Source: Sulfurospirillum tamanense
GTDB taxonomy: Bacteria > Campylobacterota > Campylobacteria > Campylobacterales > Campylobacteraceae
NCBI RefSeq assembly: GCF_016937535.1
Contig: NZ_JAFHKK010000025.1
Span: forward strand, 1-34,914
Reading direction: 5' to 3'
Length of the DNA stretch: 34,914 nucleotides
Under the pieces are notes generated by a model. It ran no database searches and had not been told where the DNA came from. It saw nothing but the letters and a program-made list of their open reading frames with translations. The position numbers and the translations under genes are program-made. Positions within the stretch are counted from its first letter, which is position 1. Each line of letters begins with the position of its first letter. This document shows, one piece after another, positions 1 to 34,914 of the stretch.

Positions 1-2
1 AT

Positions 3-1220
3 TTTCGCGCTATCACCCAAGACAAAAACATTGCCTTTGCTGGATACCTACCAACTCTTGATTTTGTGGCAGCTGCAGGACGTGAAAAAACCAACAGCAA
101 CAGCACAAACAATCAAGATGTTTACCTTAACCGCACTGAAATGGCCTTCATTCTTCAGTGGAACCTTTTTCGAGGTGGTGCAGACAAGCTAAACATCAGT
201 CGCCAAGATAGCCGCATTAGCGCTGCGTCTTATCGCGTCATGGAAGCTATCAATGAAAAAACTCTCGAGACAGCTCAAGCATACCTTGCAGCACTCAAAG
301 AGATGAAGCTTCTTGAACTCGCTAAAGAAAACGTAGAAGTACATGACCGCCTTTACAACCAAATCCAACAACGCATTGATGCGGGCATTGGCGCACAATC
401 TGAACTTGAGCAAGCCGCCAGCCGTTTAGCCTTGGCTGAATCAAATCTTGTTGCCACACAAAACAACTTTGATGACGCAGTGGTTAATTTTGAAAAAGTC
501 TATGGCTCCTCTGTTAACCCCGAAGCCTTTAGTGACCCAGCTAACAGCGCAGATATTCCTGAAAACTTTGCCCTCTTGCTAGAACAAGGACAGCAAAACA
601 ACCCTTCTTTAAAAGTTCAGCGCGCCAACATTGATGTGGCAACAAAAAATTACCACATCAGCAAAGCCGCATACCTTCCTGTGATAGACTTAGAAGCTAA
701 GCAGTCGTGGAACAAAAACATTGGGGGCGTAGAAGGAGACGATGACTCTAGCTCCATTATGTTGCGCTTTACTTACAACCTTTACAATGGTGGAGCCGAT
801 GACGCTACACATCAAAAACGCATCAGCGAACTTGCTAAAGAAAAAGAGGTCTTTAGCATGATGGAACGCCAAAATAAAGAACGCTTGGGCTTAGCGTGGA
901 ACGCGTACACCATGATTGACAAACAAATGGGCTACATTGAAAAACACCGTGACCTAAGCGAAAAAACCCTCTCGCTCTACAACGAAGAGTTTGGCCTCGG
1001 ACGTCGCACCTTGCTTGATATTTTAGATACTGAAGGCGAATACTACGGTGCGCAACGTGAACTTGTTACCGCCAAATATGACAAAATTTTCGCCAAATAC
1101 CGCATCTTTGAACAAACTGGCACCTTGCTACAAGTAGCGGGTACTCATGGTCTTGAGATGGTTGGCATGGCAGATACGGGTGTTTCCAAGGCGGACGAAT
1201 TAGACACTATCTCTCACTAA
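3..1220 (+). CDS. TolC-family outer-membrane efflux protein, LapE-like (5' truncated by window edge)
   Basis: This is the outer-membrane channel expected for the type I secretion system encoded just downstream. The reading frame is open from base 3, so the true start lies outside the window; the GTG at 66 is internal, because the preceding in-frame residues (GYLPTLDFVAAAGRE) already look like mature TolC sequence. Two repeated halves, each with a short beta segment followed by long Ala/Glu/Gln-rich helices, are visible, including the family-typical FRGGADKLN and YNGGADDATH turns and a late SLYNEEFGLGRRTLLDILDTEGEYY stretch (helical hairpin end). The tail is acidic and Met/Gly-rich. In the pathway it would join LapB and LapC to export the adhesin at 5535. 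The gene ends 70 bases before lapB, with a stem-loop between them. Identification as TolC family is firm; assignment to the adhesin rests on context. Confidence 0.88.
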   Translation, partial: FRAITQDKNIAFAGYLPTLDFVAAAGREKTNSNSTNNQDVYLNRTEMAFILQWNLFRGGADKLNISRQDSRISAASYRVMEAINEKTLETAQAYLAALKEMKLLELAKENVEVHDRLYNQIQQRIDAGIGAQSELEQAASRLALAESNLVATQNNFDDAVVNFEKVYGSSVNPEAFSDPANSADIPENFALLLEQGQQNNPSLKVQRANIDVATKNYHISKAAYLPVIDLEAKQSWNKNIGGVEGDDDSSSIMLRFTYNLYNGGADDATHQKRISELAKEKEVFSMMERQNKERLGLAWNAYTMIDKQMGYIEKHRDLSEKTLSLYNEEFGLGRRTLLDILDTEGEYYGAQRELVTAKYDKIFAKYRIFEQTGTLLQVAGTHGLEMVGMADTGVSKADELDTISH

Positions 1221-1229
1221 TTTTTGCTG

Positions 1230-1235
1230 TATACT
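1230..1235 (+). promoter_or_regulatory. Possible -10 element upstream of the ABC exporter gene
   Basis: TATACT at 1230-1235, followed by GT, lies 56 bases upstream of the ATG at 1291. The same TATACTGT octamer occurs in front of the adhesin gene at 5493-5500. No convincing -35 is seen, which is usual for Campylobacterota vegetative promoters. Tentative. Confidence 0.3.
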
Positions 1236-1238
1236 GTC

Positions 1239-1267
1239 GCATCGTGCAACACCATGTTGTGCGGTGC
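1239..1267 (+). terminator. RNA stem-loop between the TolC gene and the ABC exporter gene
   Basis: Twelve consecutive pairs can form between 1239-1250 and 1256-1267, nine Watson-Crick and three G-U, closing a 5-nt loop ACCAT. The U-run after it is weak (TTTT at 1274-1277), so it may be an attenuator, an mRNA-processing site or a leaky terminator rather than a strong intrinsic terminator. It lies 23 bases upstream of the lapB start and its 3' side sits close to the ribosome binding site. Confidence 0.5.
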
Positions 1268-1290
1268 GCAGGGATTTTAAAGGGAGAGAG

Positions 1291-3459
1291 ATGCCAGAAG
1301 AGATTATTAATGCTGTGGGTATAGACCCGCTATTAGAGTGCTTGGTGATTGTTGCCAAACTTCACGGAAAACCTTTTAGTGCTGAATCGCTTATCGAAGG
1401 GCTACCTACCGCCAAAGGGCGTGCTGAGCCGGAGCTTTTTTCTATTCACGGCGCTAAAGCTAACTTTTCTCGCGCCGCGGCGCGTGCGGGATTTACCTCC
1501 AAGGTTGTTAAGCGCGAACTAAAACAAATCCCTGCCCTTGTACTGCCTTGTATTTTGATGCTCAAAGACAAGCAAGCCTGCATTCTAGATGCGTTTGATG
1601 CCAACAAAACCCACGCACGTATCATTGTTCCTGAGTGCGGCGAGGGCGAAACATGGGTGCGTGTAGAGGATTTAGAAAAAGAGTATTTGGGCTTTGCCTT
1701 TTACCTCAAACGCATTTACCTTCAATCCGAACGCAAAGACGACGTGCTTGAACAGCGAGAATCCAAACACTGGTTTTGGGGAACACTATGGCGCTCACGC
1801 AAGCTCTATAAGGACGTTTTATTAGCATCTTTAGTTGTCAATTTTTTTGTACTTGCTAGTCCCTTATTTGTCATGAACGTTTATGACAGGGTCGTGCCCA
1901 ACAATGCCGTTGAGACTCTTTGGGTTATGGCCATTGGGGTAGCGGTAGTCTATCTCCTTGATACGGTACTCAAATTTTTACGCGCCTATTTCTTGGAAGT
2001 GGCAGGTAAAAAAAGTGATATTATCATGTCTTCCATGATTTTTGAAAAGGTCATGGCGCTCACCATGGGTGTGTGGCCAAAGTCCATTGGCTCTTTCGCG
2101 AACAACCTCAAAGAATTTGAATCCATTCGCTCTTTTTTTACCTCCGCCACGGTGTCTACCATCATTGACCTACCCTTTGTGGTAATTTTTATTGTGGTGA
2201 TTTATTTTATCGGCGGCTCTATTGTCGTGGTTCCTTTGGTGGTCATGCTCTTGCTCCTTGGGTATGCACTGTCCATTAGACAATCCCTTAGTAAAAGTAT
2301 CGAAAGCGCCTATAAAGCCGCGGCACAAAAAAATGCTATTTTAATTGAAAGCCTTAGCAACATCGAAATGATTAAAACTATGGGTGCCACAGGGCGTGCA
2401 CAGTTTCAATGGGAAGAGGCTTCGGGGGAGATTGCGCAAAAAGGGCTAAAAACTCGCATTATTTCAAATTCTATTTCCACTATTACTGCTCTTTTGGTGC
2501 AACTCAACACCGTTGCAGTGGTAGTGTATGGGGTATATCTGATTCAAGATTTAAGTCTGACCATGGGGGGATTAATTGCAACGGTCATTCTCTCTTCCCG
2601 CGCTATTTCACCCCTTGGGCAAATTGCCTCACTAATGGCGAATTACCAACACACCAAAACGGCTTTAACCTCCCTTAATGACATCATGGCGCTTCCTGTG
2701 GATAGGCCTCACGGAAGAGAGTACATCAATCGAGAGAAATTTGAAGGGAAAATTGAATTCAAAAACGTCACCTTTACCTACCCAGGAGCCTTGAAACCTG
2801 CCCTTGAAAATGTCAGTTTTGTCATTCAACCCAAGGAGCGTGTTGGTATTGTAGGAAGAATTGGGTCTGGAAAAACCACTCTTGAAAAACTGATTCTTGG
2901 GCTATATCAACCAAGCTCGGGGAGTATTTTAATTGACGATATTGATATCAGTCAAATCGACCCTGCGGATTTGCGCACCCATATTAGCTACGTTTCCCAA
3001 GACATTGTGCTTGCCAATGGCACCGTCAAAGACAACATTGCCTATAAAGCGCCCTACGCTACCGATGAAGAGATTTTAGAAGCAGCCAAGCTAGCGGGCG
3101 TAGAAGAATTCATCCGCCAAAACCCGCAAGGATACGAGATGGAAGTGGGCGAACGCGGTGCTGCCCTTTCAGGAGGTCAGCGCCAAAGCATCGCTATTGC
3201 TAGAGCGTTTTTGCTCGATGCGCCTATCGTACTTTTAGATGAGCCAACAAACTCCATCGACAACACCATGGAGGCAAAAATTAGAACCCATTTTGCCCGT
3301 AAATTTGAAAATAAAACCATCATGCTAATTACTCACAAAACAGCACTCCTTCCTCTTGTAGATAGGCTTATCATTCTCGATAATGGCAAAATTGTCTTGG
3401 ACGGCCCACGTGATAATGTCTTAAAACAACTCCAAGGAAATGGAGGCGCCCGTGTTTGA
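1291..3459 (+). CDS. lapB: Type I secretion ABC transporter (LapB-like permease/ATPase)
   Basis: Inner-membrane exporter ATPase that drives secretion of the large adhesin through the LapC/TolC conduit. The ATG at 1291 is preceded by AGGGAGAGAG and gives 722 residues, the usual LapB length; a GTG at 1264 lies inside the upstream stem-loop and is less likely. Residues 1-140 form a C39-peptidase-like domain in which the catalytic Cys position of the DCG motif is Pro (DPLLECLV), so it should bind substrate without cleaving, as is known for LapB/HlyB-type exporters. About six membrane helices lie around residues 165-440. The nucleotide-binding domain has Walker A GRIGSGKTT (about 521-529), signature LSGGQRQ (about 625), Walker B VLLDEPT (about 645) and the H-loop ITHK. 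Its end overlaps the next gene. Confidence 0.93.
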   Translation: MPEEIINAVGIDPLLECLVIVAKLHGKPFSAESLIEGLPTAKGRAEPELFSIHGAKANFSRAAARAGFTSKVVKRELKQIPALVLPCILMLKDKQACILDAFDANKTHARIIVPECGEGETWVRVEDLEKEYLGFAFYLKRIYLQSERKDDVLEQRESKHWFWGTLWRSRKLYKDVLLASLVVNFFVLASPLFVMNVYDRVVPNNAVETLWVMAIGVAVVYLLDTVLKFLRAYFLEVAGKKSDIIMSSMIFEKVMALTMGVWPKSIGSFANNLKEFESIRSFFTSATVSTIIDLPFVVIFIVVIYFIGGSIVVVPLVVMLLLLGYALSIRQSLSKSIESAYKAAAQKNAILIESLSNIEMIKTMGATGRAQFQWEEASGEIAQKGLKTRIISNSISTITALLVQLNTVAVVVYGVYLIQDLSLTMGGLIATVILSSRAISPLGQIASLMANYQHTKTALTSLNDIMALPVDRPHGREYINREKFEGKIEFKNVTFTYPGALKPALENVSFVIQPKERVGIVGRIGSGKTTLEKLILGLYQPSSGSILIDDIDISQIDPADLRTHISYVSQDIVLANGTVKDNIAYKAPYATDEEILEAAKLAGVEEFIRQNPQGYEMEVGERGAALSGGQRQSIAIARAFLLDAPIVLLDEPTNSIDNTMEAKIRTHFARKFENKTIMLITHKTALLPLVDRLIILDNGKIVLDGPRDNVLKQLQGNGGARV

Positions 3460-4828
3460 GAAACTTCCTAAAATCGACCCTCACGCCGTGCGCTCTGTCT
3501 CTAAAAAACAGAGTTATTCTCCCCAAGATTTAGCATACATGAGAAGCCTCAGTGCAGCAGTCTTAGAGAAGTCCACCCTTAGTAGCCGTTTGATTTTGTG
3601 GACAATCGCCCTTTCGGTTGCTTGGCTTGTCTTATGGGCAAGTTACGCTTCTGTGGATGAAATAGCACGCGGAGAAGGCAGGGTTATTCCTTCAAGCCGC
3701 GTCCAAGTGGTGCAAAACCTCGAAGGAGGCATCGTCGAAGAACTTTACGTGCGCGAAGGGGACAACGTCCAACGCGGCCAACCCCTTCTTAAGATTCAAG
3801 ACATTCGTTTTGTGAGCTCTTTTCAAGAAAACCGCCTACGCATCCAAGAACTCAAAGCCAAAACCATCCGTTTGTACGCAGAAGCCAATGGTTTGGATTT
3901 TGACAGTGCCCCTAGAGACCAAACGCTAGACTCTTCTTTTTTGGACGAAGAAAAAAGCCTCTTTTTAAGCAATAAAATCCAACTTGAAAATGCCATCGAA
4001 ATCATCAACAGCCAACTGCGCCAACGCACTAGCGAGCTCACTGAAATACGTGCGCGCATTCGTCAGCTCACCCGTAGCCTAAGTCTTCTTAAAGAGGAAA
4101 TCACCCTCAAAGAACCCATGGTTAAACAAGGAGTTGTGCCTGCGGTGGAGCTATTGCAATTACGCCGCCAGCTCAATGATGCCGAAGGAAGCCTAGAGAG
4201 CGCCAAGCTTTCTGTGCCACGCATCGAATCCTCCATTGAAGAGACCCGCGGCAAAATCCAAGACACCGTTCTTGCCTTTCGCAACAAAGCCAAAGAGCAG
4301 TTCAACGAAGTTTCTGCCGAACTCATGCTCACTCAGCAATCCATCGGTGCCCTTACTGACCGCGTAGACAGAGCCATCGTGCGTGCACCTGTAAGTGGTA
4401 CGGTTAAGCAGCTCTTTACCAATACTGTGGGCGGGGTAGTAAAGCCGGGTATGGACATCATGGAAATCGTACCCATTGATGACGCACTGCTTGTGGAAGT
4501 GAAAGTCAAACCCTCCGACATCGCTTTCATCCAACTCGACCAACCTGCAACGGTCAAATTTACCGCCTATGATTTTTCCATCTACGGCGGCCTAACAGGT
4601 CACGTGAGCCAAATCGGCGCAGACACTATCACTGACGAAAAAGGCAATACCTACTATGTGGCGATGATTAAAACCGACTCTACACACCTAAGTTCTGCTA
4701 ATGAGATTTTACATATTAAAGTTGGAATGGTAGCCAGTGTTGACATTATCACAGGCAAAAAAACAGTCTTGGACTTTTTACTCAAACCCATCCTCAAAGC
4801 CAAACACAATGCCTTACGGGAGCGTTAA
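3452..4828 (+). CDS. lapC: Type I secretion membrane fusion protein, HlyD family (LapC-like)
   Basis: Periplasmic adaptor linking the ABC exporter to the TolC-like channel. I chose the GTG at 3452 because GGAGG lies five bases upstream (3442-3446); the ATG at 3440 would have AAGGA only one base away. The product has 458 residues, one membrane helix at about residues 46-66 (LILWTIALSVAWLVLWASYA), a lipoyl half-motif (VVQNLEGGIVEELYVREGDNVQRGQPLL), a long coiled coil (about 110-290), the second lipoyl half (IVRAPVSGTVKQL) and a C-terminal beta-barrel. The layout is that of the HlyD/LapC/PrtE family. It overlaps the end of lapB by 8 bases, and the next gene starts 2 bases after its stop, so these are co-translated or at least co-transcribed. 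Confidence 0.92.
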   Translation: MFEKLPKIDPHAVRSVSKKQSYSPQDLAYMRSLSAAVLEKSTLSSRLILWTIALSVAWLVLWASYASVDEIARGEGRVIPSSRVQVVQNLEGGIVEELYVREGDNVQRGQPLLKIQDIRFVSSFQENRLRIQELKAKTIRLYAEANGLDFDSAPRDQTLDSSFLDEEKSLFLSNKIQLENAIEIINSQLRQRTSELTEIRARIRQLTRSLSLLKEEITLKEPMVKQGVVPAVELLQLRRQLNDAEGSLESAKLSVPRIESSIEETRGKIQDTVLAFRNKAKEQFNEVSAELMLTQQSIGALTDRVDRAIVRAPVSGTVKQLFTNTVGGVVKPGMDIMEIVPIDDALLVEVKVKPSDIAFIQLDQPATVKFTAYDFSIYGGLTGHVSQIGADTITDEKGNTYYVAMIKTDSTHLSSANEILHIKVGMVASVDIITGKKTVLDFLLKPILKAKHNALRER

Positions 4829-4830
4829 TT

Positions 4831-5433
4831 ATGATACTTTGTTGCGTCACTTACCCCACTATTTTTGCCCATTGGAAAGCAGCCATTGAAACAGAAAATC
4901 CTTTACATGTAAAGGATTTTTCAACATTACTTGAAACCCTCAACACCTCCTCTTCGATGATTCTACTCGTCCATGGAGAATTTTTTGGAGAAACCCCTTT
5001 GGTTTCGGGTATTTTGCAACTGCGCACCCATGCCCCAAGAACACGCATTATGGTCTTAGAAGATACCCCTACCTTTGAAGAGGGCAAGCCTCTTTTGCGC
5101 CTGGGTATTTTTGGCTATGCCAATGCAAGACTCTCAGCTGCCCATTTACAACAAGCACTTATGCTTATTAGAGATGGGAATATTTGGCTCTATCCTGAAT
5201 TTTTACTCCAAATGATTCAAGGGCTTCCCCAAACCGACTCTTCGGATTTTCTCACCCAGCGCCTCACAAAGCGAGAATACGAGATTGCTACCCTTGTAGC
5301 CCAAGGACGTTCCAACAAAGAGATTGCCAAAATCTCTTTTATCACCGAACACACCGTTAAGGTGCATTTACGTACTATCTTTGAAAAATTGGGTATTCAC
5401 GATAGGCTCTCTCTGGCGCTAATGTTTCGCTAA
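4831..5433 (+). CDS. LuxR/FixJ-type transcriptional regulator with degenerate receiver domain
   Basis: A 200-residue protein: an N-terminal receiver-like fold (about 1-120) joined to a clear LuxR-type helix-turn-helix (about 144-200, LTKREYEIATLVAQGRSNKEIA, then TVKVHLRTIFEKLGI). The usual phospho-acceptor Asp strand is replaced by ILLVHGEFFGE, so classical phosphorylation looks unlikely. The architecture resembles VpsT/CsgD biofilm regulators, but at the position of the VpsT c-di-GMP motif W[FLM][TS]R this protein has WLYP, so c-di-GMP binding by that motif is not supported. The ATG at 4831 is preceded by CGGGAG and starts 2 bases after lapC. Its place between the secretion genes and the adhesin suggests it controls the adhesin promoter; this is inference. 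A perfect 26-bp palindrome lies inside it. Confidence 0.85.
   Translation: MILCCVTYPTIFAHWKAAIETENPLHVKDFSTLLETLNTSSSMILLVHGEFFGETPLVSGILQLRTHAPRTRIMVLEDTPTFEEGKPLLRLGIFGYANARLSAAHLQQALMLIRDGNIWLYPEFLLQMIQGLPQTDSSDFLTQRLTKREYEIATLVAQGRSNKEIAKISFITEHTVKVHLRTIFEKLGIHDRLSLALMFR
4895..4920 (+). repeat. Perfect 26-bp palindrome built around TTACATGTAA
   Basis: The 13 bases AAAATCCTTTACA are followed immediately by their exact reverse complement. The central ten bases are the iterated palindrome TTACATGTAA (4903-4912). It lies within the regulator coding region, encoding residues around ENPLHVKDFS, so the protein frame is kept intact. Confidence 0.9.
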
Positions 5434-5462
5434 AACTAAATTTGACACAAAAATACCACTAA

Positions 5463-5498
5463 AGAGGAATACCCCTCCTCTCTCCTTTGTCCTATACT
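5463..5498 (+). promoter_or_regulatory. Upstream region of the adhesin gene: small stem-loop and possible -10
   Basis: The 101-base gap before the adhesin holds a 5-bp stem (AGAGG 5463-5467 with CCTCT 5477-5481) and TATACT at 5493-5498, about 37 bases before the ATG. TATACTGT is shared with the lapB upstream region. A TTGACA at 5442-5447 is too far from this -10 to be its partner. The adhesin start at 5535 has AAAGGA at a good distance. The stem is short and could be chance. Confidence 0.3.
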
Positions 5499-5534
5499 GT
5501 TCATAGTTAAAAATATCTACACAAAGGATCTACC

Positions 5535-8500
5535 ATGGCAACAGTCGTCGGATTTGTGACACAGATCACAGGAGTCGTAAGAGCAGTTTCAGCGGATGGA
5601 ACCGTTCGTGTTTTGGTCATGGGAGATCCTGTCCATGCCAACGAAACCCTTGAAACCGTAGGACAAAACAGTGGTGTTAGCGTGCTTTTTGAAGACGGAC
5701 GCCAAATTGCAATGCAAGGCCAAGAAACTTCTTTGCTAGATGATTCTGTTTACAATGGTCAAGGTTACGCCGAATCTGAAGTACAAGCTATTCAAGAAGC
5801 TCTAGCCCAAGGTCAAACCCTTGAAGAAGCTGCCGCAGGTGAAGAAGGCCCAGCGAGTGATGGTGGTTCTGGCGATATCTTTGTCGCTGAGCGTACAGGA
5901 GATTTGGGCGATATAGGCTCCTATATTCTCCCTACTGATTTTGCTACCTCACAAGTTGAAGAAGGGGCGGAAGATGGTCTTATCAACGTCGCTCCTACGG
6001 TGTTTGATGTAAGTGCTGTGCAAATCGAAGTGCTTGATGGCCAAAACGTCATCTCCGGACAACTCCTTGTCACCGACACAAACCCCAACGATACCCACGA
6101 ATTTTTTGCTGTTGAAGACTCCTTAAATGTCACCACGCCTGATGGGGTTGCCATTGAGGGTCTTACTTTTGTCCTTAATCTTGATGGCAGTTACACCATC
6201 ACTGGCGATTTTAACGCTTTGGCTGTTGGCGAAGAAGCTGTTGTAACCTTTCAATACTTTGCCGTCGATAACTTTGATGCTGTCTCCCAAACAGCTACGT
6301 TTACCCTAACCATAACAGGCACCAATGACCAGCCTGTGGTGAGTGATGTCAACGCAAATGGCGGCACTTTCTCTTGGTTGATAGGCGGAATTGGCAACGA
6401 AGACCAAGGTGAAAATGAAGGTCAAGGTGATTATCCATCGCTTTTAGCAGTACAATCCAATGTCGATCTTGAAACATTGAATGCCTTTATCAGCACAGGT
6501 GAAGGCTCAACAACTATTCAGGAATATTTTACCCAAGAACAAGGGTATGACCCATACGATGGCTCCGCACTCAAACTCACCCTTGGTGTCAGTGCAGGAG
6601 AAACCGTTGTGTTTAACTGGACGTTTTTTGATGCTGAGGGAGGCGAAGGGGAAAATACAACAGATTTTAATGATTTTTCTTTTGTTGTCATCAACGGTGA
6701 AATTATTTATCCTTTGGCAAACTCTGCTCAAGAAGGCAACCAAAACAACGGCACCTTTAGCTACACCTTTAGTGAGGGCGGAACGCATGAGATTGTTTTT
6801 GGTGTCATGAACGATGAAGACAGTGCCGTTAGCTCAAGTTTACAAGTCACACACGTCTCTGGTGGAGAGATTATTGACGCTCAAACTGCAGGACATGTTG
6901 AAACGCTCGAAGGAAGCAACCTTGTCCACGAATCTGCTGACCCTCAATCAGACACAGAAGACGTATATACAACCTTTGAAGGCACCCTTCCTGCCGTGCA
7001 AGATGACGACACAAACGACACCCACACTTACGAGGCAGTAGAAGAATCTTTACATGTAAACAATGAACTTGTTACTGACCTCACCGTTACCGTCAACGCA
7101 GATGGCACTTACAGCATCCAAGGCAACTTCAATGCCCTAGCCGCAGGCGAAACCGCCACCGTAACCTTTCAGTACGTTGCCAATGACGGTCGTGGGTTTG
7201 ATGGCACTGATGGCATCAACGAAAGCTCTATCAGCGAGCCCGCCACAGTAACTCTTACCATCACAGGTACGAATGACCGCCCCGTGGTTGAAGATGTAAG
7301 CGATACACAAAACGAAGCCTTAAACGGTCTTAACACTTTCGCAGGAACCCTTGTTGCAAGTGATGAAGATGCGACCGATACACACACTTACGCCTTAGTA
7401 GAAGAGAGTGCCACTATCGACAACGAACTCATTACAGAATACAGTGTAGAGGTAAACGAAGATGGCACTTATAGTGTCAGTGGCGACTTCAATGCTTTAG
7501 CTACAGGCGAAAGTGCAACCATCACATTTCAATACACCGCCACAGACAGCAGCAGCACGCAAGCCAATGGCGAATCAGACACCTCTGCTCCCGCAACAGT
7601 AACACTGGTGGTCACTGGAACAAACGACCAACCTGTAGTTGAGGATGTTACCGCTGTGGTGACAGAAGCATCTTTGCTTGACACGCCACGAGAAGACTCC
7701 CGTTATGAGGGACAACTAAGCGCATCTGATGCTGATGCTAGTGACACCCACACCTTTAGCATTGACAGTGGCACGTACCGCGTCAGTATTACTACAGTAG
7801 ATAGCCAGGGTGCTGAAACTGTCACGACACTTGCTCCATGGGCTGTAAGTATTTTGATGCTTACTAATCAACTCTCCATTGATCTCAACGCCGAAACAGG
7901 CGAATACAGTGTTTATAGTACATGGTTTAACACACTTGGTGCCAACCAAAGCATGAGTGTCTCCTTTGATTACCGTGCCAACGATGGTCAAGGCTTTAGC
8001 GGTGACTCGGCTCATGAAAACTCCTTGAGCGAAGCAGCAACTGCAACCCTTGTGGTTCAAGGCACCAATGACCAACCTGTTGCATTCCCAGACAATGTTA
8101 GCGCATGGGAAGCCTTTTTGGCCAATACGCCTAGCGAAGATGCGATGTTTGCAGGAAGATTGCCTTTTGCTCTCGATGAAGACACACTGGATAACTTCGA
8201 CCTTACTTATGTTGGCGTTGATGCAGACGAAAATGGAGTGATTGACACAACCACCACAGGACCAGTTGATGATGCCGGTGCTCCCGTGGTAGACCCATCA
8301 CAAACCGTTGTAACCATTAACCCTGATGGCACTTACAGTGTTGTCAACCCCACTTTCAATGGCCTTGCCGCTGGAGAAAGCGCAACAGTCACATTCCAGT
8401 ACTACGTCAATGATGGCTCGGGTGCGGTAGCGGGCGCCAACCCACACGAATCTCCTGATAGCGAACCTCAAACCATCACACTTACCATCCGTGGCACCAA

Positions 8501-11500
8501 TGACCGCCCCGTGGTTGAAACCATTAGTGATGAAGAAAACGAGGCCCTTGAGGGCACCAACACGTTCACGGGAACCCTTACCGCGACCGACGAAGATGTC
8601 AACGACACACATACTTTCCACTTGCGCCACAACTCCGTCAATTCTGACAATCCACTTGTGACTGGCCTAAGTGTGATCCTCGCGCCCAATGGCGAATACA
8701 GCGTCAGTGGTGATTTCAACGCTTTAGCCGTCGGCGAGAGTGCGACCATCACATTCCAATACCGTGCAAATGACGGTTCTGGCTCTCCCCTTTGGGATGA
8801 ATCACGCTATTCTAGCTACGAAACTGTAACATTAACCGTTACAGGCACCAATGATGCGCCTGTGATTTCTGAACAATCTGTCACCTCAGGTGACGCAAAA
8901 GAAGCAGGCGTTGTGACCGATGAGGGCATAACTACACCTGTCGCAGCTGTACAAGCCACTGGTACTTTGGTGGCAACCGATGTGGACAATGGCGCTACAT
9001 TGACATGGACGGGTGATGACGCAGGTACATACGGAAACTTTGCGATTGACGCAACAACGGGCGAATGGACTTATACCATTGATAGCACACCTGGCTCACT
9101 TGCAGACCAACTCGCCCAAGGTGAAACCAAGACAGAAACCTTTACCGCAACCGTCACGGACGAACACGGTGCGACCGATATCCAAACGGTAACCATTACC
9201 GTTACGGGTACCAATGACGCACCAATAGCTGAACTTCAAGACGACCTCAACGCCGTTGAAGATGGCACCCTTATCACAGGACAACTTGTCGCCAACGACA
9301 TCGACAACGATGATAATGCGGCCACATTAACCTACACTCTCGTAGGCGACGCACCTGCTGGCTTTGTACTCAACAGCGACGGTAGCTACAGCTTCGACCC
9401 TTCCGATGACGCGTACCAATCCCTTGGCGTTAACGAGACTGCCGATGTCACCTTTACGTGGATTGCCACCGACAGGCACGGAGCCTCCTCTGAACCCCAG
9501 GAAGTTACCATTACCGTCACAGGAGTCAACGATGCGCCCGTGGCAACGGATGATGGCAAGCCAAACTTTACCTTCGGCGCTCTTTCTGGCAGTTACTACG
9601 CTGTTGATAGCGAACACAATGGCCTAGAGGGCAGCACATACAATAACAACAATAGTTACCTTATTGACAACCTCACTGAATTCAAACACATCGTTGCCAC
9701 CACCGACCCTGCTGCGACCTTTGAAGCGACAAAAGTATGGTACGGTTATGGCAACAGCAATGGTGTTTCAACAGGCAACAGCCTAGAGGCGTTTTTAAAT
9801 CACGATGGCGCGTCCCTCAACTACACCGATGGACAAACCAACACCCCTGAGGGCGGCGTACACATCAGCGGAAGCGTATACATCAAAGCAGGTACCTATA
9901 ACTTTAAAGTTCTTGCGGATGATGGCTACGAAATCCTCGTTAATGGCGAAAGTGTTGCCAAGTACAACAACAACCAAAGCCCATCAACCCGAACCCACGA
10001 TGCATTTACTATCGACGCAGACGGCTGGTACGACATCGAAATGTACTGGTGGGACCAAGGCGGCGAGTATGTCTTCAAACCTGAAATCAGTGCCGATGGC
10101 GGACTAACCTACACAGCGCTTTCCAACGAAGGCACTTATGTTACGCCTGAAGATACAGCCTTTACTTTCCAACCCGAAGAGTTGCTTGCCAACGACTTTG
10201 ACATCGACGGCGACACGCTTACTATTATCAGTGTAAGCAATGCGGTTAATGGCACCGTTGAACTCAACGAAGACGGCACCATCACTTTTACGCCCGCAGA
10301 AAACTTCAACGGCATCGCCACTTTTGAGTACACCATCTCTGATGGTAATGGCGGCGAAGACAGCGCGACCGTAACTTTACATGTAAGCCCTGTAAACGAC
10401 GCGCCAGTGGCTGTGGATGACGCTCTTGAAACAAGCAAAGATATACCACTTATCATCCCTGTAGCTGACTTACTGGAAAATGACAGCGATGTAGACGGTG
10501 ACACACTAAGCATCATCAGTGTTGGCGACGCGACCAATGGTACTGTTACTCTTAATGGAGATGGCACCATCACCTTTACACCAACAGGTGGTTTTAGTGG
10601 GGATGCAACCTTTACCTACACTGTTTCTGATGGCAACGGTGGCACAGATACCGCAACCGTCACCATTACAATTGACCCAGGCAACAGCGACCCAACTATC
10701 ACGGTCACTACAGGCAACCCTGAGAATGCCAACGACACTGTATCTGAATCAGGTCTTGCAATCGGCTCAAACCCATCGGCAGCAGCTATTGTTGCTACTG
10801 GTGTCTTCTCCATCGCCGATGCAGACGGACTGGACGACATCACCTCCATCACCCTTGCAGGAACCCAGTTTACTGTTAACGCGTCCGATGGTTTTGCTGG
10901 CATCGTAGGAGAAAGTGCTGATACCCAATACGGCACCGTGACCGTCACAAGTTACAATGGCAATGGCAACTTTAGCTACACCTACGAGCTAAGCGACCCT
11001 GCAACCAATGACGCACCACCTGCACCAACCCACGTAGGCGCACAAGACAGTTTTACAGTTGTTGTTTCTGACGGGGAAGCCTCAGCGGAAGCAACCATCA
11101 CCATTGACATTACCGATGATACACCACAAAGCTTTAGTAATGAAGCGACCTTAAGTGTTGCTGCAAGCGAAGTACTAGTGGGTGGTTTTGCTGCGGGCTG
11201 GGTTAATGTTGACACAACAGGCAACAGCTACACAGGAACCAATCTAGACACAGATGCATATAAAGACAAAATCGAATGGGGAGACCCTGTTAATCCTGGG
11301 CAAAGATCTGGGTATGTGTTCACGGACAACGAAGCTTTGCGCTCCAACAATGGTGTGGAAATCGATACAGAATTCACACTTGGAACTTTTATACACAATA
11401 ACTTCAAAACATGGTCTGGCACCTCTACATTAGAATCAGCCGACCTTGAGGTGAAGTTTATGGTCACTATCAATGGCCAAAGCCACCTCATCACACACAC

Positions 11501-13208
11501 TATTCAGTTTGAACACGAAGAAACTCCTAACAATGACGTTGACCCACTGGAAGATGCAGATGTTGTGACTATTAAAAACGCAACATTCCAAACAGAGATT
11601 AACGGTCAAACCTACACCTTTAGTATTCTTGGTTTTGTGGATGGAAGCGGCAACCCTGTCACCACCGTACACACCCTTGAAAACCAAGCCAATTCCTTTG
11701 AGTTGGTCGCTAAAATCTCCTCTACTGACGCCTTACCCACTGTTTCAGACAGTGTTGGGCACGTTGGCTCAGACTGGGGTGCAGATGGCGCAGCTAGTGC
11801 ACAAAGCATCACATGGGAAAATGAGGGAAGCACCATCGAAAGCGGTGCCATCCAAGGCACTTACGGCACATTGACTGTGGATGCAAATGGCAACTACACC
11901 TACACTCTTGACCGCGATGTAAAAGACAGTATGGACGCGGATGAAACCTTAACTGAGGAGTTTACCTATTATCTCACCGACGGAGATGGTGACCCTGTGG
12001 CTTCCACACTCACCGTTACTATCAACGGCCAAGCCACGCTGGACGCGATTGATAACCTTGCCGCAGTGACCATTGACGAGGTCGCTATTGCTCCTGCACC
12101 GACAACCGAAGAGGTATTAGACACATTTAAACTTCAAGGTTCAAGCAATAGTTACAACAACCGTACGCTCACCAAAACAGAGCAGTTTAGTATTGAAGAG
12201 GACGCAACAGGCAACCTTAACTTCAGTGTGGACGTGACCACCGTTGGGGGCGGCACAAAAGCAACCTATAGTTGGACGCTCTTTGAGATTGTTGATGGTG
12301 TTAAAACTGCCATCAATGGTAGTGGCGCAACCCTCAACAGTGACGGAAGCATTGCGGTTTCTGGCTTGGACGCAGGAGACTATGAGATTTCCATCACCAC
12401 CAATGTCCACGGCAGGTCTGGCAACTGGTTCTGGGGCTACGACTATCCAAGCGTCGAAGTCAGCGATGTTGACCTCATTGTACAGCCCGCTTCTTACACT
12501 GAAACGCAAGCAACGGATGTAAGCGGCAATATCCTTAGCGATGACATGCTTGGTTCTGTTAACACAACCTTGTCTATTTTCACTGAAGGTGATTTTGAAG
12601 CCGCAAGCGGCTCAGGCACCACAGTTGCAGGCGAATACGGCACATTGACTATTTTTGCAAACGGCGACTACACCTATACGCCTATCGCTTCGCTTAATAA
12701 CGTTGGGCAAGTAGAATCCTTTACCTACCAACTCACCCATCCAAGTGGTGCGACCGATAAGGCAACACTTGACATCCGCCTTGATAGCACCACCCTTAAC
12801 GTAGTCTGGGGCGGAGAAGGAGAGCTTACAGGAACTACCGGCGATGACATCTTAGTGCCAACCCTAGAATCTACACTCATTGATGGCGGGGATGGTCTCG
12901 ATACCTTGGTGCTTTCTGAGGACATTGACCTTAGCAATGTTCACAACATTGAAATTCTCAAACTTGACACCGATACACCTATCAGCCTTACAGCCGAAGA
13001 TGTATTTAATCTTACCGATGAAAACAACGTCTTGATTGTTTCAGGTGAAGGCGATGTTCAAATCGCTGTTGACGGACTAGACGATAACGAGGTCTGGACA
13101 AAAAATGATGCGGCCAGCACTCCAGAACAAAGCGTCTACGAGGCGGTATACAACGGTAGCGACATTACACTCATTATCGATCAAACCGTCGATACGGACA
13201 TTCTCTAA
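5535..13208 (+). CDS. lapA: Giant LapA-like surface adhesin with retention module (type I secretion substrate)
   Basis: A 2557-residue, highly acidic secreted adhesin in which I see no cysteine. Residues 1-90 (VVGFVTQITGVVRAVSADG and on) are a LapA-type retention module, followed by EEAAAGEE at 97-104, matching the di-alanine LapG cleavage context (AAAG at 99-102). Then come tandem cadherin/VCBS-like domains of roughly 100-150 residues ending in GTNDxPV, a PA14-like domain (about 1343-1530), two more VCBS-type domains (LANDFDIDGDTL, LENDSDVDGDTL), several unlike beta-rich domains, and a C-terminal region with only a couple of RTX-like turns (GELTGTTGDDILVP, DGGDGLD) followed by a hydrophobic/acidic secretion tail. 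It should stay anchored in the TolC pore by its N terminus and mediate attachment, possibly to sugars through PA14. The ATG has AAAGGA upstream. A stem-loop follows the stop. Confidence 0.93.
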   Translation: MATVVGFVTQITGVVRAVSADGTVRVLVMGDPVHANETLETVGQNSGVSVLFEDGRQIAMQGQETSLLDDSVYNGQGYAESEVQAIQEALAQGQTLEEAAAGEEGPASDGGSGDIFVAERTGDLGDIGSYILPTDFATSQVEEGAEDGLINVAPTVFDVSAVQIEVLDGQNVISGQLLVTDTNPNDTHEFFAVEDSLNVTTPDGVAIEGLTFVLNLDGSYTITGDFNALAVGEEAVVTFQYFAVDNFDAVSQTATFTLTITGTNDQPVVSDVNANGGTFSWLIGGIGNEDQGENEGQGDYPSLLAVQSNVDLETLNAFISTGEGSTTIQEYFTQEQGYDPYDGSALKLTLGVSAGETVVFNWTFFDAEGGEGENTTDFNDFSFVVINGEIIYPLANSAQEGNQNNGTFSYTFSEGGTHEIVFGVMNDEDSAVSSSLQVTHVSGGEIIDAQTAGHVETLEGSNLVHESADPQSDTEDVYTTFEGTLPAVQDDDTNDTHTYEAVEESLHVNNELVTDLTVTVNADGTYSIQGNFNALAAGETATVTFQYVANDGRGFDGTDGINESSISEPATVTLTITGTNDRPVVEDVSDTQNEALNGLNTFAGTLVASDEDATDTHTYALVEESATIDNELITEYSVEVNEDGTYSVSGDFNALATGESATITFQYTATDSSSTQANGESDTSAPATVTLVVTGTNDQPVVEDVTAVVTEASLLDTPREDSRYEGQLSASDADASDTHTFSIDSGTYRVSITTVDSQGAETVTTLAPWAVSILMLTNQLSIDLNAETGEYSVYSTWFNTLGANQSMSVSFDYRANDGQGFSGDSAHENSLSEAATATLVVQGTNDQPVAFPDNVSAWEAFLANTPSEDAMFAGRLPFALDEDTLDNFDLTYVGVDADENGVIDTTTTGPVDDAGAPVVDPSQTVVTINPDGTYSVVNPTFNGLAAGESATVTFQYYVNDGSGAVAGANPHESPDSEPQTITLTIRGTNDRPVVETISDEENEALEGTNTFTGTLTATDEDVNDTHTFHLRHNSVNSDNPLVTGLSVILAPNGEYSVSGDFNALAVGESATITFQYRANDGSGSPLWDESRYSSYETVTLTVTGTNDAPVISEQSVTSGDAKEAGVVTDEGITTPVAAVQATGTLVATDVDNGATLTWTGDDAGTYGNFAIDATTGEWTYTIDSTPGSLADQLAQGETKTETFTATVTDEHGATDIQTVTITVTGTNDAPIAELQDDLNAVEDGTLITGQLVANDIDNDDNAATLTYTLVGDAPAGFVLNSDGSYSFDPSDDAYQSLGVNETADVTFTWIATDRHGASSEPQEVTITVTGVNDAPVATDDGKPNFTFGALSGSYYAVDSEHNGLEGSTYNNNNSYLIDNLTEFKHIVATTDPAATFEATKVWYGYGNSNGVSTGNSLEAFLNHDGASLNYTDGQTNTPEGGVHISGSVYIKAGTYNFKVLADDGYEILVNGESVAKYNNNQSPSTRTHDAFTIDADGWYDIEMYWWDQGGEYVFKPEISADGGLTYTALSNEGTYVTPEDTAFTFQPEELLANDFDIDGDTLTIISVSNAVNGTVELNEDGTITFTPAENFNGIATFEYTISDGNGGEDSATVTLHVSPVNDAPVAVDDALETSKDIPLIIPVADLLENDSDVDGDTLSIISVGDATNGTVTLNGDGTITFTPTGGFSGDATFTYTVSDGNGGTDTATVTITIDPGNSDPTITVTTGNPENANDTVSESGLAIGSNPSAAAIVATGVFSIADADGLDDITSITLAGTQFTVNASDGFAGIVGESADTQYGTVTVTSYNGNGNFSYTYELSDPATNDAPPAPTHVGAQDSFTVVVSDGEASAEATITIDITDDTPQSFSNEATLSVAASEVLVGGFAAGWVNVDTTGNSYTGTNLDTDAYKDKIEWGDPVNPGQRSGYVFTDNEALRSNNGVEIDTEFTLGTFIHNNFKTWSGTSTLESADLEVKFMVTINGQSHLITHTIQFEHEETPNNDVDPLEDADVVTIKNATFQTEINGQTYTFSILGFVDGSGNPVTTVHTLENQANSFELVAKISSTDALPTVSDSVGHVGSDWGADGAASAQSITWENEGSTIESGAIQGTYGTLTVDANGNYTYTLDRDVKDSMDADETLTEEFTYYLTDGDGDPVASTLTVTINGQATLDAIDNLAAVTIDEVAIAPAPTTEEVLDTFKLQGSSNSYNNRTLTKTEQFSIEEDATGNLNFSVDVTTVGGGTKATYSWTLFEIVDGVKTAINGSGATLNSDGSIAVSGLDAGDYEISITTNVHGRSGNWFWGYDYPSVEVSDVDLIVQPASYTETQATDVSGNILSDDMLGSVNTTLSIFTEGDFEAASGSGTTVAGEYGTLTIFANGDYTYTPIASLNNVGQVESFTYQLTHPSGATDKATLDIRLDSTTLNVVWGGEGELTGTTGDDILVPTLESTLIDGGDGLDTLVLSEDIDLSNVHNIEILKLDTDTPISLTAEDVFNLTDENNVLIVSGEGDVQIAVDGLDDNEVWTKNDAASTPEQSVYEAVYNGSDITLIIDQTVDTDIL
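5991..9545 (+). repeat. Tandem VCBS/cadherin-like repeat region of the adhesin
   Basis: Repeat units end in GTND(Q/R/A)P near bases 6316, 7264, 7616, 8059, 8490, 8841 and 9206, with a GVNDAP variant near 9523 and VNDAP near 10395. Recurring internal phrases are NDTHTY, DGTYS(V/I), GDFNALA.GE.A..TFQY and ND(G)RGF. Spacing is uneven (about 317-950 bases), and the longest interval, 6316-7264, contains an inserted unlike domain (about residues 275-450). At DNA level the copies have drifted apart, so recent recombination is not obvious. Confidence 0.85.
9562..10116 (+). other. PA14-like carbohydrate-binding domain inside the adhesin
   Basis: The stretch encodes GALSGSYYAVDSEHNGLEG, later VHISGSVYIKAGTYNFKVLADDGYEILVNGE, and HDAFTIDADGWYDIEMYWWDQGGEYVF. 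Glycine/aspartate-rich turns in a beta-barrel order with ADDGYEILVNG are typical of PA14 domains, whose known members in adhesins bind glycans with calcium. It breaks the run of VCBS repeats. Domain call is from pattern only. Confidence 0.7.
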
Positions 13209-13211
13209 ATA

Positions 13212-13225
13212 CGCTATGATTAGCG
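13212..13225 (+). promoter_or_regulatory. Small stem-loop at the adhesin/protease junction
   Basis: CGCTA (13212-13216) pairs with TAGCG (13221-13225) around the loop TGAT and ends one base before the lapG ATG at 13227. No Shine-Dalgarno sequence is visible in front of lapG, so this hairpin occupies the initiation region and may lower translation of the protease relative to the adhesin. Confidence 0.4.
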
Positions 13226-13226
13226 C

Positions 13227-13874
13227 ATGAAAAAGCGCTTTGTCTTAGCTACGCTGACGGCAGCAACGGCTGCCGTCCTTTTTAGTACTTCTGAGTTTAT
13301 CATTGAGGGCCAAATGCTCGAAAAAGTCGAGAAAGAGTATGGCTTTTTTGCCAAAAACCGTGCATTAGCACTAGTTGGCATGATGAACAAAGCTCAAGGA
13401 CGTGATGAGCATGAAAAACTCGAAGCAGTCAATGACTTTTTCAACAAAACCCCTTACGGTCTAGACAAAGATGTCTGGGGTGTGAGTGATTATTGGGCAA
13501 CAAGGCTAGAATTCATCGGAAAAGACAAAGGCGACTGCGAGGATTACGTTATTGCCAAGTACTTTACTCTTTTAGAGCTTGGCATTGACCCCAAAAAGCT
13601 TTTTATGGGGTATGTTAAATATGTCCCTTTAAACATTGCTCACATGGTGTTGCTCTACTACGAAACCCCTCGTTCTGAGCCTCTAGTTCTAGACAACTAC
13701 AACCGCAAAATCTTTCCCGCCTCCACGCGCAAAGATTTAATTCCCGTATACAGTTTTAGCGGCAGCTCCTTATTGGATGCCAAAAATGTACAGCTTGGCA
13801 AGCTGCTGCCTGCTAGCACGCGCCAAAAGCGCGCATGGGACGAACTCAAAATCATCAAAAAGGATCAGCCATGA
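13227..13874 (+). CDS. lapG: LapG-like periplasmic cysteine protease (transglutaminase-like, DUF920)
   Basis: A 215-residue protein with an N-terminal signal-anchor (MKKRFVLATLTAATAAVLFS). The family catalytic triad is visible: Cys104 in KGDCEDY, His139 in IAHMVL and Asp156 in LVLDNY. Asp103 and Glu105 flanking the Cys match the calcium-binding pair known in LapG. The known role is to cut LapA-type adhesins after the retention module, releasing them, when LapD does not hold it; the adhesin at 5535 carries the expected AAAG context. The start sits 18 bases after the adhesin stop without a visible Shine-Dalgarno, behind a small stem-loop. The stop overlaps the lapD start (ATGA), indicating coupling of protease and receptor. 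Confidence 0.93.
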   Translation: MKKRFVLATLTAATAAVLFSTSEFIIEGQMLEKVEKEYGFFAKNRALALVGMMNKAQGRDEHEKLEAVNDFFNKTPYGLDKDVWGVSDYWATRLEFIGKDKGDCEDYVIAKYFTLLELGIDPKKLFMGYVKYVPLNIAHMVLLYYETPRSEPLVLDNYNRKIFPASTRKDLIPVYSFSGSSLLDAKNVQLGKLLPASTRQKRAWDELKIIKKDQP

Positions 13875-15835
13875 GTCTTTTCAAACAGATGGCTATCACG
13901 TTTACACTTTTTTTAGCCCTCGTACTCACTTCGGTGATGGTGCTAAACTTTAACACCGCCACCGAATTCACCCAGCATCAACTCTACACTGAGGCAAAAA
14001 ATACGGCTCATTCTTTAGGGCTTTCTTTAGCAAAAGCCGCTAGTCCTGACGACTTGGCCCTCATGGAGACGATGATAAACGCTATTTTCGATAGCGGGTA
14101 TTACGAACGCATAGCTCTTGTTGGAATTGATGATACGCCCATTTATGTGCGCGAAACCAAAGTTCTCCTAAGCGATGTACCCCAATGGTTCATCAACACC
14201 ATTGAACTAGAAAGTGTCAGCGCCCATAGCGACATCATGATGGGCTGGCACCAGTTTGGCGTCTTGGAAGTCAAAGGCCATACAGGCAATGCCTACCGCC
14301 AACTTTACCACACATTTCTAGAACTGTGCAAAACCTTTGCCATCCTCGGCGTGCTTGTGTTTGGCATACTTTACGCTTTGCTTTCGCTCTCTTTGCAATC
14401 CCTCAAACGCATCGCTGAACAAGCAAGGGCTATCATCGATAATGCCTTTATTATTGAGAAAAAACTCCCCTTTACCACAGAATTTCGCTCCACCACCGAA
14501 GCCATGAATGCCATGGTTGCAAAAGTCAAAGACATCTTTGAACGTGAAAACGAAACCCTCAAGCGTTATCACGAACTACTCTACATTGACGCGCAAACCA
14601 AACTCTACAACAGACGCTACATCAACACCACTTTGCCAGATTATTTTCAAACCGACACAGGGCTCTCCCGTGGCGCCTATGCGATGGTGAGTATCGACGA
14701 AGCAGAACGCTTCAAGCAAGAGGTGGGTTACGAGCACTACAACACCCTCATTCAAACCATCACAGACAATCTGAAAGAAAAGTTTGGTACGGAAGAAAAC
14801 ATCATCATTGCGCGCCTCAACGAGAGCGATTTTTTTGTTTTAGCGCCCCTAATGGAGCTTGGTGATGTGGCCAAGCGCATGGAAGAGGTCATGAATGCCA
14901 TTCATACTAATATGAAAACGGAAGGGACGCAAGAAAAGAACACGTATTTTGCCGGCTGTAGCGTTGGTCTTTACCATGAAAACGAAACCCTTAAATCTCT
15001 TTTTTCGCGAGCTGATTATGGGATTATGCACTCTAAAAGTGATGAAAATTTTACGGTGTACATCTGCGACAAAGAAGAAGAAATCCTTACTTTGGGTCGT
15101 GAAGAGTGGAAAGAAGAGTTGCGCAAAAGCATGGAAGAATCACGCATTCAGTTAGCACGTCAAAGTGTCATCAAAAAAGAAGATGCCGAAGAACACCTCC
15201 TTCACGAAGAGGTTTTTTTGCGTTGGTTAGATGGTCAAGGAACCTTGCATGCTGCGGGTCGATTTGTGCCCATCGCCATGCGCCTAGGGCTTGTTGCAAC
15301 ACTGGATCGCTATATGATCGAAAAAGTCTTCGCACACATCAAGGAGCATCCTGGTGCGCCTTCACTTGCCTTAAACCTTAGCGGAGACTTTGTCAAAAAC
15401 CACGAAAACATACGTTGGCTTAGAGCCCTACTTGATGAAAAAACAGTTGACTTTAGAGAAAAAATATGGATCGAAATACACAATACCGTGGCTTTATACG
15501 CGCCAGAAGATACCCTTTTGCTTGCAAAAATGCTTAAAGAAATGGGGTGTCATTTTGGCCTAGACCACTTTACTCTTCCTTCCCAAGGGGCGGCGTACCT
15601 TCAAGAGTTACGGCCAGCATACATCAAAGCCAACAGCCTTTATTTGCATGATGTCTTCTATGATACCTTCACTGGAGAGGGGCGAGAGAATTTTACCAAT
15701 CTTATCCGAAGCCTAGGTATCACACTCATCGCCACCAATACCGAGAACCAAAGCGAGGTTCAAGCCTTATCCTCTATGGGCGTTTCGCATTTTCAAGGCA
15801 GACTCATTGCCTCTGCTTCACCTCTTGTTTCGTAG
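13871..15835 (+). CDS. lapD: LapD-like c-di-GMP receptor with degenerate GGDEF and EAL domains
   Basis: Inner-membrane receptor that should bind c-di-GMP inside and sequester LapG outside. ATG at 13871 (AAAAAGGATCAGCC upstream) gives 654 residues; an upstream in-frame ATG at 13835 is inside lapG and is rejected. Order: helix 1 (about 8-27), periplasmic LapD/MoxY-type domain (28-150) with a Trp at 126 in GWHQFG, matching the LapG-contacting Trp known in LapD, helix 2 (about 153-175), HAMP, a GGDEF-like domain in which GGDEF is LNESDF (316-321), and an EAL-like domain with EEVFLRW instead of EALLRW, IEIHNT and LDHFTLP. The key catalytic motifs of both domains are lost, as expected of a receptor rather than an enzyme. 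It overlaps lapG by 4 bases and the second lapG-like gene by 29. Confidence 0.92.
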   Translation: MSLFKQMAITFTLFLALVLTSVMVLNFNTATEFTQHQLYTEAKNTAHSLGLSLAKAASPDDLALMETMINAIFDSGYYERIALVGIDDTPIYVRETKVLLSDVPQWFINTIELESVSAHSDIMMGWHQFGVLEVKGHTGNAYRQLYHTFLELCKTFAILGVLVFGILYALLSLSLQSLKRIAEQARAIIDNAFIIEKKLPFTTEFRSTTEAMNAMVAKVKDIFERENETLKRYHELLYIDAQTKLYNRRYINTTLPDYFQTDTGLSRGAYAMVSIDEAERFKQEVGYEHYNTLIQTITDNLKEKFGTEENIIIARLNESDFFVLAPLMELGDVAKRMEEVMNAIHTNMKTEGTQEKNTYFAGCSVGLYHENETLKSLFSRADYGIMHSKSDENFTVYICDKEEEILTLGREEWKEELRKSMEESRIQLARQSVIKKEDAEEHLLHEEVFLRWLDGQGTLHAAGRFVPIAMRLGLVATLDRYMIEKVFAHIKEHPGAPSLALNLSGDFVKNHENIRWLRALLDEKTVDFREKIWIEIHNTVALYAPEDTLLLAKMLKEMGCHFGLDHFTLPSQGAAYLQELRPAYIKANSLYLHDVFYDTFTGEGRENFTNLIRSLGITLIATNTENQSEVQALSSMGVSHFQGRLIASASPLVS

Positions 15836-16457
15836 TTTTTTTCTTCTTGGGGCGCTCTTAGTGTTTGCTTGGGGGCGCCCTTTTGTCCTTTCTCCAAGCT
15901 TTCTTGCCGCCCAAAAAGCACCTTTGGCTCAGCCCATTTTAAAAGATTACGAACGCTTTATGAACGAAGTTGCATCAGAAAAAGCTTTACATGTAACGCT
16001 TGAAAAAGTCAATCATTACCTCAACGCCATCGTTCCCATACACGATGCATACCAATACGCTTCTGAAGATCATTGGGCCACCAGAGGGGAGTTTTTAGCC
16101 CAAGGTGGTGGAGACTGTGAAGATTATGCCATCAGCAAATACTACACCCTCAAAGACTTAGGCATTGCACCAAAAACCATGGGGTTATGTGTAGTGCATG
16201 ACCGCTACAGTGGGGTTTGGCACATGGTTTTGGCTGTTCGTCCGCCAGATTCTACTACACTCGTTCTTGATAACCTCAGCTTCAAAATCCTTCCTTTTTC
16301 ACGCCGCACAGACCTGCGCCTTGAAGTGTGTATGAACGAAGAACACACGTTTATTATCGACACCAAAGACCGCTGGCAAGCAACAGAGCGTCCTTTAAAC
16401 TTTCCCGCCTTCAAACAGATGCTAAAACGTGCAAATGTCGAAAAACTCTGGAAATAA
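15807..16457 (+). CDS. Second LapG-like transglutaminase-like cysteine protease
   Basis: A 216-residue paralogue of the protease at 13227, with signal sequence LLFRSFFLLGALLVFAWG. The triad falls at equivalent places: Cys104 (GGDCEDY), His139 (VWHMVL) and Asp155 (LVLDNL), and the calcium-type Asp103/Glu105 pair is kept, so it should be active. Shared phrases with the first copy include the W-A-T-R-x-E-F and KY-(F/Y)-TL-x-(E/D)-LGI stretches, but overall similarity is modest, so this is not a recent duplication. I chose the TTG at 15807 because AAGG lies eight bases upstream; a TTG at 15825 is an alternative. It overlaps lapD by 29 bases in another frame. It may cut the same adhesin at another rate, cut a different substrate, or compete for LapD. 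The palindrome TTACATGTAA lies at 15987. Confidence 0.87.
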   Translation: MPLLHLLFRSFFLLGALLVFAWGRPFVLSPSFLAAQKAPLAQPILKDYERFMNEVASEKALHVTLEKVNHYLNAIVPIHDAYQYASEDHWATRGEFLAQGGGDCEDYAISKYYTLKDLGIAPKTMGLCVVHDRYSGVWHMVLAVRPPDSTTLVLDNLSFKILPFSRRTDLRLEVCMNEEHTFIIDTKDRWQATERPLNFPAFKQMLKRANVEKLWK

Positions 16458-16465
16458 GACTCATT

Positions 16466-16498
16466 TTTTACATTCATTTTACATTCAAATACTATAAT
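16466..16498 (+). promoter_or_regulatory. Promoter with tandem 11-bp repeat before the chemoreceptor gene
   Basis: TTTTACATTCA occurs twice head to tail (16466-16476 and 16477-16487), directly followed by TATAAT at 16493-16498, 30 bases before the chemoreceptor ATG. The 11-bp period matches one helical turn, so the repeat could bind a regulator side by side or act as the periodic AT-rich upstream signal of Campylobacterota promoters. Confidence 0.55.
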
Positions 16499-16527
16499 GC
16501 GAATATTTTTTCTTTAAAGGGCTTATC

Positions 16528-18135
16528 ATGCTACGAACTATTCGGGCGAAACTATATGTGTTGCTGGCGCTTCTTGTGATTGGTTTTTCTTTTCTTGGCT
16601 ATGAGATTGTCAAGAGTTCTACTTTTTCTAAAACAGCGCTCACGCGCATGTTGTTATTAGGAGAGATTGAGTACCATGCTGCTACCGCCATGGCAGAGCT
16701 ACGAGGCTACCAAATGTTCCTTTCTCAACAGCGCCTTGATGGCTACAACAATGCGTATCAAAACCTTCAAAAAACCCTTGACCAACTTCTCTCCATTACC
16801 CGCTCCACAGAAAACCAAGAACGTTTGCGCAACCTCAAAAACCTTGCCCAAGCATGGGTTAAGGCCAATGAACCGCGCCTTGGTATTTTGCAAACTCACG
16901 GGCGTCTAACCCAACAAGAGAGTTTCGCACAAACCCATCCTGCCCAACACCAAACCCTCGCACGCCTCACCCAAGAGTCTGCAGTTACCTTTGATGAATT
17001 TATGAAGATCTCCGATGCCTTAGTGGAGCGCATGCGAAACAATAACATTGCAACTATTGAAAAAAATGAGATTTTTCTTGAGGTTGTACTAAGTATCATT
17101 GGGCTAATTTTCGTTATAGCGTTTATTGTTATTTCCCGCTCCATTCAGGCTTCTGTGTCTAAAGCCAAAATGGCCTGTGAGCAGATTCAAGCAACCAAAA
17201 ACCTCAGCACCGTCATTGACACAGGAACAAATGATGAAATCGCCGATGCGATGAGTGCTGTAAACGCCCTTTTGCGCGACCTCTCTAGGGCAATTGATGG
17301 AGCCAAACACACCGCCATTGAAAATGCATCTGTGGCCCAAGAACTCTCCAGCACCTCTTTGAGTATTGGGAAGCGCACCGAAGAGAGTGCTACTCAAATG
17401 GACCAAACCACCCAAGCCACCCAAGCGGTTGCTTCTCTTTTAAAAACCAGCGAAGAAAGCTCTTCTCACTCGGGTCAGCTCATTCAAACCTCTGCTTCTG
17501 AGGTAGATGGAGCAGCTAAAGAAGTTTTGGAAGTCTCAGGCCAGCTTCAACAAGTAGTAGCCCAGCAAAATGAACTTTCTGTGCAACTTGAACAACTTAG
17601 CGCACAAGCAGAAGAAGTTAAGGGAGTGCTCATGGTCATTGCAGATATTGCCGATCAGACCAATCTTTTGGCCCTCAACGCAGCCATTGAAGCCGCGCGC
17701 GCGGGTGATCATGGTCGTGGGTTTGCAGTCGTAGCAGACGAGGTGCGAAAACTGGCTGAACGCACCCAAAAAAGCCTTGATGAGAGCAATGCCACTGTGG
17801 CGGTTATCGTCCAATCCATAAACGGTGCGGTAAGCACAATGCAAAAAAGCGCTAAAGACATTGGGGTTTTAGGAGAAAGAGCTAAAAACACTGAAATCTT
17901 GATGCGACAAAGTGTTGAAGGCATCACGCATGCCAAAACCATTGCACTGCAAACAGTGCAAGACGCCAAAAAAGGTGCAACAGAAACTGCCCAAACCCTT
18001 AAGCGCATTCAAACCCTCAACGAACTCACCTCCACCAATGCTAGGAGCGTTGAAGAGATTGCAGCAGCAGCAGAGCATCTCTCAAAGCTTTCCGAAACCC
18101 TTAGCCATTCGCTCGCTGTTTTTAAAACAGCCTAA
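16528..18135 (+). CDS. Methyl-accepting chemotaxis protein
   Basis: A 535-residue transducer. Helix 1 at about residues 7-27 ([20 protein letters not shown]), a roughly 155-residue periplasmic helical domain of the four-helix-bundle type, helix 2 at about 188-208 ([18 protein letters not shown]), HAMP, and a long cytoplasmic coiled coil. The conserved hairpin tip [21 protein letters not shown] lies near residues 373-393, so it should couple to CheA/CheW. No C-terminal receptor pentapeptide for CheR is present (ends LAVFKTA). The ATG has AAAGGG upstream and its own promoter-like sequence, so it may be transcribed separately from the Lap genes. Its ligand cannot be told from sequence. Position next to the second lapG-like gene suggests, but does not show, a link between surface sensing and adhesion. 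Confidence 0.92.
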
Positions 18136-18140
18136 TAGAC

Positions 18141-18160
18141 TGCGGGGAGCTTTCCCCGCA
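18141..18160 (+). terminator. Intrinsic terminator after the chemoreceptor gene
   Basis: TGCGGGGA pairs perfectly with TCCCCGCA around the loop GCTT, just after the MCP stop, followed by a pyrimidine-rich tail (CATCTTCTCTT). It closes the Lap/chemoreceptor transcription unit. Confidence 0.75.
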
Positions 18161-18242
18161 CATCTTCTCTTAAAACGCCAGTATCCTTTAAGTCCCATAT
18201 AGGTAAAATGCAAACAATAACTTTTCTTAAAGGAGAACAACT

Positions 18243-18839
18243 ATGTCATTTACATTACCTGAATTACCCTACGCTCCCAATGCTCTTGAACCCCATATCA
18301 GCGCCAACACGCTTGGTTTTCATCACGGAAAACACCATCAAGCCTATGTTACTAATCTGAACAACCTCATCGAAGGTACCGAACTTGCTAGCCAAACTCT
18401 TGAGGAAATCATCCAAGCTGTTGCGGGAGATGCTAGTAAAGCCGGCATCTTCAACAATGCCGCGCAAGTGTGGAACCACACCTTTTACTGGCACTCCATG
18501 AAACCAAACGGCGGTGGCGAGCCCACGGGAGCCATAGCTGCAAAAATCAAAGAGGTATTTGGTGATTTTGAAGCGTTTTTAAAAGAGTTCAAAACCGCAG
18601 GTGCAACACAGTTTGGAAGCGGATGGGCGTGGTTGGTACTTGAAGGCGACACCCTCAAAATCACCAAAACCCCCAATGCAGACACCCCTTTAGCACACGG
18701 ACAAAAAGCCATCCTCACAGTGGACGTGTGGGAACATGCCTACTATCTTGACTACCAAAACAGACGGCCTGATTATTTGGAGACTTTTTTCAAGCACTTG
18801 GTTAACTGGGATTTTGCCAACGCAAACCTCAGCGCCTAA
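18243..18839 (+). CDS. sodB: Superoxide dismutase, iron type
   Basis: A 198-residue cytoplasmic enzyme converting superoxide to oxygen and hydrogen peroxide. Metal ligands are visible as His27 (GFHHGKHH), His79 (VWNHTFYW), Asp161 and His165 (DVWEHAYYLDYQNRR). Gln75 in NNAAQVWNH is the position that marks iron-type rather than manganese-type enzymes. Length matches the family. The ATG has AAAGGAGAA upstream. It stands alone between two terminators, so it is a single-gene unit; a TAAAAT about 35 bases upstream may serve as -10. No Fur box was recognised. Confidence 0.97.
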   Translation: MSFTLPELPYAPNALEPHISANTLGFHHGKHHQAYVTNLNNLIEGTELASQTLEEIIQAVAGDASKAGIFNNAAQVWNHTFYWHSMKPNGGGEPTGAIAAKIKEVFGDFEAFLKEFKTAGATQFGSGWAWLVLEGDTLKITKTPNADTPLAHGQKAILTVDVWEHAYYLDYQNRRPDYLETFFKHLVNWDFANANLSA

Positions 18840-18843
18840 ACAA

Positions 18844-18862
18844 AGCGGGCATTGCGCCCGCT
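18844..18862 (+). terminator. Intrinsic terminator after sodB
   Basis: AGCGGGC (18844-18850) pairs with GCCCGCT (18856-18862) around ATTGC, five bases after the sodB stop. The U-rich tail is replaced by the palindrome TTACATGTAA, which begins at the last base of the stem. It could serve the convergent minus-strand gene only weakly. Confidence 0.65.
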
Positions 18863-18876
18863 TACATGTAAAGGCC

Positions 18877-19086
18877 TTACGCTTTTTTCAAAAACTCTGT
18901 TTTTAACACTACTGTGCTCTTGCCAATGCGGCACTCTACTTCGTTTGCATTGCTTGTAAGACGAATGCCTTTGATGGCTTCACCACGCTTGAGGGTTTTT
19001 GGCATTCCTTTGACTTTTAAATCTTTTACCGTCATTACCGTGTCGCCATCGGCTAAGATATTTCCGTTACTATCACGTGTTTCCAT
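18877..19086 (-). CDS. Short PhnA/YjdM-like protein
   Basis: A 69-residue protein matching the C-terminal domain of PhnA/YjdM-family proteins: DSNGNILADGDTVMTVKDLKVKG, then TLKRGEAIKGIRLT and CRIGKSTVVLKTEFLKK. Full YjdM has about 110 residues with an N-terminal zinc ribbon, which is absent here; such short forms are common. Despite the old name (alkylphosphonate utilisation) the family has no proven role in phosphonate breakdown, and no phn genes are nearby. The ATG has AAAGGAAG upstream, and a TATAAT -10 on the minus strand lies at 19112-19117. It is convergent with sodB and divergent from the diguanylate cyclase. Confidence 0.85.
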   Translation of the reverse strand: METRDSNGNILADGDTVMTVKDLKVKGMPKTLKRGEAIKGIRLTSNANEVECRIGKSTVVLKTEFLKKA

Positions 19087-19111
19087 AAACTTCCTTTAGA
19101 ATAAAGAGGGC

Positions 19112-19117
19112 ATTATA
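19112..19117 (-). promoter_or_regulatory. -10 element of the PhnA/YjdM-like gene
   Basis: Read on the minus strand this is TATAAT, about 26 bases upstream of the gene start at 19086. A TTACATGTAA palindrome lies just upstream of it (19134-19143), near where a -35 or operator would be. Confidence 0.55.
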
Positions 19118-19222
19118 CCAAGTCTTACACCCTTTACATGTAAAGCAATTTTGCCATCTTTTTTTAAAGCAAGGGTATGTTAAAGTTAAACCCGTTGTTG
19201 CAAATCTAACACTGGCAGTGCC

Positions 19223-20404
19223 ATGAACTTCAAAACCTTTGCGTTTTTTGGAATCCCTAAAAATCATCCTCTCTCTCCTGCTCTTCTAGAGCGCGTCAAC
19301 CTAGAGCGTGCTCGCGTTTATTTTGGCAATACCATGGGAAATATTGCCTCTTTGATTGCAGGTACTGTCCTAGCTTCTGGCGTGCTTTATACCCTCGATG
19401 TTTCTATTTTGGTGATTAGTTGCTGGGCTTTGGTGCTTTTTTTTCTTGGCGGACTCGCGTGGAAATATGAAAAAAATGTTCTTGCCAAGGGGTTACATGT
19501 AAACACTATCTACACCCAAGTACCGCTTCGTATTGGTATTGGATTTTTGATTGGTGTTGTGTGGGGGTTGTTTGCTTTTATTGTACCTGCGGATTCATAC
19601 TTGGGGTTTTCTCTCTCTTTTATCGCTATTTCCACGTTGGTGATTATTGGGATGCTGAGCTTTAGTGTTATGCCTGTCCAGTTTTTTACCCACACCTTAG
19701 GGGCGATGCTTCCTTTAATGTGGCGGCTTTTTGATATGTATATCCAAACAAAAGCCTTTTTTTACCTTATCCTTTTGGCCATTGCACTGGTGTGGCAAGT
19801 AGTACTGCTGCTCAAAGCCCGCACCAATTCCATTACCGCCATTCGCGCCATTATCTTGAATGAAAAACTTAAAGACGAAGTTCACCGCTATGCCAAAGCC
19901 CAAGAACACATCGAGTATTTAGCCTACCACGATCACCTCACAGGTGCATGGAATCGCCGTTATTTTGAAGGTTTTTTAGAAGATTTACTATTAAAAGCGG
20001 GACTGAAGAATCAACACGTGGGCATCCTTGTCATCGACATCAATCGCCTCAAACCCCTAAACGACCACTATGGGCACCATTATGGCGACCAACTTCTTGT
20101 TTCTTTTGTCAAACACCTCAAACAACACCTCAAAAAAGAGGCACTTTTGGCCAGAATCGGGGGTGATGAATTTGTTGTTGTGCTCCCGTATGCCAACTCC
20201 TTGGAGGCGCTTTTAGACCAAGGAAAGCGCCTTAAACATGCCCTTAATACGGCGTATTTGATTCACGATATTTCCGTCTCAAGTAGTGCCAGCATAGGGT
20301 ATGCGCTCTTTCCACAAGACGGTCAAGAGATGGATACACTCCTTGCTACTGCTGATGCGCGCATGTATGAGGATAAAAAGGCTTTTAATATTTTTGAAGG
20401 TTGA
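19223..20404 (+). CDS. Membrane-bound diguanylate cyclase (GGDEF)
   Basis: A 393-residue protein with several membrane helices between about residues 38 and 200, a short coiled linker (VHRYAKAQEHIEYLAYHDHLTGAWNRRYF), and a C-terminal GGDEF domain. The active-site motif ARIGGDEF (GGDEF at 313-317) is intact, so it should make c-di-GMP from two GTP. The usual inhibitory RxxD site upstream is KKEA, so product inhibition is probably missing. The membrane part shows no sensor family I recognise. The ATG at 19223 has no good Shine-Dalgarno (CAGTGCC). It could feed the LapD receptor encoded upstream, though it is a separate transcription unit and physical coupling is not shown. Confidence 0.9.
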   Translation: MNFKTFAFFGIPKNHPLSPALLERVNLERARVYFGNTMGNIASLIAGTVLASGVLYTLDVSILVISCWALVLFFLGGLAWKYEKNVLAKGLHVNTIYTQVPLRIGIGFLIGVVWGLFAFIVPADSYLGFSLSFIAISTLVIIGMLSFSVMPVQFFTHTLGAMLPLMWRLFDMYIQTKAFFYLILLAIALVWQVVLLLKARTNSITAIRAIILNEKLKDEVHRYAKAQEHIEYLAYHDHLTGAWNRRYFEGFLEDLLLKAGLKNQHVGILVIDINRLKPLNDHYGHHYGDQLLVSFVKHLKQHLKKEALLARIGGDEFVVVLPYANSLEALLDQGKRLKHALNTAYLIHDISVSSSASIGYALFPQDGQEMDTLLATADARMYEDKKAFNIFEG

Positions 20405-20510
20405 TCGAAGTGTTTCTTGACTAGAATAATTCTCTTCTCTTCCTCAGATACGACGAATTATTTATTTATAAAACTATTACGTGAAAATTATTTTTTTACC
20501 AAAGCATTTA

Positions 20511-20545
20511 AAAAAGTACAAAAAAAGTATCGAAAAATCCATTTT
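20511..20545 (+). promoter_or_regulatory. Composite repeat site A, likely operator for the AraC-type regulator
   Basis: AAAAAGTACAA, twelve unrelated bases, then AAAATCCATTTT. The same two half-elements with exactly the same 12-base gap recur at 21491-21525 before the porin gene, while the gap sequence differs almost entirely. Conserved blocks about two helical turns apart fit the two-helix-turn-helix binding mode of AraC-family proteins. Confidence 0.65.
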
Positions 20546-20557
20546 TTTTCTCATTTC

Positions 20558-20597
20558 TTTTGAGTATAATCACCTTAAACAATAATTATACTCAAAA
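20558..20597. repeat. Perfect 13-bp inverted repeat upstream of the AraC-type gene
   Basis: TTTTGAGTATAAT (20558-20570) and its exact reverse complement (20585-20597) are separated by 14 bases. Each arm contains a TATAAT or ATTATA hexamer, so it could be back-to-back -10 elements or a dimer operator. It sits 80 bases upstream of the regulator start. The remainder of the 273-base gap (20405-20677) is AT-rich without another clear feature. Confidence 0.8.
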
Positions 20598-20677
20598 TCT
20601 AGAGTAGGATATTAATATTATAAGCCACTTTTTCTCTTAATTGACGAAAAATACTTGAATCGTACCAAGGAGGATTC

Positions 20678-21492
20678 ATGACCATGCCAGCATACATCAA
20701 CCCTAGCTATATCCTTAGTAAAGAGATATTTCGTGTGCGTAGAATTGATTTTATCGACCCAGTTCCTTTGCACAAACATGGGTGTTATGAGCTTTTCTTT
20801 GCCCTCAAAGGCGAAGCGCGCTTTTGTATTGATAATGAATCTTACTTCATCAATCAGCCTTGCCTTTTTTTGGTTTACCCCAACCGCGTTCACGGATGGG
20901 GTAAACCATCAAAGACTTACAAGGTTATGTATTAAAGTTTGACGCGACTGCTTTTACTGACCCTTCTTTTCTAAATCGTATCTCAGCCTTTCAAAGTGAC
21001 CTTGTTTTTTTAGAAGACCGCGAAAAAATCATGATGATCCACAATACCTTTAAAGCCCTAGAGGATGAGTATCACACATCTCTTTCCTTTAAAGAACACA
21101 CCATTAACAGCCTTTTACAAATTTTGCTCGTCTACATTCAACGTTGTGTTCCTTCGGCACCAGCCTCGCAAGCTAGCCAAACCCTCATTGCAAAACTCAA
21201 CGAAGCCATTGCACACAACCACTATGCCCTCGCCAAACCCACCTTTTACGCCAAAAAACTCAACACAAGTGTTCGTCTTCTCAATAAAGCAACCAGTGAA
21301 GTGGCCGACCAAAGTCTGGGACAATACATTCGTAACCAAACCCTTCAAGAAGCTAAGCGCCTCCTCTCTTTTGAAACCATGACATGTAATGAAGTTGCTT
21401 ATTGCTTAGGATTCTCAGACCCTGCATATTTTAGTCGCTTCTTCAAACGAGAAGTTGGCGTCGCACCAAAAATTTTTCGCAATGGGTCTTAA
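20678..21492 (+). pseudogene. AraC-family transcriptional regulator, broken by a frameshift
   Basis: The first part (20678-20935) encodes a cupin-like AraC sensor domain (IDPVPLHKHGCYELFFALKGEARF, YPNRVHGWGK) and then runs into a stop. The next frame is open from about 20908 and reads IKDLQGYVLKFDATAFTDPSFLNRI straight into the remainder, ending with the AraC double helix-turn-helix (KLNTSVRLLNKATSEV, then MTCNEVAYCLGFSDPAYFSRFFKREVGVAPKIFR). Adding one base in CC before ATC at about 20905-20908 would restore one continuous protein of about 271 residues, so a single-base deletion (real or a sequencing error) is the simplest cause. An internal ATG at 21031 could give only the DNA-binding half. 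GGAGG precedes the start. It lies directly upstream of the porin it probably controlled. Confidence 0.85.
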
Positions 21493-21525
21493 AAAGTACA
21501 AGTTTTTGTATTTAAAATCCATTTT
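21491..21525 (+). promoter_or_regulatory. Composite repeat site B before the porin gene
   Basis: AAAAAGTACAA (21491-21501) and AAAATCCATTTT (21514-21525), with a 12-base gap exactly as in the site at 20511. It begins at the stop codon of the broken AraC-type gene and lies about 60 bases before the porin ATG, in a suitable place for an activator site. Confidence 0.65.
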
Positions 21526-21584
21526 AAAAAAATTAACTAACTGATAAAATTAATCTTGAAATTATATTTTCAGGAGGAAGTTTT

Positions 21585-22826
21585 ATGAAAAAGTCTACTG
21601 TCGTACTTCTTAGTACTGTTTTGTGCGCATCACTTGCCAGCGCTAAAGTTCAACATGTTTTCGAACCCGCAAAAGACACATCCGAATTTACCGATGTAGA
21701 GTGGAACTGGAAGGCGGCCCTTTCGTTTTACTATCAAGGGCTAACACAGGACTACACACCTGTAACAGGCACCGAGGAAGAGATTGGAAATGGGCTAATT
21801 CTCCCTAATGCCAATCTTGATATTTACGCTAAAATCATGAGTGGTTTTAATGTCAAATTGCAAACCATGCTTTCTTCTAGCCATCACCCTGAAGCTTATG
21901 TCAAAGGTGGTTACGCGACCATTGACAACCTTGATTTTATTGCTCCAAGGTTTCTTGAGGGTTTAATGGCCAACACTACCATTAAAATCGGGGTTAATGA
22001 CATCAACTTTGGTGATGACCATTACCGCCGTACTGATAATGCTGATGTTATGAGAAACCCTTTTGTGGGCAACTTGGCTGTTGAGTCTTACATGCAAGCC
22101 TTTCATGTAGAAGTATTGCACCGTTTGCCAACACTCAACGCGTTTGTTGTGGGCGGTCTTACTAATGGCAAAGCACAGCCCAATAATGTTGTAAAATCAA
22201 ATGACACCGACGATGCCAAAAATGCCTCTTATGCTCTTTATGGCAAAGTAGGTTTTGACAAGCAGCTCAACGATGCCTTGCGTGTGAGGGTTACTGAGTC
22301 TGTTTACTGGCAAGAAAAAACAGCTCGTGGAGATTTATATTCGGGAGATAAAAGCGGGGATGTTTTTGCCAATATCTTTGGGAAAGCTGCCAAGGATACT
22401 TCACAACAAACATGGAATGCAGTGTCAGGCTATGCTGATATTTTTGCCTCCAAAACAAACTTTTTTGTCAAATACAACGATACAGAATTTTACGGTCTTT
22501 ATGAAATTGTTGATGGCAAAAAAGCCGATGGCAAAAGCATAGATATGAACCATTATGCGTTTGATATTGTACAGCGCTTTGCTAACGACCGGTTTTATTT
22601 AGCAGCTCGTTACGAAAATGCTGTAGTTAAGCATGATGATGCAGTTCGCGACTATGGTGATGCAGAACTTACCCAATATCAACTCACCGCTGGTTGGTTC
22701 TTGTCTAAAAATGCCGTCGCTAAAGCTGAATACATCAAACACGAGCGTAAAAACTTTTCTGATTACGGCGGCAACGGGAAGGCAGAGTTTGATGGCTTTA
22801 TGATTTCAGCAGCCCTTAATTTTTAA
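21585..22826 (+). CDS. Putative outer-membrane porin / beta-barrel protein
   Basis: A 413-residue secreted protein with a classical signal peptide (MKKSTVVLLSTVLCASLASA, cut before KV). The mature part alternates polar and aromatic residues in strand-like segments (NLDIYAKIMSGFNVKLQTML, DRFYLAARYENAV, YQLTAGWFLSKNAVAKAEYIKHERK) and ends in GFMISAALNF, a terminal Phe typical of outer-membrane barrels. I cannot name the substrate. GGAGGAAG gives a strong ribosome binding site. It is followed 17 bases later by a YceI-family gene in the same unit, and is preceded by the broken AraC-type regulator and the shared composite site, so its expression was probably controlled by that regulator. Confidence 0.8.
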   Translation: MKKSTVVLLSTVLCASLASAKVQHVFEPAKDTSEFTDVEWNWKAALSFYYQGLTQDYTPVTGTEEEIGNGLILPNANLDIYAKIMSGFNVKLQTMLSSSHHPEAYVKGGYATIDNLDFIAPRFLEGLMANTTIKIGVNDINFGDDHYRRTDNADVMRNPFVGNLAVESYMQAFHVEVLHRLPTLNAFVVGGLTNGKAQPNNVVKSNDTDDAKNASYALYGKVGFDKQLNDALRVRVTESVYWQEKTARGDLYSGDKSGDVFANIFGKAAKDTSQQTWNAVSGYADIFASKTNFFVKYNDTEFYGLYEIVDGKKADGKSIDMNHYAFDIVQRFANDRFYLAARYENAVVKHDDAVRDYGDAELTQYQLTAGWFLSKNAVAKAEYIKHERKNFSDYGGNGKAEFDGFMISAALNF

Positions 22827-22843
22827 TACCCTCAGGAGAAAGT

Positions 22844-23332
22844 ATGAAAAAATTTATGGTTAATATTTTATTTCTTTCAAGTATGTGTTTTGCACAAAGC
22901 AGTGTTGAAATTCACGGAACTTCAACACTGCACGACTGGAAAATGGTCTCTCAAGCCATCGACGTGGGTGCGTTTGAGAGCGAAGGCGGGGTGATTTCAG
23001 CCCTTGATGTGGGGGTGCAAATTGAAACCCTTAAAAGCGGCGATCCGGGCCTTGATAAAAAAGCCTACGAAGCCCTTAAAATCGACAAAAGCAATGTCAT
23101 CACCTTTTCCCTTAAAGAGCACAACATGGAAAACAAAACCCTCCGCGGTGTTTTTAAAGTGCTCGACATGGAGCGAGAAGAAATCCTTACTCCCGAAGTT
23201 ATCGAAGTAGACCGTGTGGCGGGAAGCTTTGAGGTAAACATGACAGATTTTGGCATCACGCCACCTTCGGTTATGTTTGGCGCCATCAAGTCTGGCGATG
23301 CTGTTACGGTGAAGTACGACATCCAAAAATAG
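22844..23332 (+). CDS. YceI-family periplasmic protein
   Basis: A 162-residue exported protein with signal peptide MKKFMVNILFLSSMCFA. The YceI/lipocalin-like fold is indicated by HGTSTLHDW near the start, the Leu/Asp/Lys stretch LDKKAYEALKIDKSNVITFSL, and VDRVAGSFEVNMTDFGITPPSVMFGAIK near the end. Members bind long-chain isoprenoid-like molecules in a barrel; the ligand here is unknown. It follows the porin by 17 bases with CAGGAGAAAG as ribosome binding site, so the two are co-transcribed and may handle one hydrophobic substrate or envelope stress together. A strong bidirectional terminator follows. Confidence 0.88.
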   Translation: MKKFMVNILFLSSMCFAQSSVEIHGTSTLHDWKMVSQAIDVGAFESEGGVISALDVGVQIETLKSGDPGLDKKAYEALKIDKSNVITFSLKEHNMENKTLRGVFKVLDMEREEILTPEVIEVDRVAGSFEVNMTDFGITPPSVMFGAIKSGDAVTVKYDIQK

Positions 23333-23357
23333 TTGACTTCCACACTCCTTAGAAAAA

Positions 23358-23385
23358 CACCGAGGCTAGGCTAAGAGCCTCGGTG
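23358..23385. terminator. Bidirectional intrinsic terminator
   Basis: CACCGAGGCT pairs perfectly with AGCCTCGGTG around an 8-base loop. A-run upstream (AAAAA) and T-rich sequence downstream (TCCTTTATTT) serve the two convergent genes, YceI-type on plus and dienelactone hydrolase on minus. Confidence 0.85.
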
Positions 23386-23391
23386 ACTCCT

Positions 23392-24126
23392 TTATTTCCC
23401 AAAAACCTCTTTCAAGTACCCACTAAAACGCTCCCACGACTTGCGGTCAGCTTCGGCATGGTAACGGGGTGTGCCAAACACACTAAACGCATGGGGCGCA
23501 CCACTGTACGTGTGCATTTCATGGGAAATGCCTGCACTTTCAAGCTCTTTAGCAAAGGTGGCAAACTCTTCCATACTAATGGCCGTGTCTGCGGTTCCGT
23601 GAAACACAACCACTTCACCCGTGATGCCTTCCACGCTTTGCCCTTGTGGCGTAGCCAACCCTCCATGAAAAGGTACAAAGGCTTTAAGTGGCGCACCTGA
23701 ACGAGCAAAGTCTAATATCACCGTACCGCCAAAACAATAGCCGATGCCTATGGCGTTATCTACATTTGCGCCCACCCGCTTTGCCGCGTCAACACCTGCT
23801 TGTAAAATCGCGCGCATCTTGAGGCGGTCGTTGTACAAATCCCCTGTCAATGCGCGCCGTTTTTCCACCGTGTCGGCGACAACGCCTTTACCAAACATGT
23901 CCACCGCAAAGGTCGCATAACCCATCTCATGCAACATGCTTGCGCGCTTTTTTTCGTACCCATCCAATCCATCCCAATCGTGCACCAACAACACTAAAGG
24001 CGCCGTTTTATGGGGTGAGGTATAGTACCCCTCATACGTCTTGCCCTCTACTTCATACACCACAGGCGCCCCATTGGCAAAGGCCAACACGCCTGCACAA
24101 ATCCATCCTACGATACTTCGGGTCAT
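23392..24126 (-). CDS. Dienelactone hydrolase family protein, exported
   Basis: A 244-residue alpha/beta hydrolase with N-terminal signal peptide (MTRSIVGWICAGVLAFANGA). The Cys-His-Asp triad of the dienelactone hydrolase family is visible: Cys131 in GYCFGG, Asp180 in FHGTADTAIS and His212 in GAPHAFS; the HDWDGLDGYEKKRA stretch near residue 50 is also typical. It should hydrolyse an ester or lactone in the periplasm; the natural substrate is unknown and no catechol pathway genes are nearby. AAAGGAGCGACC precedes the ATG. It appears to be a single-gene unit with a T-rich terminator shared with the YceI-type gene. Confidence 0.9.
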   Translation of the reverse strand: MTRSIVGWICAGVLAFANGAPVVYEVEGKTYEGYYTSPHKTAPLVLLVHDWDGLDGYEKKRASMLHEMGYATFAVDMFGKGVVADTVEKRRALTGDLYNDRLKMRAILQAGVDAAKRVGANVDNAIGIGYCFGGTVILDFARSGAPLKAFVPFHGGLATPQGQSVEGITGEVVVFHGTADTAISMEEFATFAKELESAGISHEMHTYSGAPHAFSVFGTPRYHAEADRKSWERFSGYLKEVFGK

Positions 24127-24243
24127 GGTCGCTCCTTTAAAATTAACGTGGTATTTTACGTCAATCTTAACCCTCCTTGACCAAAACCCTCTTAAATCTT
24201 TTGGGCTAGTCTTAAAAAGTAATACGCCCTTAACACGTCCTTG

Positions 24244-25440
24244 TTATTTCTCAAACAAAATCTTCCCGTACCGCCCTGCCCACCAGCCAAATACCCCTAA
24301 CCACGCTAGAGCACTTAGGCCAATAAGGCTCATGTAATGGCTAGGCACCAAGTCCGCGCCCACGCGCAACAGCGTCATGGTTTGCACTAGCCCAAACAGC
24401 GCCACCGCGTAGCCATCGGCCACGGGCGTGCGCCCTGAGTGGCCCAACAACACCCGCGTGCCAAAGCCAATAAGCACGGTTGTAAAATACCCAAGTGCTA
24501 AGGCATGCAAGGGTGCATGGCCAAAATGCCACCCCAAATCAAACCACTGGGAAAGCCCGTGGAGTGTGAAAAGCAAAAAGCCCACAGGTGCCCACCAGAT
24601 GGAGAGAAACAGCACCCATAAAATAGGCGGAGACTGGCGAAAGGGGAGTTTCCACCGCACCAGTTCGAGGGTAATAACTCCAAACAAAAGCCCATCGGCA
24701 AGCAAGGCATTAAACCCCAACGACTCTAGCGCCACTTTAAGCAAAAGCCCGCCAAATACCACAGGCAAAAAGTACGTGGACTTGCGCACTTCGTACCCTT
24801 GAACGCGGTTAGCCGCAAAGAAAGGAATCATCTTTTGTGAGACCACGATGACCACCAAAAAGAGGTACATGTAAAAGCTCATGGTGAGCGCTACATGTAA
24901 GGTCGGTGCAACAAAAGAGGCAAAAAACAGCACTTGGGCGAGTGCGCCAAACGCAAAGGCAACTAGCATCCACGAAGTGTCTTGTTTATTAGGCACGCTA
25001 CTTTGACGCTGAAAATCCCACAGCACCCACACCAACTTTCCATACCCCACAAGCACAAGCACCATGGCAAGCAACGTCCATGCTTCAGAAACAAAACTAA
25101 ACACCGCCAACCCCACGCCGCCAAGGTTCAAGGCCAATGCGGGCCACAAATAAGCGGACTTTGGCGCACTGGGACGCGCAAGGTAACGGGGAAAGGTAGT
25201 GAGCAAAAAGCCCACAAAAAACTGCGTAAACACCACAAATGCCATGGCATAGCCGTGGTAAAATTCGGGCCTTACATGTAAGGCAATCCACCCGCCATAC
25301 TGCATCCCAAGCAAAGCCACAAACACCACCCCTTGCACAATACCCGCAAAGAAAAACAACCGATGGGGCAAGGCTAAGAGGTTTTGCCACGGCGACGTTT
25401 TGGGGCTTGGCGGGGGCGTGAGGCTACTGACAAAAACCAC
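24244..25440 (-). CDS. nnrS: NnrS family membrane protein
   Basis: A roughly 398-residue integral membrane protein with about twelve hydrophobic helices and NnrS-typical phrases: HRLFFFAGIVQGVV, FYHGYAMAFVVFTQFFVGFLLTTFPRYL, FVVIVVSQKMIPFFAANRV-like and HFGHAPLHALALGYFTTVLIGFGTRVLLGHSGR with conserved His residues. NnrS is a haem/copper-type membrane protein linked to resistance to nitric-oxide-derived stress. The open frame extends to 25578, but that part lies inside tpx; I chose the GTG at 25440, which has AAGGAG nine bases upstream and overlaps the tpx stop by 17 bases. It is therefore translationally linked to tpx and falls under the FNR-type box at 26036. Confidence 0.87.
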   Translation of the reverse strand: MVFVSSLTPPPSPKTSPWQNLLALPHRLFFFAGIVQGVVFVALLGMQYGGWIALHVRPEFYHGYAMAFVVFTQFFVGFLLTTFPRYLARPSAPKSAYLWPALALNLGGVGLAVFSFVSEAWTLLAMVLVLVGYGKLVWVLWDFQRQSSVPNKQDTSWMLVAFAFGALAQVLFFASFVAPTLHVALTMSFYMYLFLVVIVVSQKMIPFFAANRVQGYEVRKSTYFLPVVFGGLLLKVALESLGFNALLADGLLFGVITLELVRWKLPFRQSPPILWVLFLSIWWAPVGFLLFTLHGLSQWFDLGWHFGHAPLHALALGYFTTVLIGFGTRVLLGHSGRTPVADGYAVALFGLVQTMTLLRVGADLVPSHYMSLIGLSALAWLGVFGWWAGRYGKILFEK

Positions 25441-25981
25441 AGCAACTCGCTCCTTGGTTTGCCGCCGCGATGGCTTTTTGGAGCGCCTCCTCATAGTCTG
25501 GTTCATCCGTAATCTCTGGAACGATGTGCTTGTACACAATGCGACCATCTTTACTGACGATGAAAATAGCCCGCGCACACAACCCTTCTAGCGGCCCGTT
25601 TTCAATGAGCACACCGTACGCTTTGGCAAAGGCTTTGGCTTTAAAATCGCTCACAAAGGTGAGGTTTTCCACCTCGGAGCGGTTGCAAAAGGAAGCCGCC
25701 GCAAAGGGTAAGTCCATAGACACAAAGATGCCCTCAATGCCTTCTTGCTGGGCCAAACGCCTACTAAATTCATGGGCTTCTTTGGCGCACGTGGGCGTGT
25801 CAAAGGAAGGGGCGGTGAGAATGTGGATGGTGTTGCCCTCCATCCCAACGGTTTTTGGCTCCAAATGCGGGTCAAGAAGGGTCACAATGGGTGCGGGATT
25901 GCCTAGTTCTTGAAATGCGCGCCCAAGGCGCAACCGCTCCCCTTTAAATGCCGTGTAATCGGCTTTGTCTTGAAATACCAT
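25424..25981 (-). CDS. tpx: Thiol peroxidase (Tpx type) with cysteine-rich C-terminal tail
   Basis: A 185-residue atypical 2-Cys peroxiredoxin that reduces peroxides using thioredoxin. Peroxidatic Cys65 lies in PSFDTPTCAKEAHEF and the resolving Cys99 in LPFAAASFCNRSEV; YGVLIENGPLEGLCARAIFIV and EITDEPDYEEAL are Tpx signatures. The ATG at 25981 is preceded by AAGGAG; an upstream in-frame ATG at 26008 lacks a site. Normal Tpx has about 165-170 residues and ends soon after EPDYEAAL; this one adds a tail, NQGASCCGFCQ, with three extra cysteines. Its stop overlaps the nnrS start, so the two form an operon, probably for peroxide and nitric-oxide stress under oxygen limitation. Confidence 0.92.
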   Translation of the reverse strand: MVFQDKADYTAFKGERLRLGRAFQELGNPAPIVTLLDPHLEPKTVGMEGNTIHILTAPSFDTPTCAKEAHEFSRRLAQQEGIEGIFVSMDLPFAAASFCNRSEVENLTFVSDFKAKAFAKAYGVLIENGPLEGLCARAIFIVSKDGRIVYKHIVPEITDEPDYEEALQKAIAAANQGASCCGFCQ

Positions 25982-26006
25982 GCATGTCTCCTTATTTTTA
26001 GGAGTC

Positions 26007-26077
26007 ATTTTATCCGATTAACCATGGGCACCGCATTGATATACATCAAAGTTCTCGAAGGTCGTTTGGAATAAAAT
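26007..26077. promoter_or_regulatory. Divergent promoter pair sharing one perfect FNR-type box
   Basis: TTGATATACATCAA at 26036-26049 matches the FNR consensus TTGAT-N4-ATCAA exactly. On each side a TAAAATGA sequence follows: plus strand TAAAAT at 26072-26077 toward the MOSC gene, minus strand at 26012-26007 toward tpx-nnrS. The box centre is about 41-42 bases from the start site expected for each, the class II activator position, and about equally far from both ATGs. A Crp/Fnr-family protein (FNR, NnrR-like or similar) should activate both units. Confidence 0.8.
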
Positions 26078-26103
26078 GAGGCACTAAACACTGGAGAATC
26101 CCC

Positions 26104-26799
26104 ATGCAACAGCCTTTTAGCACCGTCCTTTCCCTCAAAATTGGCGCCGTCCAAACCACCTTCCTTCCAGACTCAAACCGCAAAACAATGGTCTCTGCCA
26201 TAGCCAAACAACCCGTGCAAAGCGCCATAGTTTCGCTTTTGGGGTTTGAAGGAGACGAACACGGCGACCCCGCGCACCACGGAGGCATTTACAAGGCTGT
26301 TTTTATGCTAGGAACCAAAACCTACGCCGCCATCAATGCCCTGTGCGAGAAAACATTTGACCCGCTTTTGGCCACGCAGTTTGGAGAAAATATGGTTTTT
26401 TCTGACATAGGAGAAGAGGATATTTGCGTGGGAGATATTTTGCGCGTGGGCCAAGTGCGCCTCTGTGTCACCCAACCCCGCCAACCCTGCTGGAAACTTG
26501 GTGCAAGCACCCGCATCCCCACCATGACACAAACCATTTTTCACCACGGCCACACAGGCTGGTACGCCAAAGTCCTCCACGAAGGCCACGTGCAGGTGAA
26601 CGACACCGTGGTGCTAGAAGAGCGCCCCTTTGCAACCCTCTCCATCCGCGCCCTCAACCAAAGTTTACTAGACCCCAAAACACACAAAGCGCTCATCCAA
26701 GAAGCCCTAACTTGCGACGTGCTTGGCCCCTCTTTTAAAAGCGCACTTGCCAAAAAATCGGGAGGCGAGGCGGTTGACTTGTCTTATCAAACCTTCTAA
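26104..26799 (+). CDS. MOSC domain protein (YiiM-like)
   Basis: A 231-residue protein matching the YiiM group of MOSC-domain proteins: GFEGDEHGDPAHHGGIYKAVF, FGENMVF near residue 94, DICVGDILRVGQVRLCVTQPRQPCWKL with the conserved Cys129, and HTGWYAKVLHEGHV. MOSC domains bind molybdenum cofactor or sulfur carriers; YiiM of E. coli reduces N-hydroxylated compounds using Moco. It is beside the molybdate operon, which fits that need. It shares the FNR-type divergent promoter with tpx-nnrS. Its stop overlaps the modC stop by 3 bases on the opposite strand, leaving no room for a terminator, so converging transcripts would run into each other. Confidence 0.9.
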   Translation: MQQPFSTVLSLKIGAVQTTFLPDSNRKTMVSAIAKQPVQSAIVSLLGFEGDEHGDPAHHGGIYKAVFMLGTKTYAAINALCEKTFDPLLATQFGENMVFSDIGEEDICVGDILRVGQVRLCVTQPRQPCWKLGASTRIPTMTQTIFHHGHTGWYAKVLHEGHVQVNDTVVLEERPFATLSIRALNQSLLDPKTHKALIQEALTCDVLGPSFKSALAKKSGGEAVDLSYQTF

Positions 26800-27668
26800 A
26801 GAGCGTGAATGAGCGGATTAAACGCTTTGGACGAGAGCGTGACGCGTTGGCCTACATGTAAAGAGTGCACTTCTTTTTTGCTAGAGACGACTTTGATGAC
26901 GTCTTGGCCGATGAGTACACTCACCACAAACACGATGTCGCTAGGTTCGATGGCGACCACTTCGCCGCTAAATTTAAACTTCCCGCTGATGTTGGCTCCG
27001 CCAAAAATCTCCGCGGGCACCCCTTGCGCAACCACCTTTCCATTGTCAAGCTCGATGACTTCTTGGGCAAGTTTATAGACCTCTCCCACATCGTGACTCA
27101 CCAGTAATGTAGTGAGGCCAAAGTGCCGTTGCACCCGCAAGAGTTCGTCTTGCAACTTAGCACGCATAGCAAAATCAAGGGCAGAAAGCGGCTCATCCAA
27201 AAGCAAGATGTTAGGTTCTCGCACCAATGCGCGCGCGAGGGCAACGCGTTGTTGTTGGCCGCCTGAGAGGGTGCTTGGTTTTTCGTTCGCCAAGGCTTCA
27301 AGTTCCATAACCTCTAGGACTTCGTTTACCTTGGATTTTGGGGTCTCTTTTTCCAATGCGTAGAGCAGATTTTCCCTCACGCTCATGTTAGGAAACAATG
27401 CGTAGTCTTGAAACACAAAGCCTACTTTGCGCTTTTGAGGCGGGAGGTTGATGCCTTTTTCACCGTCAAACCACGTTTCACCGCCTACGACGATGCGCCC
27501 AGAATCGGGTGCAAAAAGTCCCGCTATCATCTTTAAAATGGTGCTTTTTCCCGCCCCACTTTTGCCAAAAAGGACGTTCAAAGAAGCTTCTTGAAGCCTT
27601 ACATGTAAGGCCATTTCGATAGGACCATCCGCACCTCGAAGGGTTTTATTGAGCAAGAGTTCATTCAT
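26796..27668 (-). CDS. modC: Molybdate ABC transporter ATP-binding protein
   Basis: A 290-residue ATPase energising molybdate (or tungstate) uptake. Walker A GKSGAGKST at 35-43, Q-loop FVFQDYALFP near 85-93, signature LSGGQQQ at 134-140, Walker B NILLLDEP with D-loop SALD at 153-165, and switch His in VSHDVGE. The C-terminal 70 residues form a single TOBE/Mop-like domain (FKFSGEVVAIEPSD, SLHVGQRVTLSSKAF) which in ModC binds oxyanion. It is the last gene of the operon and the only ATPase for two permeases in the cluster. Its ATG overlaps the modB stop (4 bases). It carries two copies of the LHV-encoding palindrome (27599 exact; 26852 one mismatch). Confidence 0.93.
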   Translation of the reverse strand: MNELLLNKTLRGADGPIEMALHVRLQEASLNVLFGKSGAGKSTILKMIAGLFAPDSGRIVVGGETWFDGEKGINLPPQKRKVGFVFQDYALFPNMSVRENLLYALEKETPKSKVNEVLEVMELEALANEKPSTLSGGQQQRVALARALVREPNILLLDEPLSALDFAMRAKLQDELLRVQRHFGLTTLLVSHDVGEVYKLAQEVIELDNGKVVAQGVPAEIFGGANISGKFKFSGEVVAIEPSDIVFVVSVLIGQDVIKVVSSKKEVHSLHVGQRVTLSSKAFNPLIHAL

Positions 27669-28345
27669 CGGATTTCCGCCTTTAAAAAGTGCTTATTTAC
27701 AGCGTACACAAAGAGTAAGATGGCAAAAGAGATGGCAAAAAGTGTCAATGCGTACATGTTTGCAAGGTCATAATTGAGCGCTTCGACTTCGTCATAAATC
27801 GCGATACTTGCTACTTTGGTTTCTCCTGCGATATTCCCGCCCATCATAAGCACCACGCCAAATTCCCCCACCGTGTGGGCAAAGGCGATGACGATGCCCG
27901 TTAAAAGCGAAGGGCGAATGTTGGGTAAAAGCACGCGAAAAAGGACGTTGAGTTTGCTTTTGCCTAGAGTATAGGCCGCGTCCATGAGGTTTTTGGGCAG
28001 TGCCGAAAACCCGCTTTGGATGGGATGTACCATGAAAGGAAGCGAGAAGATGATGGACGCCACCACCAAGCCCTCAAAACTAAAGACCAACCGCAAATCA
28101 AAGGTCTCATCAAGCCATTTGCCCACCCCATCGCGCGGGCTAAAAAAGACAAGCATGTAAAACCCAAGCACGCTGGGAGGAAGCACCAAAGGCATGGAGA
28201 CGATAGCCTCAATGACAGGCTTAACGCGAGTTTTCGTAAAAGCCAAAAAATACCCCAACGGCACCCCAATAAACAGCAACAACACCGTCGTAACCCCCGC
28301 AAGCTTGAAGGTCAAACTCATGGTTTGCACAAACCCATCATCTAA
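27665..28345 (-). CDS. modB: Molybdate ABC transporter permease
   Basis: A 226-residue inner-membrane permease. The start ATG at 28345 has AAAGG upstream and overlaps the preceding gene stop by 8 bases; the open frame runs to 28420 but the extra part lies inside the TOBE gene. It has about five helices, with ModB phrases GVTTVLLLFIGVPLGYFLAF, SMPLVLPPSVLGFYMLVFF and the cytoplasmic ABC-contact loop DAAYTLGKSKLNVLFRVLLPNIRPSLLTG, then HTVGEFGVVLMMGGNI. This is canonical ModB. It pairs with the ATPase directly downstream. A second, different permease sits four genes upstream in the same operon. Confidence 0.92.
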   Translation of the reverse strand, partial: LDDGFVQTMSLTFKLAGVTTVLLLFIGVPLGYFLAFTKTRVKPVIEAIVSMPLVLPPSVLGFYMLVFFSPRDGVGKWLDETFDLRLVFSFEGLVVASIIFSLPFMVHPIQSGFSALPKNLMDAAYTLGKSKLNVLFRVLLPNIRPSLLTGIVIAFAHTVGEFGVVLMMGGNIAGETKVASIAIYDEVEALNYDLANMYALTLFAISFAILLFVYAVNKHFLKAEIR

Positions 28346-28745
28346 CATGTTTGACCTTTTGGAGTGTGACTTCGTTGGCTTTGACAAACCACATAAAGGA
28401 TTTTCCCACCGCAACATCAAGGCGTTTTAGGGATGCCGTGGTAATCATGGACACTACTTCGTCCTCCCCAAACGCAAACCCCACTTCGCTCACCAATTCT
28501 CCTTGATTGACCCATGCCACGGGGCACACAAAGGCATTGGCCGCGCTCACGGTGGAGTGTGGCGTAGCGATGAGCACTTCGCTCTCTTTAAACAACACTT
28601 GCACAAGCGTCCCCTTTTCTAAAGGCGCAAACGCGTCAATGTCGACCATCAGTGCGCGCATGGGTTGCCCGCTAACCTCAAGACTCACTTGCGCCAACAA
28701 ACCAACTTGCTGCACACTCACTACCGTAGCACGTAAGCTATTCAC
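28338..28745 (-). CDS. TOBE (Mop-like) domain molybdate-binding protein
   Basis: A 135-residue protein with two TOBE/Mop-like segments (NSLRATVVSVQQVGLLAQVSLEVSGQPMRALMV near the start; VAVGKSFMWFVKANEVTLQK at the end), the second resembling the oxyanion-binding form. It has no DNA-binding domain. It probably stores or delivers molybdate/tungstate inside the cell, or assists transport control. The start is GTG at 28745, overlapping the modD stop (GTGA) with AAGGAAAAAC upstream. The end overlaps modB by 8 bases. Tight overlaps on both sides make translational coupling likely. Confidence 0.8.
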   Translation of the reverse strand: MNSLRATVVSVQQVGLLAQVSLEVSGQPMRALMVDIDAFAPLEKGTLVQVLFKESEVLIATPHSTVSAANAFVCPVAWVNQGELVSEVGFAFGEDEVVSMITTASLKRLDVAVGKSFMWFVKANEVTLQKVKHVR

Positions 28746-29572
28746 CGTTTTTCCTTGGGTTGCATGGTCACTTTAACGTCCTTTGGTTTGGCAAAATAGG
28801 GCGAAGAGGTCACGAGCAAATCCACCCCGCATGCAGCGGTCGCTTGGGCATTGTTCACGTTAATGCCTCCCGTGGCGGAAATGAGCACATGGGGGAATTT
28901 TTCTTTCAGTTCCACGCACCGTTTTAGCTCTTTCTCACCCATCTTTTCGCACTGTAAAATGTCTGCGCCAATTCTAGCAAAGTAGAGGGCTTCTTGGAAG
29001 TTTTCCACTTCGACGGCGACTTTTTTCTCTAAAAACTTTTGTTTAAGCTCCCAAAAATGGCGCGCAAGGGCTTCTTTGTCGCCCAAAAACACGCGGTGCT
29101 GAGCAAACACCAACACCGAATCATACAGCCCCAAGCGGTGCGGTGAAGCGCCCCCTGAGAGCACGGCGGTGAGCATCATCTTTTTAGTGCCTGGAAAATG
29201 TTTGCGCGTGGTGACCACTTCTACGTCTGCATTTCCCCGCTTGGCTTCTTGGACGAGGGCTTTGGTGTAGCTCGCCACGCCGCTTAGGTGTTCTAAAAGA
29301 TTTTGCGACACCTTCCACGCTTGGTGCAAGGCCTTCGCATTGCCGATACACTGCAAAATGCGCTCCCCCGCCCCAACCGCTTCGCCCTCATGAACGTCAA
29401 AGCTAAAGGCCAGTCCCAAGTGCTGCAAAATCTCTTTCACAGGCGCACACCCGCTTAGCGTCAAGCTCTCTTTGGCGCGCATTTCCATCACACCACTGCA
29501 CGCTCCGATGCCCAGTCCAAGGGTCGTGATGTCCATCAACCCTACGTCTTCTTCTACGTACACATTGCCCAT
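28742..29572 (-). CDS. modD: ModD, quinolinate phosphoribosyltransferase-like molybdenum-locus protein
   Basis: A 276-residue protein of the NadC fold found in molybdate operons and called ModD. Typical pieces are EEDVGLMDITTLGLGIG, LSGVASYTKALVQEA, VVTTRKHFPGTKKMMLTAVLSGGASPHRLGLYDSVLVFAQH (where NadC has TRKTTPGLR) and ISATGGINVNNAQATAACGVDLLVTSSPYFAKPKD. The reaction of ModD is not established; the fold suggests a phosphoribosyl transfer. Placement within the transport operon, not near other NAD genes, supports ModD over NadC. AGAGGAAAG precedes the ATG. A TTACATGTAA palindrome lies 11-20 bases upstream, covering the stop of the previous gene. Confidence 0.9.
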   Translation of the reverse strand: MGNVYVEEDVGLMDITTLGLGIGACSGVMEMRAKESLTLSGCAPVKEILQHLGLAFSFDVHEGEAVGAGERILQCIGNAKALHQAWKVSQNLLEHLSGVASYTKALVQEAKRGNADVEVVTTRKHFPGTKKMMLTAVLSGGASPHRLGLYDSVLVFAQHRVFLGDKEALARHFWELKQKFLEKKVAVEVENFQEALYFARIGADILQCEKMGEKELKRCVELKEKFPHVLISATGGINVNNAQATAACGVDLLVTSSPYFAKPKDVKVTMQPKEKR

Positions 29573-29582
29573 TCTTTCCTCT

Positions 29583-30236
29583 TTACATGTAAGCTAATTT
29601 TTTCAATCCTAAAAAGATGCCCACCGACACGAGCGCTAAAACAATTGCGAGTATAATAGCCTTTTCTAAGTCTCCTCCAAAGGCGTGGTTGTAGATAGCC
29701 AAAGAGAGGGTGTCGGTTTTACCGATGATGTTGCCCCCAAGCATCAGCGTGATACCCACTTCGCCCAAAGAGCGTCCAAAACCTAAAAACAAGGCGATGA
29801 GGATGACTTTCTTACTGTTGGGCAAGATAACCCGCAGGAGGGTTTCAAGCTTCCCTTTTCCAAGGGTGTACGACGCTTGGGCGTAGCGTTTGGATTGTTC
29901 GTCGATAGCCGATTGAATGGGTTTAACCACCAAGGGCAAGCCCGCCGCAAACGAAGCGATGAGCACACCCCAAAAACTAAAGATAACCTCCACACCCCAC
30001 AAGGCTAACGCCCCGCCAAGCCAACCGTTTTTCCCCAAAAGCAAGAGCAAAAACAACCCCAGTGCAATGGGTGGAAAAACGATAGGGATGCTCACCAACA
30101 GGTCAACAACCCCCTTTAAAAAACTCTTTTCACCGCTTAAATACGTAGCCAATCCAACTCCCAAAACCAAATGCAGCGCCACCGTCCATGCGCCTACATG
30201 TAAGGAAAGCAGTGCAGGGCCTAGGAACCAGTCCAT
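29583..30236 (-). CDS. Second ModB-type molybdate/tungstate permease
   Basis: A 217-residue membrane permease of the ModB family with about five helices; the ATPase-contact loop is YAQASYTLGKGKLETLLRVILPN and the following GFGRSLGEVGITLMLGGNI is typical. It is clearly related to the modB product at 27665 but different along its length, so it is not a recent duplicate. It follows a ModA-like binding protein gene by 4 bases. No separate ATPase is present, so it probably shares the ModC encoded at the operon end. The reading frame ends in Tyr-Met-stop supplied by the palindrome TTACATGTAA at 29583-29592. Confidence 0.9.
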   Translation of the reverse strand: MDWFLGPALLSLHVGAWTVALHLVLGVGLATYLSGEKSFLKGVVDLLVSIPIVFPPIALGLFLLLLLGKNGWLGGALALWGVEVIFSFWGVLIASFAAGLPLVVKPIQSAIDEQSKRYAQASYTLGKGKLETLLRVILPNSKKVILIALFLGFGRSLGEVGITLMLGGNIIGKTDTLSLAIYNHAFGGDLEKAIILAIVLALVSVGIFLGLKKLAYM

Positions 30237-30240
30237 AAGG

Positions 30241-30936
30241 CTAGAGTCCGTGTTTTGTGAGGATGTGGCGCGCTTCTTGGCTTTTTAGAAACGCCACGAA
30301 CAAGTCAGTCTCGGGGCTTTGTTTGCCCTCAAGCACAACAGCGATGATGCGGATTGGCGCGTAAAGGCTCTCTTCAATCACCACACGGTTGCCGACTTTT
30401 TGGGCAATGCCAAGGTAGTCGGTTTCGTTTAAAAACCCCGCGTCCACGTCGCCACTAAGCAGATACGAACTCACTTGCGGTACGGTTTGCACCACCACCA
30501 GTTTCTCTTTGAGCGCGTCAAGATGGGGCGTCAAAAAGGTGTTGGCCGCGTTGCCGTAAATGGCCCGCTTGGGGTCAGGCATGGCGATTGTGGCGATTTT
30601 CTTATCAAAAAGCGTTTTCACCGTGCCCTCTTTTTCTTTAGCAAATACGAGTACCAGTTTGCCTTTGCCCAGTTCCACTACTTCCTCGTACTTGACCCCA
30701 AGGCGGGTGATAAATGCTTCGTCCCCAAAAAAAAGGGCTACTTTGTCCGTATGGTCAAGTTGCTGTTTGATCTGCTGCATGTTGCCAAAAATGGGGTTGA
30801 CGCGCACACCTGATTCTTTCACAAACAGTTCCAAAAGCTCCGTGATAGGACGCTTGTAGCCTGCCCCACCCGCAATCACAAGCTCGCCCGCTACAAGGGT
30901 GAAACTCAACAACGCGGCAAGAAAAAGCGCTCTCAT
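30241..30936 (-). CDS. ModA-like periplasmic oxyanion-binding protein (second copy)
   Basis: A 231-residue exported binding protein with signal peptide MRALFLAALLSFTLVAG. Family features are IAGGAGYKRPITELLELFVKESGV, the KIATIAMPDPKRAIYGNAANTFL stretch (the ModA-type DPxxxxYG signature), and DVDAGFLNETDYLG. At the usual ModA ligand Ser-Ser (as in SASSTK of the first copy) it has AGGAGYK, so ligand choice may differ, for instance tungstate or another oxyanion. It overlaps the upstream modA by 4 bases (ATGA) and is followed closely by its likely permease. Confidence 0.85.
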   Translation of the reverse strand: MRALFLAALLSFTLVAGELVIAGGAGYKRPITELLELFVKESGVRVNPIFGNMQQIKQQLDHTDKVALFFGDEAFITRLGVKYEEVVELGKGKLVLVFAKEKEGTVKTLFDKKIATIAMPDPKRAIYGNAANTFLTPHLDALKEKLVVVQTVPQVSSYLLSGDVDAGFLNETDYLGIAQKVGNRVVIEESLYAPIRIIAVVLEGKQSPETDLFVAFLKSQEARHILTKHGL

Positions 30937-31670
30937 TGGGGCACTCCAAAGCCGTATTTTACAAACACGTCTTGGGCTTCTTTGGTGAAGATAAAGTCTG
31001 CAAAAGCGAAGGCAGTGTTGTTGTCTTTGGCGTATTTAGTAACCACAAACCCTTGTTTGATGGGCTCATACAACGCCTGGTCCACCTCCATGTACTCTTC
31101 AGGTTTTGCGGTATTTTTGATGAGTGAAAACGCCACTAAGCCAACATCTGCCGCACCCGTGTCCACAAACTGCACGCTCTGCCCGATGTTTTCCCCTTGG
31201 GCGATTTTACCCTCAACCGCCTTACTAAGGCCAGCATTTTCGATGATTTGCATCGCCGCAACCCCATAAGGCGCAACCCGTGGATTGGCGATAGAAATGT
31301 TTTTTACCTCGGATGCACCAAGTACACTTAAGCCTTTGGCCACCAAGGCAGGATTGTGTGAATATAACGCCACCGTGCCAAGCACAAAGGGTTTTGGGTC
31401 GCTAATAGCGTCGCCTTGTTTGGCCAACGCTTCTGCGTAGCCCATGTTTGCGGCAAAGAAAAGGTCGTACTTGAACCCGTTGGAAAACTGAGCAAAAGCT
31501 TTTCCTGAGGCACTGTAGTACATGTTCACTTCGGCGTTTGGATTGGCTTTTTTAAACAACGCAACCACTTCTTCCATGGCAAGCTTTGTACTTGAGGCGG
31601 AAAACACCGTGATTTTCTCTGCAAAGACCGCACTGCAAACGAGCAAAATACCCAGCATTAACTTCTTCAT
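30933..31670 (-). CDS. modA: Molybdate ABC transporter substrate-binding protein
   Basis: A 245-residue periplasmic molybdate-binding protein with signal peptide MKKLMLGILLVCSAVFA. Ligand region ITVFSASSTKLAMEEV contains the Ser used for oxyanion binding, then YYSASGKAFAQF and the IANPRVAPYGVAAMQII signature. The ATG at 31670 lies five bases after AGGAG; a GTG at 31676 is too close to that site. It is the first gene of the seven-gene minus-strand operon, and a ModE-type operator (31681-31710) ends three bases before the AGGAG, so the operon should be repressed when molybdate is plentiful. Confidence 0.94.
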   Translation of the reverse strand: MKKLMLGILLVCSAVFAEKITVFSASSTKLAMEEVVALFKKANPNAEVNMYYSASGKAFAQFSNGFKYDLFFAANMGYAEALAKQGDAISDPKPFVLGTVALYSHNPALVAKGLSVLGASEVKNISIANPRVAPYGVAAMQIIENAGLSKAVEGKIAQGENIGQSVQFVDTGAADVGLVAFSLIKNTAKPEEYMEVDQALYEPIKQGFVVTKYAKDNNTAFAFADFIFTKEAQDVFVKYGFGVPQ

Positions 31671-31680
31671 CTTCACTCCT

Positions 31681-31710
31681 TAGCGTTATGTATTTGAAAA
31701 TATAACGCTA
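31681..31710. promoter_or_regulatory. ModE operator of the modA operon
   Basis: TAGCGTTAT and its exact reverse complement ATAACGCTA are separated by 12 bases. The CGTTATRTA...TATAACG pattern matches the ModE consensus known from E. coli. It lies directly before the modA ribosome binding site. Confidence 0.9.
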
Positions 31711-31727
31711 CTTCCCTTAAGTGCTTC

Positions 31728-32510
31728 TTAGCATCCAATAATGACATCACTGGGGTCAAAGCTCGCCCAGAGCGTGTCGCCTTTTTTGCACAAGGGAAAG
31801 CCCTCTTTTATTCCCGTAGCCACAAGGCTTTGCGTGCCACACAGCAAGGTAAGCTCTGCCATGCTTTCACATTCAGAGAGTGCAATCACCGTTCCTTTGA
31901 GCACATTATGCGAAGGATGGCAGGTTTTAGGGGAAGCGTGAAGCGTGAGCCACGACGCTTTGATGATGGCGTACATCCTTTGCCCCACACTTAGCCCAAG
32001 TTCTGCCACACTCGTTTGGGTGATGTGTGCGTCAAGGGTCGTGTCTGCATCTAGTCTTAGGGTGAGTTTGGTGTTTACATGTAAAGGGGTGATGGCTTCT
32101 AAAAGGCCCTCTAGTTGGTTGCGCGCACTGGTGCGAATAGCAGGGCGTGAAAGCAACTGCATCAACCCCCTTGCGTCATCCAAGTGGGGTTCTATGGCAT
32201 CAAAAAAGCTTTTTTGTGCCCTCTCTAGGGTTTCAAAAAGGGCGATGTAATGGCGCGCTTTGGGTGTCAGAGCCGACCCGCCCCCGCCTTTGCCGCCCGT
32301 GCTTTTTTGGGTGAGGGTTTCGCCTGAGAGTGCTTCCATCTCCCTCATGCTGTCCCACGCGGCTTTGTAGCTCATACCCATGGCTTTGGCGGCTTTGGCC
32401 AACGAGCCGTGGGTGTCGATGCTTTTGAGAAGTTCGATGCGTCCTTTGCCAAAAAACCCGTGATTATGCTTGTCAATCCAAAAGGCTGCGCCCAGTTGCA
32501 ATTTTTCCAT
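31728..32510 (-). CDS. modE: Molybdate-responsive transcriptional regulator ModE
   Basis: A 260-residue regulator. Residues 1-110 form the winged helix (FFGKGRIELLKSIDTHGSLAKAAKAMGMSYKAAWDSMREMEAL, the ModE signature) with a glycine-rich wing (STGGKGGGGSALTPKA). Two TOBE-type domains follow (about 123-190 and 195-260), the first with SARNQLEG, the molybdate-binding phrase. Bound to molybdate it should repress modA transport genes. Two adjacent ATGs exist; the second (32510) is five bases from AGGAG and is preferred. The gene has its own ModE-type site overlapping its promoter, so it is autoregulated. It is separated from modA by a 57-base gap in the same direction. Confidence 0.94.
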   Translation of the reverse strand: MEKLQLGAAFWIDKHNHGFFGKGRIELLKSIDTHGSLAKAAKAMGMSYKAAWDSMREMEALSGETLTQKSTGGKGGGGSALTPKARHYIALFETLERAQKSFFDAIEPHLDDARGLMQLLSRPAIRTSARNQLEGLLEAITPLHVNTKLTLRLDADTTLDAHITQTSVAELGLSVGQRMYAIIKASWLTLHASPKTCHPSHNVLKGTVIALSECESMAELTLLCGTQSLVATGIKEGFPLCKKGDTLWASFDPSDVIIGC

Positions 32511-32520
32511 CATCTCTCCT

Positions 32521-32544
32521 CGTTATGTAAAAAAAAGTATAATG
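32521..32544. promoter_or_regulatory. ModE operator of modE
   Basis: CGTTATGTA ... TATAATG spans 24 bases, the same length as the core of the modA operator (31684-31707), with the same CGTTATGTA arm and one mismatch in the other arm. It abuts the AGGAG of modE and overlaps a minus-strand TATACT, so binding would block modE transcription. Confidence 0.75.
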
Positions 32545-32601
32545 AAAAAAGCTTTACATGTAAAGAAAAAATGGGGTAAGATGACGTAAAAAAGGAAGCG
32601 C

Positions 32602-32916
32602 ATGGCCCACTACAACCTTTTTGCCCCAAAACCCCCTTTAAACAATGAAGAACACGCGACCACCCTCCTCTCTCACTCCAACGCCAAAATCTTCCACATC
32701 GTCTCGCCGCCCCACTTTCAAAGTGACCTCTTTTGTCAAAACGAAGACGAATGGGTGAGCTTACTCCAAGGGGAGGCGACCCTTGCGATTGAGGGAGAAC
32801 TTCACGCCTTAAAAGCGGGCGACACCTTGCTTATCCCCGCCAACACGCCCCATCAGGTGATAGACACGTCTGAAAAACCTTTGGCCATGTGGTTAGCGGT
32901 GCATCTTTACATGTAA
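32602..32916 (+). CDS. Small cupin-domain protein
   Basis: A 104-residue single cupin. Cupin motif 1 is seen as ENEDEWVSLLQGEATLAIEGELHALKAGD with E-x-x-x-L-x-G-E, and motif 2 as LLIPANTPHQVIDTSEKP with the conserved His. The first motif lacks the usual HxH (has EDEW), so metal binding may be altered. The substrate is unknown. AAGGAAG precedes the ATG. It is divergent from modE, across an 91-base gap that holds the modE operator and a TTACATGTAA copy, so co-control by ModE is possible. The end is Tyr-Met-stop within another palindrome copy (32907-32916). Confidence 0.82.
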   Translation: MAHYNLFAPKPPLNNEEHATTLLSHSNAKIFHIVSPPHFQSDLFCQNEDEWVSLLQGEATLAIEGELHALKAGDTLLIPANTPHQVIDTSEKPLAMWLAVHLYM

Positions 32917-32950
32917 GGGTGTGTAAAAAGGATTACTCCTTAATTTTGTG

Positions 32951-32956
32951 TATAAT
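32951..32956 (+). promoter_or_regulatory. -10 element of the EAL-HDOD gene
   Basis: TATAAT at 32951-32956, 26 bases upstream of the ATG at 32983, in an AT-rich stretch with no clear -35. Confidence 0.55.
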
Positions 32957-32982
32957 ATTTTATATTATGTGAAGGTAACACC

Positions 32983-34218
32983 ATGGTAAAAAGCGGCATC
33001 ATCGCCAGACAACCCATTCTTTCGCGCAGTGGAAAAGTCTATGGTTATGAACTTTTGTACCGCAATTCCAACACCAACACGGCAGATGTGTTTGATGACA
33101 ACCAAGCCACTAGCAGTGTGCTTGTGGCAGCTTTGACCACCTTTGGCCTTAATAAACTTATCGGCGACAAAAAAGCTTTCATCAACGTAGGCAAAGACCT
33201 TTTGCTCGACCCCATTCTTGAAATCATCCCCAAAGAGCGCTTTGTGCTAGAAATTTTAGAAGACGTAGAGATAGACGAAGCTGCCAAGGAGCGCATCGCT
33301 TACCTTCATGCGCTTGGCTACACCATCGCCATTGATGACTTGAATACCCAAGAGGAATTGATTAAAAATTTTGAGCCCATTTTGAGCATGGTGCATATTT
33401 TAAAATTTGACATCACGCAAATGACCATCGAAGCCCTCAAAGAAAAAATGGCTTTTTTTAAACACTATAAAGTGCAATTTTTAGCCGAAAAAGTGGAAAC
33501 CCAAGAGGAATACCACGCCTACAAAGCGCTTGGATTTGACTATTTTCAAGGCTATTTTTTCTCCAAACCCGATATTTTAAAAAAAGAAAAACTCGACCCC
33601 TCGCGCGCTCTCATTTTGCGTATCACCACCCTTTTGAACGACGAAAATGTCTCCATCAAGCGCATTGAAGCGGAGTTTTCCAAATCCATCGACCTTACCA
33701 TTAACCTCTTAAAATACCTCAACTCCGCCTACATCGGCACAAAAAACAACATCACCTCCATCTCCCACGCTATCGCGCTTTTGGGGCGCACGGGGCTTGC
33801 AAGGTGGCTAACCTTGTTCCTATACTCTGATGCCAAAAACAACATCTTTGCTGTTCCGCTGCTTGAGAGTTCTTTGTTTAAGGCAAAATTCATGAGCGAG
33901 CTTGCCCTCGCCTTGAAACTGGATGCAAAGTTTCAAGAAAAAGCCTACCTTACAGGGATGATTTCCTTGGTAGATACCCTTTTAAACACCACCTTTGAAG
34001 AGATTTTTGACGAGATAAGTTTTGAAGAAGACATCAAAACCGCCATCACAGACAAGCAAGGCCGCCTTGGAAAACTCCTCCACATCTCCGACATGGCCAG
34101 CAAAGGAGATGAGAAAATCTTTGCCATCTTTGCAAAGCTAGGCATCACCCAAGAAAAACTCGAAGACATCCTCACCACCTGCTACGCATGGCTTGAAGAA
34201 AACAAGAGTGCAATATAG
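32983..34218 (+). CDS. EAL-HDOD domain signalling protein (YuxH-type)
   Basis: A 411-residue soluble protein. Residues 1-200 form an EAL-like domain: IIARQPILSRSGKVYGYELLYR, FINVGKDLLLD, LEILEDVEID, IAIDDLNTQEEL, HILKFDIT, AEKVETQEEY and DYFQGYFFSKP. Residues 205-400 are an HDOD domain (VSIKRIEAEFSKSIDLTINLLKYLNSAYI, ITSISHAIALLGRTGLARWLTLFLY). The EAL part keeps several acidic residues (YELLYR, DD, E in AEKVE), yet proteins of this architecture usually are not active phosphodiesterases; activity cannot be judged from sequence. It may be a c-di-GMP-linked adaptor in motility or virulence-type control, as CdgR/YuxH family members. GAAGG precedes the ATG. It is a single-gene unit. Confidence 0.9.
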   Translation: MVKSGIIARQPILSRSGKVYGYELLYRNSNTNTADVFDDNQATSSVLVAALTTFGLNKLIGDKKAFINVGKDLLLDPILEIIPKERFVLEILEDVEIDEAAKERIAYLHALGYTIAIDDLNTQEELIKNFEPILSMVHILKFDITQMTIEALKEKMAFFKHYKVQFLAEKVETQEEYHAYKALGFDYFQGYFFSKPDILKKEKLDPSRALILRITTLLNDENVSIKRIEAEFSKSIDLTINLLKYLNSAYIGTKNNITSISHAIALLGRTGLARWLTLFLYSDAKNNIFAVPLLESSLFKAKFMSELALALKLDAKFQEKAYLTGMISLVDTLLNTTFEEIFDEISFEEDIKTAITDKQGRLGKLLHISDMASKGDEKIFAIFAKLGITQEKLEDILTTCYAWLEENKSAI

Positions 34219-34300
34219 TTTTAAAAAATCATGGTGACCTTAACTTTGAGACCATGTCGCACGGACAAATAAGCAAACTGGTAAATTTTAAAGTGTCAAC

Positions 34301-34330
34301 AAAAAAAGCCCAAGGTGCCAAAACACCTTG
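34301..34330 (-). terminator. Intrinsic terminator of the tup/mop unit (minus strand)
   Basis: CAAGGTG (34311-34317) and CACCTTG (34324-34330) form the stem; read on the minus strand it is followed by GGGC and a run of seven T. The plus side has no T-run, so it serves the Mop gene on the minus strand. Confidence 0.75.
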
Positions 34331-34344
34331 AACCTAAGATTGGC

Positions 34345-34557
34345 CTAGTCTTCCACTCCGACCATAACGTCTGAAGCTTTGATGACAACGCTGGCCTTTT
34401 TGCCCTCTTTTAGCCCTAAGGCTTCGTAAGATTTTTTGGTAATGATAGAAGTAATGCACACTTGCGGAGCAAGCTCAATAGCGACTTCCACATTAACAGC
34501 ACCAATATCGATAGACTTTACCGTGCCATGAAGCACATTACGTGCACTAAGTTTCAT
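34345..34557 (-). CDS. Molybdenum-pterin/oxyanion-binding protein (Mop, single TOBE domain)
   Basis: A 70-residue Mop protein: MKLSARNVLHGTVKSIDIGAVNVEV, then VCITSIITKKSYEALGLKEGKKASVVIKASDVMVG, the full family consensus (SARN, ITxxS, KAxxVxVG). Such proteins assemble into hexamers that store molybdate or tungstate in the cytoplasm. AAGGAGAGCC precedes the ATG. It lies 9 bases after the stop of the TupA-like binding protein, so both are in one operon. It ends 27 bases before the terminator at 34301-34330. Confidence 0.93.
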   Translation of the reverse strand: MKLSARNVLHGTVKSIDIGAVNVEVAIELAPQVCITSIITKKSYEALGLKEGKKASVVIKASDVMVGVED

Positions 34558-34566
34558 TGGCTCTCC

Positions 34567-34914
34567 TTAACGGTCATAGGGTTTAGCATAAACAGCATCA
34601 TTGTAAATCGGCTCACCATACATTTGTGTACCAAAGGTGCCGATGATGCGTTGTCCTTCCGGCCCTCCCACAAAGTCCACAAACGCTTTACTAAGAACTT
34701 TTTTATCCGTCTCAAGACCTGCTTGCTTGAGAGCATTGTAGGTATTGACCAGCATCACATCTCCACGAAAAAGAACCGCAAGGTTGCTAAGCTCTTTTTT
34801 TGCCGCGACCCACGTACTGCTGTCTGTCATGAAGTACCCGCCTGTAGTGTCGGCTTTTTTAAGGGTTGCTAACATAAAATCTTTGTTGGGCACATACCAG
34901 TCCCCCTGTGGCTC
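34567..34914 (-). CDS. TupA-like tungstate-binding protein, C-terminal part (truncated by window edge)
   Basis: The frame is open to the window end, giving 115 residues without a start. EPQGDWYVPNKDFMLATLKKADTTGGYFMTDSSTWVAAK, LAVLFRGDVMLVNTYNALKQAG and VDFVGGPEGQRIIGTFGTQMYGEPIYND match the C-terminal half of tungstate-binding TupA proteins (the GYxLTDxxT region, the L-V-N-x-Y segment and the F-x-x-x-x-x-G-Q-x-I-x-x-F end). The GTG at 34893 is internal to the domain, so it is not the start. With the adjoining Mop gene, this suggests a second, tungstate-directed uptake system beside the molybdate operon. The transporter genes would lie outside the window. Confidence 0.8.
   Translation of the reverse strand, partial: EPQGDWYVPNKDFMLATLKKADTTGGYFMTDSSTWVAAKKELSNLAVLFRGDVMLVNTYNALKQAGLETDKKVLSKAFVDFVGGPEGQRIIGTFGTQMYGEPIYNDAVYAKPYDR

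Follow-up and report, generated by a model that had tools for sequence, protein, structure and literature searches.

The Lap locus of Sulfurospirillum tamanense raises the question of why a single LapD receptor should be accompanied by two proteases of the LapG type. The window analysed here is a stretch of 34,914 nucleotides that makes up one entire contig (NZ_JAFHKK010000025.1) of a 2.46 Mb genome present in 63 contigs. The Lap locus occupies its first half, with all genes on the forward strand and in the order TolC, LapB, LapC, LuxR, adhesin, LapG1, LapD and LapG2. A sequence-only reading of this DNA had proposed that two LapG-like proteases flank one LapD, and this is correct: the open reading frames (ORFs) at positions 13227-13874 (LapG1, 215 amino acids) and 15807-16457 (LapG2, 216 amino acids) both match Peptidase_C93 and lie on either side of lapD. 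Its remark that the canonical system has one LapG also agrees with the well-studied systems consulted here, each of which carries one.

The first gene of the locus (3-1220), whose 5′ end is cut by the contig edge, encodes a TolC/LapE-type outer-membrane factor of a type 1 secretion system (T1SS), as assigned by phmmer comparison with related loci. It is followed by genes for a LapB-type T1SS ABC transporter (1264-3459), assigned from its ORF, its relatives in T1SS loci and a tree, and for a LapC-type HlyD membrane-fusion protein (3440-4828), assigned from its ORF and relatives in related loci. A LuxR/GerE-type regulator (4831-5433) is conserved in such loci, and its relatives match PF00196. 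The next gene (5535-13208) encodes a T1SS adhesin of 2557 amino acids with an N-terminal retention module and a BapA/LapF-type C terminus (NF033682, 46 bits; NF045619, 245 bits). The linker of this adhesin contains a single AAAG motif (residues 99-102, positions 5829-5840), which is the predicted LapG cleavage motif according to the [T/A/P]AAG consensus (PMC13090378).

There is one detectable LapD in the genome (13871-15835; 654 amino acids; PF16448, 132 bits). We place its start at the ATG at position 13871 and not at 13835 because the former creates an ATGA overlap with the lapG1 stop codon and yields the same 654-amino-acid length in the sister genome. The protein has a periplasmic LapD_MoxY_N domain, lacks a GGDEF motif, carries EVF in place of EAL, and displays a GWHQ motif with its Trp at residue 125 (codons at 14240-14251), which corresponds to the loop that docks LapG (PMC4359373). 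This docking Trp is invariant among the 52 LapDs examined (52/52). LapDs of Arcobacteraceae-like genomes (L094:5918-8140, reverse strand, and others, about 740-755 amino acids) have a ~100-amino-acid insertion that splits the periplasmic domain at Pfam positions of about 63-66 and may be an additional module for sensing or docking close to the interface with LapG.

Both proteases match the LapG crystal structures at the sequence level. They exceed the curated Pfam cut-off of 27 bits for PF06035, with 52.2 bits for LapG1 and 57.8 bits for LapG2, and the genome contains no further C93 gene. Both score below the cut-off of 320 bits for the NCBIfam LapG equivalog NF045674 (164.6 bits for LapG1 and 85.1 bits for LapG2). 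An AlphaFold2 model of LapG2 (pLDDT 92) has LapG crystal structures as its best fold matches (4fgp, 4fgo and 4u65; TM about 0.8). The lapG2 gene overlaps lapD, as had been claimed, and the 29-nucleotide translational overlap recurs in the sister genome G009. Likewise conserved there are the TTG start codon of lapG2 and an AAGG Shine-Dalgarno-like site located 8 nucleotides upstream, within lapD (15795-15798). LapG2 evolves faster than LapG1, and comparison of the two genomes indicates purifying selection on LapG2 (dN 0.139, dS 0.96, dN/dS about 0.15). In both genomes lapG2 is directly followed by a gene for a methyl-accepting chemotaxis protein (16528-18135 in the window).

Two C93 proteases are by no means peculiar to this organism. 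Of 397 genomes from the class Campylobacteria, 132 contain PF06035, many of them in two copies, and 133 contain LapD, the two sets differing by three genomes. A tree of 91 C93 proteins and two crystallised LapGs splits into two clades. Clade A comprises nearly all copies that have lapD as the next gene downstream, both reference LapGs (P. fluorescens and Legionella) and LapG1, whereas clade B comprises the copies without a downstream lapD, plus LapG2. When gamma- and alphaproteobacterial outsiders are included, clade B is monophyletic (99/99), sits on a long stem and branches largely by bacterial family. The divergence of the second protease from the first, already evident to the sequence-only reading, is thus the division between these clades. 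A recent tandem duplication as the origin of the pair was ruled out, given that the copies belong to different deep clades.

A census of the two clades relied on profile searches of 80 genomes outside the window's family and on nine examined directly. Clade A is present in 86 and clade B in 55 of the 87 C93-positive genomes outside that family. The only one with clade B and without clade A (G295; L146:6547-9041) lacks both LapD and a clear retention module; an adhesin gene is represented there by its truncated 3′ end, with which the clade B gene overlaps, and the Lap locus is evidently decayed. Clade B hardly ever occurs in a genome that lacks LapD, and its co-occurrence with clade A and LapD is near-obligate. 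The association is strong, but it is counted over non-independent genomes, and its nominal p-value is accordingly not to be read at face value. These trees and counts indicate that LapG2 is a member of an ancient second LapG subfamily, divided from clade A across Campylobacteria, and not a local oddity. The sequence-only reading had named an arrangement common to all Lap loci of the phylum as counting against its proposal, and this is partly borne out: two C93 genes with one LapD are common in the class, and only a second protease adjoining lapD is rare.

Other arrangements of C93 genes were also encountered. There are two tandem clade A LapG genes in front of one lapD at L108:8009-9339, where the upstream copy lacks the docking strand. 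In Photobacterium damselae (L148:7911-8573), an orphan C93 protease gene lies amid a long run of small hypothetical genes on the same strand that resembles an integron cassette array.

The residues expected for catalysis, which had been reported as kept in LapG2, are all in place. Cys104, His139 and Asp155 align with C135, H170 and D187 of P. fluorescens LapG, and the Asp/Glu pair is likewise retained, with Asp103, Glu105 and Asp80 aligning with D134, E136 and D111. LapG1 also has an intact Cys-His-Asp triad and Ca2+ ligands. Throughout the clade B alignment the triad and the residues equivalent to D80, D103 and E105 are found in 36/36 proteins, and the Ca2+-ligand position D106 is D in 30 and E in 6 of the 36. 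The complete conservation of the triad ruled out LapG2 as a pseudoprotease. It is also a reason, together with the loss of the docking surface described below, to consider it very unlikely that LapG2 is a decoy or a regulator of LapG1 that competes for LapD or for the substrate without cutting. A precedent for such a role might be seen in one related genome, where an intact lapG-lapD pair is joined in tandem by a LapG paralogue (L101:8320-8988, reverse strand) whose catalytic Cys is replaced by Ser (GDSEDY), with His and Asp kept; this paralogue is a possible pseudoprotease.

The most pronounced difference between the clades concerns the surface that contacts LapD. The LapG-LapD interface is formed by strand β4 and a pocket that receives Trp125 of LapD, and four residues of P. 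fluorescens LapG (A169, Y176, V205 and Y206) photo-cross-link to LapD (PMC4359373). Our mapping of these residues is supported by the fact that the numbering reproduces the Ca2+ ligand D111 of that study. Among 55 clade A proteins, the four sites are A in 44, Y/F in 55, V/I in 53 and Y in 48, respectively. In clade B, the A169 equivalent is Y or W in 21/36, the V205 equivalent is mostly K, D or E, and the Y206 equivalent shows a mixture that includes V (9), F (7) and Y (7 of 36). The Y176 equivalent exhibits only a weak change, with an aromatic residue kept in at least 20 of 36 proteins. Thus, at the sequence level, three of the four experimentally defined contacts are changed in character and the fourth is less conserved.

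An unbiased scan of the alignment in 111 windows, ranked by the drop in conservation from clade A to clade B, points to the same region: the top seven windows all fall on the docking strand (0.25-0.28 versus a median of 0.11). Identity along this strand is 0.31 within clade B versus 0.58 within clade A, and the PVYSFS of LapG1 corresponds to LEVCMN in LapG2. The idea that the two proteases compete for LapD is weakened accordingly, because the docking strand is lost both in LapG2 and in the whole of clade B. This loss is not the sole change, since a non-contact control site (Y108) is also altered, being mostly P in clade B. In addition, a Leu157-Ser158 pair beside the catalytic Asp is invariant in clade B only. 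The altered sheet of clade B could shift substrate targeting as well.

The genomic positions of clade B genes bear on whether LapD might nevertheless control these proteins. In type I loci of Sulfurospirillum the order is TolC, clade A gene, lapD, LapB, LapC, LuxR, adhesin and clade B gene, and in the clearest cases the last two genes overlap, at the end of the adhesin. Type II loci of this genus have the order TolC, LapB, LapC, LuxR, adhesin, clade A gene and lapD, without a clade B gene. In one genus of Campylobacteraceae, the clade B gene is found at the end of the Lap operon, where it either overlaps luxR or lies immediately next to it. Most clade B genes of Arcobacteraceae and Sulfurimonadaceae are surrounded by housekeeping genes and lie apart from Lap genes; these two family labels are tentative readings that draw in part on gene content, whereas the label Sulfurospirillaceae is anchored by a named contig. 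Only in both genomes of the window's genus and in one relative (G012) is the clade B gene located directly behind lapD.

One alternative is that LapD controls LapG2 as well, by way of another surface or conformational state, and that the gene overlap is a sign of this partnership. The overlap in both genus genomes, the similar placement in G012 and the near-absence of clade B from genomes without LapD are in keeping with this proposal. Moreover, DvhG of Desulfovibrio vulgaris lacks the Trp pocket and is still controlled by c-di-GMP, but by a different receptor (PMC13090378). We consider the proposal unlikely, because the contact strand is unconserved within clade B rather than merely changed, most clade B genes are not beside lapD, and the three clade B proteins that are encoded next to lapD have not regained the docking motif.

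The window's locus follows the type II order, its LapG1 and LapD resemble those of type II, and a clade B gene is added at the end of the operon. It looks mosaic, because the affinities of LapG1 and LapD are with type II and those of the adhesin C terminus and of LapG2 are with type I; LapB is clearly placed with neither. These type I affinities ruled out the simple import of an entire type II Sulfurospirillum locus. Given the type II order with a terminal clade B gene, the layout is best read as a LapG1-LapD pair situated between the adhesin and LapG2, and a purposeful arrangement of two proteases around their receptor is less favoured.

What LapG2 might cut is constrained by the adhesins. 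The sequence-only reading had suggested that the proteases could cut different adhesins and had called for a search of the genome for other retention-module proteins. This search recovered the adhesin at 5535-13208 as the single strong match. A weak match in the same genome (C18:53782-53976) was rejected as a second adhesin because it is of the FecR type and bears a signal peptide; proteins of this type are a source of false adhesin calls in retention-module searches. Some related genomes do have two or more retention modules. However, in the Campylobacteraceae genus that was checked, genomes with clade B have 1-2 modules and some genomes without clade B have up to 7. With one LapD and one retention-module adhesin detected in the genome, and one AAAG site in that adhesin, both a division of labour between two adhesins, which we judge highly improbable, and competition for LapD are disfavoured.

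A different alternative is that LapG2 acts on another substrate or at another step, such as clearance of the retention-module stub that LapG1 cleavage would leave behind, trimming of secretion intermediates, or cleavage of an unrelated periplasmic protein. The altered β-sheet and the Leu157-Ser158 pair are suggestive of a distinct specificity, clade B genes are orphans in two families, and LapD-less bacterial transglutaminase-like cysteine proteases (BTLCPs) such as HvyA act on pathways other than adhesin release (PMC4241560). Furthermore, no adhesin with two cleavage sites was seen in genomes that carry clade B; adhesins have one [T/P/A]AAG site both in the presence and in the absence of clade B. 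Against this stand the near-obligate co-occurrence with clade A and LapD and the fact that several lineages have the clade B gene linked to the adhesin within an operon, and we regard a separate substrate as rather unlikely.

Comparison with known systems places LapG2 close to the LapGs of P. fluorescens and Legionella pneumophila, with which it shares the fold, the Cys-His-Asp triad, the Ca2+ ligands, a signal peptide and the tie to T1SS retention-module adhesins carrying [T/A/P]AAG. It differs from them in lacking the LapD-docking strand and contacts, and in occurring as an additional copy where a normal LapG is already present. DvhG is similarly a LapG-like Ca2+ protease without a usable pocket for the LapD Trp (PMC13090378), but it pairs with the dCache/HD-GYP receptor DvhD. 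No such receptor is present at the LapG2 locus, where the receptor is a normal LapD (GGDEF-EAL, LapD_MoxY_N) with its own LapG1. HvyA sets a precedent for active BTLCPs outside Lap systems (PMC4241560). Like LapG2 as we envisage it, HvyA and other LapD-less alphaproteobacterial BTLCPs are active without LapD, and some are encoded beside a T1SS and VCBS adhesins (Ensifer, L151). Clade B, in contrast, groups with LapGs of Campylobacterota and gammaproteobacteria and separately from the alphaproteobacterial outgroup, which consisted of three BTLCPs other than HvyA. In a search confined to open-access papers, neither paired LapGs nor an Arcobacter LapG turned up, and Campylobacter was co-mentioned with LapG only incidentally.

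We give close to an even chance to the reading that LapG2 is an active, LapD-blind, Ca2+-dependent protease of an ancient clade that acts on the same retention-module adhesin as LapG1. Its activity, its substrate and its freedom from LapD control are the most likely interpretation of the sequence features described above. LapG2 would be directed to export by its Sec-type signal peptide and would fold as a Ca2+-dependent cysteine protease. LapG1 would be the gated protease, held by c-di-GMP-bound LapD. LapG2 would cut the same adhesin without being sequestered by LapD, because its docking strand and neighbouring contact residues are gone. Its output might then be set by expression, Ca2+ or substrate geometry, resulting in basal or c-di-GMP-independent release of the adhesin. 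One gated and one ungated protease acting on one adhesin is the most economical reading of the locus.

Somewhat more tentatively, we propose that Campylobacteria possess a dual-protease Lap system, wherein the adhesin cut by LapG1 is also released, irrespective of c-di-GMP, by a LapD-blind clade that has been kept by vertical descent across the class. Textbook accounts of how intracellular c-di-GMP governs adhesion are built on the Lap pathway, which depends on a single protease that can be held by LapD. If our reading is true, many Campylobacterota would have an ungated branch of adhesin release, and the LapG1/LapG2 pair would represent a natural separation of catalysis from LapD control.

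Follow-up and report, generated by a model that had tools for sequence, protein, structure and literature searches.

Matching two-part candidate operators 5' of an AraC-family regulator gene and a porin-yceI pair in Sulfurospirillum tamanense

At araI1-araI2 of the E. coli promoter PBAD, the two half-sites of AraC are in direct orientation, with a spacing of about 21 bp. The I2 half-site is placed at -35 to -51 and overlaps the -35 region in the passage cited (PMC11434276). XylS is described as recognizing two 15-bp direct repeats (PMC5481539), and the operator of MtlR is given as AGTGC-N5-AGTAT-N7-AGTGC-N5-AGGAT, with a 22-bp period (PMC4514859). From the same phylum as the locus described here, PsrR of Wolinella succinogenes is reported as an AraC-family regulator that controls polysulfide reductase (PMC6682613). 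A full-text literature search, with subscription papers mostly outside its scope, found no paper on the set of AraC, porin and YceI considered here.

The window, which is the whole stretch of 34,914 nucleotides that was analysed, carries the pattern AAAAAGTACAA-N12-AAAATCCATTTT twice on its + strand with 0 mismatches, once 5' of an araC gene and once 5' of a porin gene that is followed by a yceI-like gene (Table 1). In the sequence-only reading of this DNA the blocks and their spacing were said to be identical at the two places, which is exactly the case, and the bases between the blocks to be almost wholly different; indeed 12/12 spacer positions differ. The araC-side operator ends 132 bp 5' of the araC start codon, and the start of the porin-side operator is within the araC stop codon (21490-21492). 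Judged from the sequence, it is very probable that the two sites are operators of the AraC-family protein encoded between them, and that this protein activates both its own gene and porin-yceI.

Table 1. Positions in the window of the candidate operators, the putative -10 boxes and the genes of the araC-porin-yceI cluster.
Feature	Position	Strand	Remarks
Operator at araC promoter	20511..20545	+	exact pattern match; conserved before araC in relatives
Parts of araC-promoter operator	upstream half 20511-20521, spacer 20522-20533, downstream half 20534-20545	+	
Direct repeat in araC-promoter operator	starts 20513 and 20534	+	21-bp period
Putative -10 box TATAAT of araC	20565..20570	+	19 bp after operator; inferred promoter
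araC N-terminal part (cupin / AraC-like ligand-binding domain)	20678..20935	+	Pfam Cupin_2, AraC_binding; stop at 20933-20935
araC C-terminal part (AraC-type double helix-turn-helix), other frame	20905..21492	+	Pfam HTH_18; open frame 195 aa
Operator at porin promoter	21491..21525	+	exact pattern match; conserved before porin in relatives
Parts of porin-promoter operator	upstream half 21491-21501, spacer 21502-21513, downstream half 21514-21525	+	
Direct repeat in porin-promoter operator	starts 21493 and 21514	+	
Putative -10 box TAAAAT of porin	21545..21550	+	19 bp after operator; TATAAT, TACAAT or TAAAAT at the same place in 15 relatives
Porin, 413 aa, predicted outer-membrane beta-barrel of OprP/OprO-like fold	21585..22826	+	structure model and fold search
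yceI-like gene, 162 aa	22844..23332	+	Pfam YceI 1.5e-7; order porin-yceI kept in relatives

The araC gene of this genome is not one open frame; it lies in two frames, with the switch within the overlap 20905-20935. The orthologues in relatives are each a single unbroken frame. The C-terminal part carries the double helix-turn-helix of the AraC/XylS family (HTH_18, 8e-19, 21031-21492; HTH_AraC, 2.9e-7), and the closest solved chains to the AraC protein include the AraC DBD, 2k9s. In the cut frame the N-terminal part matches a cupin-like domain (AraC_binding, 9.1e-5; Cupin_2, 5.8e-6, just under the Cupin_2 cut-off), and in an intact relative (L066) the AraC_binding match is at 7e-10. The frameshift may be genuine or may come from the assembly and, because the operators are still intact, the break would be either recent or an error of the assembly. 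A programmed frameshift was considered and rejected, as a classical slippery heptamer was not seen by eye. The term "repaired" regulator, used when binding was first proposed, is apt insofar as the araC in the window is frameshifted, which means that the circuit may be inactive in this genome, with its sites intact. The araC leader contains TTGACGAAAAATA at 20641-20653, and similar forms are present in the leaders of relatives. As a rare motif this was rejected, there being one exact copy in its own genome, 23 copies with one mismatch and 13 control matches.

The porin of the window has 0 matches in Pfam and NCBIfam, and the porin profile has 0 sequence matches in the PDB; Pfam Porin_O_P gives weak matches in 2/15 members of the porin family, the best at 0.0013. 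The alignment of this family excludes L216 (G453), which has two stops in its frame, and L178 (G348), L185 (G171) and L215 (G295) were left out. A structure model of middling confidence (pLDDT 64, pTM 0.68) is a beta-barrel, and the fold search with this model has OprP (2o4v, E 5e-13) as its best PDB match, with OprO also at the top; the model thus predicts an outer-membrane beta-barrel of OprP/OprO-like fold. The yceI-like gene starts 17 bp downstream of the porin gene, and the two probably form a single operon. Near the cluster, on the - strand, is a gene for an NnrS family protein (24244-25578). Between positions 66 and 15835 the window encodes an outer-membrane efflux protein, an ABC exporter, an HlyD protein, a LuxR-type regulator, a 2557-aa cadherin/Ig-repeat adhesin, a transglutaminase-like protease (Peptidase_C93) and a LapD-like GGDEF/EAL protein, a gene set that we take to be Lap-type.

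An AraC orthologue with 45-58 % identity is present in the Sulfurospirillum family (f20), genus g31 (taken to be Sulfurospirillum), where the gene order araC-porin-yceI is kept in the relatives, the exception being G171, which has no yceI after a shortened porin match; for some relatives the fetched piece ends before the position of yceI. In the case of G171 (L185, about 3737-4786) the porin match stops at residue 321 of 413 and both operators are intact, with neither yceI nor AraC2 found after the porin in the fetched region. The 23 block positions of the window were scanned over 20 loci from 14 genomes, 6 of which, to judge by equal matches and contig sizes, are present twice (L037=L066, L038=L067, L043=L068, L046=L070, L047=L069, L049=L071; counts are per genome unless stated), and 19 of these loci, from 13 genomes, hold the porin. 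In 19/19 porin-holding loci the best or tied-best match is directly 5' of the porin (21-22 of 23 positions). A second match is found 5' of araC, with 18-21 of 23 positions in the scanned loci; the exception is G408, whose spacing is less by 1 bp. The araC site of L052, the locus without porin, scores 21 of 23. That of G423 has a degraded downstream half, and in G171 and G387 there is an extra, weaker copy 75 bp upstream of the araC site. In 9 genomes the araC frame runs through the porin-side operator, ending KYNF, and in five, that of the window among them, it stops short of the operator. That the operator DNA is conserved in both cases suggests that selection has acted on the DNA and not on the protein.

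The half-sites are AAAgTaCAaTTT upstream and AAAATCCATTTT downstream. Across 28 distinct site sequences they score as a direct repeat at an offset of 21 bp (+8.1), the remaining offsets between 17 and 27 all being negative, and direct half-sites about two helical turns apart are the arrangement of an AraC-type class II operator. At 16/16 porin promoters the best -10 hexamer follows the downstream half at a distance of exactly 19 bp. At the araC promoters the -10 is at 19-20 bp in 13/14, a count that leaves out G408, in which the spacing differs: the window, G423, G372 and G443 have 19 bp, a tied result in the last two and with a 4/6 match in G443, nine genomes have 20 bp, and there is no clear -10 at 19-20 bp in the araC promoter of G453. 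If the -10 hexamer is taken as -12 to -7, the downstream half is at about -43 to -32 on this count, and it would therefore lie over the -35 region, as at class II promoters, at 16/16 porin promoters and at both promoters of the window. As far as sequence can tell, the layout is that of a class II activator of the AraC/XylS family.

The AraC protein, with its cupin sensor domain and double helix-turn-helix, would bind as two subunits to the tandem direct repeat, contacting both half-sites, which at a distance of two helical turns would face the same side of the helix. The downstream half would replace the -35 element and, because it takes the place of -35, the bound regulator may recruit RNA polymerase by class II activation. 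One regulator would in this way drive araC and the porin-yceI operon together, in answer to a ligand. Binding, activation as opposed to repression, autoregulation and the ligand response of the AraC protein are what we infer from these features. The same position of the downstream half, overlapping the -35 region at both promoters, could also allow the bound protein to block RNA polymerase, such that it represses from both sites, or represses araC while activating the porin; E. coli AraC, which is known to regulate itself negatively, provides a precedent. This is unlikely, however, as both promoters share one geometry, which is that of class II activators, and no clear -35 consensus was seen, by eye, in place of the half-site.

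Activation by the neighbouring AraC protein is also consistent with the co-occurrence of the site and its regulator. In a survey of 44 genomes of f20, in which AraC presence was taken as E <= 1e-20, all 14/14 genomes with an AraC orthologue have the site at up to 1 mismatch, a presence that is partly by construction where the refined pattern was drawn from these loci, unlike the absence elsewhere; the site is found in 0/30 of the genomes without an orthologue (Fisher p 9e-12, with kinship ignored, the g31 genomes being close kin and not independent). At 2 mismatches, one stray match each is seen in G418, G403 and G398, which are among these 30, and G280 and G290, g31 genomes without AraC, have no match even at 3 mismatches. 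Every match of the refined pattern at 0-2 mismatches in 21 chosen genomes falls in the araC-porin gene cluster. In G001, the one genus mate of the window's genome that was covered, neither a close AraC match nor a site was found. Outside f20, in family f9, genus g80 (G470 and G485), the gene order is porin-yceI-araC; the porin site scores 22/23 in G485 and 19/23 in G470, where the upstream half is poor, and no site was found before araC in these two genomes. Taken by porin locus, the site is present in 16/16 with an adjoining AraC gene (f20 relatives, G470/G485 and the window) and before the porin in 0/3 where no such AraC was found (G498, G306 and G295), the absence of AraC being less sure in G306, whose contig ends 200 bp upstream of the porin. 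It had been proposed that an operator is common to araC and porin-yceI. This is borne out by the same sites at both promoters across the AraC-bearing f20 genomes, and is further supported by the porin site in two genomes of another family and by the absence of sites where AraC was not found.

Relatives carry AraC2 paralogues downstream, and some have two or three AraC copies. AraC1, AraC2 and the g80 AraC form a single clade in the tree (100/99), and within it the proteins of G470 and G485 (g80) are placed beside AraC2. A third site is present 5' of doxX in 4/4 genomes where doxX was found, scoring 22, 21, 19 and 19 of 23. This site, the 21-bp direct repeat and the fixed 19-bp distance to the -10 go beyond what the sequence-only reading contained. 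The third operator copy in L178 (6180-6213) and L179 (5709-5742), from Sulfurospirillum-type genomes, is 5' of a doxX-like gene and of another araC, and a formate dehydrogenase gamma-like gene is present downstream of this doxX-araC2 region, on the opposite strand. The AraC2 genes, the third site before doxX-araC2 and the grouping of the sole AraC of G470/G485, near the site, with AraC2 rather than AraC1 might indicate that another regulator binds the sites, either the AraC2 paralogue of relatives or an unrelated factor, and that the neighbouring AraC is a bystander. Against this, both sites are kept in the window's genome, where no second AraC of the AraC1/AraC2 group was found, and in G171, which has one AraC match at E <= 1e-20; the sites also track AraC across f20 and are missing from the three porin loci without it, and a different regulator is quite improbable.

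The blocks are rich in A/T and lie directly 5' of -10 boxes, as might be expected if the match were a general AT-rich promoter element (an A-tract or UP-like element plus -10) and not a specific operator. In the whole genome (2,456,696 bases in 63 contigs), however, the sole matches at up to 3 mismatches are these two sites, both in the araC-porin cluster, and the reversed control pattern has 0 matches in the same scan. A search of the genome for unrelated copies had been set beforehand as the test by which the operator reading might fail, and it is this search that returned the two sites alone; within the window likewise no third match was found at up to 3 mismatches (0/100 in the shuffle control). 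In addition, G, C and CC are among the most strongly conserved positions of the site, and three genomes in which AraC was not found lack the element 5' of the same porin. A general promoter element is therefore largely refuted by rarity, and has very little probability left. In the scan of the window's own family with the window pattern, 0 mismatches are seen nowhere outside its own genome (153 genomes), and 47/153 genomes have a match at up to 3 mismatches, four others at 2 and the remainder at 3; matches of the reversed control are also present in many genomes. Chance similarity or a recent duplication has a negligible probability and is ruled out by the conservation of each site in relatives. 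While the plain identity of the two upstream regions, 23/35, is not significant and is common in shuffled AT-rich sequence (228/1000 dinucleotide shuffles), two exact runs (11 and 12) at one spacing, with the shorter run at least 11, occur in 0/2000 shuffles, and the wholly different spacers and the separate retention of each site agree with the original preference for a conserved operator over a duplication.

The two sites are thus best read as operators through which the AraC-family protein would activate araC and porin-yceI. The mechanism itself is classical, and the araC-porin-yceI circuit is a new, well-supported instance of it. It provides a concrete candidate operator and regulon for one AraC clade of the Campylobacterota, and could help to trace the inducing signal of an OprP-like porin and a YceI protein in Sulfurospirillum. 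More tentatively, and with the odds slightly against it, this may be a local Campylobacterota regulon not described before, in which a single AraC clade has an operator code of its own, AAAgTaCAaTTT-N9-AAAATCCATTTT, and controls a porin-yceI module, joined in some Sulfurospirillum by doxX and a second araC, for outer-membrane uptake or for a quinone/redox response beside formate dehydrogenase genes.

Among the described systems, the likeness to PsrR is one of family and phylum, and the target of PsrR is polysulfide reductase (PMC6682613). As at PmtlE of Pseudomonas fluorescens, in the account cited for MtlR, there are tandem, unlike half-sites just upstream of -35 and an A-tract (PMC4514859); the period here is 21 bp as against 22 bp, the consensus is another, and MtlR targets mannitol genes, not porin-yceI. 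The tandem direct-repeat half-sites upstream of the promoter, and their predicted recognition by two helix-turn-helix motifs, resemble those described for XylS at Pm of the Pseudomonas TOL plasmid (PMC5481539). The sites here show neither the A box TGCA nor the B box GGTA of that system, whose ligand class and targets also differ. In the case of E. coli AraC at araI1-araI2 of PBAD, the targets and the site sequence are other than those here, and here the regulator and its target genes share one orientation and the porin operator lies where araC ends, unlike the E. coli arrangement; shared with it are a double helix-turn-helix protein, direct half-sites spaced by about 21 bp and, in the passage cited, a proximal half-site over -35 (PMC11434276).
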